NCBI GenBank assembly: GCA_018712785.1
Contig: DVGK01000042.1
Location: forward strand, 1 to 49,934
Reading direction: 5' to 3'
From: Candidatus Choladousia intestinavium
GTDB lineage: Bacteria; Bacillota; Clostridia; Lachnospirales; Lachnospiraceae
DNA length: 49,934 nt
Part shown: one piece after another, positions 1 to 49,934 of the stretch
How the letters are laid out: the number at the start of each line of letters is the position of its first letter
How positions within the stretch are numbered: position 1 is the first letter of the stretch
Position numbers and translations under genes: made by a program
Notes under the pieces: generated by a model
Told to the model about the DNA's origin: nothing
Database searches by the model: none
Seen by the model: only the letters and a program-made list of their open reading frames with translations

Positions 1-1
1 C

Positions 2-502
2 GTCTTCGCTTTTGCCAGATACTGTCCTACCAGCGAAGAGAAGGAGGTAGGCATTGAACCTCTGCGCTACAGAAAGCTGCTGGAGGACTGCGACAGAAAA
101 TTCAAAGAGTACCAGGCCGCAGGATGCAAAACGTATTTTAATAAAAAGGATCACTTGTGGACGCTGTATGAATATGAGACTGGCGCCTTTAAGATACCGG
201 ATACTGCTGAAGAGGGGATGATTTACGGGGGATGCAACTGCGGCAACTGCCATCTGACCATTCTGCCCTCTGGCGATGTGTACGCCTGCCGCCGTGTACA
301 GAACAGCAGGGTGGGAAACGTGTTTGAAGAGCGGCTGGCAGATCTTTGGGTATGCCAGATGGAGCAGTACCGGGATTATACAAAATTTGAAAAATGCAGC
401 AAATGCGAGCTTCTGGCCTGGTGCCGGGGATGTCCCGCTGTGGCCAGCGGCAGAGACGGCAATTTTTACGGGGCGGATCCCCAGTGCTGGAAGGTTGGAT
501 AA
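2..502 (+). CDS. Radical SAM/SPASM protein, C-terminal part
   Basis: The reading frame is open from the left edge, so the N-terminal radical SAM half, with its CxxxCxxC motif, lies outside the window. About 166 residues are visible. They are dominated by a Cys-rich SPASM-type region: GGCNCGNCHLTILPSGD, then a VYACRR segment, then KCSKCELLAWCRGCP and a last Cys near the end. The order LPSGD-VYACRR, VGNVFEERLADLW and CxxCxxxxWCRGCP is the usual SPASM layout, which binds auxiliary [4Fe-4S] clusters in enzymes that modify peptides or proteins. The substrate cannot be told from this fragment. The ATG at 155 is internal and not a likely start. It is followed at once by the nitroreductase remnant, whose ribosome site overlaps the stop codon. 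Confidence 0.85.
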   Translation, partial: VFAFARYCPTSEEKEVGIEPLRYRKLLEDCDRKFKEYQAAGCKTYFNKKDHLWTLYEYETGAFKIPDTAEEGMIYGGCNCGNCHLTILPSGDVYACRRVQNSRVGNVFEERLADLWVCQMEQYRDYTKFEKCSKCELLAWCRGCPAVASGRDGNFYGADPQCWKVG

Positions 503-515
503 GGTGAATGAAGTC

Positions 516-755
516 ATGAGTACAATTCTCCGCCGCCGTTCCATCAGACGTTTTGAGAGGAGACAGATTGAGGAGGATATACTGGAACAGATTCTGCAGG
601 CCGGTCTGTACGCTCCCAGCGCCGGAGGGCGGCAGGGAGTGATCTTTGCGGTCTGTCAGGATCGGGAGGTGAATGAGCGGCTTGGAAAAATGAAACGGGC
701 AAATTCCCATCCCCGGCCAAAGCCGCGGAAAGAAGGACGTATACTGAGAGTTTGA
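516..755 (+). pseudogene. Nitroreductase remnant with internal deletion
   Basis: The N-terminus (MSTILRRRSIRRFERRQIEE, then LQAGLYAPSAGGRQ) is the start of an FMN-dependent nitroreductase, including the RRSIRRF phosphate-binding Arg cluster. After about 62 residues the sequence jumps to KPRKEGRILRV and stops. That ending resembles the normal C-terminus of the family (KPRKEGR). This suggests an in-frame deletion of the central part, since the family is usually about 170-200 residues and this product has 79. The FMN and catalytic core would be missing, so the product should be inactive. A GTG at 504 in the same frame is another possible start; AAGG at 501-504 is spaced better for the ATG at 516. 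Recognition of the C-terminal tail is from memory of the family, not from an alignment. Confidence 0.75.
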
Positions 756-772
756 GTAAAGGAGGAGTTAAA

Positions 773-1402
773 ATGGACGCCGGAATGTGTTTGAAGAAGT
801 TACAGTATGTGGGAGTTCTGGAATTTGCTACGGCAGATGGACAGGGAAATCCGCAGGTGCGCTGCATCAGCGCGATCCACTATGAGAAGGACGGCATATA
901 TTTTTTCACGGCCAGAGGAAAGGATTTCTGCAGGGAGCTTCTGGCAGACGGAAGAGTCCAGATCCTGGGCTATACGAAATATAAAGAGATGATCCGGCTG
1001 TCCGCCAGGGCGGTGCCTGCCCCGGATGAAGAGCAGGGAAAATGGATCCGGACCATTTTTGAGGAGCAGCCTTACCTTTCCAATGTATATCCCGGAAAGA
1101 CAAGGGAAATAGGAATTATTTTTCAGATTAAAGACGGTGAGATCGAGTACTTTAATCTGGGGGTCCGTCCGATTTTCAGGGAAAGCTATACCTTCGGAAA
1201 GGGAAGGATTGTGCCAAAAGGATACCGGATTACGGAGAACTGCATCCAGTGCGGCGCCTGTGAAGACCACTGCCCCCAGGGCTGCATCGAGCCGGGAAGT
1301 CCCTACTTGATACGGCAGGAGCACTGCCTTCACTGCGGAAACTGCTATGAAAACTGTCCTGTACAGGCGGTTGTGAGACAGGAAACAACTTTTGGGCTTT
1401 GA
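773..1402 (+). CDS. PPOX-family flavin protein with C-terminal 2[4Fe-4S] ferredoxin domain
   Basis: This is a 209-residue protein. Residues 1 to about 130 match the pyridoxamine 5'-phosphate oxidase-like split-barrel (LQYVGVLEFATADGQGNPQVR, then IYFFTARGKDFCREL), which usually binds FMN or F420. Residues about 150-205 hold two ferredoxin motifs, CIQCGACEDHCP and CLHCGNCYENCP, each ligating a [4Fe-4S] cluster. Proteins of this layout are predicted flavin/iron-sulfur electron carriers or reductases in anaerobes; the substrate is unknown. The ATG at 773 is chosen because AAAGGAGG lies 8 bases upstream. A TTG at 752 is in frame but has no good ribosome site. Unlike the neighbouring nitroreductase, this gene looks intact. 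Confidence 0.85.
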   Translation: MDAGMCLKKLQYVGVLEFATADGQGNPQVRCISAIHYEKDGIYFFTARGKDFCRELLADGRVQILGYTKYKEMIRLSARAVPAPDEEQGKWIRTIFEEQPYLSNVYPGKTREIGIIFQIKDGEIEYFNLGVRPIFRESYTFGKGRIVPKGYRITENCIQCGACEDHCPQGCIEPGSPYLIRQEHCLHCGNCYENCPVQAVVRQETTFGL

Positions 1403-1497
1403 ATAAATCTGCATGCTTTTGCTAATTGTGACGGCGAAGCAGCAAAAATAAATTAAAAAAATTCTGAAACACAAACAAAACATTAACATTTCTGTGG

Positions 1498-1503
1498 TAC
1501 AAT
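1498..1503 (+). promoter_or_regulatory. Possible -10 box upstream of the two-component operon
   Basis: TACAAT lies in an AT-rich 129-base gap, 28 bases before the response-regulator start. No convincing -35 hexamer is found at 16-18 bases, so the site may need an activator such as the regulator itself, or the call may be wrong. Confidence 0.35.
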
Positions 1504-1531
1504 CCCTAAAAAACATGAGGGGGCTGGATCC

Positions 1532-2206
1532 ATGTTCCAGATATTAGTGGTGGAGGATGACAGGGAACTGAATAAAACGGTGTGTTCCTATCTGAACCAA
1601 AATGGTTATGAGGCATCAGGATGCCTGAGTGCCGGTGAAGCCTACGATGCCATGTATGGGGGAACTTTATTTGATCTTATTATTTCAGATATTATGATGC
1701 CGGGAGTAGACGGATTTGAGTTTGCCAGCACAGTCAGGGAGGTGAACCAGGAGATTCCCATTCTGTTTATGACGGCAAGAGATGATTTTGCCTCCAAGCA
1801 GCGGGGATTCAAAGCGGGAATTGACGATTACATGGTAAAGCCTGTGGACCTTGAGGAGCTGCTTTTGCGGATGGAGGCGCTGCTGCGCCGGGCCAAAATT
1901 GCTGCCAGCAAGAAACTGACGGCCGGAAATCTGACTCTGGACGCGGAGGAACACATGGCTTACCTGAAGGGGGAGGAGATTCCTCTGACGGTTCGGGAGT
2001 TTAACCTGATTTACAAGCTTTTATCCTATCCCAAAAAGACTTTTACCCGTTCCCAGCTGATGGATGAGTTCTGGGACAGCGCGTCTTCTTCTGGGCCAAG
2101 GACAGTGGATGTGTATATGGCAAAGCTGCGGGATAAATTTTCCGACTGCGATGATTTTGAGATTGTCACAGTACACGGGCTGGGGTATAAGGCGGTATTA
2201 AAATGA
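1532..2206 (+). CDS. OmpR/PhoB-family response regulator
   Basis: This is a 224-residue DNA-binding response regulator. The receiver domain (1 to about 118) has the acidic pair D9/D10, phosphoacceptor D53 in LIISDIMMPG, T81 and K103 in DDYMVKP. The C-terminal winged helix (about 128-222) carries LTVREFNLIYKLLSYPKKTFTRSQL and the closing VTVHGLGYKAVLK. It overlaps the histidine kinase that follows by four bases (ATGA), so the two are translationally coupled and should be cognate partners. No specific stimulus can be inferred. All catalytic residues are present, in contrast to the damaged regulator at 13147. Confidence 0.95.
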   Translation: MFQILVVEDDRELNKTVCSYLNQNGYEASGCLSAGEAYDAMYGGTLFDLIISDIMMPGVDGFEFASTVREVNQEIPILFMTARDDFASKQRGFKAGIDDYMVKPVDLEELLLRMEALLRRAKIAASKKLTAGNLTLDAEEHMAYLKGEEIPLTVREFNLIYKLLSYPKKTFTRSQLMDEFWDSASSSGPRTVDVYMAKLRDKFSDCDDFEIVTVHGLGYKAVLK

Positions 2207-3303
2207 GTGAAAGAAATAAAAAAAAATGGCTGTTTTCTCTGCGGAGATATTTGGCCTTTTTTATTCTGATGGCCTTTGTAATCAGCTGCTGTATGCTCCT
2301 TTTTTTAAACGAGCTGGTGGCGACTACAGGAATTGCTTTGACGGAGGAGAAAATCAGCTACGCGGCTAAGATCACCTTTGTAAATATTCTATTTTTAAGC
2401 CTGCTCTGTACCGTCATTGACGAAGTCCGGCGCAGATTTATGGTTGAACGGCCGGTGCGCCAGATTATAAAAGCTGCCAAGCAGATCATGCAGGGCGATT
2501 TCTCCGTGAGAATTCCGCCCCTTCGGGGAATCGATACGGTAAGTGATTTCCGCATCATCGCGGACTATTTTAACCGTATGGCTGAGGAGCTTTCCGGTAC
2601 GGAGACCCTGCGCACGGATTTTATCGCCAATGTCTCCCATGAGCTGAAAACGCCCCTGGCAGTGATACAGAATTATGGGACTATGCTTCAGCAGCCGGGA
2701 CTTTCAGAAGAGAAACGGCAGGAGTACGCGAAAGCAGTGACAGACGCTTCGCGCAGACTTTCCAGTCTGATTACCAATATTCTGAAGCTGAATAAGCTGG
2801 AGAACCAGCAGATTTATCCCTCTGTGTCAGTATATGATCTGGGCGAGCAGCTCTGTGAGTGTCTCCTGTCCTTTGAAGAGATCTGGGAGAAAAAGGAGCT
2901 GGAGATTGAGACCGATGTGGAAGAGAATGTTACGGTGGAAGCAGACGAGGAGCTTCTCTCTCTGGTGTGGAACAATCTGTTTTCTAACGCTGTAAAGTTC
3001 ACGCCGCTTGGAGGCAGGCTTTCTCTTTCTCTGAAAAAAGAAGGGGAGGATGCACTGGTACAAGTATCTGATACAGGATGCGGAATTTCTCCGGAGGTGG
3101 GCAGGCATATTTTTGAAAAATTTTATCAGGGAGATACCTCTCATGCCACCCAGGGAAACGGTCTGGGGCTCGCACTGGTAAAAAGGGTGATGGATATTGT
3201 GGGCGGAGATATCTCTGTCAGCAGCCAGGTAGGACAGGGAAGTACCTTTACGGTAAGGCTCAGGAGAGGGGCCGAAGGGGGACAGAACGTCCTCAGGAAC
3301 TGA
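2203..3303 (+). CDS. Sensor histidine kinase
   Basis: This 366-residue membrane kinase has two transmembrane helices (about 13-35 and 55-75) flanking a very short external loop, which suggests it senses the membrane or a partner protein and not a large ligand. A HAMP-like segment (about 80-130) leads to the HisKA H-box VSHELKTPLAVIQNY. The ATPase domain follows, with an N-box (WNNLFSNAVKFTP), G1 (VSDTGCGIS), F-box (FEKFYQ) and G2 (GNGLGLALV). It is coupled to the upstream regulator by a four-base overlap. The frameshifted small membrane gene that starts 90 bases downstream is probably in the same transcript and could be a target or accessory. Confidence 0.95.
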   Translation: MSERNKKKWLFSLRRYLAFFILMAFVISCCMLLFLNELVATTGIALTEEKISYAAKITFVNILFLSLLCTVIDEVRRRFMVERPVRQIIKAAKQIMQGDFSVRIPPLRGIDTVSDFRIIADYFNRMAEELSGTETLRTDFIANVSHELKTPLAVIQNYGTMLQQPGLSEEKRQEYAKAVTDASRRLSSLITNILKLNKLENQQIYPSVSVYDLGEQLCECLLSFEEIWEKKELEIETDVEENVTVEADEELLSLVWNNLFSNAVKFTPLGGRLSLSLKKEGEDALVQVSDTGCGISPEVGRHIFEKFYQGDTSHATQGNGLGLALVKRVMDIVGGDISVSSQVGQGSTFTVRLRRGAEGGQNVLRN

Positions 3304-3392
3304 AGCGGCAGAGATTTCATCGGACAGGCCTGACCATTGGACTGCGGAACCGGCCAGGACGCGCTTCGCGGCCCGGAAAGGAAGAACAGATT

Positions 3393-3778
3393 ATGGAAAA
3401 TGAAAAAAAACTTTTGAATATACGTATTCTGCCAGGCAGCAGGAGGAGATTCAGAAGATACGCAGCAAATATCTTCCTCCACAGGAAAATAAAATGGAGC
3501 AGCTGCGCCGGCTGGACCGCAGCGCCACAAAAAAGGGAGCTGCGGTTTCTGTGGCGGTGGGAGTGACCGGCACTCTGCTCCTGGGAGTTGGAATGTGCTG
3601 TACGATGGTATGGATGGGAATGTGGTTTATTCCCGGAATTGTTATAGGAGTGGCGGGGATAGGAGGCATCGCCGCCGCCTATCCTCTTTATGCCCGTATT
3701 ACCAGAAAAGAAAGGGAAAGGCTGGCGCCGCAGATATTAAAACTGACAGAAGAGCTGTCGGGAAACCTCACTCACTGA
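3393..3778 (+). pseudogene. Small two-TM membrane protein with one-base frameshift in an A8 run
   Basis: From position 3413 one frame reads FEYTYSARQQEEIQKIRSKY, then LPPQENKMEQLRRLDRSATK, then two transmembrane helices and the cytoplasmic end YARITRKERERLAPQI. The only start with a ribosome site (GGAAAGGAAG, then ATG at 3393) is in another frame and reads MENEKK up to an A8 tract at 3403-3410. One extra A would join them as MENEKKTFEYTYSARQQEE. The gene therefore looks complete apart from one base. Similar small membrane proteins occur in Lachnospiraceae and have been labelled, doubtfully, as dihydropteridine reductase; I assign no function. Alternatives are a true mutation, homopolymer slippage used for phase variation, or a sequencing error. 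Re-initiation at ATG 3494 would give a 94-residue form with both helices. Confidence 0.7.
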
Positions 3779-4170
3779 TCCGTCCGGATCAGATTGCTTA
3801 CGTAGGGACGTTTGCCGGAAAGCACCTCGTCGTAAAAATTTTGTTTCCAGTCAATATAGGAAATGCTGTCCTGCAGCTCCTGAACGGAGGTGCGCAGCAT
3901 TTCCTGTTTTTTTGTCAGCATTTCTTTTCTCTGGGGGATGGTAGAGGCCCCCTCCAGGCACAGCGCAAGGTATTCTTTCATCTCCTGAATGCTCATGCCG
4001 CATTTCTTAAGGCATACAAGGTCTTTAATCCACTTTATATCCTTATCGTCAAAAATTCTCCGGTTATTGTGATCCCGCTTTACATTGGGGATCAGACCCT
4101 CGTTGCAGTAATATTTCAAAGCCTGGTAGGTCATGTTTGTCTCTTTGCAGACCTGCATCATCGTGTACAT
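3772..4170 (-). CDS. MerR-family transcriptional regulator
   Basis: This 132-residue regulator has an N-terminal MerR winged helix-turn-helix (MQVCKETNMTYQALKYYCNE, then GLIPNVKRDHNNRRIFDDKD), followed by a long dimerisation helix (about 80-120). The C-terminal effector region is short and has no Cys cluster typical of metal sensors, so the signal may be a small organic or redox cue; this is open. AGGAGG lies 7 bases before the ATG. It is divergent from the flavodoxin gene at 4376, whose promoter has the 19-base spacer typical of MerR targets, so that gene is the likely regulated unit. Its 3' end overlaps the small membrane gene on the other strand by 7 bases. Confidence 0.92.
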   Translation of the reverse strand: MYTMMQVCKETNMTYQALKYYCNEGLIPNVKRDHNNRRIFDDKDIKWIKDLVCLKKCGMSIQEMKEYLALCLEGASTIPQRKEMLTKKQEMLRTSVQELQDSISYIDWKQNFYDEVLSGKRPYVSNLIRTDQ

Positions 4171-4198
4171 GATGGATTCCTCCTGTTACATAGTAAGC

Positions 4199-4222
4199 GT
4201 TCAGCCTTCGCGATGGCTGAAC
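4199..4222. repeat. Perfect 8-bp inverted repeat in the merR leader
   Basis: GTTCAGCC and GGCTGAAC flank the 8-base loop TTCGCGAT. It lies 29 bases from the merR start, in its 5' untranslated region on the minus strand. It could be an operator for MerR autoregulation or an RNA hairpin. There is no T-run directly next to the stem, so a terminator is less likely. Confidence 0.5.
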
Positions 4223-4262
4223 GGCTGCGATTTTTAAAAAAATAAAATTTTAGAAAAAGGTA

Positions 4263-4310
4263 TTGACCGGTTGTTACCACCGGATAATATAATCGGTTGT
4301 ATAAACCGAT
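4263..4310 (+). promoter_or_regulatory. MerR-type promoter with 19-bp spacer and two dyads
   Basis: TTGACC (4263-4268) and TATAAT (4288-4293) are separated by 19 bases, the overlong spacer that MerR activators correct by twisting DNA. The spacer region holds the dyad CCGGT-N7-ACCGG (4267-4283), where MerR proteins bind. A second perfect dyad, ATCGGTT-N5-AACCGAT (4292-4310), overlaps the -10 box and the likely start site, and may serve repression or a second dimer. It drives the flavodoxin gene at 4376. Confidence 0.8.
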
Positions 4311-4375
4311 AGCTTCAATCGGATTATAACACAGAACATGAAAATCTGCAAGAAACAGCGAAAGGGGAAATAAAG

Positions 4376-5032
4376 ATGGTATTTTATTTTACCGGTACGG
4401 GCAACAGCCTTTACGTCGCGAAAAGAATTGAAAAGGATCCGGTCAGCATTCCTCAGGTGATGCAGGGAGCCGCCATGGAATTTACGGGGGACAGCATCGG
4501 AATTGTGACGCCGATCTACGGGCATGAGGTTCCGGGTATGGTCAGAGAATTTTTAAAGAAAGCGCATTTTCATACCAGCTATTTTTACATGATCCTGACT
4601 TATGGAAACCGTCACGGAGGAGCGGCAGAGCTGGCAGAGAAACTGTGTGAAGAATGCGGTATCAGAGTCCAGTATATCAATCTGGTTCTGATGGCGGACA
4701 ACTGGCTTCCCAGCTTTGATATGGAGGAACAGAAGAGGCTGGATAAAAAGGAAGAGCAGCAGATTGAAGGGATTCTGCAGGATCTCAGGGAACGAAAAGA
4801 GAAGATCGCACAGGTCACCCAGGAGGATCGGGCGGCGCACAGAGAATTTCTTTCTCATATGGAGCGGATGCCTGCGGATGCGTGGCAGCATCTGCTGCGG
4901 ATTACAGATGCCTGCCCCGAGAGGGCTGTTCAGCTTACGATTCCGGAAAAAAATCCAAAGGCCCGGTACCGTAATCCCAACATTTCTTTACAGGAAATTA
5001 TAAAAGCAAATCATCAGATTTTAAATGATTAG
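4376..5032 (+). CDS. EFR1-type flavodoxin that has lost its ferredoxin clusters
   Basis: The first 110 residues form a flavodoxin-like FMN domain (FYFTGTGNSLYVAK, then GIVTPIYGHEVPGM and LTYGNRHGG). In the EFR1 family this is followed by a ferredoxin segment with two CxxCxxCxxxCP motifs before the tail IPEKNPKARYRN. Here the sequence runs LRITDAC straight into PERAVQLTIPEKNP near residue 180, so both cluster motifs are missing and only one of their Cys (C180) is left. Length is 218 against roughly 255-260 for the family. The deletion is in frame, and the shared AC-P context suggests recombination between the two similar Cys motifs. The product may still bind flavin but cannot carry electrons through clusters. 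GGGGAAATAAAG precedes the ATG. Family layout is recalled, not aligned. Confidence 0.8.
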   Translation: MVFYFTGTGNSLYVAKRIEKDPVSIPQVMQGAAMEFTGDSIGIVTPIYGHEVPGMVREFLKKAHFHTSYFYMILTYGNRHGGAAELAEKLCEECGIRVQYINLVLMADNWLPSFDMEEQKRLDKKEEQQIEGILQDLRERKEKIAQVTQEDRAAHREFLSHMERMPADAWQHLLRITDACPERAVQLTIPEKNPKARYRNPNISLQEIIKANHQILND

Positions 5033-5046
5033 AGGAGGAAAAGAAT

Positions 5047-6192
5047 ATGAACAAGTTTAATTTTTCGTATCCTACAAAGGTATATTTTGGAGAAGGAGCC
5101 GCTGCGGAGGCGCTGAAGCTGGAGCTTCCTAAAGTTGGGAAAACAGTGATGCTGGCATACGGGGGCGGTTCTGTGAAAAAGAACGGCATCTACGATGAAC
5201 TGAAAAAGCTGCTGCTTCAGGCGGGAAAAGAAATCGTGGATTTTTCAGGGATTATGTCAAACCCCACCTACGCGAAGGTTCAGGAAGGCGCTGCTCTGGC
5301 AAGGGAATCCCAGGTGGATTTTATTCTGGCAGTAGGCGGCGGAAGCGTGATTGACTGCTGCAAGGTCGTTTCTGCCCAGGCGGCGCTTCAGGAGGACATC
5401 TGGAGCATGGAGTATGAGAAGGGAAAATTTCCCGTGGCGGGAATCCCCATGGGCGCGGTAGTTACTGTCTCTGGCACAGGAGCCGAGATGAATTCCGGAG
5501 CGGTTATCACTTATGAGGAGAAGATGTGGAAAGGACCCGTGGTGGGTACCGGAGCGTCCTTCGCTGTGCTGGATCCTGTTTATACGGCTACGGTTCCCGC
5601 CATGCAGGTGCTTTCAGGGGCTTTTGATACTCTGAGCCATGCTATGGAGACATACCTGGGAACCTCTGACGCGGATAACGTTTCCGATGATGCGGCGCTG
5701 GCTGTTATGAGAAATACCGTTGTAAATATGCGGCGGCTTCTTCAGGATCTGAATGATATGCAGGCCAGAGGGAATCTTATGTGGGATTCGGCTATGGCGG
5801 AGAACGGCATACTGAAGGTGGGACGGCTTACGGATTTCCAGGCTCATCAGATTGAGCATCAGCTGGGAGCTTATACAGACTGCAATCACGGTCAGGGACT
5901 TGCGGTCATTCATCCGGTCTACTACAGACATATTCTGAAGGACGCGGAAGAGAAATTTACCCGGTTCGCAAAAACGGTTTTTGGAAAGGATACTGCAGAA
6001 GAAGGCCTGGAAGCTCTGACGGAGTTTATCAAAGAATGCGGGCTTCCCACCAAACTTGGCCAGCTGCAGTCAAAAGTGGAGATTACGCCGGAAGTTCTCA
6101 GGAAGGTAGCAGATACCTGCAATATTATTAAGTGCAATCCCCGTCAGCTGAGCCGGGAAGAGATCTACGAGATTCTCCTGGAGTGCATGTAG
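5047..6192 (+). CDS. Iron-containing alcohol dehydrogenase, butanol dehydrogenase-like
   Basis: This 381-residue group III alcohol dehydrogenase interconverts aldehydes and alcohols with NAD(P)H in the cytoplasm. The nucleotide-binding half has AYGGGSVKKNG (about 37-47) and VGGGSVIDCCK (about 96-106). The metal-binding half has GAFDTLSHAMETY and FQAHQIEHQLGAYTDCNHGQ, which supply the Asp and His ligands for Fe or Zn. The overall pattern is that of YqhD/BdhA-like enzymes. AGAGGAGG precedes the ATG, 14 bases after the flavodoxin stop, so it probably shares the MerR-controlled transcript; an aldehyde or electrophile response would fit. Length and motifs are normal. Confidence 0.93.
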   Translation: MNKFNFSYPTKVYFGEGAAAEALKLELPKVGKTVMLAYGGGSVKKNGIYDELKKLLLQAGKEIVDFSGIMSNPTYAKVQEGAALARESQVDFILAVGGGSVIDCCKVVSAQAALQEDIWSMEYEKGKFPVAGIPMGAVVTVSGTGAEMNSGAVITYEEKMWKGPVVGTGASFAVLDPVYTATVPAMQVLSGAFDTLSHAMETYLGTSDADNVSDDAALAVMRNTVVNMRRLLQDLNDMQARGNLMWDSAMAENGILKVGRLTDFQAHQIEHQLGAYTDCNHGQGLAVIHPVYYRHILKDAEEKFTRFAKTVFGKDTAEEGLEALTEFIKECGLPTKLGQLQSKVEITPEVLRKVADTCNIIKCNPRQLSREEIYEILLECM

Positions 6193-6227
6193 GCAGAAGG
6201 AAGAGCTGTCGATTGTGGAGGAGGGCT

Positions 6228-7088
6228 ATGAAGACAATTACAATAGGAAGATATTTTTTGTGTACGATGCTGCTTCTTTTTTTTCTGGCTGCAGTCATTC
6301 CCAAAAGAGCAGACGCCGCAGAACAAAGCTACGAATACGAAATCCGTGAACTGCATGCGCAGCGGGAGGAAAACGATATTTATGGAGTCATCTATATCCC
6401 AAAGGATGCCGGGGAAAAGATACCTGCAGTGATCTTCTCCCATGGCTTTGGAGGAACGCATCAGACGGGAACGATGTATGCGGAGGCTTTGGCAGGCAGA
6501 GGATATGTGGTCTACTGCTTTGATTTCTGCGGCGGCGCTCCGGGAAGCCGCAGCAGCGGGTCGACTCTGGAAATGTCTGTTTTTACAGAGCAAAGAGACC
6601 TGGAGGCAGTGCTGTCCATGATACAGGGGCTGGATTATGTGGATACAGACAATATTTTTCTGATGGGAACCAGTCAGGGCGGCGTTGTATCGGCTCTGAC
6701 AGGGGCCGCGCATCCGGATGAAATCCGGGGGATGGTGCTTCTGTATCCGGCTTTCGTCCTGGTGGACAATGCCAATGAAATGTTCCGGACACCGGAGGAA
6801 ATTCCTGAAACATACTTTTTTATGTGGATGGAGGTGGGGCGAGCCTACTTTGAACCGCTGCTGGGATATGACGTATACGATGCCGCTGCCTCTTATGATA
6901 AAGATGTGCTCCTGATCCACGGCGATTCGGACAGCATCGTGCCCCTGTCCTATTCAGAACAGGCTGTGGAGGCATATCCCTCCGCTAAGCTCCGTGTAAT
7001 TCCGGGGGCAGGACACGGTTTCTACGGGGAAGAAGCCAGACAGGCCACAGACTGGATTCTGGAATATCTTCAGGCGCGGCAGGTTTAA
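6228..7088 (+). CDS. Exported alpha/beta hydrolase
   Basis: This 286-residue hydrolase begins with a signal peptide or anchor (KTITIGRYFLCTMLLLFFLA, with a possible cut after ADA near residue 30). The alpha/beta fold shows the oxyanion segment SHGFGGTH, nucleophile S149 in GTSQGG, acid D233 or D235 in HGDSDSIVP, and H263 in GAGHGFYG. It is probably a serine esterase or peptidase acting outside the membrane; the substrate is unknown. The ATG at 6228 is chosen for its TGGAGGAGGG ribosome site; an upstream ATG at 6132 would overlap the alcohol dehydrogenase. It sits between the dehydrogenase and a flavodoxin lipoprotein, a grouping often seen in Clostridia. Confidence 0.9.
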   Translation: MKTITIGRYFLCTMLLLFFLAAVIPKRADAAEQSYEYEIRELHAQREENDIYGVIYIPKDAGEKIPAVIFSHGFGGTHQTGTMYAEALAGRGYVVYCFDFCGGAPGSRSSGSTLEMSVFTEQRDLEAVLSMIQGLDYVDTDNIFLMGTSQGGVVSALTGAAHPDEIRGMVLLYPAFVLVDNANEMFRTPEEIPETYFFMWMEVGRAYFEPLLGYDVYDAAASYDKDVLLIHGDSDSIVPLSYSEQAVEAYPSAKLRVIPGAGHGFYGEEARQATDWILEYLQARQV

Positions 7089-7143
7089 GATAGGGTGAGA
7101 AAAGAATTGCAATACATTCATACAGGAAGGGATGGTATGTAAA

Positions 7144-8302
7144 ATGAAAAAGCGTATTTTGGCATGGAGTCTGGCCGCAGGCATGGCGCTGCTTCTGACT
7201 GCCTGCTCTCAGAGAAATGAGCCTCAGACAGAGAGTCCGACGGCAGCATCCGCTGCGGGGGAGGCAGTCGTGACGGAGGCCGGTACAGAAAGTAAAGAGA
7301 ATACTGAACAGACAGCCGGCATAGAGGCTGCAGAAGGAATCACTTCTGCGGGAAGTGAAGGGGCTGCGGAGAGCACAGCTCTTGCGGAGGAAGAAACAGA
7401 GACGGAGAGTGTCACTGGAACAGGAAACGGCGATGCCGGAGACATTCTGATAGCATATTTTTCCAATACCGGAAACACAGAGGCAGTAGCGGGTCAGATC
7501 GCGGAGCTGACTGGCGGAACACTGGCAGAAATCCAGAGAGCTCAGGAATATGAGGATCTGCAGTCAGAGGCGGAGGAAGAGATTCAGGAGGGAATCCGGC
7601 CTGAGATTACAGTCAGCGTTTCCAATGTGGAAGACTATGATACAGTATTCATAGGATATCCCATCTGGTGGGACGAAGCCCCCGCTATGATTTCCACCTT
7701 CCTGGAATCCTATGATTTTTCCGGGAAAACACTGATCCCCTTCTGCACCAGCGCCAGCGACTCCATTGACAACAGTCTGCATATTTTCGGCGAGCTCTGC
7801 CCGGACGCCACGATCGCCCAGGGGCTGACCGCCAACGACGACGCGGACATTGAAGCGTGGCTTCGGGAGCTGGGATTGATTTCTGAGAGCGCCGGCAGCA
7901 ATATTCTGATCGCGTATTTTTCCGTTCCGGAGACAGATGGAACAGATACGGTAGCCGGAGCAAGCCGGGTGGCCGTAGACGGAGAGGTATTGGGCAACTG
8001 TCAGTACATCGCCCAGCTGATTCAGGAGGAAACGGGAGGCGATCTCTTCCGGATTGAGACGGTACAGGAATACCCGGGTACCCATGCCCCTGTATACCTT
8101 CCTGGAGCAGTATGACTTCAGCGGAAAGACTATTATCCCCTTCACAACCCACGGCGGCAGCGGATTTTCCAGGACGATCCAGACCATTGCCGAGCTTCAG
8201 CCTGACGCGTCGGTTGTAGAAGAGGGGCTCTCCATCTCAAGAAACAGCGTGCCGGAGGCACAGAGCCAGGTGACGGACTGGGTAGCCGGTCTGGAATACT
8301 AG
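7144..8302 (+). pseudogene. Tandem-flavodoxin lipoprotein, second domain broken by deletion and frameshift
   Basis: The N-terminus is a lipoprotein signal with lipobox LTAC, then an acidic, Thr/Glu/Ala-rich linker to about residue 98. Flavodoxin domain 1 is complete (ILIAYFSNTGNTEAVA, IGYPIWWDEAP, then LESYDFSGKTLIPF). Domain 2 begins normally (ILIAYFSVPETDGTDTVAGA, then LFRIETVQEYPGT). Near 8077-8086 the frame then changes, and MPLYTFLEQYDFSGKTIIPF continues in another frame to 8302. In domain 1, 44 residues separate the matching points; in domain 2 only a few remain. About 120 bases are therefore missing, including the strand that would match YDTVFIGYPIWW. Translation from 7144 stops at 8115, so domain 1 could still be made. 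ATG 7144 is preferred over 7132, which lies directly against its AGGAAGGG. Confidence 0.82.
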
Positions 8303-8418
8303 GACGTTTATGCCATGCTCCTTAGAATTTGTTTAAAAGTTATTTAGATAATCCACCAAAATCTGTTAGAACTGTAGGATAGTCTGATAACAGCAAAACA
8401 AAGAAAGAAGGTTTTGGT

Positions 8419-8886
8419 ATGGAAAAAATTATGATTATTAGGGATTCCTTACGCAACAGACTGAAGCTGCTGAAATTCACTCTTTCCTCTTTTTCCAGCT
8501 TTCTGCTGGATTACATCCTTTTTGCTGCCTTTGCGGGTATTCTCCCGACGGCGGCAGCGAATATTTTCGCCCGGATGTTCAGCGCGGCATACAATTACGC
8601 TGTTAACTGCAGAGTTGTATTCCGCAGGGAGGAAAATCCAAAGACTGCCGCACAGTATTTTTCTCTGGCCTTATTTATCCTGGCCGCGAACAGTGTTCTT
8701 CTTCAGATTTTCCTGTGGCTTCATATACCCGTTTATCTGGCAAAAATCCTGACAGAAGCAGCCCTGTTTCTTATAAGCTGGACGGTGCAGAAAAAACTGA
8801 TCTTCGCGCGCTCCGGCTCACGGAATCTGGTATTTGAAAAGAGGGCGAAGGGATATGGAAGAACCGCGGGGCTTTGGAAAGTTTAA
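8419..8886 (+). CDS. GtrA-family membrane protein
   Basis: This 155-residue protein has four predicted transmembrane helices (about 22-40, 42-60, 78-98, 104-122) with the GtrA pattern: FSSFLLDYILF in helix 1, NYAVNCRVVFR after helix 2, and a basic end WTVQKKLIFAR. GtrA proteins are thought to help move undecaprenyl-linked sugars across the membrane for wall or polymer glycosylation. No glycosyltransferase partner lies beside it. The basic tail of about 25 residues is longer than usual. AAAGAAGG lies upstream of the ATG. The 116-base upstream gap holds no clear promoter. Confidence 0.85.
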   Translation: MEKIMIIRDSLRNRLKLLKFTLSSFSSFLLDYILFAAFAGILPTAAANIFARMFSAAYNYAVNCRVVFRREENPKTAAQYFSLALFILAANSVLLQIFLWLHIPVYLAKILTEAALFLISWTVQKKLIFARSGSRNLVFEKRAKGYGRTAGLWKV

Positions 8887-8920
8887 AGAAAGTTTAGATA
8901 TTCATATAGGATTGTTTAGG

Positions 8921-8963
8921 GACGCCTGCTAGGCTTTTTACAGAAAAAAAGTCAGGAGGCGTC
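8921..8963 (+). promoter_or_regulatory. Inverted repeat that would bury the ATPase ribosome site
   Basis: GACGCCT (8921-8927) pairs perfectly with AGGCGTC (8957-8963), which overlaps the AGGAGG ribosome site (8954-8959) of the P-type ATPase. The same left arm can instead form the small hairpin GCCT-GCT-AGGC (8924-8934), followed by TTTTT, a weak terminator shape. The two folds exclude each other, so the leader could switch expression. Confidence 0.45.
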
Positions 8964-8969
8964 AGTTTT

Positions 8970-11312
8970 ATGAAGCAGAAAGCATACGGGCTCTCCACGG
9001 AGGAAGTCCGGAAAAGAATGGAACAGGGTGAGGGAAACATTACCGCGGCCACAGTGACAAAGACGTATGGACAGATCATAAAGGAAAATGTTTTCACTCT
9101 GTTTAACTTTTTGAATTTTTTAATCGCAGGTCTCCTCTTCGCGGCAGGAGCCTACTCGAACATGCTGTTTATCGCCATCATTCTTCTGAATCTTGTGATT
9201 GGAATCGCGCAGGAATGTAAGGCCAAAAAACTGGTGGATGAGCTGTCCTTGCTGAACCGGCCGGGCGTATGCGTGATGAGAGATGGAAGAGAACAGAAGA
9301 TTGAAACCGATCAGGTGGTCAGGGGAGACTGGCTTCTTCTGGAAAGCGGCAGCCAGATCTGCAGCGACGCTACAGTCCGGGAGGGCAGCCTGGAGGTGAA
9401 CGAGTCTCTCCTTACAGAGGAGAGCGATCCGGTGGTAAAACAGCAGGGAAGCAGCCTTTTATCCGGAAGCTTTGTGATCTCCGGGAGAGCGTACGCGGAG
9501 GTTACGCATGTAGGGAATGAAAATTACGCGGCCCGGCTTGTGAATGAAGTAAAAAAAGAAAAAAAGATTCAGTCCGAGCTTTTAGGATCCATGAAGAAGG
9601 TGACAAGATTTACCAGTATGCTGATTATTCCTCTGGGAATCCTCCTTTTTCTGGAAGCAGTCTGGGCGCGCCGGACACCGGCGGACCAGGCGGTGGTATC
9701 CTCGGCCGCAGCTCTTCTTGGAATGCTGCCCAAAGGGCTGGTGCTGCTGATCTCCGTTTCGCTGGCAGCCGGCGTCATCCGCCTTGCGAAGAAGAGAATT
9801 CTAATACAGAATCTTTACTCCTTGGAAACCCTCGCCCATGTAGATACCCTCTGCCTGGATAAAACAGGGACCATTACAGACGGCAGCATGAAGGTCCGTT
9901 CTGTGCTCCCGCTGGCAGAGCTGCCGGCGGGACAGATGGACGCTCTGGTACAGTCCTATATGGCGGCCTGCGTGGATAATAACAGCACCATAAACGCACT
10001 GAAGGAAAAGTTCCTGCCGGATGCGGTATACCGGGCCGCCCATGTAACTCCGTTTTCTTCCGGAAGAAAATGGGGCTGCATCAGCTTTGAAGGGATCGGA
10101 AGTGTTTTCGTGGGAGCGCCGGAACGGATCCTGGAGACGCTGCCGGCGAATCTTTCCCGGGAACTGGAGCAGGGCCGGCGCCTTGTGGCGATCGGGTATT
10201 CAGGAAGAGAGTGGGAGGACACTGCAAGCCTTCCGGAGGGAATCCAGCCTCTGTATGCCGTAGTGCTGGAGGATACCATCCGTAAGGGAGCGGAAAATAC
10301 ATTGGAATTTTTCCGCAGAGAAGGGGTAGAGGTTAAAGTGATTTCCGGGGATCACGTAAAAACTGTTTCCGCAACCGCCAGGCGTGCGGGACTCAGACGG
10401 TGGAAGGGCGCGGTGGATCTGGCCGCTCTGGGCGAAAGGATTGACTATGAGGAAATCTGTGAAAAATACGCTGTTTTTGCCCGGGTAACCCCGGCGCAGA
10501 AGCAGGAACTGGTAAAGGCACTGCAGAAGAGGGGGCACAAGGCGGCGATGACAGGAGACGGGGTCAATGATCTGCTGGCACTGCGGGAAGCAGACTGCTC
10601 CGTCGCCGTGGCTGATGGAAGCTACGCCAGCCGGCAGCTGGCCCAGGTGGTGCTGCTGGATTCGGATTTTACGCACCTTCCCCAGGTGGTGATGGAGGGA
10701 AGAAAAGTTATTCACAATGTGACCCGAACCGCTGGCGTGTTTTTTATCAAAACCATTTACTCAACCCTTGTATCCCTGATCTGCCTGCTGGGGAATATCC
10801 CCTTCCCCTTTATCCCCATTCAGATTACCCTGGTGGATGCATGCATTGAAGCGTATCCCTCCTTTCTTACCATCTGGGAGTCGGATACCAGGAGAATACA
10901 GGGAGGTTTTCTAAAGACAGCCATTTCCCATGCCCTGCCCTTTGGACTGGCAGTGACGGCTATGATCGGGATTGTCAGTCTGAGCGCGCCCTTTGCGTCA
11001 GGAGAACGGCAGACGGTTATGTATCTGCTTTTGATTTTTATTTCTATGGCGGCTGTGTTTAACAGCTGTATTCCATTCACCAGGCTGCGGGCCTTCCTGT
11101 GCGTGTCCATGGTTCTTGGAACGTCCGCAGCCCTGTACTTGTTTCCGGTGCTGCTTGCGCTTCACCCGGTGACTTCCTCCATGGCCGCGTATACGGCCCT
11201 GGGCGCGGCTGTATCCGTGGTATTCCTCCTGACAGCGGAGAATCTAAGAAAATACTTCAGCAGCAGAAAGGAGAGAAAGAGACTTGACAGAAGCAGAATT
11301 TCAATTTCTTGA
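8970..11312 (+). CDS. Cation-transporting P-type ATPase
   Basis: This 780-residue HAD-type P-type ATPase has an N-terminal cation-ATPase segment (GLSTEEVRKRMEQGEGN), an actuator domain, phosphorylation site D297 in CLDKTGTIT, a hinge motif MTGDGVNDLLALREADCSVA, and about ten transmembrane helices, six of them C-terminal. Two motifs differ from the canonical ones: TGES reads TEES (149-152), and the helix-4 PEGL reads PKGL (254-257), which replaces a cation-binding Glu with Lys. The ion is therefore unclear; related Firmicutes pumps are annotated only as cation-translocating. AGGAGG precedes the ATG inside an inverted repeat. The PAP2 gene starts within its last 29 bases. Confidence 0.92.
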   Translation: MKQKAYGLSTEEVRKRMEQGEGNITAATVTKTYGQIIKENVFTLFNFLNFLIAGLLFAAGAYSNMLFIAIILLNLVIGIAQECKAKKLVDELSLLNRPGVCVMRDGREQKIETDQVVRGDWLLLESGSQICSDATVREGSLEVNESLLTEESDPVVKQQGSSLLSGSFVISGRAYAEVTHVGNENYAARLVNEVKKEKKIQSELLGSMKKVTRFTSMLIIPLGILLFLEAVWARRTPADQAVVSSAAALLGMLPKGLVLLISVSLAAGVIRLAKKRILIQNLYSLETLAHVDTLCLDKTGTITDGSMKVRSVLPLAELPAGQMDALVQSYMAACVDNNSTINALKEKFLPDAVYRAAHVTPFSSGRKWGCISFEGIGSVFVGAPERILETLPANLSRELEQGRRLVAIGYSGREWEDTASLPEGIQPLYAVVLEDTIRKGAENTLEFFRREGVEVKVISGDHVKTVSATARRAGLRRWKGAVDLAALGERIDYEEICEKYAVFARVTPAQKQELVKALQKRGHKAAMTGDGVNDLLALREADCSVAVADGSYASRQLAQVVLLDSDFTHLPQVVMEGRKVIHNVTRTAGVFFIKTIYSTLVSLICLLGNIPFPFIPIQITLVDACIEAYPSFLTIWESDTRRIQGGFLKTAISHALPFGLAVTAMIGIVSLSAPFASGERQTVMYLLLIFISMAAVFNSCIPFTRLRAFLCVSMVLGTSAALYLFPVLLALHPVTSSMAAYTALGAAVSVVFLLTAENLRKYFSSRKERKRLDRSRISIS

Positions 11313-11829
11313 TTTCATTCAGCAGAATTTCAGGACGCCCGCAGGGGACGCTTTTATGGTGGCGGTCACCACCCTGGGAAATGCCGGGGCCGTATGGATC
11401 CTGCTGGGGATTTTGCTGCTGCTCCGGAAAAAACACCGAAAAACAGGAATTATCCTTCTTGCCGCCTTGTTTATTGACTTTTTGGTGTGTAATATATACT
11501 TAAAGAATCTGATTCAGGCTCCAAGACCCTGTGAACTGAATACGGCAGTGCAGCTTTTGATTTCCAGGCCATCGGATTATTCCTTTCCTTCCGGGCACAC
11601 GGCGTCATCCTTTGCCGCGGTTACGGTATTCTTCCTGCAAAAAGAAAAATTCTGGCCGGCGGCCCTGGTTCTTGCTTTGCTGATTGCCTTTTCCAGAATG
11701 TACCTGTATGTGCATTTTCCCTCTGATATAACAGGGGGAATTCTTACCGGCATTGCCTGTGCCGTTTTGACCCGGACTATTCTGCAGGGGGCCTGGAGAC
11801 GATTTAAAAAACATACTGTGAAAGGGTGA
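11284..11829 (+). CDS. PAP2-family phosphatase
   Basis: This 181-residue membrane phosphatase has about five helices. All three signature motifs are present: KNLIQAPRP (about 76-84), PSGHTAS (about 101-107) and SRMYLYVHFPSD (about 138-149), giving the catalytic His pair and phosphate-binding Arg/Lys. Such enzymes remove phosphate from lipid pyrophosphates such as undecaprenyl-PP or from phosphatidic acid. It starts at TTG 11284 inside the ATPase gene, with AAAGGAGAG upstream, so the two are translationally coupled. The histidine kinase follows after 52 bases and is probably in the same transcript. Confidence 0.92.
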   Translation: MTEAEFQFLDFIQQNFRTPAGDAFMVAVTTLGNAGAVWILLGILLLLRKKHRKTGIILLAALFIDFLVCNIYLKNLIQAPRPCELNTAVQLLISRPSDYSFPSGHTASSFAAVTVFFLQKEKFWPAALVLALLIAFSRMYLYVHFPSDITGGILTGIACAVLTRTILQGAWRRFKKHTVKG

Positions 11830-11881
11830 AGGATGGAAGGGACGAAAAAGCCTTCACACAGGACAGAAGGGGTGGATTTGG

Positions 11882-13048
11882 ATGTCTTTGAAAAAGCGGA
11901 TGTTTCGGAACAACATGGCGATTTTGTTTCTGGCGCTTCTGGCTTTGATGGCGGTTATCCTACTGGTGGCGGTGGCCTTTGAGGATTCGCTGGAGCGGCA
12001 GCTTCATCTGATAGGACAGGAGCTGCTGGCCCCCTATGGCCAGGAGCAGGCAGGGATTCTGGAGAAGGGGGTTGAGGATTTTTTCAGGAACTCTTTTTCT
12101 ACTCTTCTGGTTGCCTTCTGTTTGATGGGTATGGGAGGAATCAGCGCGATTCTTCTGCTGGCTTCTGTTTTTACAAAACGGATGAACCGGCTTGTCACAG
12201 AGCCTCTGGAGCTTCTGAACCAGGGGGCGGCCCGGATCCGGGACGGAAACCTGCGGGAAGAAATCTCCTATCAGGGGGAGGAAGAATTTGAACGGGTCTG
12301 CCAGACCTTTAACGATATGCAGCGCAGGATTCTGGAAGCGCAGGAGCAGAGAAGCAGGGACGAGAGGGCCAGGATTGATATGGTAACCGGCATCTCCCAT
12401 GACCTTCGCACCCCCCTTACCTCCATACAGGGCTATATTAAAGGCGTTCTGGATCACGTGGCGGATACGCCCGAAAAGCAGGAGCTGTATCTGCGGACCG
12501 CTTTTGAGGCCACAGAGGAAATGAATCTGCTTCTGCAGAAGCTGTTTGAGTTCTCGCGGATGGAAAGCGGACAGGTCCCTTTTCATAAGGTGCCGGCTGA
12601 CCTGGCAGAATTTACAGCCGCCTATACGGCTCAGAAGGAGGCAGTTCTGGAGGGAGAAGGACTGCGATTTTCCTTGGAAAGGGAGAGAGAGGTCATGCCG
12701 GACATCCTTATGGATGTGGAACAGTTTCGCCGGATTTTCGACAATCTGCTGGAGAACAGCCGGAAGTATGCCGGGGCGGATCCACTGCGCATTGAGATTC
12801 GCATCTATACGGAAGGAACCGATCTTATATTAAGCTGGAAGGACAACGGGAGCGGCGTTCCGGAGGAAAAGCTGGGCCGGATTTTTGATAAGTTTTACCA
12901 GTGTGATGAGGCAAGAGCAAAGAAAGGAAGCGGCGTAGGGCTTTATGTGGTGAAATATATCACAGAACACCATGGCGGCCGAGTGGTGGCAGAGAACGGG
13001 GAGGGACTGAAGCTGATTTTCCATTTTCCTATTTACAGGCAGACATAG
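11882..13048 (+). CDS. Sensor histidine kinase
   Basis: This 388-residue kinase has two transmembrane helices (about 13-32 and 75-97) around a short external domain of about 40 residues, a HAMP domain (about 98-150), and an H-box GISHDLRTPLTSIQGYIKG. The ATPase domain has an N-box (DNLLENSRKYAG), G1 (KDNGSGVPEE), F-box (FDKFYQ) and G2 (GSGVGLYVVKYI). All catalytic motifs are intact. The gene next to it (13147) is the expected partner regulator but has lost its phosphoacceptor. The kinase may therefore now signal through the related intact regulator at 14764, which has no kinase of its own nearby. Confidence 0.95.
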   Translation: MSLKKRMFRNNMAILFLALLALMAVILLVAVAFEDSLERQLHLIGQELLAPYGQEQAGILEKGVEDFFRNSFSTLLVAFCLMGMGGISAILLLASVFTKRMNRLVTEPLELLNQGAARIRDGNLREEISYQGEEEFERVCQTFNDMQRRILEAQEQRSRDERARIDMVTGISHDLRTPLTSIQGYIKGVLDHVADTPEKQELYLRTAFEATEEMNLLLQKLFEFSRMESGQVPFHKVPADLAEFTAAYTAQKEAVLEGEGLRFSLEREREVMPDILMDVEQFRRIFDNLLENSRKYAGADPLRIEIRIYTEGTDLILSWKDNGSGVPEEKLGRIFDKFYQCDEARAKKGSGVGLYVVKYITEHHGGRVVAENGEGLKLIFHFPIYRQT

Positions 13049-13146
13049 AGGAAAGGGAGAAAATGCAGAAGCTGGAGGAAGCCCATGGCGGAACAAAAAC
13101 GATACAGGATATCATTGAGCAGGACGCAGGAAGGCAGGCATTAGAT

Positions 13147-13766
13147 ATGAAAAGGATTCTGATAGTGGAGGATGATGAAAAAATCGCGATGCTGGAAAGA
13201 GACTATCTGGAAAGCAGCGGATATGAGATCTGCCGGCAGATCCGCAATGAGATCGATATCCCCATTCTTATGGTCACGGCCGGACGGAAAGTGTGGATGT
13301 GATCCGGGGGCTGGGCCTTGGGGCGGACGATTACATTACAAAGCCCTTTGATCCCTCACAGCTTGTGGCCCTGGTGCGTTCTCATCTGAAGCGGTATGCC
13401 AGGCTGACAGGCAGAGACGAAAAGGAAAAGCAGGGAGAAGGACAGATTCGGATCGGTGATGTAGTGATTGAACCGAAGACCTGGAAGGTGTGGAAGAAGG
13501 GGGAGGAGAAGCGGCTTCCAAACCGGGAGTTTGAGCTTCTTCGCTTTTTGGCGGAGAATCCCAATCTGGTTTTTTCAAAAGTAGAGCTCTTTGAAAAAAT
13601 ATGGGGCTATGATTACGTCTCGGATGCCGCTACGGTGTCCGTCCATATCAATCGCCTTCGGGAGAAGATTGAGGACGATGCCAGGAATCCCAAAATCATT
13701 GAAACCATATGGGGCGCCGGGTATCGTCTGAACGCGGATCCGGACGCTTCCGGAAGCGGAGCGTAA
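13147..13766 (+). pseudogene. OmpR-family response regulator, receiver deleted and frameshifted
   Basis: The start MKRILIVEDDEKIAMLERDY and the intact C-terminal winged helix (from NREFELLRFLAENPNLVFSK to the end) show an OmpR-type regulator. The intact paralogue at 14764 is a ready comparison. There, 35 more residues lie between the DYL helix and ICREIR, including phosphoacceptor D52; here GYE runs directly into ICRQIR. A second lesion follows VTA: 20 bases precede ATCCGGGGGCTGGG where the paralogue has 21, so the frame breaks near 13280-13300 and resumes as DVIRGLGLGADDYITKPFDP. Full-length product cannot be made. A start at GTG or ATG 13293 could give a DNA-binding domain without control. 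ATG 13147 is chosen as the family start. Confidence 0.88.
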
Positions 13767-13842
13767 GGCGGAACGGAGCAAAGAAAAATTTTCCCGGGCC
13801 GCAGAACGTCTGGAAGAACATAAAAGGAAGGGGAAGAGAAAG

Positions 13843-14718
13843 ATGTGGCTTTTATACGCTGTAGGCTCTGCTTTTTTTGCGGGAGTGACATCCATTCTGG
13901 CCAAAATAGGCATACAGAAGACGGATTCGACTGTGGCAACCGCCCTGCGGACAGTGGTGGTTCTGATTTTTTCCTGGGGGATTGTGTTCCTGACAGGTTC
14001 CCAGACCCAGATCACGTCTCTCGGAGGACAGACCGTGCTGTTTCTGGTTCTGTCGGGTCTGGCCACCGGGGCTTCCTGGCTGTGCTACTTTCGGGCGCTG
14101 CAGATTGGGGAGATCAACAAGGTAGTCCCCATTGACAAATCCAGCACCGTGCTGACCATACTTCTTGCGTTTCTTTTTCTGGGAGAGAGCATCAGCTTTC
14201 CAAAAGGAGTGGCAGTGGCTGCCATCGCGGCGGGAATTTTCCTGATGATTGAACGGAAGGGAGAGCCGGCGGCGCCGGAGAAGCGGTCAAAAACAGGGGC
14301 GGGCTGGATTCTCTATGGGGCAGGCTCCGCTTTCTTTGCCAGCCTGACGGCCATTCTGGGAAAAATCGGAATTACCGGAGTGGAATCCAACCTGGGGACC
14401 GCTATACGGACCAGCGTGGTTCTTGTGATGGCATGGATGATGGTGTTTGTCACGGGAAAAACAAAGGAAATTTCCGGAATCTCCAGAAAAGAGCTGCTGT
14501 TTATCAGCCTTTCCGGGATTGCCACCGGCGCCTCCTGGCTGTGCTACTACCGGGCGCTCCAGGAAGGGCCGGCCAGCGTGGTGGCTCCGGTGGATAAGCT
14601 CAGCGTTCTGGTGACAGTTGTGTTTTCTTATTTTGTATTTGGAGAAAAACTTGGCAGGAAGGCAGCGGCGGGTCTGGTGTTTTTGACGGCGGGAACTGTG
14701 GCCATGGCTGTTTTGTAA
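13843..14718 (+). CDS. EamA-family (DMT) transporter
   Basis: This 291-residue transporter has ten predicted helices in two clearly repeated halves. Each half begins with a near-identical stretch (YAVGSAFFAGVTSILAKIGI and YGAGSAFFASLTAILGKIGI) and contains SGLATGASWLCYFRALQ or SGIATGASWLCYYRALQ. This is the tandem EamA fold of drug/metabolite transporters, which export small metabolites. The substrate cannot be told. A GGAAGGGGAAGAG ribosome region precedes the ATG. It lies between the damaged and the intact response regulators and could be their target. Confidence 0.92.
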   Translation: MWLLYAVGSAFFAGVTSILAKIGIQKTDSTVATALRTVVVLIFSWGIVFLTGSQTQITSLGGQTVLFLVLSGLATGASWLCYFRALQIGEINKVVPIDKSSTVLTILLAFLFLGESISFPKGVAVAAIAAGIFLMIERKGEPAAPEKRSKTGAGWILYGAGSAFFASLTAILGKIGITGVESNLGTAIRTSVVLVMAWMMVFVTGKTKEISGISRKELLFISLSGIATGASWLCYYRALQEGPASVVAPVDKLSVLVTVVFSYFVFGEKLGRKAAAGLVFLTAGTVAMAVL

Positions 14719-14763
14719 GGAAAGAAAAGAGAAAGTCCGGAGTCAGGCGAAGGAGGAAGAGAA

Positions 14764-15501
14764 TTGAACAGGATTCTTATTATAGAGGATGACGAGCTGA
14801 TCGCGGAGCTGGAGAGGGATTATCTGGCGGCGGAGGAAATGGAGGCGGATATTGCGGCGGATGGGATCAGCGGGCTGGAGCAGTTTAAGAAAAAGGAGTA
14901 TCAGGCAGTGATTCTGGATCTGATGCTTCCGGGGAAAAACGGTTTTTCAATTTGCCGGGAAATCCGGAAGCTGTCCGATGTCCCGATTCTTCTGGTTACC
15001 GCAAGAAAAGAAGAAATTGACAAAATCCGGGGGCTGGGCCTTGGCGCTGATGACTATGTGGTAAAGCCCTTCAGCCCTATGGAGCTGGTTGCCAGAGTAA
15101 AGGCTCACATGCAGATACACAGGTCTTTAAAAAGCGGCTCATCCGAAAGAACCATTAAAGCCGGACGGCTGGAGATCTATCCGGATTCTTATCGGGTATA
15201 CAAGGACGGACAGCCTGTCGAGCTTACAGGGAGGGAATTCGAGCTCCTCTTTTTTCTGGCCGAAAATCCGAATATTGTATTCTCAAAGGAACGGCTTTTT
15301 GACCGTATCTGGGGAATGGAGGCTGTAGGGGATCTGGCGACCGTAACGGTCCATGTCAATAAGCTGCGGGAAAAGATTGAGGACGATCCATCCAGCCCCA
15401 AGCTCATCAAGACCGTCTGGGGCGTAGGGTATCGGTTTCAGCGGGAGAATGAGCCGGGAACGCTCTTTACTAATTCAGGGAAATGGAGTAAGATATCCTA
15501 A
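14764..15501 (+). CDS. OmpR/PhoB-family response regulator (orphan)
   Basis: This 245-residue regulator has a complete receiver domain (E8, D9/D10, phosphoacceptor D52 in VILDLMLPG, T and K in VTARKE and DDYVVKPF) and a winged helix (TGREFELLFFLAENPNIVFSKE, then TVWGVGYRFQ). It is closely related to the damaged regulator at 13147, so the pair probably arose by duplication. No kinase is adjacent; the nearest is at 11882. It starts at TTG 14764, with AGGAGGAAGAG just upstream. The tail after VGYRF is about 20 residues longer than usual. Confidence 0.94.
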   Translation: MNRILIIEDDELIAELERDYLAAEEMEADIAADGISGLEQFKKKEYQAVILDLMLPGKNGFSICREIRKLSDVPILLVTARKEEIDKIRGLGLGADDYVVKPFSPMELVARVKAHMQIHRSLKSGSSERTIKAGRLEIYPDSYRVYKDGQPVELTGREFELLFFLAENPNIVFSKERLFDRIWGMEAVGDLATVTVHVNKLREKIEDDPSSPKLIKTVWGVGYRFQRENEPGTLFTNSGKWSKIS

Positions 15502-15539
15502 AAACCGTCAAAACACGGAGAAAAGGAGAAGGATCGATC

Positions 15540-16316
15540 ATGGGCATTATCGAGAAGATGAGACTGGATGGGAAAAAGGGTTTTGTAACCGGAGCAGCCA
15601 GAGGAATCGGCAAATGTACGGCTACAGCTTTTGCGGAGGCGGGAGCGGATGTGGCCATCGTTGATATTGATTTTGAGGAGGCTGCGAAAACCGCAGCGGA
15701 AATTGCGGAAAAAACCGGCAGAAAGGTGATTTCCATCCGGACGGACTGCACGGACCAGGAGCAGGTAGAGGCTATGGTAGACCAAGTGGTGAAGGAGCTT
15801 GGGGGGCTGAACTTCTGCCACAACAACGCGGGGATCTGTCTGAATGTACCGGCAGAAGAGATGACCTTTGAACAGTGGTATAAAGTCATCAATATTAATC
15901 TGAACGGCATTTTCCTTACAGATATAGCTGCCGGGAAATATATGCTGAAAAACGGCGGAGGTTCTATTATTAATACAGCCTCTATGTCCGCGCATATAGT
16001 AAATGTTCCGCAGCCCCAGTGCGCGTATAACGCATCTAAAGCAGGGGTGATTCAGCTGACAAAATCTCTGGCTATTGAGTGGGCCAAGAGAGGCGTGCGG
16101 GTGAACAGCATCAGTCCGGGATACATAGGGACAGAGCTGACTTTAAACTCTCCCACACTTATCCCGCTGATTGAGCAGTGGAATGCCATGGCGCCTCTTG
16201 GCAGAATGGGGAAACCGGAAGAGCTGGAATCTATCTGTGTTTATCTGGCCGGAGATACCAGCACTTTTACCACAGGGGCTGATTTTGTCATTGACGGGGC
16301 GTTTACCTGTTTCTGA
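15540..16316 (+). CDS. Short-chain dehydrogenase/reductase (SDR)
   Basis: This 258-residue classical SDR has the Rossmann motif TGAARGIG (17-24), NNAG (about 97-100), catalytic S in INTASMS, and Y163/K167 in YNASK. D42 in IVDIDF follows the second strand, which suggests a preference for NAD(H). The overall pattern resembles sugar-alcohol or sorbitol/mannitol-type dehydrogenases (ISPGYIGTEL, then GADFVIDGAFTCF), but the substrate is uncertain. AAAGGAGAAGG precedes the ATG. It is the last gene before a strong terminator, and may be co-transcribed with the response regulator 38 bases upstream. Confidence 0.92.
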   Translation: MGIIEKMRLDGKKGFVTGAARGIGKCTATAFAEAGADVAIVDIDFEEAAKTAAEIAEKTGRKVISIRTDCTDQEQVEAMVDQVVKELGGLNFCHNNAGICLNVPAEEMTFEQWYKVININLNGIFLTDIAAGKYMLKNGGGSIINTASMSAHIVNVPQPQCAYNASKAGVIQLTKSLAIEWAKRGVRVNSISPGYIGTELTLNSPTLIPLIEQWNAMAPLGRMGKPEELESICVYLAGDTSTFTTGADFVIDGAFTCF

Positions 16317-16354
16317 TCTTATTATATTATAATAGAATTTTGCAAGCATACAGA

Positions 16355-16385
16355 GGGCACAGACAGAAGAAAAAAGTCTGTGCCC
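16355..16385 (+). terminator. Intrinsic terminator after the SDR gene
   Basis: GGGCACAGAC and GTCTGTGCCC form a perfect 10-base-pair stem with an A-rich 11-base loop, followed by TTGTTTATTTT. This closes the first region and insulates it from the large cluster. Confidence 0.92.
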
Positions 16386-16633
16386 TTGTTTATTTTCCGA
16401 TATGAAACAGACAGTGACAATGATATTTTGTAGAATCTAATTGGAAAGGGAAGCTGTGAACGAAAAAAGCGGCAGAAAGGAGAGCAAAGTACCTGAAATG
16501 GGAAGAGACGAAGAGTATTAGTATTTGTATAGTTTAAGATTTCCGGGGAATATCCTAATATTTCATGAGAATCAGCACCGCTGACGTGTGTAACGGCAGA
16601 AGTATACTGGGATGAATCAGAAAGGAGAAGAAG
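16386..16633. other. Gap upstream of the large cluster
   Basis: About 248 bases without a convincing gene. It is moderately AT-rich, with TAGAAT and TATAGT as possible -10 boxes but no matching -35 at the right distance. This is the most likely place for the promoter of the large cluster; I cannot name the site. Confidence 0.5.
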
Positions 16634-16996
16634 ATGAAGCAATGGCAGAAGGTGACGTTTCTTCTTCCAAATGGAAAAGAAATTGTGGCAGAAGTCCTGC
16701 CGGAGGTAACGGGCAGAGAAGTTTTGAATTTTCTTACGGAGAGGGGATTTGTGGAGGATATCAGAGGTATGTGCCAGCTTTCTCTGCTGTCTTCCACAGG
16801 GGAGTACATGGATGAGAAAAAAACGCTGGAGGAGTACGGTGTCAGGAACGGCAGCCGGGTCAGGGTTATACAGGAATGGATAGGAGGCAGAGCAGATGAA
16901 ATCCTTTACGGATGTCCATCCGCCCGGGAGGTAGAAGGTATTGTACCCTCCTGTATGCTGGATCCTGTCGGCGGGCCGGAAGAGATTGAACTTTGA
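16634..16996 (+). CDS. Ubiquitin-like (YukD-type) protein with C-terminal extension
   Basis: Residues 4 to about 82 read as a beta-grasp ubiquitin-like fold: VTFLLPNGKEIVAEVLPEV, a helix (GREVLNFLTERGF), then LSLLSSTGEYMDEKKTLEEY and GVRNGSRVRVIQEW. The pattern matches the YukD/EsaB proteins of type VII secretion and the last strands of ubiquitin. Directly after the last strand comes Gly84-Gly85, where ubiquitin has its terminal Gly-Gly. A 35-residue tail follows with two Cys (94 and 107) and a second Gly-Gly (113-114) six residues from the end. The stop codon is flush with an ATG of the radical SAM-JAMM frame. AGAAAGGAG precedes the start. I infer that it is a modifier, a carrier or a modified-peptide precursor acted on by that enzyme. 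Confidence 0.78.
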   Translation: MKQWQKVTFLLPNGKEIVAEVLPEVTGREVLNFLTERGFVEDIRGMCQLSLLSSTGEYMDEKKTLEEYGVRNGSRVRVIQEWIGGRADEILYGCPSAREVEGIVPSCMLDPVGGPEEIEL

Positions 16997-17041
16997 ATGT
17001 GGGAAAAGGAGGATTTTTTAAAGCAGGGAGGGAAAAGAAGG

Positions 17042-18706
17042 ATGAGCGAAAGGCAATATCCCCTAAGGGTTTTGTTTTGGGAAGCTACTTTAAAATGCAA
17101 CGCTTTCTGTGAATTCTGCGGCAGCCGGTGCGGGGAGCGTAGCACGGAAAACGAGCTGACGAAGGAAGAGATCTGCTCGGTTTTTGCTGAAATAGCAGAG
17201 AGGTATGATCCTTCGAAAATCATGATTAATGTTTCGGGGGGAGAACCCCTGATGCGCCGGGATCTGTTTGAAATTATGAGCTTTGCAGACCGGCTTGGAT
17301 ATAAATGGGGAATGGTGACAAACGGCACGCTCCTGAATGAAGAACGGATCCTGGGGCTTAAAAAGAGCCGTATTCGTACAATTTCCGTAAGCATAGACGG
17401 GCCGGAAGAGGTACATGACCGGATCCGCAGCTTTCCGGGAAGCTTTAAAAAAATTGTTCAGAATATAAAGAAGCTTTCGGAAATCAGGACGCTTGAAACT
17501 GTCATGGTGACGACAGTTGTCTCCAAGCATAATCTATCCTGGCTTCCGAACATTTGTGAACTGCTGTGCAAACTTCCGGTACAGGTCTGGAGAATAGGGC
17601 CGGTGGATCCCATTGGAAGAGCTTTGGAACAGGAAAATCTTCTGCTTGATGCAGGAGAGATGAGGCAGTTGTTCGCGTTTATAAAAGAATGCCGCAGAAG
17701 CTCTCTTCCTTTTCAGACAGTAACTTCCTGCAGCCATTATCTGGGAGATTATGAGCTGGCCCTCAGGGAACACTTCTTTCAATGCGTGGCGGGAAAGCAG
17801 ATGGCCAGCATTCTTGCCGATGGAGATATTTACGTCTGCTCCAATGTGCCAAAAATCCCATCTCTCGTTCAGGGGAATGTGAGAAAGAATTCTTTCGCGG
17901 AGGTGTGGGAGAGAGGATTTGAATATTTCAGAAATCCGGAGAGCCGGCGGAAGGGGAAATGTGCCGGATGCGAATTTTTCCCCCAGTGTCAGGCCGACAG
18001 CCTGCATACCTGGGATTTTGAAAGAGAGAAACCAAAGTTCTGTATGCTGGACTATGGTCTGAAGTCCTCTTCAAAGGGAAGTGAGGTGACGGAACTGAAA
18101 GCTGCAGGGTATCAGGAAATTATTTCCAGGTACAAAAAAGGAAAAGAAAAGATAAAAGCCCTTCAGGTAAAGGCCCAAAGCCTTTCACCGGACCGGATCA
18201 TTTTTTCGCCGGAAGCTTTCCGAAAAGTGCAGGAAATTTTTCTCTGGGGACAGGAATGTGAAGGAAACAGAACCGAACGGATTGCGTGCCTGACAGGGCG
18301 GCTTTATCGAAATTCTGAAATAAGCGCTGAAGCTTTTCTGGTCGAGGTACGGGCGGCGGCGGAATTAAAAGCAGAGGATGCTGGTGAGACTCATATGAAG
18401 GTCAATCCGGAGTGGGTAGACCAGGGCCGAAGCCTGGCGGCATGCTGCCAAAGACAGGATGAAATCCTTCTGGGCTTTATCCACAGCCATCCTGGCAATC
18501 TCTCTGTGGCTATGAGCCTGGGAGATTATCAATGGCATAAAAATCTGTACTTTACGGACTGGAGAATGGCTCTGTCTGTAATTATAAATCCAGGGAAGAA
18601 AGAAATTGCGGCGTATACTGGGCCGGCGGCAAACCATAGTGAGCTGACTCTTCTTTTCGGTATAGAAAGAAAAAATGACATAACAGTGCAGTTTGTACAA
18701 AAATAA
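17042..18706 (+). CDS. Radical SAM/SPASM enzyme fused to a JAMM metalloprotease domain
   Basis: This is a 554-residue protein. Residues 8 to about 220 are a radical SAM domain, with C19, C23 and C26 in CNAFCEFC, SGGEPLM for SAM binding, and SIDGPEEVHDRIR. Residues about 235-345 are a SPASM-like region (CVAGKQMASILADGDIYVC, then CAGCEFFPQC and a final Cys). After a basic linker, residues about 395-545 form a JAMM/MPN domain with a full HxHP-x7-SxxD zinc motif: H481, H483, S492, D495; the general-base Glu upstream is not assigned. JAMM proteases remove ubiquitin-like proteins in eukaryotes and in some bacteria. Fusion to a radical SAM peptide-modifying enzyme is unusual, and the gene just upstream encodes a ubiquitin-like protein. 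ATG 17042 (GGGAGGG upstream) is preferred; ATG 16997 is also in frame. Confidence 0.85.
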   Translation: MSERQYPLRVLFWEATLKCNAFCEFCGSRCGERSTENELTKEEICSVFAEIAERYDPSKIMINVSGGEPLMRRDLFEIMSFADRLGYKWGMVTNGTLLNEERILGLKKSRIRTISVSIDGPEEVHDRIRSFPGSFKKIVQNIKKLSEIRTLETVMVTTVVSKHNLSWLPNICELLCKLPVQVWRIGPVDPIGRALEQENLLLDAGEMRQLFAFIKECRRSSLPFQTVTSCSHYLGDYELALREHFFQCVAGKQMASILADGDIYVCSNVPKIPSLVQGNVRKNSFAEVWERGFEYFRNPESRRKGKCAGCEFFPQCQADSLHTWDFEREKPKFCMLDYGLKSSSKGSEVTELKAAGYQEIISRYKKGKEKIKALQVKAQSLSPDRIIFSPEAFRKVQEIFLWGQECEGNRTERIACLTGRLYRNSEISAEAFLVEVRAAAELKAEDAGETHMKVNPEWVDQGRSLAACCQRQDEILLGFIHSHPGNLSVAMSLGDYQWHKNLYFTDWRMALSVIINPGKKEIAAYTGPAANHSELTLLFGIERKNDITVQFVQK

Positions 18707-18834
18707 TCATATTTTTATTAAGAATAACTCTAAACAAGAGAGAATTATGGTAGAAACTAAATGGATTATATGATAAAATGTCGATAAATGCTTTGTATCA
18801 TATTTATATTTATACAGCATAAGGGAAGAGAAGC

Positions 18835-19905
18835 ATGAGGGTGAAGTCTAATTTCTATTATACGCAGCTGCCGGGTTCCCAAACCAGGGAATTATACTAT
18901 GAAATTCTTAGGGGCATTCAAGCGCATAGGAATACAGCTAGAATTCAAACAGCAAATCTTACTCAGGATGAAGTCAGACAGGTTCTTTACGCAGTGGAGT
19001 ATGATTACCCGGAATTTTTTTACGTCCGATTTTTTGGAGAAGGATGCAGCACAGTCCGCTACGGGAATGGGGATCTGGAGATACAGTTCCGTTACCGGTT
19101 TTCATCGGAGGAACAGAAGAAAAAAATTGCAGAGAACCAAAGATTTGTACAGTATATTCTTTCCCATCTGCCGGAGACGGCAGGACAGTCTTCGTTCACT
19201 TCTGCCCTATGGCTTCATGATACGCTGATCCGGAATATACGGTACGATAACCGCGCCGGCGAGGCAGGATCGGATGACAGTCCGGACGCTTACACAATTC
19301 TCGGCGGGGCCAGCAGCAAAACCGCGGTATGCGCCGGGATCAGCAAGCTTTATCAGATGCTCTGTGAATATGTAGGAATTTGGTGTATCTATGTTTCCGG
19401 AAAAAGCCGGAAAGACCAGAAGGAGGGTATGGAATCTGATGGAGGCCGTCATGCCTGGAATATGATCCGGATCGGCAGGCAATATGCATATGTGGATGTG
19501 ACCTGGGATCTGCAGGAGGATGAAAGGGAGATGCCCCTTTCTCATGCATACTTCGGGATGAGCGATGAGCAGTGTACAAGGCGTCATATTGTGGAACCCC
19601 GTTATCCGGGGATCCGGTTCCCAAAATGTCAGGAGAATAATACGCTGAATTATTATATTCGGAAAAAATCTTTTATCCGGAGCGTCAGGCAGCTGGAGCA
19701 ATATATAAGGAAAATCCTTCAGGAAAAGGAACGGAAATTTTCTTTCCAGATAGACCCGGGGAGCATAGAGCATAAAATACTCAGAAGCCGTATAGAAGCA
19801 TGGATGGAAAGATATTTGACGCAGGAGGCAAAGGAAGTTTCCGGATGGTCCTGGAGATGCAATGAGACGATGATGGTTTTTGATTATGTTTTAAGATACA
19901 AGTAA
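18835..19905 (+). CDS. Transglutaminase-like protein
   Basis: This 356-residue cytoplasmic protein has no signal peptide or membrane helix. The papain-like transglutaminase core spans about 115-225: WLHDTLIRNIRYDN, catalytic C166 in TAVCAGISKLYQMLC, H206 in GGRHAWNMI, and D221 in YVDVTWD. The N-terminal 110 residues resemble the segment often found before this core in Firmicutes proteins (LTQDEVRQVLYAVEYDYPEF). The C-terminus is helical and unassigned. Bacterial members are mostly peptidases or crosslinkers. A 128-base AT-rich gap precedes it, so it may begin a transcript of its own. Being between the ubiquitin-like/JAMM pair and the kinase, it could act on isopeptide bonds; this is conjecture. 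Confidence 0.82.
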   Translation: MRVKSNFYYTQLPGSQTRELYYEILRGIQAHRNTARIQTANLTQDEVRQVLYAVEYDYPEFFYVRFFGEGCSTVRYGNGDLEIQFRYRFSSEEQKKKIAENQRFVQYILSHLPETAGQSSFTSALWLHDTLIRNIRYDNRAGEAGSDDSPDAYTILGGASSKTAVCAGISKLYQMLCEYVGIWCIYVSGKSRKDQKEGMESDGGRHAWNMIRIGRQYAYVDVTWDLQEDEREMPLSHAYFGMSDEQCTRRHIVEPRYPGIRFPKCQENNTLNYYIRKKSFIRSVRQLEQYIRKILQEKERKFSFQIDPGSIEHKILRSRIEAWMERYLTQEAKEVSGWSWRCNETMMVFDYVLRYK

Positions 19906-19929
19906 ACCAGAGAAAAAGGAGAAACGGTC

Positions 19930-21288
19930 ATGGCATTAAAATTAAATGAACATATTTCCAACAACACGAAACTGTATACGCTGGGGGGAGAGCCTGTTAC
20001 TATCTTAAACCTGATCAGTGAGGAAGGCGGTCAGGGGGATGTTTACAAGGTATCCTGGCGGGGAAAAGAGTTTGCTCTCAAGTGGTATAACAGGTATGAG
20101 ACGGATGTGGTGGGCGAGAATCAGTATTCTACCATTCTAAAGTTAACTCAAAGACCAAATCCGGAGCCAAGACTGTTTATCTGGCCCCAGGCCATTGTTA
20201 CGGAGACAGGAAGAGCGGAAAAGGGGGATATGTTTGGATATGTTATGCAGCTGATTCCGGCGGAGCATTATGAGATGAAGCATTATCTCCGCTCAGACGG
20301 GGATCCCAAGCAGAAGAAGTTCGACACCTTCCATGCCATGATTTGGGCGGGGATGCACATTGTAACGGCGGTACGGGCCCTTCATCTCACCGGACTGAGC
20401 TATAAAGATCTGAACCCGGGAAATATAGCCATCCATCCAGTTACCGGGAAAGCGGTGATGGTGGACTGCGATAATATTTCTGTGGACAACGATCCCTGTA
20501 CTGTCAACGGCATGCGGGGCTACATGGCGCCGGAGATTGTGCGCAGCAATTTTTCTGTGACGCCCAATATCCAGACGGACCAGTTTTCTCTGGCGATCAT
20601 TCTTTTCCGGCTGTTCTACATGGACCACCCTATGGAAGGAAAACTGTGGGAGAAATTCCCCATGATCACGGAACAGGTGGAGGACGAGCTGTACTGCAGA
20701 CATCCGCTCTACAATATGAATTCCCAGGATGACCGGAACCGGCCGACGGAGAACTATGCGCCCAATGTAAAGAAGCGGATGGCGCTTCTCCCGAAGATCC
20801 TTATGGAGGGATTTGAGCAAACCTTTGTCAATGGAATCGACCATATCACCGGGCGGACTCCGGAGAACCGGTGGCTGCAGATTTTAAGTTCCGCCAGGGA
20901 TCAGCTCGTTTTCTTGGATCCAAAGTGCAAGACGGACCGGGTGGTTCGGTTTGACAAAAAAGAAACGATTCCAAGGGGCTGCTTGAAGCTGACTGTCAGC
21001 AAGCGGCTGAACCATGAGGTGGCTCTCTATCCCATGCAGAGCCTTTTTAAAGACGTTGTAAGCGGAGACAGAAAAGATTATACAGTTCGGATCGGCCGCG
21101 TCAGCGTTTTGCAGGGAAGCCTGGTGATGCAGAACCTCAGCGGTGGGGTGTGGAAGGTTTACAGTCCCATAGACCGGAAGATTAATCCGGTACAGAATGA
21201 AGAATGGTTTAAAGTGATGCCGGAAACACAGATCCAATTTGACGAAGTCCATAATATCGTAGGGAAAGTGGATGATCCCAGAAGGTAG
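19930..21288 (+). CDS. Ser/Thr protein kinase, catalytically complete
   Basis: This 452-residue soluble kinase has a Gly-rich loop SEEGGQGDVYKV (30-41), catalytic Lys K51 in FALKW, catalytic loop SYKDLNPGN with D160 and N165, a DFG variant DCD with metal-binding D179, and MAPE (199-202). It is therefore likely active, with YKD in place of HRD. The C-lobe runs to about residue 325. Residues about 340-450 form a beta-rich extra domain of unknown type. Related kinases occur in TerY-P triads with vWA proteins and PP2C phosphatases, and all three are present here. AGAGAAAAAGGAG precedes the ATG. It is the only one of the three kinase-like proteins in the cluster with a full active site. Confidence 0.9.
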   Translation: MALKLNEHISNNTKLYTLGGEPVTILNLISEEGGQGDVYKVSWRGKEFALKWYNRYETDVVGENQYSTILKLTQRPNPEPRLFIWPQAIVTETGRAEKGDMFGYVMQLIPAEHYEMKHYLRSDGDPKQKKFDTFHAMIWAGMHIVTAVRALHLTGLSYKDLNPGNIAIHPVTGKAVMVDCDNISVDNDPCTVNGMRGYMAPEIVRSNFSVTPNIQTDQFSLAIILFRLFYMDHPMEGKLWEKFPMITEQVEDELYCRHPLYNMNSQDDRNRPTENYAPNVKKRMALLPKILMEGFEQTFVNGIDHITGRTPENRWLQILSSARDQLVFLDPKCKTDRVVRFDKKETIPRGCLKLTVSKRLNHEVALYPMQSLFKDVVSGDRKDYTVRIGRVSVLQGSLVMQNLSGGVWKVYSPIDRKINPVQNEEWFKVMPETQIQFDEVHNIVGKVDDPRR

Positions 21289-21383
21289 GAGGAAAGCACA
21301 TAAAGAAAGCCTGAAGAATTTAAATGGTAGGGCGGGAGCTTCTTTTGGAGGAAGAATTCATATCGAAAATGGAGGGATGCAGT

Positions 21384-22610
21384 ATGGCAGATTTAGGTGA
21401 TACATTGTTGGAAAACGAGCCCTTTATGGGAGGAATCGGAGACATGCCGGGGCAAAATACAAATAAAAGGGTACTGGTTCTGCTGATCGTGGATGCTACT
21501 ACCTCTATGCGTGGGCAGAGCATCGGACAGGTGAATTATGGAATACAGGAATTATTCAGTGAGCTGAGAGAATATGCTTCCTCCAACCTGGTGAATCTGC
21601 AGCTTGGAATTTTAAGCTTTACCAACAGCATCCGCTGGGAGATGGAGCCAAAGGATATTCAGACCTGCTATGATGTTGTGCATATTGATGTGCGGCCGGG
21701 ACTGACTCAGTATGGGGTGGTTTACCATGAGCTGCAGAAGATGCTGAATAAGAAGAATCTCCTGAATTATTCCGGCAAGCAGGCGGCTCCGGTTCTTATT
21801 TTTATGACAGACGGAGCGCCCTCGGATGTTTATCAGGATGATTTGGACGCTTTGAAAAAGAACGGTTACTTCGCCCTCTCCAACCGCTCCGCGATTCTTA
21901 TGGGAGAAGGGGCAAACGATCCAAAAGCACAGGCAGCGGTGAAAGAATTCGTGTCAGACGAAAGCATGATTCTGACCGCAGGCCGTTATACAGATATTGT
22001 ACAGAGTATTAAACTGGCTACGCTGCACACTTTGAAAAATGACTTTCAGGAAACCGGAACGGCAAAAATACGAATGCCAGAGAATGAGCCTTTCGGCGGA
22101 AACAGATCAGAACCAGGGGCAGATCCTTTCGGGGGAAGCGCTCCGGCAGGGGAAGCAGATCCTTTCGGGGGAAGCGCTCCGGCAGGGGAGGGAGATCCCT
22201 TCGGGGGAAGCGCTCCGGCAGGGGAAGCAGATCCCTTTGGGGGAAGCGTTCCGGCAGGGGAGGGAGATCCCTTCGGGGGAAGCGTTCCGGCAGGGGAGGG
22301 AGATCCCTTCGGGGGAAGCGCTCCGGCAGGGGAAGCAGATCCCTTCGGGGGAAGCGCTCCGGCAGGGGAAGCAGATCCCTTCGGGGGAAGCGTTCCGGCA
22401 GGGGAAGCGGATCCCTTCGGGGGAAGCGCTCCGGCAGGGGAAGCAGATCCCTTCGGGGGAAGCGCTCCGGCAGGGGAGGGAGATCCCTTCGGGGGAAGCG
22501 TTCCGGCAGCAGAGGGGAATCCCTTCGGGGACGGTAACTCAGATTCAGAAAAGGATTCCTTTGGGGGAGGCACGCTGGAACTGGAAGATCCTTTCGCCCC
22601 TAAGGGCTGA
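21384..22610 (+). CDS. vWA-domain protein with DPFG repeat tail
   Basis: This is a 408-residue protein. A vWA domain covers about 28-225, with a MIDAS metal site variant D37-A-T39-T-S41 (Thr in place of the first Ser) and the later FMTDGAPSD. The segment just before it, GGIGDMPG, is shared with the vWA proteins at 24622 and 25512. The tail (about 235-408) is a low-complexity run of 12-residue repeats ending in a DPFAPKG motif. vWA proteins of the TerY kind pair with kinase and PP2C in phospho-signalling. ATG 21384 is chosen because GGAGGG lies 8 bases upstream; earlier in-frame ATGs at 21324 and 21369 lack a good site. Confidence 0.9.
   Translation: MADLGDTLLENEPFMGGIGDMPGQNTNKRVLVLLIVDATTSMRGQSIGQVNYGIQELFSELREYASSNLVNLQLGILSFTNSIRWEMEPKDIQTCYDVVHIDVRPGLTQYGVVYHELQKMLNKKNLLNYSGKQAAPVLIFMTDGAPSDVYQDDLDALKKNGYFALSNRSAILMGEGANDPKAQAAVKEFVSDESMILTAGRYTDIVQSIKLATLHTLKNDFQETGTAKIRMPENEPFGGNRSEPGADPFGGSAPAGEADPFGGSAPAGEGDPFGGSAPAGEADPFGGSVPAGEGDPFGGSVPAGEGDPFGGSAPAGEADPFGGSAPAGEADPFGGSVPAGEADPFGGSAPAGEADPFGGSAPAGEGDPFGGSVPAAEGNPFGDGNSDSEKDSFGGGTLELEDPFAPKG
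22122..22517 (+). repeat. Eleven tandem 36-bp repeats encoding DPFGGSxPAGEx
   Basis: Eleven head-to-tail 36-base units, each encoding DPFGGS[A/V]PAGE[A/G]; the last unit has PAAEG. Degenerate units flank them on both sides (EPFGGNRSEPGA before, NPFGDGNSDSEK after). Units are almost identical at the DNA level, so copy number should vary by slippage while the frame is kept. It is coding sequence and not a CRISPR array. Confidence 0.95.
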
Positions 22611-22664
22611 CAGGATTCGGAAATCAAAAATGAAATTTGAATTTCAGAAGGGAAGTGTGACGGT

Positions 22665-23927
22665 ATGACGAAGGAAAAAGAAGAAGCCGGAACAGGCAGC
22701 CATCTGTTTGAAGAAGAACAGATTTACAGGATGAGCTTTTCGCTGGATCAGGAGAGATACTCCGGGGAGCGGAAGGCCGGGGCGGATTCTTTTGTCGTGG
22801 CCAGTGAAGCAGGGAAAAAATTATTTGTCCTGGTACGGGAAAATGCAGCAGAAGAAAAAGCAGATCTTTCTTATGAACAGTATCCACACCTTCACGGCCC
22901 CCGCCGTGTAATCCGTGAGGAAAAACGTACCTTCATTCTGAATGATCTGTTGGAGAAACCCTTTTATGAACCGATTGAGGAAGTCCTTTTCGGAAAAGGG
23001 ATCAGTCTCACCCAGAGGATCCTTCTAAGCCTTTCTCTGGCAGCAGCATGGGCAGAGCTGGAGGAAATATACGAAAAGCTTCCGGTAATGCAATTCAGGC
23101 TGGACGCAGTTCTGGTGGAGAAGAAGACTTTTTCTGTTCAGATAGACTGCGCGAAGCTGGAGAGGGAGAGCCTGCCGGATGAGACAGAACAGGAGTATGA
23201 GAAAATGGCGCGTCTGGGGCTGATGCCTCCGGAGTGGTATGAAAATCCTGTGACGGATCTTCTTGGACTTCCTCAGCTCCGGCATATTCTGGCTGTGCTT
23301 CTGTTCCGCACCCTATGTGCGTCCGATCCTTTTGACGGCGCACGGACTCTGGAAGAATATCCTTATAAATCACGGCAGACTCTCAGAAAAATTTATGGGA
23401 AAGATGCGGACTATGTTTTATATCCGGAGGGGAAGAACCGGGCGAATTCCTATATAGGCGGAACTGCTAAGGTGATTTTTAGCAGAATCTGTCCGGAACT
23501 GAAAAAATTATTTGAAAAAACTTTTCTGGAAGGCGTAAAGGATCCCCAGCAGCGTCCTGCGGCTTCCAGGTGGCTGGAGAATCAAAAACAGATGATGAAC
23601 TGGTATCAGAATGCAGGGCAGGACTGGAGAATTCCGGATCTTAAGACTGGATACGGCACTTTGAAAAATCTGAATTATCTCTGCCTGGAAAACGGCGTGG
23701 TTCTCCCGGTTCTCCCCGATAAGCAGATTTGCCGGTATATGCTGGAGCCTTCGGAGCGTCCTTTCAATGAGAACATTGTTGGCTCATTCAAAAACGGAGG
23801 ATATGGGCTGGAGCTTAGCTTTAACAAAGAAGAACAGCAGATGGCCGTTCCTTTGGATTTGTATGGAGGGCTGATGAAGATCTGGGGCCTGGAGGCTCAG
23901 ATAAAAAGGGAACCATGGAAGGAATGA
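22665..23927 (+). CDS. Pseudokinase related to the cluster kinase
   Basis: This 420-residue protein resembles the kinase at 19930 most clearly in its C-lobe: ILAVLLFRTLCASDPFDG against IILFRLFYMDHPMEG, then LFEKTFLEGVKDPQQRPAASRW against GFEQTFVNGIDHITGRTPENRW. The catalytic loop is lost: QFRLDAVLVEKKTF stands where the kinase has YKDLNPGNIAIH. IDCAKL keeps one Asp of the DFG equivalent, and MPPEWY replaces MAPEIV. It is therefore predicted not to transfer phosphate and may scaffold or regulate the true kinase. The beta-rich C-terminal extension is also shared in outline. ATG 22665 has only a weak ribosome site (AAGTGTGACGG). Confidence 0.72.
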   Translation: MTKEKEEAGTGSHLFEEEQIYRMSFSLDQERYSGERKAGADSFVVASEAGKKLFVLVRENAAEEKADLSYEQYPHLHGPRRVIREEKRTFILNDLLEKPFYEPIEEVLFGKGISLTQRILLSLSLAAAWAELEEIYEKLPVMQFRLDAVLVEKKTFSVQIDCAKLERESLPDETEQEYEKMARLGLMPPEWYENPVTDLLGLPQLRHILAVLLFRTLCASDPFDGARTLEEYPYKSRQTLRKIYGKDADYVLYPEGKNRANSYIGGTAKVIFSRICPELKKLFEKTFLEGVKDPQQRPAASRWLENQKQMMNWYQNAGQDWRIPDLKTGYGTLKNLNYLCLENGVVLPVLPDKQICRYMLEPSERPFNENIVGSFKNGGYGLELSFNKEEQQMAVPLDLYGGLMKIWGLEAQIKREPWKE

Positions 23928-23955
23928 AAATAAAAGAAACAGAAGGTGATGTACA

Positions 23956-24594
23956 TTGAACGGAGAGATTTTGGATGAGGTGGTTTTGGTGGTGGCGGAT
24001 CTGTCAGGCAGTATGGCAGGACAGCCCGTTTCCAGAATGAATGTGCAGATTTCAGAACTGCTTTCAGAACTGAAAACGACCCAGACTATGGCAGCCAACA
24101 GCATCCGATTTGGATTGCTGGGCTTTCATGAAAAAAAACAATGGCTGATTCTGCCTGCCGGAGTGGATGAGCTGGATCATCTGCCAATGCTGCAGATTGG
24201 GAAAAGAAGCGATGGTTTTTTTGCCAGATCCAACTATTCCATTATGCTGGCAGAGCTGAACCGCTGTATGAATCGGGACTTTCTGTGCGGCAATCGTTCT
24301 CTGAACACGGTTCATGTCCTTCTCTTTTCAGATGGGTTCCCTACGGATTCGTGGCAGTCGCTGAAAAATGCCTCCGCTTCTTTAAAGAAAAACACGGTAT
24401 TTTCAAATGAACGGTGCAGAAGGTATGTGATACAGGAAAGGGAATACAAAGGACAGGGAAATTATCGGGGAGATTTTTGGACAGATTTTGTAAATTCAAA
24501 AGAAAATATTATTCAGGCGGAACAGTTCTCAGAACTTCTGGGGGATATTTGCGGGGAGCTTTCAGGAATTAAAGATGATAATGTATTTGGCTGA
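23956..24594 (+). CDS. Short vWA-domain protein, TerY-like
   Basis: This 212-residue protein is almost entirely a vWA domain, with a canonical MIDAS motif D15-L-S17-G-S19 and LLFSDGFPTD further on. It lacks the GxxDMPG segment and the acidic tail of its relatives, and ends in DDNVFG. It starts at TTG 23956, with AGAAGGTGATG upstream, and ends 27 bases before the next vWA gene. In TerY-P triads such proteins bind and are controlled by the kinase and PP2C; that role is inferred here. Confidence 0.88.
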   Translation: MNGEILDEVVLVVADLSGSMAGQPVSRMNVQISELLSELKTTQTMAANSIRFGLLGFHEKKQWLILPAGVDELDHLPMLQIGKRSDGFFARSNYSIMLAELNRCMNRDFLCGNRSLNTVHVLLFSDGFPTDSWQSLKNASASLKKNTVFSNERCRRYVIQEREYKGQGNYRGDFWTDFVNSKENIIQAEQFSELLGDICGELSGIKDDNVFG

Positions 24595-24621
24595 CAAATA
24601 AACTGGAAAGGGGAAATTAAA

Positions 24622-25455
24622 ATGGCAGAGGAATTTGACTTTTTTACAGGCGGAATAGAGGACATGAGCGGAATCGGGACGCAGAAAAATCTTCATATGA
24701 TTTTTGTCGTGGATAATTCCGGAAGTATGCGGGGAGAAGGCCGTATGGATGCAGTGAACGAAGCCTTCCGGAGAATGATACCCGCACTGCAGAAAATGCA
24801 GGACAGTGTACAGGACGCATTTAAGATTTATATTTCCATTATGGCATTTAACGAAGATCCGGAGTGGGTCACAGCCCCCGCAGAGATCGCTTACTATGTA
24901 CATTCTCCCATTGCAGCCAGTCAGTATGTAACATATTACAGCCGTGCCTTTCAGGAGCTGAACAGGAAGCTGAGCCGCAGCGAGTTTCTGGGGCAGGGAG
25001 GAAAGATGGCTGCTCCTTATATTATGCTCCTTACAGATGGGGCGCCTACAGAAGGGGATAACTATGAGAGCGCTTTGGAAGAGCTGAAGCATAACGCATG
25101 GTTTAAGCTGGCCCAGCGCTATGCAGTACTTATCGGAAAAGATACCATCAATGACCCTAATGCCCGCAGGGCGGTTAAAAGTTTCGTGGACGGCAATGAA
25201 GAAGGCATTATTGACGCGGCGGATGCCGAGGCAATTGCCCAGAGCGTCAGTGCCAAGACCCTTATTATTATGGATCAGATGACGCAGCGCCGGGGCGCTG
25301 CGGGAGGAGGGGAGATTCCCAAGGGCTCAGATCCGCAGTCCGTTTTTGGGGAGTTTCCAGAAGGAGATGACACGGATGTTTTATTCCCGGACTTTGATAC
25401 AGAGAATCCGGATGGAGGCACGGATCCTTTTTTTGATCCGGATTTGCAGTTTTAA
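24622..25455 (+). CDS. vWA-domain protein, TerY-like
   Basis: This 277-residue protein has an N-terminal GGIEDMSG segment, a vWA domain (about 22-220) with MIDAS D31-N-S33-G-S35, and LLTDGAPTEGD. The acidic tail (about 235-277) ends DPFFDPDLQF, again with a DPF motif like the repeat protein at 21384. It is closely related to the next gene (YAVLIGKDTINDPNARRAV against YAVLIGKTAINDAKARAAV), so the two are tandem duplicates. AAAGGGG precedes the ATG. It is probably a cytoplasmic signalling or scaffold protein. Confidence 0.92.
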   Translation: MAEEFDFFTGGIEDMSGIGTQKNLHMIFVVDNSGSMRGEGRMDAVNEAFRRMIPALQKMQDSVQDAFKIYISIMAFNEDPEWVTAPAEIAYYVHSPIAASQYVTYYSRAFQELNRKLSRSEFLGQGGKMAAPYIMLLTDGAPTEGDNYESALEELKHNAWFKLAQRYAVLIGKDTINDPNARRAVKSFVDGNEEGIIDAADAEAIAQSVSAKTLIIMDQMTQRRGAAGGGEIPKGSDPQSVFGEFPEGDDTDVLFPDFDTENPDGGTDPFFDPDLQF

Positions 25456-25511
25456 CGAAAGGAGGGAGCTGCCGCAGATGCCTCTGCCGGGAACTGCGGC
25501 GGGAGAGAAGA

Positions 25512-26360
25512 ATGCCAAACAGCTTTGAAGAATTACTGAAGGGACAGGAATATCTTGGAACCATGGGGGATATGCCGGGGACGGCCTCACAAAAATCTAT
25601 GCTGATGATTTTCATCGCGGATAATTCCGGAAGTATGTATGGAGAGCGGATGGCCAGCCTGAATCAGGCTTTTCGGGAAATGGTTCCTGTGCTGCAGAAG
25701 ATACAGATGGATGTAAACGATGCGTTTGAATTAAGCATTGCGGTCCTTGTCTTCGGAACGAACGCCCACTGGAAGGTGGAGCCCACACCGATTCTGCAGT
25801 ATGTACACACGGACATCGACTCTAATGGGGGAGGGACAAATTACGGCAGGGCTCTGAAGGAGCTGCAGAGCAAGCTGACCAGGCAGGAATTCATGGCGCA
25901 TACCGGAAAGATAGCAGAACCCTATATTTTGCTGATGACAGACGGACAGCCCAATGATAATGGATATGAGAGTGTCATTGAGGAGCTGAACAGGAATCTG
26001 TGGTACAGCCATGCTCAGAGGTACGCGGTGCTGATCGGCAAGACTGCCATTAACGATGCAAAAGCACGTGCAGCGGTAGAGGCTTTTGTTTCAGATAAAA
26101 AAGAAGGGATTGTGACGGCGGAGGAAGCAAAGAAGATTGTGGAGGTAGTCAGCGCGAAAACCATCCACACCATTAAAAATATGACGATGCGCACACCTCA
26201 TCTTGGAGAGGAGCAGGAAGTAAGAAAGACGGCGTCTTCTGGGAACAGTGCTTTTTCAGATGCCGCGCCACAAGGGGATAGTGAGAACCCTTATGGGGAC
26301 AGCTGGGATTTCGACAATCTGGATCCATCGTCTATTTATGGAGATGATTACGTCTTTTAG
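25512..26360 (+). CDS. vWA-domain protein, TerY-like
   Basis: This 282-residue duplicate of the gene before it has the GTMGDMPG segment, a vWA domain with MIDAS D37-N-S39-G-S41, LLMTDGQPND, and an acidic tail ending SSIYGDDYVF. The two vWA bodies align end to end, while the tails differ; this suggests the tails give partner specificity. An upstream GGGAGAGAAG ribosome region is present. It is the fourth vWA protein in the cluster, an unusual number for one operon. Confidence 0.92.
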   Translation: MPNSFEELLKGQEYLGTMGDMPGTASQKSMLMIFIADNSGSMYGERMASLNQAFREMVPVLQKIQMDVNDAFELSIAVLVFGTNAHWKVEPTPILQYVHTDIDSNGGGTNYGRALKELQSKLTRQEFMAHTGKIAEPYILLMTDGQPNDNGYESVIEELNRNLWYSHAQRYAVLIGKTAINDAKARAAVEAFVSDKKEGIVTAEEAKKIVEVVSAKTIHTIKNMTMRTPHLGEEQEVRKTASSGNSAFSDAAPQGDSENPYGDSWDFDNLDPSSIYGDDYVF

Positions 26361-26419
26361 AAGATGGAGGGCAGGCTGCGGGATGCCGGACAGAATGGAA
26401 ATGCAGGGGGCAGCAGAAG

Positions 26420-27508
26420 ATGGGATTTAAAGTGTTCGGAAATTGTTTAAACGAAATAGATATCAGACCGAGAAGCGGCTGGCCGTTCGCTCCTTTATTT
26501 TCAGGGGGCTTTCTCGAAACAGCGCAGGAAAGATATTTTTGCAGATATACCTATGGGATTGCCAATAATCCGGAACGTGCCGCAGTGGTTCTGTGTACCG
26601 GCAGAGACAGCAAGGCAGGCCAGATCGGGGTGAACTGCGCGCTGGAGGAAGGACTCCGTATTCTGAAACGGTGGGCGAACTCTCCGGGAAGAGACCCTTA
26701 TCCTCTTTTAAGTGATATGGTATATAACTGGCAGCAGAGAGTAATGGAAGAGAGCAGGCAGGAGGGAATGCGCATATCCCCAGGCAGGGATCTGGGCTTT
26801 TTTGCTCCTGGCTTTCTGGCTGCTGTGGGAACGGAGCATGAGACTTTCTTCGTCCAGTGCGGAGGCGGCAGCATTTTTTATAAAAGGGACGGCAGACTGC
26901 AGCAGAAGGTGATGAATTTCAGAACAGCGGGCAGAGGAAGCCGGGGTTTCTTCAGCGGAGGGGACAAGATCTTCTGTGGCAGAGTGCCGGGAGTGCCGGA
27001 AGCGGTATTTATGGTTGCAGCAGGGGAATCTGAACCGTCAGAAAGCGATCTTGGCCGTTTCTTGAACCAGGCTGCCAGAATGAGCTCCAGGATTTCTAAA
27101 GAGGAGATCCTGCATTTGTTGGAAGAAGCAGGAACAGATAGGAAAGATGAGGCAGTCTTTGCTGCCGCCGGTTTTTATGTTGAGCCCTTATCTGACACTG
27201 CACGGAGCCCTTCAGCTTTTCGGGAAGAGCCTCTTCCGAGGCAGACGGCGGCACCCAAAAGTCATCAATTTTGGGAGAAGAAACGAAAAAAAGAACTCAG
27301 ACAGAAACAAGAAGCACTCCAGGCTCTGAAAGGTCAGCTTCTGCAGGCTGAGCAGGAAAAGGAACGGCTGGAATCTCACGGGGACATAATTCGGGAGCAG
27401 CTTAGGAGGCTTGAGGAAGACTATGAAAGCGTTCAGAGACGCCTGGAGAAAAATGAAAAATACATTGAACGGAAAGAGGAGCAGTGCAGGGCAGGAGATG
27501 AAGGATAA
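26420..27508 (+). CDS. Degenerate PP2C-like protein (pseudophosphatase) with coiled-coil tail
   Basis: This 362-residue protein can be aligned by eye with the PP2C that follows. AAVVLCTGRDSKAGQIGVNC matches IAVICDGHSDP and the helix after it; FFVQCGGGSIFYK matches LAMQIGDGIAVRL; VFMVAAGESEPSESDL matches MFVTSDGIGDTPLS; KDEAVFAAAGFY matches EDDCCLGGFF. At each step the metal-binding Asp is replaced: DGH becomes TGR, GDG becomes GGG, and SDGI becomes AAGE. Catalysis should be lost. Residues about 285-360 are a charged coiled coil, like the tail of the next protein, so the two may dimerise. The alignment is visual and the fold assignment should be treated as probable only. Confidence 0.65.
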   Translation: MGFKVFGNCLNEIDIRPRSGWPFAPLFSGGFLETAQERYFCRYTYGIANNPERAAVVLCTGRDSKAGQIGVNCALEEGLRILKRWANSPGRDPYPLLSDMVYNWQQRVMEESRQEGMRISPGRDLGFFAPGFLAAVGTEHETFFVQCGGGSIFYKRDGRLQQKVMNFRTAGRGSRGFFSGGDKIFCGRVPGVPEAVFMVAAGESEPSESDLGRFLNQAARMSSRISKEEILHLLEEAGTDRKDEAVFAAAGFYVEPLSDTARSPSAFREEPLPRQTAAPKSHQFWEKKRKKELRQKQEALQALKGQLLQAEQEKERLESHGDIIREQLRRLEEDYESVQRRLEKNEKYIERKEEQCRAGDEG

Positions 27509-27521
27509 AGGAGATGCCGGT

Positions 27522-28922
27522 ATGAATTACACAGTGTTCAGCGCACATACGATCGGAAAGTCCCATATCCGGGCAGGCATGGGATGTGAAGATTACTCGG
27601 AACACTACAGGGATCCGGAGGGAAGATATATGATAGCGGTAATCTGTGACGGGCACAGCGATCCCAAATGCTTCCGAAGCGCAAGAGGAGCCAGGATGGG
27701 ATGTGAGGCGGCCGTCCGGATTTTAAAAAATTTGTTTGAAAATTATTTGGAGGACAGCGGCCCTGAGGCTCTGCAACGGTTCCTGGACAGAAAAGGAGAA
27801 ATATCAGCCAGAGTCAGAGCGGGAATCCTTCAGGAATGGAATCAGAAGGTTTCGGAAGATCTGAAAGCGAATCCCATCACCAAGGAAGAGTACGCTTCTC
27901 TGGATACTCCTCAGTACCGTTCCGCCATGAGGTATTATCAGGAGGGAAAAGGGCTGAATAATATTTATGGGGCGACGCTGATCGCGGCGGCGGCCTGCGG
28001 GGATTTCCATCTGGCGATGCAGATCGGGGATGGGATCGCGGTGCGTCTGGAGGGCCGGGGAGTTTATACAGTGCCTCTTCCGGAGGATGACAAAGAGGAG
28101 ATGGAAGGTCCGGCCTCTCTGTGCGATACAGACCTTTTAAGCCGGGAGAAGGCTTTCAGGCTGGAAATTTTCCAGGGGCTTCCACAGGCCATGTTTGTTA
28201 CCTCGGACGGAATCGGAGATACGCCTCTTTCCATCAATCTCAGGGAGAACCTCTGCTTATTCCACAGGGAGCTGCTTGAACGAGGGGAAGAGGCAGAGCG
28301 GGAAGGGTTAACGGAACTGAATGAAAAACAGGAGAAATGGCTGGAGGATTTTATTTCTTTTTATTCCAGACAGGGCCTGGAGGACGACTGCTGTCTGGGA
28401 GGCTTTTTTGATTCCGGGAGCCCTGCGGAGGATGTGGCGCTGACCAGGGAAGAAATCGAAAAATTCCGCCGGGATTTGGAGAGGGAGCGCAAAGAGAGAC
28501 AGGATCGGTATCATAATACAAAGAATAAGCTTCAGACAGCTCTTGATGAGAATCAGGACAAAATCCAGACCTTGGATCGGCAGATTGCCTCTCTGAAAAA
28601 AAGGATTGAAGATCTTGAGAAACAGCTGAGTCTGGAAAAGACAGAGTCGGAGAATATTCGGAATGTGATAGAGCGAAGCGAGAAGGATTATATGAAAGCG
28701 GAAGCCGACTATGACAGGCAGAGAAGCTACATAGCAGGAAAAGCGGAGGAGGAAGGAAAGACACTTTCCTCTGGGGTTTCTGAAGAAAAGGAAGATGAAG
28801 AAAAGAACTGGCCCAGACTGCAGGTAAAAGGAATAGAGGAGGATAAAACCGAGAGCACGGAAAATCAGGAATGGAATCCCCTTCTTTCAAAAAGCGGGGA
28901 TGAGGGAGGCGGGCAATTATGA
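27522..28922 (+). CDS. PP2C-family Ser/Thr phosphatase with coiled-coil tail
   Basis: This is a 466-residue protein. The PP2C domain (1 to about 295) carries the metal ligands D24 in GMGCEDYSEHY, D43-G44 in VICDGHSD, plus QIGDG, TSDGIGD and DDCCLGG, so it should be an active Mg/Mn phosphatase that reverses the work of the kinase at 19930. Residues about 310-400 are a heptad-rich coiled coil (KKRIEDLEKQLSLEKTESEN), and the C-terminus is acidic. ATG 27522 is chosen because AAAGGAG lies upstream; an in-frame ATG at 27411 would overlap the previous gene by about 100 bases. Its stop overlaps the next start (ATGA). Confidence 0.92.
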   Translation: MNYTVFSAHTIGKSHIRAGMGCEDYSEHYRDPEGRYMIAVICDGHSDPKCFRSARGARMGCEAAVRILKNLFENYLEDSGPEALQRFLDRKGEISARVRAGILQEWNQKVSEDLKANPITKEEYASLDTPQYRSAMRYYQEGKGLNNIYGATLIAAAACGDFHLAMQIGDGIAVRLEGRGVYTVPLPEDDKEEMEGPASLCDTDLLSREKAFRLEIFQGLPQAMFVTSDGIGDTPLSINLRENLCLFHRELLERGEEAEREGLTELNEKQEKWLEDFISFYSRQGLEDDCCLGGFFDSGSPAEDVALTREEIEKFRRDLERERKERQDRYHNTKNKLQTALDENQDKIQTLDRQIASLKKRIEDLEKQLSLEKTESENIRNVIERSEKDYMKAEADYDRQRSYIAGKAEEEGKTLSSGVSEEKEDEEKNWPRLQVKGIEEDKTESTENQEWNPLLSKSGDEGGGQL

Positions 28923-30193
28923 GCGGGCCCAAGCTCAGTCAGGCGGAGATCGAGCGCCGGCAGAGAGCCAGGCTGGAAAACCAGCGGGAGGAATATCTGC
29001 GCGGCGCAGCCGGCCTTCAGCAGCAGAAGGACCAGATTTGCCAGTGGCTGGCTGGCGAAGCGTTCCAAAAGCTGCGCGGGGAAAGCACAGCTGCGGCAGA
29101 CGCTGTTCGCAGAGAGCTGGAAGAGGGAATGAGCCGGCTGGAGGAGATACCTGTTCCGGATATGCAGACTCTTGACTCGTATCCGGGTACGCTGGCCCAA
29201 GCGGAACAGAAGAACAGAGAGAGATTTTCCGGTCTGGAGCGGATTATCCAGAGAGAAGAGCAGCGCCTGGCCGCGGCAGGACAAAGGCAGTCCGGAAGGA
29301 AGTGGGAGGAGAGACTCAGCAGGCTTATCCAATATGCAGAGGTGGATCGGCCGACGGCCTCCGGCGTGATCGGATTTGATTTTGACGGAGAAATACAGGA
29401 GCTTCGCGGACAGCTGTTCTGGCTTGCCAGGAATTTAAAAGAGGGCTGTATCCCTGGACAGAAGCGGATGCGGGCGCTGTCCGAAAAAGGAAGCAGGGAG
29501 CTGGAGGCATACGCCAGCGATCCGAATCTGCACAGCAGAAGAGAGCAGGCAAAGCTTTTAGTGGAGAAGCTGCTGAATGAATGGCAGGAAGAGCTGCGCA
29601 GAATCCGAAGCATGGAGACGCGTTATAATGAATACTGTATCCTGGCCGGAGTGGTTCATATAAGCCCCAGGCCCGCAGAAGATTTCGCGGGAGAGAAAGA
29701 GCTGGATAAGGAGATAAAACGCCTTAAAGATATTTACCGCCGGAAGGATGAAATGGACTATATCGCTACCCAGATCAATGAGGTCATGATTGAACTGGGA
29801 TATCAGTTTGTCAGCTCTAAGGTTCTGCGGCGGAAAAACGGAAGTGAATACGACTGCTCCCTCTATCAGGCGGACGAGGAGGCGGGAGTCAGTATCTATA
29901 CGGATGAAAGCGGCGCAGTTATGATGCAGATGACGATGCTGGGGGAGGGCGCGGCTACGAAGGAAGAGGAAGAGATCAGCTATCAGAGGCAGCTGGACTT
30001 CTGCAGCGCTCATCCGGACATTGTGGAGGCATTGGCCAGGAAAGGCGTGCTGCTTAAGCAGGTAAATTATCTCCCGCCCTCTAAGAAATATACTGTGAAG
30101 AGACAGATAACGCAGGAGAGCGGTGCGAAAGTAGTTGACAGGAGACGGAGACGACGTGGGAAGCAAAAGGTGCGCAGTATGCAATCATCTTAA
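28919..30193 (+). CDS. Coiled-coil protein of unknown function
   Basis: This 424-residue protein is not recognised. Residues 1-120 and about 150-290 are highly charged helices (IERRQRARLENQREEY, then LDKEIKRLKDIYRRKDEMDY). Residues about 295-390 look globular and alpha/beta (IELGYQFVSSKVLRRKNGSE, then GVSIYTDESGAVMMQMTMLG). The C-terminus is very basic (VDRRRRRRGKQKV), which may bind nucleic acid or membrane. No enzyme motif is visible. It overlaps the PP2C gene by four bases and the FHA gene by 38 bases, so its product is made with both and probably belongs to the same complex. Confidence 0.8.
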   Translation: MSGPKLSQAEIERRQRARLENQREEYLRGAAGLQQQKDQICQWLAGEAFQKLRGESTAAADAVRRELEEGMSRLEEIPVPDMQTLDSYPGTLAQAEQKNRERFSGLERIIQREEQRLAAAGQRQSGRKWEERLSRLIQYAEVDRPTASGVIGFDFDGEIQELRGQLFWLARNLKEGCIPGQKRMRALSEKGSRELEAYASDPNLHSRREQAKLLVEKLLNEWQEELRRIRSMETRYNEYCILAGVVHISPRPAEDFAGEKELDKEIKRLKDIYRRKDEMDYIATQINEVMIELGYQFVSSKVLRRKNGSEYDCSLYQADEEAGVSIYTDESGAVMMQMTMLGEGAATKEEEEISYQRQLDFCSAHPDIVEALARKGVLLKQVNYLPPSKKYTVKRQITQESGAKVVDRRRRRRGKQKVRSMQSS

Positions 30194-30935
30194 TGAAGAA
30201 GGAAGAATTTACTGCAGGTTCTGCAGAGCTTTTCTGGGAGCGGATACGGGCCAGAAAATAGTGCGGAAAAAATCTATATGGGAAATCCGGGAAGGTCAGA
30301 TAGAAAACGAAGAGACGGAGAGAAGGCCGTTTCTTCCAAAAGCGGGCGAAAGAGAAAAGAAGATTCAGGCAGACGAAGAAAGCGGCTGGCTTTTTATCTG
30401 CCCTGTATGCGGCCGGCAGTATCCGTCTGCAGGAGGGAACCGTCCTTTGCTTTGTACTGCCTGCAGTTATTTTTTTACGGAAGAGGACAAGCCGGTCCAA
30501 AGGCAGAGGGCTGCAGAAAAAGAGAAGCTGCGGCAGCCGGACAGGACAGAGGAAAAAGAAATCTCCTTCCGCAGACAGAATACCGGACCAATGAGAAGGC
30601 GAGGAGAGGATATATCCAGCATGAGACTGATCGGACTGTCTGAAAACGCTCCTTTTGTTCTGAATGTTTCGGAAAAAGGCAGCATTTTAGGAAGCAATGG
30701 AAATTTGCGTCCCGAATTGTTCAGAAGCGGGCGCTTCCGGAAGGTCATGCCTCAGCATCTTATGATCTGGCATACCCAGGCGGGGTGGTATCTGAGGGCT
30801 CTCAAGGGAAGAACGCTATATAATGGAGAAGAAATGAATCTGGGAGTCTGCAGACGTCTGGCGGACGGAGATTTTCTGAATGCCGGGGATTGCAGCATCC
30901 GGGTGGAAATTACCAGAGGAAGAAAGAATGACTGA
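30156..30935 (+). CDS. Zinc-ribbon and FHA-domain protein
   Basis: This is a 259-residue protein. Residues 6-23 form a zinc ribbon (CAVCN and CRFC), and a second Cys pair set lies near 83-105 (CPVC and CTAC). After a charged linker, the last 100 residues fit an FHA domain (SEKGSILGSNGNLRPELF, then FRKVMPQHLMIW, GWYLRALKGRTLYNGEEM, LADGDFLNAGDCSIRV), which reads phospho-threonine. The Arg and Ser of the usual GR-x-S-x-x-H core are only loosely kept, so ligand binding is uncertain. It would link kinase output to the ATPases downstream. GTG 30156 is chosen for ACAGGAGACGG; TTG 30135 is also in frame. Confidence 0.8.
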   Translation: MGSKRCAVCNHLNEEGRIYCRFCRAFLGADTGQKIVRKKSIWEIREGQIENEETERRPFLPKAGEREKKIQADEESGWLFICPVCGRQYPSAGGNRPLLCTACSYFFTEEDKPVQRQRAAEKEKLRQPDRTEEKEISFRRQNTGPMRRRGEDISSMRLIGLSENAPFVLNVSEKGSILGSNGNLRPELFRSGRFRKVMPQHLMIWHTQAGWYLRALKGRTLYNGEEMNLGVCRRLADGDFLNAGDCSIRVEITRGRKND

Positions 30936-31596
30936 AGAAGTACTGTATCTTGACCGGGTTCTCTGGCCGGTGACAGCCCTGGGGCCGGGAAATCGTGTGG
31001 CTCTGTGGGTCTCCGGCTGCCGCCGCCGCTGTCTTGGCTGCGCGAATCCGGAGCTGTGGGAGAGAAGGCCGGGACAGAAGATTTTGGTTTCAAAGGCGGC
31101 AGATTTTCTGGATAGGATTTGGAGGGAAAAAAATCCGGAAGGGCTTACCATTACCGGAGGAGAACCCTTCGATCAGGCCGGGGGACTGGCCAAGGTGCTG
31201 GAATGCAGCAAGGCTTCATGGGGGGACGTTTTAATTTATACCGGATACAAAAGAGAGGAGCTTTTGCGGGATCCGTACAGGAAAGCGCTGCTTCTGAAGG
31301 CAGACGTCTTGATCGACGGCCCGTATATAGAAGAACGGAATAATCCTTCCGCTGTGCTTCGGGGCTCAGAAAATCAAAGGATTTTCTTCAGAGATGCTCA
31401 GACAGAGAAAAGATACAGGAAATATATGGAAGAGGGCCGTCAGATACAGAATTTTGTTTATGACTATCAGATTTTGTCTGTAGGGATCCATCAAAGAGGA
31501 GAGCGACTGTCAGCAGAAGCGGAGGCCGGAAGGCCTTCAGGACAGACAGAATCAGGAAGAAACAGGAGATGGGAAAATGAGGGTGGGCAAAAATAA
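30928..31596 (+). CDS. NrdG-like radical SAM protein
   Basis: This 222-residue protein has C31, C35 and C38 in CRRRCLGC, then ITGGEPFDQAGGL and YTGYKREELL. This is the pattern of short radical SAM activases such as NrdG. No anaerobic ribonucleotide reductase is nearby, so activation of that enzyme is not its likely job. Related short iron-sulfur proteins occur in conflict and signalling clusters, where the target is unknown. A basic, Gly/Ser-rich tail follows residue about 185. It overlaps the FHA gene by 8 bases and the AAA+ gene by 20, so synthesis is tightly coupled. Candidates for its substrate are the glycines of neighbouring proteins; this is not testable from sequence. Confidence 0.85.
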   Translation: MTEEVLYLDRVLWPVTALGPGNRVALWVSGCRRRCLGCANPELWERRPGQKILVSKAADFLDRIWREKNPEGLTITGGEPFDQAGGLAKVLECSKASWGDVLIYTGYKREELLRDPYRKALLLKADVLIDGPYIEERNNPSAVLRGSENQRIFFRDAQTEKRYRKYMEEGRQIQNFVYDYQILSVGIHQRGERLSAEAEAGRPSGQTESGRNRRWENEGGQK

Positions 31597-33526
31597 GTGG
31601 GAAAGAGAGCTGGCTGTTTTTGGACAGCTGAACAGCGCGATTGTGCTGACAGGAAATATTTATGACATTATCCCCTATTACAGCGGAGAAAAAATTGCTG
31701 CTCTGTATACGATGGAGCAGTATTTGTACCGTTACTTTAAGGAACGGCAGTATCAGAATGTCCTGGGCTATGATATGGTGCAGGGCTTTTATGAAATTGG
31801 GGAAAATGATGCCGGGCTTCAGGAGCTGACTGAGCTGATCCGGGAAGACCGGCAGAACGCAAAATCTACCGGTCAGGAACAGCCGGGGCTTAATTATACC
31901 CTTCATCAGTACGGAAACCAGAAATGCTTGGTTCCGGATTCTATTGAGGACGCCGCACACATGATCCAGCTTCTGATGAACCACAGCCGATATCCTGTCG
32001 GGCTGATTATTCAGTTTACGTCGCAGATGGTGGCAAGGCCTGACGATCTTTCCGTAGATGAACGGATGGCATTTCTTTATCTGCGCCGGGGCGCGGAGAA
32101 GGCCCGGAGACTGCAGACAGCCCAAAAGGAAGCGGGAACATCCAGCCGCAATACAGTAACGGTGAATCAGATGTTTCTCCTTACAGATAAGCTGAACGAT
32201 CTTCCGGCCTGGTTTTACCTGGCATTTCCCCAATTAAAGATTATAAATATTGAGAAGCCGAATTACCGAGCCAGAGAAGAGTTTATCCGGCAGATGGCTG
32301 TTTATTTTAACGGCTACCAGACGGCGCAGTCCCAGCAGCAGAAAGTTTTTCTGGATCGTTTTGTGGGGCAGACGGAGGGCTTTACTTATACAGATCTGAA
32401 CAACGTGCGTATTATCGCGCAGAAACAAAGGTACGGGATTCAGCATGTAGATCGGGCGGTGATGCTTTACCGGCATGGGGTGCAGGAAAATCCCTGGACG
32501 CAGATGAACGCGGGAGAGCTCTCCTCCCTGGAGGAAAAGATCGGACGGCAGGTTCTGGGGCAGCCCATGGTGGTTCGCCAGGCCGTGGACATCATAAAGA
32601 GGGCTGTGACCGGAATCTCAGGTCTTCAGCATTCCAGTTCCTGGTCAAAGCCCAGAGGGATTATGTTTCTGGCCGGACCTACGGGGACAGGAAAGACCGA
32701 GCTGGCGAAAGCCATCACTAAGCAGATTTTTAAGGATGAGCGGAATATGATCCGCTTTGACATGAGCGAATACCGGCAGGCCCAGTCGGATCAGAGACTT
32801 CTGGGAGCGCCTCCGGGATATGTAGGATACGAAGCGGGAGGACAGCTGACGAATGCGGTGCGGGAGCATCCTTTTTCTGTGCTTCTGTTTGATGAGATTG
32901 AAAAAGCACACCCTTCTCTGATGGATAAATTTCTCCAGATTCTGGAGGATGGCCGTATTACGGACGGCAGAGGAGAGACCGTTTACTTTCAGAACTGCCT
33001 GATTATTTTCACCAGCAATCTGGGAATCACCAAGCCATCTGAGACAGAACCGGGACGCCGGACAGTGAATGTATCGTATGAACAGGATCAGGATTACGAG
33101 ACGGTGCGAAGAAAGGTGATAGAGGGAGTGCAGTCCTATTTCAATGAGGAGCTTGGCAGACCGGAGCTTTTGAACCGTATCGGGAATAATATCCTGGTGT
33201 TTGACTTTATAAGGGAAAACAGCCTGAAGGGAATTCTGCAGAAGCAGCTGGACAACGTGAAAGAAAGACTGCTGCAGGATCATTCTATTTTGCTGCAGTT
33301 TGGCCCGGAGGCACAGAAAAAAATTTATCTGTACGCCAGAGAACAGCTTCCTAAAGGCCAGGGAGGCCGGGGAATCGGCAATGCAGTGGAAGAAAAGGTG
33401 CTGAATCCTTTGGCCCGATATATTTTCGATGAGCAGGCCGGAGCGGGAGAAACCATCCTGGTGCAGGATATTGTGGAAGACAGCCTGGGACTTCCCAGCG
33501 TCAAAGCGGAAAGGAAGAGAAGTTAA
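31577..33526 (+). CDS. ClpB-like AAA+ ATPase
   Basis: This is a 649-residue protein. The N-terminal half (about 1-310) looks like a AAA fold that has lost Walker A. The C-terminal half is a Clp/Hsp100 D2-type module: Walker A GPTGTGKT (367-374), pore-loop segment GAPPGYVGYEAGGQL, Walker B LLFDEIEKAH, sensor IIFTSNLG, and an arginine finger region PELLNRIG, with a D2-small domain at the end. It should unfold or disassemble protein complexes with ATP, as ClpV does in type VI secretion. No ClpP-binding loop is evident. GGAGATGGGAAA precedes the ATG. Only three bases separate it from the membrane pseudokinase. Confidence 0.92.
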   Translation: MRVGKNKWERELAVFGQLNSAIVLTGNIYDIIPYYSGEKIAALYTMEQYLYRYFKERQYQNVLGYDMVQGFYEIGENDAGLQELTELIREDRQNAKSTGQEQPGLNYTLHQYGNQKCLVPDSIEDAAHMIQLLMNHSRYPVGLIIQFTSQMVARPDDLSVDERMAFLYLRRGAEKARRLQTAQKEAGTSSRNTVTVNQMFLLTDKLNDLPAWFYLAFPQLKIINIEKPNYRAREEFIRQMAVYFNGYQTAQSQQQKVFLDRFVGQTEGFTYTDLNNVRIIAQKQRYGIQHVDRAVMLYRHGVQENPWTQMNAGELSSLEEKIGRQVLGQPMVVRQAVDIIKRAVTGISGLQHSSSWSKPRGIMFLAGPTGTGKTELAKAITKQIFKDERNMIRFDMSEYRQAQSDQRLLGAPPGYVGYEAGGQLTNAVREHPFSVLLFDEIEKAHPSLMDKFLQILEDGRITDGRGETVYFQNCLIIFTSNLGITKPSETEPGRRTVNVSYEQDQDYETVRRKVIEGVQSYFNEELGRPELLNRIGNNILVFDFIRENSLKGILQKQLDNVKERLLQDHSILLQFGPEAQKKIYLYAREQLPKGQGGRGIGNAVEEKVLNPLARYIFDEQAGAGETILVQDIVEDSLGLPSVKAERKRS

Positions 33527-33529
33527 AAG

Positions 33530-36253
33530 ATGCAGATGCTGAAAACGGGAAGTATCGTACAGGGAAAAAAACAAAAGTATCAGATCGGACAGAATCTTTC
33601 CGGGACGGTTAACAGCTTATCTTATCTGTGCCGGGGGGAAGACGGACGTACGTACCGACTGAAGCTTTATCAGAAGGAGGCGCCTATGCTGGGGGCGGCC
33701 AGGAAGCGTTTTCTTTCCCTTCCTCCGACTCCGGGCCTGGCCTTTCCGGAGGATGCAGGCGGGGAGTCGGGAATGGAGTTCGATGTATACGGGAACCAGG
33801 GAGCGGATCTGTCTTCTCATAATGTTGGAATACAGGAATTGGCGCGCTGCGTGATTCCGCAGGTGAATTACGGCCTGTATCAGGCTCACAGAGCGGGGAT
33901 TCTCATCCGGGATATTCAGCCGGCACATATTCTGTTCCAGCCGGGAACCGGGAGGGCCTGTCTCTCCTGCTTTGATAATCTTGCCGTCCTCTCCGGCGGC
34001 GCCACGGCCACACAGGCTCCGGCAAAAGGAATTTCACTTCCTTATTATCCTCCGGAATATCAGTCTATGGGGTGGAGTGTCTATTCGGATTACTATGCTT
34101 TCGGCATCGCTCTGCTGGTGAGTCTGAGAGGGAATTCTCTTTTTGCCGGGATGACAGGACAGCAGCTCCAGGAAAAAGCCAGACAGTGGAAGCTTCCAGG
34201 CCTGGACCGGGAGTTCCTCTCCAAAACTCCATACAGTGTGCTCAGCGCGGAGCAGAAGCTTCTGTATCTGATTCTGGGGCTTACGATTCCGGATCCCCAC
34301 AAGCGTTGGGGATATGGCGAAGTGCGCTGTTGGAGCGCGGGGGGCGAGCTTCCTCTGATTCAGACAGGAGAAAAAGTCCGCTACGAGATGACATCGCCTT
34401 TTACCGTGAATGGGAAAAAATGCTGGGATTACAGCCAGCTGGGAAGAGAGCTGCTGAAGCGGGGGAGCAGTTCAGAGAAAGAGATGAACGGTCTTTTAAA
34501 GCATCTGCAGGGACAGAATAAAAAGCTGGCAGCCAAAATCAGCCAGCTCCTGAACCAGGACGGTATTTCCGATCAGGGGAAGGTGTTCCGAACCGGTTAT
34601 ACTCTGGCTCCGGGAACGGGAGGCTTCTGGTGGGAGGGCGTGTGCTACCAGAATACAGCTCAGTTGATTGCGGATGCGCAGAAGAAGGGATCTTCCATGC
34701 TGGAGCAGATGCTTTCCCAGGGCTGCTTTTCCTTCCTGTTGGAGCTTCGGGGAATTAAAAACAGCAGCCAGAAACAGAATTTGGAGCGGTTTCGCCAGAT
34801 GGAGCAGTGGGAGAGAGAGGAAAAAGGAAAGGGCGCGGCCCGTTTTATAATGCAGATGGGAACCGGAAAGGAAAAAGGTTTTCAGGCGGCCGGGAAATTT
34901 TATGCTTCCCTGGAACAGCTTTTTTCAGATTATGAAAAAAGAGGAAGCCAGCTGAAGGCTCTGAGCCCGCAGCTTCTGAAAAGCCAGATCTTCCAAGGCT
35001 GGGCCTGGTCCAAAGGATATGGGGAGGCGGCAGCTGCCGCGGCCAAGGAAGGGACCAGCAAGGAGAAAGCTTTTTTCGCTCTGCTGGCGCTGGGAGAAAA
35101 GCTCACCTCCGAGAAAGGGAAAAAATTAAGCCGGAGACTCTGGCTTTACTGGGGCGCCGATGCGCCGGTTTCCTGGCTTCTGCAGCATATGGACTGGTAT
35201 GAAGTAGAGGCCGGGTATGATGCCGGGTTCGCCAGGCAGAAATGGTCAGAAGCGTGTACTCTGGAAGAGCTGAACCGGAATTCCGCGATTATGAATGCGG
35301 CGTATCAGAATTTTGTAAGGAATACAGAATCCAATCCCATCAGCCTTCAGTGCGGTATACCCACAGATCGGGACAGACCCATCCGGCCGAAGCGCGCAGA
35401 GGCATTCTTCTGCTGTACCTGGAATCAGATGGAGGTGTCTCCGGATTTTCTGCGCCAGATGGGGGAGCCCATCCAGAAGGAGAAGATCCGGCAGTGGACC
35501 GGAGAGGCAGCACAGGAGACACAGAAGTGGTTGTATAGTGAAAAGCAGAGCGCGTCCGGCAGCCAGGCGGCCCTGAATGCTTCGGGTATGAAAAAAGGGG
35601 AGGGAGGAGCTGTAGCCGCTATGGCCGCATGGCTTTTGTTCAGTGTGTACCTCTTCCTGCTGTGCCTTCCCCATGCCGGAATCCTGCTGGGAATGGTTCT
35701 GCTTCTCGTTTCTGCCGCCTTTCCTCTTTTCGTACTGTCCTGGTGTTATACGAGAAATATGCGGCGCTCGCAGACAGCCGCAAGGCAGAATCTGCTGAAC
35801 ATTCATCTTTCCAGACTTCAGAAGCTGGAGCAGGAGGCCAAGTCTTTTGAAAATCAGGTAAGCAGCACGCTTCTGGCGGGAAATGGGTGCCCGGTTTTAA
35901 TAAAAGAGCCTGTAACTTCCTTCCAGATGACTCTGGGAGCCGCAGGAATAGAAAATGAAATGCGGGGCAGAGGCTATAAGGCAGCCTTTATTCTTTCCAG
36001 TATTGCGCCGGTGGAAATGATGATTCTGTCAGAAACACTGCATTATCCTACCTTTCTCAGCGCCGCCGGATACTGCGGCATCGCGTCGTTTTTAATTGTT
36101 TACGGAGGAGGGCTGTCTGTTGGCAAAGCGGTAAAAGGGTTTTTATTTATTGCGATTTCAGCCATGATTCTTTACGCGATCTTCCACAGCTGGATGCTGG
36201 CGGGGGCCATTGCCATCGTGGTGGTTGGTTTTGTGGTTCTGCAGTATTTCTAA
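33530..36253 (+). CDS. Membrane-anchored pseudokinase
   Basis: This is a 907-residue protein. Residues about 18-265 follow a kinase fold: Lys in YRLKLY, catalytic loop IRDIQPAHILF (Asp kept, Asn replaced by His), and SCFDN where the active kinase has VDCDN, so the metal-binding Asp is Cys. PPEY replaces APE. It is probably inactive. Residues about 290-680 are helical and unassigned. Two transmembrane helices lie near 700-745, and three more near 820-907, after a coiled stretch. In type VII secretion EssB/YukC also joins a pseudokinase to a membrane anchor; this protein is much larger, and common ancestry is not shown. It is the best candidate for the membrane hub of the system. Confidence 0.8.
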   Translation: MQMLKTGSIVQGKKQKYQIGQNLSGTVNSLSYLCRGEDGRTYRLKLYQKEAPMLGAARKRFLSLPPTPGLAFPEDAGGESGMEFDVYGNQGADLSSHNVGIQELARCVIPQVNYGLYQAHRAGILIRDIQPAHILFQPGTGRACLSCFDNLAVLSGGATATQAPAKGISLPYYPPEYQSMGWSVYSDYYAFGIALLVSLRGNSLFAGMTGQQLQEKARQWKLPGLDREFLSKTPYSVLSAEQKLLYLILGLTIPDPHKRWGYGEVRCWSAGGELPLIQTGEKVRYEMTSPFTVNGKKCWDYSQLGRELLKRGSSSEKEMNGLLKHLQGQNKKLAAKISQLLNQDGISDQGKVFRTGYTLAPGTGGFWWEGVCYQNTAQLIADAQKKGSSMLEQMLSQGCFSFLLELRGIKNSSQKQNLERFRQMEQWEREEKGKGAARFIMQMGTGKEKGFQAAGKFYASLEQLFSDYEKRGSQLKALSPQLLKSQIFQGWAWSKGYGEAAAAAAKEGTSKEKAFFALLALGEKLTSEKGKKLSRRLWLYWGADAPVSWLLQHMDWYEVEAGYDAGFARQKWSEACTLEELNRNSAIMNAAYQNFVRNTESNPISLQCGIPTDRDRPIRPKRAEAFFCCTWNQMEVSPDFLRQMGEPIQKEKIRQWTGEAAQETQKWLYSEKQSASGSQAALNASGMKKGEGGAVAAMAAWLLFSVYLFLLCLPHAGILLGMVLLLVSAAFPLFVLSWCYTRNMRRSQTAARQNLLNIHLSRLQKLEQEAKSFENQVSSTLLAGNGCPVLIKEPVTSFQMTLGAAGIENEMRGRGYKAAFILSSIAPVEMMILSETLHYPTFLSAAGYCGIASFLIVYGGGLSVGKAVKGFLFIAISAMILYAIFHSWMLAGAIAIVVVGFVVLQYF

Positions 36254-36301
36254 AGTCCAGGCTCAAAAAAAGGAATGTGGGGAAAGAAGAGGAGGTAAAA
36301 A

Positions 36302-36994
36302 ATGGGATATAAAGAACTGACATCCCAGTTTCAGCAGATGGAATCCAGGCTTCAGACCCTGGCGCCCAGGCTTTCAGAGTACAGAAGCCAGGCAGCTCAG
36401 GCGCAGAACGCTGTAAATCGGGCGCAGGATACTGTGGATGCGGCCCGGGACGCCGTAAATACGGCTCAGGGAGATGTGAACGCGATGCAGGCAGAATATT
36501 CTCACTATATGAGCTACAGCAGCCGGAACCTGGACGAACAGCATGAACAGCAGCTTCAAGCTATCCAACAGGAGCTGGGAAGGAGGCTTTCCGCAGCCCA
36601 GTCCCGGCTCAGCGCAGCGAAATCTCAGCTTGGGGCGGCCCAGTCTCAGCTTCAGGCAGCAAAGGGAGAGCTCTCTTCAGCGAAGTCAAAGCTGGCACAG
36701 CTGGAATCCCTTCTCAGAGATCTGGCCGGCGGATACGGGCAGATAAAGAGTCAGGCTGCCAGAGACATTCCTAAGCTGGAGGCGGCCGCGGCAAAGGTCA
36801 ATGCGCTGATGGATAACCGGTACGGCAGCGGACTTTCCTCTGTCAAGGCTCAGATCCGGACCCAGTGGGCAGGTACCCAGAAACTGAGCGTCTACTGCGA
36901 TCAGAGGATCCGTCAAATCCAGAATGCACTAAACAGTGGGTCCGGAGAGGGGGAGCAGAGAGTGAGAGGGAGAGAAGAAGGAAGATCCCGCTGA
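36302..36994 (+). CDS. Small helical protein with NRYG motif
   Basis: This 230-residue protein is almost wholly helical coiled coil, rich in Ala, Gln and Ser (AAQAQNAVNRAQDTVDAARD, then AAKSQLGAAQSQLQAAKGEL). Near the end PKLEAAAAKVNALMDNRYG (N172-G175) and GLSSVKAQI recall the helix-turn pattern KLE...KYG...AI of the next protein and of the ADP-ribosyltransferase. No signal peptide. AAGAGGAGG precedes the ATG. It could be a secreted WXG100- or LXG-like partner, or a structural rod. No W-x-G motif is visible, so the comparison is by size, helicity and position only. Confidence 0.78.
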   Translation: MGYKELTSQFQQMESRLQTLAPRLSEYRSQAAQAQNAVNRAQDTVDAARDAVNTAQGDVNAMQAEYSHYMSYSSRNLDEQHEQQLQAIQQELGRRLSAAQSRLSAAKSQLGAAQSQLQAAKGELSSAKSKLAQLESLLRDLAGGYGQIKSQAARDIPKLEAAAAKVNALMDNRYGSGLSSVKAQIRTQWAGTQKLSVYCDQRIRQIQNALNSGSGEGEQRVRGREEGRSR

Positions 36995-37032
36995 CAGGCG
37001 GAAAGAAAACAGAATTTCAGGAGGGAATACTT

Positions 37033-37497
37033 ATGAGCATGAGAGATCTGGAGCAAAACGCGGAAGGCCTTAAAACAAGAGTAAAGGAGAAAGTAAAGGA
37101 GGCCCAGGAGATGCGTCAGGAGGTAGAAGCCTTTAAGGCGGAGCTTTCCGGTATGCCTGGAGGCCTGGATGCAGAGATCGTCAGCGCAATTCGGGAGTCA
37201 GAGGAACAGGGAAGACAGGAGGCGATTTCTGATATCGATAATGTAGAGCGCCAGGCAGATCAGGACCAACAGGAGGGCCAGAGAGTTCAGAGCGAAGTGG
37301 ACAGCAAAATACAGGAGAACAATACAGCAGCGGGAAAGCTGGAATCCGCCAGAGGCAATAAATACGGAAAGGGCGTGGAGGGAGCCATCCGCTCCATTGA
37401 GACGAATAACGCGCAGGGGGAACAGATTAAATCCGGCCTGGAAGCAGCCATGCAGGAGGCTATGTCTGATCTGAATACAGCTAAAAGCGGAATCTGA
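37033..37497 (+). CDS. Small helical protein, matches the toxin N-terminal domain
   Basis: This 154-residue charged helical protein shares with the ADP-ribosyltransferase at 40191 the motif GGLDxEI (43-46 here, 42-45 there) and KLE..A..xKYG (110-112 here, 105-107 there), with matching spacing and a following AI/AL helix. So it is a free-standing copy of the toxin's N-terminal domain, likely a secretion or docking module, chaperone or heterodimer partner. ATG 37033 has GGAGGG upstream; the frame is open earlier but without a good start. It ends four bases before the HerA frame. Confidence 0.85.
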   Translation: MSMRDLEQNAEGLKTRVKEKVKEAQEMRQEVEAFKAELSGMPGGLDAEIVSAIRESEEQGRQEAISDIDNVERQADQDQQEGQRVQSEVDSKIQENNTAAGKLESARGNKYGKGVEGAIRSIETNNAQGEQIKSGLEAAMQEAMSDLNTAKSGI

Positions 37498-37515
37498 TAA
37501 ATGGAGGAGCAGGGA

Positions 37516-40158
37516 ATGGACGTACAGTACTATACGCTGGATCAGATACCGGACTTTACCATGGCAAAATACAGTATTCAGGAAAGCGGGAATGTAGAGG
37601 AGGTCCTGAAGCAGCATGGAATCTTCTATCGGCAGCTTCACAGACGGGGGCTGCTTTTTGGAGAAAGCTATACCCTCCTTTACCAGTATGATCCGGCCAG
37701 AGCTCCGGGAAAGAAGATGCAGATCTTTTTCAGGATCGAGAGTAAAAATATGATTGCCTCTATGGAGCCTTTCCTTCACGCTACGGCTCTTGCGGAGGGA
37801 TTTCCGCTAAAAAGCTGCAGGATAGACCGGCAGGAGGCAAAAAAATACTCGCATCTGGCGGTCCTCTGCAAAAAATCCGGGATGATTGCCTCCTCCCTGC
37901 CGGGAAGCATGGACAGCTTTTATGTGGTAGACAAGTGGAAAGGCAATGAAAAAGGACGCCTTATGGGATTGTTTCGGCTGATGAAAGCTCTGAACCGGCC
38001 CTGTGCCTATTCAGTAAGGCTCTTTCCCCAGGAGCTGTCCAGACAATACCGGGAGATCTTCCAGAAGCAGATGAAGTGGATGCGGCCCATGACAGGGGGA
38101 GGAGGGCTTCTGGCTCAAAAAGATGAAAATGCGGAGAAATGCATAAAACGGTATGAGGAAATGCTGGACAGCTTAAGGGAAAATCCTCATTTTTACTGTG
38201 AAATCAGCGCATACGCCCAGGACACTGAGACGGTGAAGCTGCTGGTGGATGCGGCAGCGGCCGAAGCGGTGGAGGAGGGTAATTATCAGGTGTTTACAGC
38301 AGGAAGCAGCGGAAAAGAGGTTTATCAACCCCTGCTGCCCCATCCCATGTATATTCCCAGGGAAGAGCAGGCTGTGGAGGGAGCGGAATACTGGCACGGG
38401 CTTTTTCTGCTGAAAGAGATGGTGCCCTTTGCCTGCCTGCCGGTGCTGTATCCGGGAGAGAGTATTGAGATTCCAAAAGAAACGGCGCCTGTTTATGAAC
38501 GGGATGGTCTGCATCTGGGAAAAGACCAACAGGGATATGATGTATACGTTCCTTTTGATTTGCTGCCTAAGCATGCTTTCTTGGCAGGCGTGCCGGGAAG
38601 CGGAAAGACTTTTACTATGCTCCATCTGGCGTCACAGCTTGCCAGCCGGAAGAACAAGCGGCCGATTCTGGTACTGGAGCCGGCCAAGCAGGAATACCGG
38701 GCCCTGGCCTGGAATCCGGAGGTATATGATCTTACTGTTTTTGCGCCGGGAGGCAGTGGTTCTTTTCCGCTGCGGATTAATCCCTTTGAATTTCCCAGGG
38801 GAATGAAGCTCTCAGAGCACATTGTGAATCTGAGGCAGGTTTTCATCGGCGCTTTTGATCTGGAACCGCCCATGCCCTTTCTTCTGGATCAGGGAATCGA
38901 GAATGTATACCGGGCCTGCGGATGGTATCCCTTTGATTATAATGATTTTGATGAAGAGGGAAGGAATAAAAAGCCCTATCCCAATATGCAGATGCTCTTT
39001 GACGAGGTGGAGAAGCTGCTGAATGCTTCTGACTACGCGGAGGAGGTGCGGAATAATCTTAAGACGGTTCTGCAGGTGCGGATCGGAAGCCTGGTCAGCC
39101 GGGAGACCGGCAATGTGTTTAATGTGCCTGCCTCTACCTTCCGTCCGGAGGAATGGATGCAGCATTCCTGTGTGCTGGAGCTGGAATCCCTGGGAAAGGA
39201 CGCGGCGAATTTCCTTACGCTCCTTCTGGCTACGATTATCCGGGAGCTGATTAAGCAGAACCCCCATTCCGAGATTTCCCCCCGGCACATAATCTTTTTT
39301 GAGGAAGCCCACAACTTGATCGGCCCGGCCACGGAAGCCACTCAGAACGGCGGAAATGCCAAGGTGGCCTCTACAAAATTTATTGTGGATATGCTGGCGG
39401 AGGTGCGGGCTCTGAAGGAGGCCATTGTGATTGCGGATCAGCTGCCCACAGCTTTAGCGCCCCAGGTGACGAAGAACACTTCTCTTAAAATCGGTCTTCG
39501 AATTACTGCTCAGGATGACAGGGAGATGCTTGCCTCCACCATGTCGGCGGACGGGGTGCAGCTGGAGCAGATGGCGCTGTTTCGTCCGGGCCAGGCCCTT
39601 TGCCTTTACGAGAAGGTTCAAAAGCCCTTTGAGGTGCGGATCACTCCTTATCAGGGAAAAGCGGAGTCTCCGGATAATGAGACACTGTATGAGCTCCAGA
39701 GAAAAAAGCCCACCTATATTGAATGTATGCAGAGGGATATGGAGATTATGTGCCAAAAGCTGGAGCTTAAGAAGGACAAAATAATTGATAAATGGAAAAC
39801 TTATATGGAAACCGGCATAGAGCTGGAGGAGCTGAAAAAGAAAATATGGGCCATAGAGGATTCCGGGAAGCGGCAGGAGTTTTTGAAGAAGTTTAAAGAA
39901 AAGCAGGAGGAGCTGTATCAGGGGAAAAAGCGGGTTTATAAAGAGCATTTGGAACTGATCCTGGAGTTTGGGGAATATGTGCGTATGAATCAGCTGATGC
40001 GGGAGAAGGGCGTGCCGTATCTGGCGGAAGAACAGAAAAATTTTCTGGACTGTATTGAGGCATGTGATAATGTTCCCTCCTACCCCATGGAGGGCTTGAA
40101 AAATGAGGCCGGGCTGGAGCTGACGGTCATGTGGAAAAATATGAAAATGCGGCGGTAA
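37516..40158 (+). CDS. HerA/VirB4-like ATPase
   Basis: This is an 880-residue protein. The N-terminal 300 residues are unassigned and contain no membrane helix. The ATPase domain (about 330-720) has Walker A GVPGSGKT (358-365), a following LEPAKQEYRAL, Walker B IIFFEEAHNL (E596/E597) and an Arg/sensor region ITAQDDREMLASTM. This is the HerA/VirD4-like class that pumps DNA or protein through a hexameric ring. The C-terminus (about 730-880) is helical. ATG 37516 is chosen because GGAGGAG lies six bases upstream; ATG 37501 is in frame. Its position just before the toxin supports a role in moving or loading that protein, but DNA translocation is possible. Confidence 0.9.
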   Translation: MDVQYYTLDQIPDFTMAKYSIQESGNVEEVLKQHGIFYRQLHRRGLLFGESYTLLYQYDPARAPGKKMQIFFRIESKNMIASMEPFLHATALAEGFPLKSCRIDRQEAKKYSHLAVLCKKSGMIASSLPGSMDSFYVVDKWKGNEKGRLMGLFRLMKALNRPCAYSVRLFPQELSRQYREIFQKQMKWMRPMTGGGGLLAQKDENAEKCIKRYEEMLDSLRENPHFYCEISAYAQDTETVKLLVDAAAAEAVEEGNYQVFTAGSSGKEVYQPLLPHPMYIPREEQAVEGAEYWHGLFLLKEMVPFACLPVLYPGESIEIPKETAPVYERDGLHLGKDQQGYDVYVPFDLLPKHAFLAGVPGSGKTFTMLHLASQLASRKNKRPILVLEPAKQEYRALAWNPEVYDLTVFAPGGSGSFPLRINPFEFPRGMKLSEHIVNLRQVFIGAFDLEPPMPFLLDQGIENVYRACGWYPFDYNDFDEEGRNKKPYPNMQMLFDEVEKLLNASDYAEEVRNNLKTVLQVRIGSLVSRETGNVFNVPASTFRPEEWMQHSCVLELESLGKDAANFLTLLLATIIRELIKQNPHSEISPRHIIFFEEAHNLIGPATEATQNGGNAKVASTKFIVDMLAEVRALKEAIVIADQLPTALAPQVTKNTSLKIGLRITAQDDREMLASTMSADGVQLEQMALFRPGQALCLYEKVQKPFEVRITPYQGKAESPDNETLYELQRKKPTYIECMQRDMEIMCQKLELKKDKIIDKWKTYMETGIELEELKKKIWAIEDSGKRQEFLKKFKEKQEELYQGKKRVYKEHLELILEFGEYVRMNQLMREKGVPYLAEEQKNFLDCIEACDNVPSYPMEGLKNEAGLELTVMWKNMKMRR

Positions 40159-40190
40159 GGATAAGAAAACTTTTGGGAAGGGGCGGGAGC

Positions 40191-41198
40191 GTGAACTTGG
40201 ATTCTCTGTTCAGCGGCGTAAAAGCCTGGCAGGAAAAAAAGAAGGAAAATACGGCAAACCAAAAGGAATTCAAGAAAAGCCTGGAGAATTTTCAGGAGGC
40301 GGAAAGATTTTCCGGAGGTTTGGATGAGGAGATTCAAAAAGAATTTCAGGAGCTTGGGAGGAATTACCGGGAGGAAGCCAGTCTGCTGGAAGAGGAATGG
40401 GAGATGCTGGAGGCAGAGCGCGGCGGCATGCAGAACGAGATACAAAAGAAACTGGAGGAACTGGAACAGGCAAGGAAAAAACTGGAAACAGCCGCCTCCG
40501 GAAAGTATGGGGAGCATTTCCGGGAAGCTCTGGCAGTGTGCGATCGTTCGATTCAAAGCTACAGGGAGCTTATGGCCCTGATTGAAGCGGAAGCCGGAGA
40601 ATGTCAGGGAGACGCGGCCGCTGCAAGGGCAAGCCTCCAGAAAGAAAATGTGCTGCTGACGGAGCTTCAGATCCAGGAGTCTGCAATTTCTATGCTGGTT
40701 TCGATTACGAAAGAGCAGAGGGCGGCTGTGAGCTATTATACAGGAAGCGGATATAAACAGACGAATCCTTACCTGCGGCGTCAGGCCCCAAGGCCGGATG
40801 ACAAGGTGTTGGATCAGATTCAGGCTCTGCACAGCCTTTTAAGCGAACAGCAGACGAAAAGGCCCGTAACGGTATACCGGGGAGTTTCCCATGATACTCC
40901 TATGATAAGCGGAAGCAAAAGAGGGCTGAATACATATTCAGATGAAGAATTATATGGTAAATTATTAGTAGACGGTGCCTTTGTCAGCACTAGTCTGCGG
41001 GAAGACAGCGCTTTTTCCGGAACTATGCTGGTGCTGGATCTGCCTGTTGGCACAAGAGGCGCCTATGTGGGAGATATCAGCACGCTGCAGCATGTAGAAC
41101 GGGAATTTCTGATGGATAAGGATCAGGCGTTTCGGGTAACCAGGGTAGAAAGACGAAATGGAAAGCGCTATATATACGCAAAATCATTAAGAAAATAG
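40191..41198 (+). CDS. ADP-ribosyltransferase toxin with shared N-terminal helical domain
   Basis: This is a 335-residue protein. Residues 1 to about 150 are helical and match the free protein at 37033 (GGLDEEI at 42-48, GKYG at 104-107). Residues about 190-335 fit an R-S-E ADP-ribosyltransferase: R230 in VYRGV, S266-T267-S268 in FVSTSLRED, and E303-x-E305 in HVEREFLMD, followed by FRVTRVERRNGKRYI. Such enzymes transfer ADP-ribose from NAD to a target protein, often Arg when the motif is ExE. It has no signal peptide; the N-terminal domain is probably the delivery signal. GTG 40191 is chosen because the motif spacing then equals that of the 37033 protein; GTG 40131 would overlap the ATPase gene. 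The best toxin candidate in the window. Confidence 0.88.
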   Translation: MNLDSLFSGVKAWQEKKKENTANQKEFKKSLENFQEAERFSGGLDEEIQKEFQELGRNYREEASLLEEEWEMLEAERGGMQNEIQKKLEELEQARKKLETAASGKYGEHFREALAVCDRSIQSYRELMALIEAEAGECQGDAAAARASLQKENVLLTELQIQESAISMLVSITKEQRAAVSYYTGSGYKQTNPYLRRQAPRPDDKVLDQIQALHSLLSEQQTKRPVTVYRGVSHDTPMISGSKRGLNTYSDEELYGKLLVDGAFVSTSLREDSAFSGTMLVLDLPVGTRGAYVGDISTLQHVEREFLMDKDQAFRVTRVERRNGKRYIYAKSLRK

Positions 41199-41225
41199 GG
41201 ATTTGGCAAAGTGAGGGATGTAAAG

Positions 41226-41438
41226 ATGGATGACTATTCAAACTACAAAGACGGAGACCTGGAAATCTGCGATGTACTGTGTGACGCATGCGCCTTCCGG
41301 ATTCCGGAGGATTTATCACGATGCAGGAAATATCCGCAGGGGAAACCGGAAGAGACGCTGGATCCGGATTATTTCTGCCCTCAGTTTGCGGTGACAGAGC
41401 TGGATTTTGACAGGACAGGGGAAGAGAGCCATGGATGA
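41226..41438 (+). CDS. Small acidic Cys-rich protein
   Basis: This 70-residue protein has CDVLCDAC, then a single Cys in LSRCRKYP, and Cys in YFCPQF, which could bind one zinc or iron. It is strongly acidic. It lies 27 bases after the toxin and overlaps the FtsK-like gene by 8 bases. Its size, acidity and position suggest an immunity protein or an adaptor between toxin and ATPase; neither is shown. ATG 41226 has GAGGGATG upstream; GTG 41211 is in frame. Confidence 0.75.
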   Translation: MDDYSNYKDGDLEICDVLCDACAFRIPEDLSRCRKYPQGKPEETLDPDYFCPQFAVTELDFDRTGEESHG

Positions 41439-44400
41439 ATTTTTGCAGAAAAGCATGGAGTCTGTACCGAACATGCGGGGAGAACTTTTAGGCATGCTGG
41501 AGAGATTTGACAAAAGAATTATGGTTTTCCGGAAGCAGTATGAGGAGCTCTGCCAGCGCCAGAGCCAGGATCTGGCGAATCGGGCAGGCAGCAGCAAAGG
41601 AGCGCTGAATGCCCTGGCCCGTCAGCAGGAGCAGGCGAGAAGGAAGCTGGAGCAGGAGAGGGACGCAGTAATTCAAAAGCTGGAGGATGAGGTACGGAGC
41701 GCCCAGCAGAAAAGGATTCGCCTGGATCAGCAGACAGAGGAAAGCTATCATCAATGGGAAAAAAACTATCAAAACCAGCTGGATGCCAAGAATTCCGAGG
41801 ATTACAGAAGAAATCGGGAAAATGACAAATTTTTAAATGAATTAAGGACAGTTCGGGACAGTGTAAGAAATATTTTGGGGGAGTCCAGGTATGACAGAAT
41901 TGTACAGGGTACGTCAGCGGCGCCTTGCCGGGACGATGCCCAGGCTCAGGCAGTTCTGCGCAGATATGAGCAGGGAAACCGAACAGAAACAGAGGAAGAG
42001 ATTTTGAGAATACACAATTCTCTTCTTCGCAGACTGCTCTTTTCCGGGAAAAGGAACCGGCTGTGCTGCAGTCTGGAGCAGATGATCCTGGATGTGGGAC
42101 AGGCCAACGATATTATCCGCCGGATGCAGAACGCAAGGCAGGCAGATCAGGCGGCAAAGTTTAACCTGAAAAAACAGGAAAAGCGAAAGGAAGCAGATCA
42201 GGCGAAACAAGGAGCCTCGGCGGCTTTTGCTCAGGTAAAAAGCAGATGCGGCCAGGCTGTTTCCATGAATCAGAAGAAGTACGGAGACAAGCTGGCAGTG
42301 CTGCAGAAGCAGCAGAAGGATCTTTATATACAGAGAGCCGCGTATTTCAGCCAAGAGTATAAAAAAGCAGAAGAAAACTGGAAAAATGAAAAGAGAGAAG
42401 CACAGAGAAAATTCCAGGCAGACATGGAAACGGCGTTTCCAGCGGTGGCTGTGCGGGAAACAGTAAATAAAAGCTGGAGCTCCACCATCCAGTACAGTGT
42501 GAAGAATTTCGGCGCCCTGCCCCCGGCGGGAGGGGAAGCTGCCCGGAATGTGCCGGTGGGAGAGATGTATATCAATGTAGGGCGATGGTATGCGGGCGAG
42601 AGCGGAAAGGTACTTATGGAACTGCTTCCGCGCCGGTATGGGGTATTGTTCCGCAAAAACGCGCAGAACGGGAAGATAATTCCGGATCCCGGATGGATCC
42701 GGCTTCCCTTTTGGCTGTCTTTAGATCAGGGGGAAAGTCTGCTGGTGCTTTGCCCGGATTCTCTTCAGGAAATTATGGAGTCCCGTCTTCAAGGGGCGGC
42801 TATGCGGATCCTTTGGTCGGTTCCTGTAGGGCAGAGTCAGTTTCTGCTGGGAGATTCAGACAAAATCGGCTCCTTCTCCGGCTTTGCTTCTCTGGATCCG
42901 GCTCTGTACAACGCAAGCGGAACCACTTCTTACAAAAGTATTTTAGACGGAAATCAGGTATGGAGCACGGCGAATGACATCCGCCAGCGGATTTCCAACA
43001 ATCAGATGCGCTATAACGATATCGCCGGGCAGATGGGAGGAGTCTCTTCTCTGAGAGAGTACAATTTTTCACATCCCATGAACCAGAGGAGTTATGAGAT
43101 TACCATTCTGCAGAAATTTCCGGACGGACTGGATGAGGCCAGTATCCGCTCTCTGCGGATGATGAGCTCTGACTGTGGAAAATGGGGATATTCCTCGATC
43201 CTTTCGGGAAGCCAGAGCAATTTTAAAAGCATGGACCCTAAGCTCTCCAAGATTTTCGAAGAGCTGAAGAAAGCCCAGACCCTTTGTCTTTGGATGAAGG
43301 ACAAAAATTGGTTCACAGTGAAGCAAAGCGCCTTTCCCATGGAGCGGGGCTGTCAGGTGGCCTTTTACCCGGCTCCGGAAAACAAGGTTCTTTTGGAGAT
43401 GAAGGAGAAGCTGCGGGAGGAGACTGAAAAGGCATCGGGCAATAAGATTGACTTTGAGCATGCCAAGGAAATCTGCCCGTCCAAAGAAAGACGCTACAAA
43501 GACCAGGCGGATTCGGGGGTGATAGTGCCCATCGGTTATCTGGACGGAGGGGAGCCCTGCAGAATTATCTTTGATTATGCCAGAGTCCATACAATTATTA
43601 ACGGCGATACGGGCTCCGGAAAGACAAACCTTCTTCATATTCTGATTACGAATATTCTTCTGCGATATCCGCCGGAGGAAGTCCAGATGTATCTGATCGA
43701 CTTTAAGCATGGGACGGAATTCCGCAAATACATTAATTATAATCTTCCCAGCTTTAAGGCCATCAGCATCTGCAATGAGCCGGAGTTTGCCCTGCAGATT
43801 CTCCAAGCAGTGAGAAGGGAAATGGAAGACCGTGTGAATAAATTCGGCAACACCATAACGAATATTCAAAGCTATAATGAGACTGCGCCCAAAAAGATGC
43901 CAAGGATTATTCTGATTCTGGATGAATTATATGAGCTGGTCATGGAGGCAAAGGCTTCCAAAGATGTTTCCAACGTCCGGGAGCAGGTTATGCGGCTGAT
44001 GCAGGGCTTTTCCATTCAGGGGAGGGCGTATGGGATTCATATGGTGATTTCAGGACAGAATCTGACGGAAATCCCGGAGATCAAGACCATCAAGGAGTCC
44101 TGCAACACCCGGATTGCCCTGCGGTGCAGTGAGCAGCAGGTGGAGTCCCTGATTAATAAGGATGCAAAAGACCGAATGCTGAATATTAACGAGAGAGATA
44201 AAGGAGCATGCGTTGTTCAGCTGGAGAAAACAGGAAAACCTCTCATTGAACATACGGCGTATCTGGATCCGGATTACGCCCATATTCGTCTGTTGGAAGA
44301 AATCCACCGCCATTACTGCCAGAAGCATCAGTATGGCAGTACTCGGGTGATGACTACAGACATCAGTACGAATCCCAATCACATCTATCAGAGGTATCTG

Positions 44401-45147
44401 TTGGCAAGGGATGATTCTCAGATCTTGCCGGACTGTCTCTGGCTGGGAGAGAAAATTCTGATCGATGCCTCGGAAGGGCTTCATCTCCGGGGAAAAAATC
44501 TCTGGATTGTCGGAGGCGTCTCTCAAACCGGCCAGAAGGCAGGCGAAAGCGTTCTGTTTTTTGGGCTTCTTTCTCTGCTTCTGCAGCAAAAGCGGGATAA
44601 GGGAATTCGGATTTGGTTCTGCAGCGGGGAAACGGGAAACGCCCATCCTGTGGGAAATGGAGAGCGGGCGGCCGAGATGGCGCTGGTTCTCAAAAACCAG
44701 GTTCTTTACGCCACAGGAGATCAGATGCTTCAGGCCCTCCAGTCGGTTTACGGGGAGCTTTCAAAACGCAGAGCGGCAGAAAGCGGGCCTGCCCGGTCTC
44801 CAGCCTATTTTATTCTGGAAAGACCTGAGGGAAGAATTGCCCAGAATCCAAAGGCCCTTCAGGTTCTTCAGGAGATTCTGCTTTACGGCCCTTCAGCAGG
44901 GATACAGGTGCTTTTATGGACCAGAGAACCCCAGAAGCTGGCACAGCTGCATCTGCCCCAGCTTCCTTTTGCCGAGAAGCTGCTGCTGGAGATGGAATCC
45001 GGAGCCTATCAGAGTATTCTAGGCGTTAAGCTCATGGCAGAGCCTAAGGGGTGGCACGCAGTCACCTCAGAAGGAGTCCGAATGAGAATTTATAATTTGC
45101 CGGAAAAGGACTGGATCGAATCTATGATTCTCCGTCTTGGAAGCTGA
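41431..45147 (+). CDS. FtsK/SpoIIIE (EssC-like) ATPase
   Basis: This is a 1238-residue protein. Residues 1 to about 370 are coiled coil. A middle region (about 370-690) is unassigned. The FtsK-type motor has Walker A GDTGSGKT (725-732), LIDFKHGTEFRKY, and Walker B IILILDELYEL, with SGQNLTEIPEIKTIKESCNTRI and LRCSEQQVESLI. A second C-terminal ATPase-like domain (about 1010-1220) has a degenerate P-loop, GGVSQTGQKAGES. EssC of type VII secretion likewise has several FtsK domains of which some are degenerate, but this protein lacks EssC's membrane helices and FHA domains. It is probably recruited to the membrane by the pseudokinase or the lectin-like protein. CAGGGGAAGAG precedes the ATG. Confidence 0.9.
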   Translation: MDEFLQKSMESVPNMRGELLGMLERFDKRIMVFRKQYEELCQRQSQDLANRAGSSKGALNALARQQEQARRKLEQERDAVIQKLEDEVRSAQQKRIRLDQQTEESYHQWEKNYQNQLDAKNSEDYRRNRENDKFLNELRTVRDSVRNILGESRYDRIVQGTSAAPCRDDAQAQAVLRRYEQGNRTETEEEILRIHNSLLRRLLFSGKRNRLCCSLEQMILDVGQANDIIRRMQNARQADQAAKFNLKKQEKRKEADQAKQGASAAFAQVKSRCGQAVSMNQKKYGDKLAVLQKQQKDLYIQRAAYFSQEYKKAEENWKNEKREAQRKFQADMETAFPAVAVRETVNKSWSSTIQYSVKNFGALPPAGGEAARNVPVGEMYINVGRWYAGESGKVLMELLPRRYGVLFRKNAQNGKIIPDPGWIRLPFWLSLDQGESLLVLCPDSLQEIMESRLQGAAMRILWSVPVGQSQFLLGDSDKIGSFSGFASLDPALYNASGTTSYKSILDGNQVWSTANDIRQRISNNQMRYNDIAGQMGGVSSLREYNFSHPMNQRSYEITILQKFPDGLDEASIRSLRMMSSDCGKWGYSSILSGSQSNFKSMDPKLSKIFEELKKAQTLCLWMKDKNWFTVKQSAFPMERGCQVAFYPAPENKVLLEMKEKLREETEKASGNKIDFEHAKEICPSKERRYKDQADSGVIVPIGYLDGGEPCRIIFDYARVHTIINGDTGSGKTNLLHILITNILLRYPPEEVQMYLIDFKHGTEFRKYINYNLPSFKAISICNEPEFALQILQAVRREMEDRVNKFGNTITNIQSYNETAPKKMPRIILILDELYELVMEAKASKDVSNVREQVMRLMQGFSIQGRAYGIHMVISGQNLTEIPEIKTIKESCNTRIALRCSEQQVESLINKDAKDRMLNINERDKGACVVQLEKTGKPLIEHTAYLDPDYAHIRLLEEIHRHYCQKHQYGSTRVMTTDISTNPNHIYQRYLLARDDSQILPDCLWLGEKILIDASEGLHLRGKNLWIVGGVSQTGQKAGESVLFFGLLSLLLQQKRDKGIRIWFCSGETGNAHPVGNGERAAEMALVLKNQVLYATGDQMLQALQSVYGELSKRRAAESGPARSPAYFILERPEGRIAQNPKALQVLQEILLYGPSAGIQVLLWTREPQKLAQLHLPQLPFAEKLLLEMESGAYQSILGVKLMAEPKGWHAVTSEGVRMRIYNLPEKDWIESMILRLGS

Positions 45148-45193
45148 AAGGTAAATCTTTTTACTACTAGTACACAGGAAAGGAAAGAGTACT

Positions 45194-46705
45194 ATGTCCA
45201 CCATCGTCGACATCTTCAGAAAAATACCGGAAGAAGAAGGAGATCAGATCTTTCATGATCCCTATCGCTTTTATGCCATTGCGGAGGATTTCGCGGGCGG
45301 CACGGAAGCGGAGAATATGAAGATGCTGTATTATCTTGCGCAGAATGAGATTCTGCCTGTCATCGGGCAGGCCTGCAGAGAAGCGGACCTGGTCAAAAAA
45401 CAGAATCTGATCAGTCAGGCGGAGCAGAAAATACTGCAGGGTTCCTACACGGAGGAGCAGACAGCCCAGTTTTTACGGCTGTTTAAAGAAGCCTATCAGT
45501 GGTCGGATATCAAATTTATCGCGGATGTAAAAAAGGAGGCAGAGCAGAAAAGACTGGCTCGCCTGCGGGCGGAGCACGAAGCGGAGGAACGGAGAAAGGC
45601 CAGGGAACGGGAAGCCAGACGAAGAGAAAAGCTCCGCCAGGAGGCAGCTCTTAAAGAAAAGGAGCGCAGGGAACGAAAGCGGCTGGAGGATGAGTGGAAA
45701 AGAAAACAGGAAGAGCAGCAGCGTCAGCAGAAGCTGGAGGATAAAAGGAGACGAAACAGGAGGTTTGCAGGGATTCTGGCCGCGCTTCTCGTCCTGGCAT
45801 TTGGCGGCTACTTTATAAGCCGGTATGGCAGCCCGATCGGAGGCAGAAGCTCTGACTCATCACAGAACATTGCACTTCTGCCCTCCCGGGAGGAGGCAGA
45901 TGGGAGTTCTTCCGGAGGAGAGGGCAATACTTCTTCCGGAGAAGAAGACGTATCCCCGGTGATTTTGGAGAATCCTTCGGGACAGGAAGAGGCAGTGAGT
46001 CCGGCGGATTTGGGGATCACAGAATACGTGGGCCAGTGGTATTATATCTCGAGCCAATATGAGCAGGGAATCGCTCTTCACCCCGCGCCGGATCCGGATT
46101 CCGCGGTACTTGCGCGGTTGCCGTATCTGACAGAATTCTATGTTGAACAGAAATACCAGAATTATGCTTATATAAGCTATAATGGTACGACGGGCTGGAT
46201 TAACCTGGAGTACGCGGAGCTTTTGACCAGTCAGGCCTCCGCCGCAGTGACGGAAGAGGGGATTCACCGTTATGAGTATATGATAGACGATTGTACCTGG
46301 AGCGAAGCGTTCCAGAAGGCAAAAGAAAGCGGAGGCTACCTGGTCCATATCAACAGCAGAGAAGAATATGACTATATCCTTGCGGAAATTCAGCAAAAAG
46401 GCATGGATAAAATTCAATTTCGAATTGGCGGCAGAAGGGACAGCGGGTCCAATGAATATTACTGGGTGGATGAAAATAATAATCTGTACGGAGATGTGCT
46501 GAATTCCTCTTCCTATTGGGCGGCCTCAGAATGGATGGGAGGAGAGCCAAGCTATCAGGATGGCGAAATCCTGGAGTGCTATATGGATTTTTATTACTAT
46601 ACCGCGGAGGGCAGATGGGTGTGGAACGATGTCCCGGACGATATTGTAGCAGTAGTGCCAAATTACAGCGGGAAGCTGGGCTATATTATAGAATACGATA
46701 ACTGA
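45194..46705 (+). CDS. Membrane protein with SH3-like and C-type-lectin-like domains
   Basis: This is a 503-residue protein. Residues 1-110 are helical and cytoplasmic; about 110-190 is a very charged helix ([20 protein letters not shown]). One transmembrane helix (about 193-210) is followed by a Ser/Glu-rich linker. Outside, about 270-345 fits an SH3b-like domain ([18 protein letters not shown], then [24 protein letters not shown]), and about 355-503 fits a C-type-lectin-like domain ([50 protein letters not shown]). The outer part may bind wall or a target surface. The topology suits a receptor or tether for the cluster. A gap of 46 bases separates it from the FtsK-like gene. Confidence 0.87.
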
Positions 46706-46742
46706 AAAACCAGCAGGGATAAAAGCTTTTAAGGAAGGTTAT

Positions 46743-48083
46743 ATGACAAAAGAAAAACGAAAAAAAAGAAGGCGCAAGAAAAAGGACTTTAAAAGGGGGA
46801 TTTTGCTTTCCTTCTGTGGAGTACTGTTCGCGGCTGTGTTTGTCCTGATCGTTTTTTTCCTTCTGCAAAATCCGCACATATTAAAAAGAGACTCCTTGGA
46901 AGGAGAACCCAAGGAGAGCGGAGAAACTCCTGGGGAAGAGGCAGAGCCTGAAAGTGAAGAAGGGGAAAGTCAGTCTGCGACGGAAGCTTTGGTCCAGGAG
47001 ACAGAGGCGGGAACGGAACCTTCGGCTGGGGAAGAGAACAACGTTGAAGAACTTCTTGGTACCCTTACCCTGGAAGAAAAAATCGCTCAGATGTTCGTTA
47101 TAACGCCGGAGGCTTTGACCGGAATAGGACAGGTCACAGCTGCGGGTGAAACCACAGCTTCCATGCTCCGTCAGTATCCGGTGGGCGGCCTGGTGTATTT
47201 TGAGCAGAATCTGCAGGGAGAAGCTCAGATTAAAGAGATGCTGGAAAACACGCAGCGATACAGTCTGGAACGAATCGGACTTCCTATATTTCTCTGTGTG
47301 GATGAGGAAGGAGGAACGGTAGCCCGTATCTCCGGCAGGGGAATTATGGATCTTCCTTCTGTAGATACCATGGCCTCAGTGGGAGAGCAGGGTGAGGAGG
47401 CAGCTTACCGTACCGGAGCTTTTATCGGAGGCTACCTGGCAGAGCTTGGGTTTAATGTGGATTTTGCGCCGGTGGCGGATGTGGCTGAAAATCCGGACAA
47501 CACAGTAGTGGGTACCAGAGCCTTCAGCAGTGATCCGAGCAGAGCGGCAGAGCTGGTGGCAAGTTTTATAGAAGGGATGCAGGAAGAAAAGATACTCAGT
47601 GCGGTAAAACACTTTCCAGGACACGGAAGCACATTTGAGGATAGCCATACCTCTGCGGCGGTTTCCTACAAAACGCTGGAAGAACTGCAGGAGTGTGAAT
47701 TTCTTCCCTTCCAGAGCGGCATAGAAGCGGGGGCGGATTTTGTAATGGCTGGACATATTTCCCTTCCGGAGGTAACAGAAGATTATAGCCCCGCGTCGCT
47801 TTCCTATCCCATCATAACGGGACTCCTACGGGGAGTCTTAGGCTACGATGGCGTCGTGATTACGGATGGCATGAATATGGCTGCCGTCACAGAGTATTAT
47901 TCCGCAGAAGAGGCGGCAGTGCGGGCGGTACAGGCAGGAGTTGATATCATTCTGATGCCTCAGGATTTTTCGTCCGCGTATAATGGAATTTTGAATGCTG
48001 TATATGAAGGACGGATTTCCCAGGAGAGGATCAATGAATCTCTATCCCGGATTCTTTCGTTAAAGATTGAACTTATGGGATGA
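46743..48083 (+). CDS. GH3 beta-N-acetylhexosaminidase, membrane-anchored
   Basis: This is a 446-residue protein. A basic N-terminus (KEKRKKRRRKKKDFKRG) leads to one transmembrane helix (about 20-42) and an acidic, Glu/Ser/Thr-rich spacer to about residue 100. The glycoside hydrolase 3 domain follows: MFVITPEALTG, FLCVDEEGGTVARIS, NVDFAPVADV, KHFPGHG (289-295) with the EDSH dyad, and nucleophile D375 in VITDGMNMAAV. NagZ-type enzymes release N-acetylglucosamine from wall fragments; an anchored form acts outside the cell. AAGGAAGG precedes the ATG. It follows the lectin-like gene by 37 bases, so it may be the last gene of the cluster transcript, perhaps for local wall opening. Confidence 0.92.
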   Translation: MTKEKRKKRRRKKKDFKRGILLSFCGVLFAAVFVLIVFFLLQNPHILKRDSLEGEPKESGETPGEEAEPESEEGESQSATEALVQETEAGTEPSAGEENNVEELLGTLTLEEKIAQMFVITPEALTGIGQVTAAGETTASMLRQYPVGGLVYFEQNLQGEAQIKEMLENTQRYSLERIGLPIFLCVDEEGGTVARISGRGIMDLPSVDTMASVGEQGEEAAYRTGAFIGGYLAELGFNVDFAPVADVAENPDNTVVGTRAFSSDPSRAAELVASFIEGMQEEKILSAVKHFPGHGSTFEDSHTSAAVSYKTLEELQECEFLPFQSGIEAGADFVMAGHISLPEVTEDYSPASLSYPIITGLLRGVLGYDGVVITDGMNMAAVTEYYSAEEAAVRAVQAGVDIILMPQDFSSAYNGILNAVYEGRISQERINESLSRILSLKIELMG

Positions 48084-48121
48084 GAAAGAGGAGAGGTTTT
48101 GTCTTTCTGTTGGGTTCTGTT

Positions 48122-48152
48122 TTGACAGGAAATTTAAAAAAATAAATATTAC
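48122..48152 (+). promoter_or_regulatory. Possible promoter with TTGACA box
   Basis: A perfect TTGACA (48122-48127) is followed by A/T-rich DNA. The best -10 candidates are AATATT at 17 bases or TATTAC at 19 bases, neither strong. It lies upstream of the 16-bp hairpin and the MATE gene. Confidence 0.4.
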
Positions 48153-48217
48153 TATGCATCAGCGCTGTAACTTTAGTTGGCTGAGCACAAAGAGATTGTA
48201 ATGTGTCCCGCAGCATG

Positions 48218-48253
48218 AAGGCTGCCACAATGATTATTCATTGTGGCAGCCTT
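48218..48253 (+). terminator. 16-bp perfect hairpin, probable terminator
   Basis: AAGGCTGCCACAATGA pairs fully with TCATTGTGGCAGCCTT across a TTAT loop. The sequence after it (CCTTGTC) is only weakly T-rich, so it may work as a terminator or attenuator after the promoter-like site or as an mRNA stabiliser. It probably ends transcription from the GH3 side. Confidence 0.6.
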
Positions 48254-48418
48254 CCTTGTCAGAAAAAGGTTTTATTTGTTTAATGATGGCAACATAGATT
48301 CAGCAAAAGGGACAGCCAGACAGGAGAAGCTTTTTGCCCAGGTACTTCCCTTCCAAATCTGTACATGATAAAATAGGAAAGGTGAAAAATTTGTTTTGGT
48401 ATGAGGAGTGAGCAGACA

Positions 48419-49798
48419 GTGAAAAAAAACAAATACGAAATTGACATGTGCCATGGAACCATTATGGACAAATTAGTCTCTTTTTCTCTTCCACTGATGT
48501 GTTCCAGTATTCTGCAGCTGATGTTTAATGCTGTGGATATTATAGTGGTTGGCAGATATAACGGCAGTCAGGCTCTGGCGGCAGTAGGGGCCACCACCGC
48601 CCTGATCAATATTTTTACGAATCTTTTTATCGGACTTTCCCTGGGCGCCAATGTCCTGGCGGCCCGGTACTATGCGGCAGGCCGGGACAGAGAAATGTCA
48701 GAGGCGGTACATACTTCTATTACACTGGCGCTGATCAGTGGAATTCTTATGGTATTTGTGGGGCTGGGATTTTCCGGGTTTGCTTTGGAAATTATGGGTA
48801 CGCCGGCAGACGTGATCGATCAGGCGGCCCTGTACCTGAGAATCTACTTTATGGGAATGCCTTTTTTCATGCTGTATAATTACGGCGCCGCCATTCTTCG
48901 GGCCGTGGGAGACACGAAGCGGCCTCTTCTGTTCCTGGCAGTGGCTGGAATGACCAACGTAGTTCTGGATCTTCTTTTGGTGATTGTGATTCCCCTGGGA
49001 GTGGCAGGCGTTGCCATTGGGACGGTGGCCTCTCAGATGGTTTCCAGCATTCTGGTGACATGGTGTCTTCACCGGTCTGAGGGAAGTTATCAGCTCCGCT
49101 TCTCCAAGCTGACCATGAAAGCGGTTTATCTGAAGCGGATTTTTCAGGTAGGCATTCCTGCCGGAATTCAGAGCACAGTGATTAATTTTTCCAATGCCCT
49201 TCTGCAGTCCTCTGTCAATTCTTTTGGCTCTACGGCCATGGCCGGCTATACTGCCGCCAATAATATTATGGGATTCCTGTATGCCTCCGTGAATTCTGTG
49301 ACCCAGGCATGTATGAGCTTTACCAGCCAGAACTACAGTGTGGGAGAACAGAAGCGCATGGACCGGATTCTGATTGATTGCGCGGTTCTCTCAGCAGGTG
49401 TGTCCGGGGTGCTTGGTGTAGGAGCTTACGTCTTTGGCTCTCAGGTTCTGAGAATCTATACATCTGAGGCTGAAGTGATCCAGTGCGGTCTGCAGATCCT
49501 CTCCATCACAACTGTTCCTTATTTTCTCTGCGGTATTATGGATCTGATACCGGGGGCCTTGCGTGGCATGGGACATTCGGGAGTACCCATGATTCTCTCT
49601 GTGATCGGTACAGTGGGGATCCGGGTTCTGTGGATTTATGTGTTCTTTCCACACAACCGGTCGCTGGATTTCCTGTTTGTTTCTTATCCGGCCTCTTGGA
49701 TCGCAACTATACTGATGCAGGTAGTATGCTATTATTTCGTAAGAAAAGAATGTATCCGGCATATGGAGAATGAACGGCTGCTATTTAAAAATGATTAA
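48419..49798 (+). CDS. MATE-family efflux transporter
   Basis: This is a 459-residue protein with 12 predicted helices in two repeated halves. The family pattern is clear: YEIDMCHGTIMDKLVSFSLP, FNAVDIIVVGRYNG, ALAAVGATTALINIF, and in the second half ALLQSSVNSFGSTAMAGYTA. MATE pumps expel drugs or organic cations using Na or H gradients. GTG 48419 is chosen because GAGGAG lies 10 bases upstream and the resulting start MKKNKYEIDMC is typical of the family; ATG 48401 is in frame but has no well-placed site. Length is normal and no lesion is seen. Confidence 0.93.
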   Translation: MKKNKYEIDMCHGTIMDKLVSFSLPLMCSSILQLMFNAVDIIVVGRYNGSQALAAVGATTALINIFTNLFIGLSLGANVLAARYYAAGRDREMSEAVHTSITLALISGILMVFVGLGFSGFALEIMGTPADVIDQAALYLRIYFMGMPFFMLYNYGAAILRAVGDTKRPLLFLAVAGMTNVVLDLLLVIVIPLGVAGVAIGTVASQMVSSILVTWCLHRSEGSYQLRFSKLTMKAVYLKRIFQVGIPAGIQSTVINFSNALLQSSVNSFGSTAMAGYTAANNIMGFLYASVNSVTQACMSFTSQNYSVGEQKRMDRILIDCAVLSAGVSGVLGVGAYVFGSQVLRIYTSEAEVIQCGLQILSITTVPYFLCGIMDLIPGALRGMGHSGVPMILSVIGTVGIRVLWIYVFFPHNRSLDFLFVSYPASWIATILMQVVCYYFVRKECIRHMENERLLFKND

Positions 49799-49843
49799 AG
49801 AACTCTGGGTTTAAAAAATACTCACATGCGGAAGAAAATGTAT

Positions 49844-49851
49844 GGTATACT
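49844..49851 (+). promoter_or_regulatory. Possible extended -10 promoter
   Basis: TGG-TATACT matches an extended -10 box (TGn plus hexamer) about 52 bases before the last start codon. No clear -35 is seen, which is acceptable for extended -10 promoters. Confidence 0.45.
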
Positions 49852-49902
49852 TTTTATGGAGTATGCTTTTTGTTGCGTCAGAATGCTGATTAAGGAGAAG
49901 TC

Positions 49903-49934
49903 GTGAAATTTAAAGAGCTTTCCATTAAAAAGAA
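49903..49934 (+). CDS. Start of a further gene, cut by the window edge
   Basis: GTG at 49903 follows AAGGAG by 6 bases and opens MKFKELSIKK before the edge. Such a basic start is often seen before the first membrane helix of chemoreceptors and sensor proteins, but ten residues do not allow an assignment. Confidence 0.5.
   Translation, partial: MKFKELSIKK

Follow-up and report, generated by a model that had tools for sequence, protein, structure and literature searches.

A predicted ubiquitin-fold protein with a YGCP tail beside a radical SAM–JAMM fusion enzyme: a candidate substrate carrier

A gene pair and its genomic surroundings

The window (the whole stretch of DNA that was analyzed, 49,934 nucleotides) carries on its + strand two abutting ORFs. 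The upstream one (16634..16996) encodes a 120-residue protein, referred to here as UbL, that is predicted to combine a ubiquitin fold with a disordered tail (residues 82–120), and the downstream one (16997..18706) encodes a 569-residue fusion in which domain matches place a radical SAM/SPASM enzyme ahead of a JAMM domain. The ATG of the fusion gene directly follows the stop codon of the UbL gene.

Both genes lie within a 2.4-kb stretch (16313..18709, + strand) in place of which the syntenic locus of a sister species (G707) has 111 bp. The G707 locus has the same order of SDR, transglutaminase-like, kinase, vWA and next gene as the window, at 67–94% identity, with neither UbL nor fusion between the conserved flanking genes. 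A second such pair, described below, is found in genome G684, flanked by what look, by eye, like genes for carbohydrate enzymes. Judged by gene content, the pair is a separate 2.4-kb cassette that behaves as a unit gained or lost, since it is absent from the syntenic G707 site and has other neighbors in G684.

Downstream, on the same strand, is a cluster (18835–41198) whose first genes are syntenic in G707. Its members include a transglutaminase-like protein, a protein kinase, several vWA proteins, PP2C-type proteins, a small radical SAM protein, a ClpB-like AAA protein, a second kinase, a HerA/mad8-like ATPase and an ADP-ribosyltransferase-like protein, some of these annotations resting on domain matches below cut-off. 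The cluster looks like a phosphorylation-regulated conflict system; PADLOC, run on 9 proteins, returned matches to parts of it (kinase, AAA, HerA/mad8 and SspH types) and no complete system. One vWA-like protein (21324–22610) contains 11 DPFGGS repeats, and beyond the cluster lies a 1246-residue FtsK/SpoIIIE-type ATPase (41407–45147) with partial SspH and mad8 matches.

Predicted folds and domains of the two proteins

AlphaFold2, run on the single UbL sequence, gave one good prediction out of five (mean pLDDT 58.7 for the best model and 33–38 for the other four). The best model contains strands at residues 5–10 and 16–21, a helix at 27–36, and strands at 47–52 and 74–82; from residue 82 to the end at 120 the pLDDT falls below 50, and the tail is predicted to be disordered. 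A Foldseek search of the PDB with this model returned 389 matches at E ≤ 0.001, and the best 50 of these were nearly all ubiquitin, SUMO, NEDD8 or ISG15 (top E 1.2e-5; TM by target mostly 0.75–0.87 for the single-domain targets among these 50). We thus agree with an earlier note, made from the DNA sequence, which had proposed a beta-grasp pattern: residues 5–82 are predicted to adopt the ubiquitin fold, with the qualification that the model rests on that one prediction and that by sequence the protein is far from known families. Its match to the Pfam ubiquitin model is weak and below cut-off (E 0.024), and its match to a redesigned ubiquitin sequence has an E of 0.0029. We rejected a YukD-type protein of a type VII secretion system as its identity, there being no YukD among the Pfam matches up to E 1. 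A plasmid search with UbL gave no match.

In the fusion enzyme, the radical SAM domain (17087..17566, + strand; PF04055, E 1.6e-20) carries the cluster motif C34-x3-C38-x2-C41 and is followed by a SPASM domain for an auxiliary Fe-S cluster (17783..17974, + strand; PF13186, E 6.7e-9); both matches pass the Pfam cut-offs. Among NCBIfam models the best match is TIGR04133 (E 9.5e-88), at 294.4 bits, short of the curated cut-off of 425. Two related fusions introduced below, from genomes G266 and G684, also fall short, at 243.2 and 267.1 bits, while an Alistipes enzyme (locus L001) passes at 566.7 bits.

The JAMM region (18164..18703, + strand) contains Glu427 and H496-x-H498-P-x7-S507-xx-D510, so that the complete HxHPx7SxxD motif announced in the earlier note is literally there, at residues 496–510. 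The window fusion alone matches Pfam Prok-JAB below threshold (E 0.033), and a search of its own genome with that model missed the domain. When the JAMM regions of four fusions were aligned and used as a profile against the PDB, all 23 sequences found at E ≤ 10 were JAMM proteases, the best being AMSH-LP (E 1.5e-5). All four retain the Glu, His, His, Ser and Asp of the zinc site, and all four have one extra residue, relative to AMSH-LP, in the loop from HxHP to SxxD. A single-sequence structure model of the region failed (pLDDT 35). By its zinc-site residues and homology, we assign the C-terminal domain to the JAMM/MPN+ metalloproteases, as a putative protease, and the radical SAM/SPASM–JAMM fusion that the earlier note had described is borne out by these matches together with the Pfam domains above cut-off.

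Two other JAMM proteins came up in passing: a 402-residue protein in genome G616 (locus L041, 7324–8532) with an equally one-residue-longer HxHP loop (HTHPNNLSVFMSGTD) and, by eye, no radical SAM part, and a 254-codon frame in genome G537, both matched by a two-row JAMM profile in the class-genome search. A plasmid search with the JAMM part gave no match.

Relatives of the fusion and the motif in their partners

We searched for further fusions with the JAMM part in 299 genomes of the family, with the two-row JAMM profile in 391 genomes of the class, and further in 47 genus, 397 family, 4 genus g266, 391 class, 195 G266-relative and 199 phylum genomes; these sets overlap. Radical SAM–JAMM fusions number four in all: those of the window (569 residues), G684 (665 residues), G266 (525 residues) and G821 (at least 440 residues, the gene being cut by a contig end). 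A scan of GTDB genome contigs found 12 Alistipes-type relatives of the fusion, 0 of 12 with a JAMM domain. Among the 703 records from a plasmid search with the whole fusion, three of which were examined, none covered 80% of it, and viral contigs gave no fusion match, another such search giving 22 distant radical SAM loci. The JAMM region of the G684 fusion is longer than the others (at about 9030–9070 of locus L039), and a 37-base stretch there is repeated, at 89%, at positions 13827–13863 of the same locus.

In a tree built from 34 loci plus 5 outgroup rows, the four JAMM fusions group together as a single clade (support 97/92), within which the window groups with G684 (100/98) and G266 with G821 (100/100). 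The outgroup did not fall on one side of this tree, and L022 and L028 joined a short zinc-ribbon row (L112) through a very long branch, for which the program issued a long-branch warning; a single change suffices to account for the JAMM group in 98% of 200 bootstrap trees.

UbL and fusion genes adjoin in two divergent loci, the window and G684, and in opposite orders: the G684 partner, of 127 residues, overlaps the end of its fusion gene. The two partners are 28% identical overall. We infer the ubiquitin fold of the G684 partner solely from its alignment with UbL, because it has no Pfam match and a two-row profile of both proteins found nothing relevant in the PDB. These two are the only UbL-type partners known. 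Beside the G266 fusion, the flanking genes instead encode two lipoproteins of 67 and 63 residues, which contain YYGCPNSRRVKKLN and YYGCPNSKKVKKLN near their ends, and beside that of G821 there is one 62-residue lipoprotein with YYGCPNSKKVRKLN; a UbL profile found nothing up to E 1 in either genome (G821 being 71% complete). The suggestion that each such fusion would have a ubiquitin-like neighbor therefore fails for two of the four. What all five carriers do have is the sequence YGCP, 18–30 residues from the C-terminus, and on this comparison the constant partner of the fusions is the YGCP motif near the C-terminus rather than UbL, since the G266 and G821 fusions have YGCP lipoproteins and no UbL.

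The conserved part of the UbL tail (residues 88–109, DEILYGCPSAREVEGIVPSCML; 16895..16960, + strand) includes the proposed modification site, Y92-G93-C94-P95 (16907..16918, + strand), 29 residues from the C-terminal end. Compared with the G684 partner, 14 of 22 residues are identical in this tail as opposed to 20 of 98 in the rest of the protein (Fisher p 1.3e-4, for one pair of sequences), and the core common to both tails is LYGCPxAxExxGxVPxCML. This difference in conservation favors the tail as the likely site of modification, as the earlier note had it, and two further details of its description were also correct: Cys94, Cys107 and Gly113-Gly114 are all present in the tail, and Gly84-Gly85 aligns with the ubiquitin Gly-Gly in a match to ubiquitin-eL40 (E 0.091). 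Neither Gly-Gly pair is kept in the only other UbL-type partner, that of G684, which has none after its last strand, so the proposed cleavage after a Gly-Gly is not supported.

NCBI pairs the TIGR04133 enzymes with TIGR04134, a "radical SAM-associated putative lipoprotein" (NCBIfam). We looked for motif neighbors of TIGR04133-like enzymes by a fixed rule (same strand, 40–300 residues, within 400 bp, Y[GA]xP or YGPxP), the YGxP motif itself having been defined after part of the neighbors had been viewed. The rule found one in 31 of the 34 loci and, among 13 more loci from the class, in 11 (42 of 47), and a YGxP-type lipoprotein missed by the rule at L105, added by eye, brings the count to 43 of 47; many of these loci are close kin (12 from Alistipes, several of one genus). 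The remaining loci are L097, L110, L119 and L122. As a control, other radical SAM loci from the same genus were put through the rule, and 1 of 17 had a motif neighbor, also under a wider rule; the background among ORFs elsewhere in the 34 loci is 43 of 1887. From the 29 relatives matched in the family search, the 19 at 267 bits or above were analyzed; 10 at 141–186 bits (L062–L071) stand outside these counts. A lower-scoring Agathobacter relative (L146, 137 bits) has no motif neighbor. Three of the more distant SPASM enzymes (L062, L063 and L065) have neighbors with tandem KYGVP or KYGYP repeats, and the YGxP theme may extend beyond TIGR04133.

The motif varies among neighbors (Y-G-x-P, YGPxP, YAPP) and is often repeated, as in VYGPPEWF and the like. 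Its carriers are mostly lipoproteins: 16 of the 26 carriers listed conform to a simple lipobox pattern, and two proteins at L098 and one at L100 are lipoprotein-like by eye. The others are the two UbLs, a DUF805 membrane protein (L096) and four zinc ribbons, of which L040 (fused to carbonic anhydrase) and L102 were recognized by Pfam and L107 and L112 by a CxxC pattern. Since the carriers differ in kind, the motif is what they have in common. The named TIGR04134 proteins beside TIGR04133 enzymes carry it as well, as YGSP or YGMP (EYGSPHANFQIKG in Parabacteroides, CYGMPENYYSIKG in Treponema). These two and the carrier at L127 are the only ones of 13 put to NCBIfam that match TIGR04134, so the carriers do not make up a single family; the window UbL, the G684 partner and both G266 lipoproteins gave no such match. 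At L102 (2993–4397) and L051 (548–1200; genome G029), two proteins that look WXG100-like by eye adjoin a radical SAM enzyme and its zinc-ribbon carrier, which has the motif as YGPKP.

The cluster motif CX3CX2C is found in 44 of the 47 enzymes; the exceptions are L095, truncated at a contig end, the interrupted L111, and L110, from which the motif is gone. In this last case (L110, 5020–5913, genome G041; L059, 1068–1505) an enzyme without cluster cysteines has a partner that reads RSGPPEM as opposed to VYGPPEDM elsewhere, a joint decay of enzyme and site; this one case points to the Tyr as part of the site. The YGCP form is confined to the JAMM loci, occurring in neighbors of 4 of 4 of them and of 0 of the 43 loci without JAMM (a motif neighbor being present at 39 of these), and this pairing of JAMM with YGCP counts as one evolutionary event because the four fusions form one clade.

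A carrier with a modified tail, weighed against other readings

Our preferred reading, which we regard as rather probable when taken whole, is that UbL serves as a carrier and that both halves of the fusion act on its YGCP tail, the radical SAM half by modifying it and the JAMM half by processing it. UbL would be a carrier protein and not a conjugated modifier, its folded domain presenting a flexible C-terminal tail with Tyr-Gly-Cys-Pro. The radical SAM/SPASM half, a relative of the TIGR04133 enzymes, would oxidatively modify the YGCP site, probably at the Tyr, with a bond to or from that residue and the Cys as a possible partner. The JAMM half would act as a zinc hydrolase and cleave at or next to the modified segment, with the C-terminal stretch removed or released. 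The parts of this reading differ in strength: that the tail is the radical SAM site seems to us highly likely, while the chances that the JAMM half cuts the carrier are about even. What the JAMM half recognizes is probably the YGCP segment and not UbL, because two of the fusions appear to serve carriers without a ubiquitin fold. The domains, their linkage, the conserved motif, the exchange of carriers and the restriction of JAMM to YGCP loci are seen in the sequences; we infer YGCP as the substrate site, and likewise the chemistry, the cut site and the final role. The "ubiquitin-fold leader for a modified peptide" offered in the earlier note comes close to this.

The JAMM half may instead be a docking domain that holds UbL or its tail during the radical SAM work and is not a protease here. 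JAMM domains of AMSH and Sst2 bind ubiquitin; these proteins are the best PDB relatives of our JAMM profile, and two loci combine UbL with JAMM. Yet all four fusions keep the zinc-site Glu, His, His, Ser and Asp, and two of them adjoin carriers without the ubiquitin fold, and we think docking rather unlikely, although it is the strongest of the alternatives. Less probable again is an E1-independent use of the ubiquitin fold in which the YGCP tail would be activated or crosslinked by the radical SAM half and then cut by the JAMM half, leaving an altered C-terminus that acts as a modifier, cofactor or reactive carrier.

A classical modifier, matured by JAMM after Gly84-Gly85 and conjugated by an E1 and E2 encoded elsewhere, is very improbable. 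JAMM peptidases mature ubiquitin-like precursors in other systems, Gly84-Gly85 does align with the ubiquitin Gly-Gly, and ThiF-family proteins are matched in the genomes (1 in the window's, 2 in G684, 3 in G266, 1 in G821). But the one examined, that of the window's genome, is encoded on a different contig and has TcdA as its best fit (144.7 bits, short of the cut-off of 304), and among the 21 proteins scanned at 16634–45147 there was no E1 or E2, in line with the earlier note, which had seen neither in the window. Such a modifier would also give no explanation for the radical SAM half or for the link to YGxP, and we reject Gly-Gly maturation given the G684 partner, which has no Gly-Gly after its last strand, and the G266 and G821 genomes, where no UbL was found up to E 1. 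We give still less credence to a sulfur-carrier route for a cofactor, with a ThiS/MoaD-like UbL, even though known sulfur-transfer pathways do combine UbL carriers and JAMM trimming with radical SAM enzymes, and a Cys lies within the motif. That route needs a terminal Gly-Gly, which is not conserved, and an E1, for which the ThiF-family matches lie elsewhere in the genomes and none was found beside the genes, and the family closest to the enzyme is one that has lipoprotein partners; we rejected this route. An equally slim chance attaches to the idea that the pair belongs to the downstream kinase/vWA/phosphatase/AAA cluster and acts there: it is on the same strand and only about 130 bp from the next gene, but this candidate was rejected too, as G707 keeps the SDR, transglutaminase-like, kinase and vWA order without the pair, and the G684 pair lies among other genes.

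The carrier reading places the system closest to TIGR04133/TIGR04134, with which it shares the best NCBIfam match of its enzyme, an adjacent small partner and YGxP in that partner; it differs in score (294 versus 425 bits), in having UbL and not a TIGR04134 lipoprotein, in the fused JAMM domain and in the Cys of the motif. YGxP as a partner feature of these systems is, as far as we know, proposed here, from sequence comparison, and not by NCBI. The JAMM half resembles the deubiquitinases AMSH, Sst2 and BRCC36, its best PDB matches, in keeping the Glu, HxH and SxxD; unlike them, the fusions have an attached radical SAM/SPASM enzyme and a loop one residue longer, two of the four lack a UbL partner, and no ubiquitin conjugation genes were seen nearby. 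Bacterial ubiquitin-like conjugation operons with a JAB peptidase, compared by description, share with the window a UbL with a C-terminal extension beside JAMM, whereas here no E1 is seen beside the pair, the Gly-Gly is not conserved and the enzyme is a radical SAM protein.

Radical SAM RiPP pathways with repeated motifs, such as TvgB/TVGG, likewise have a short, often repeated motif beside a radical SAM/SPASM enzyme (PMC9062424); the difference is that here the motif is YGxP and sits on folded or membrane-anchored proteins. Our literature search, which covered few subscription papers, found nothing on TIGR04133, TIGR04134, or YGPP or YGVP with radical SAM, nor on a UbL with a radical SAM–JAMM enzyme. 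The wider system is thus known as a pair of NCBI families, relative to which the UbL carrier and the JAMM fusion are new.

A ubiquitin fold serving as substrate carrier, with a radical SAM modification enzyme and a JAMM hydrolase in the same polypeptide, is a combination that we did not find in the literature searched. It prompts one to ask why a domain of the deubiquitinase type was acquired in a single clade, and precisely where a cysteine sits in the site. More broadly, YGxP, found here on lipoproteins, zinc ribbons, a membrane protein and UbL, is suggested as the substrate site of enzymes to whose family NCBI gives a name but no function, and with such a site the family could be tested on short tails.
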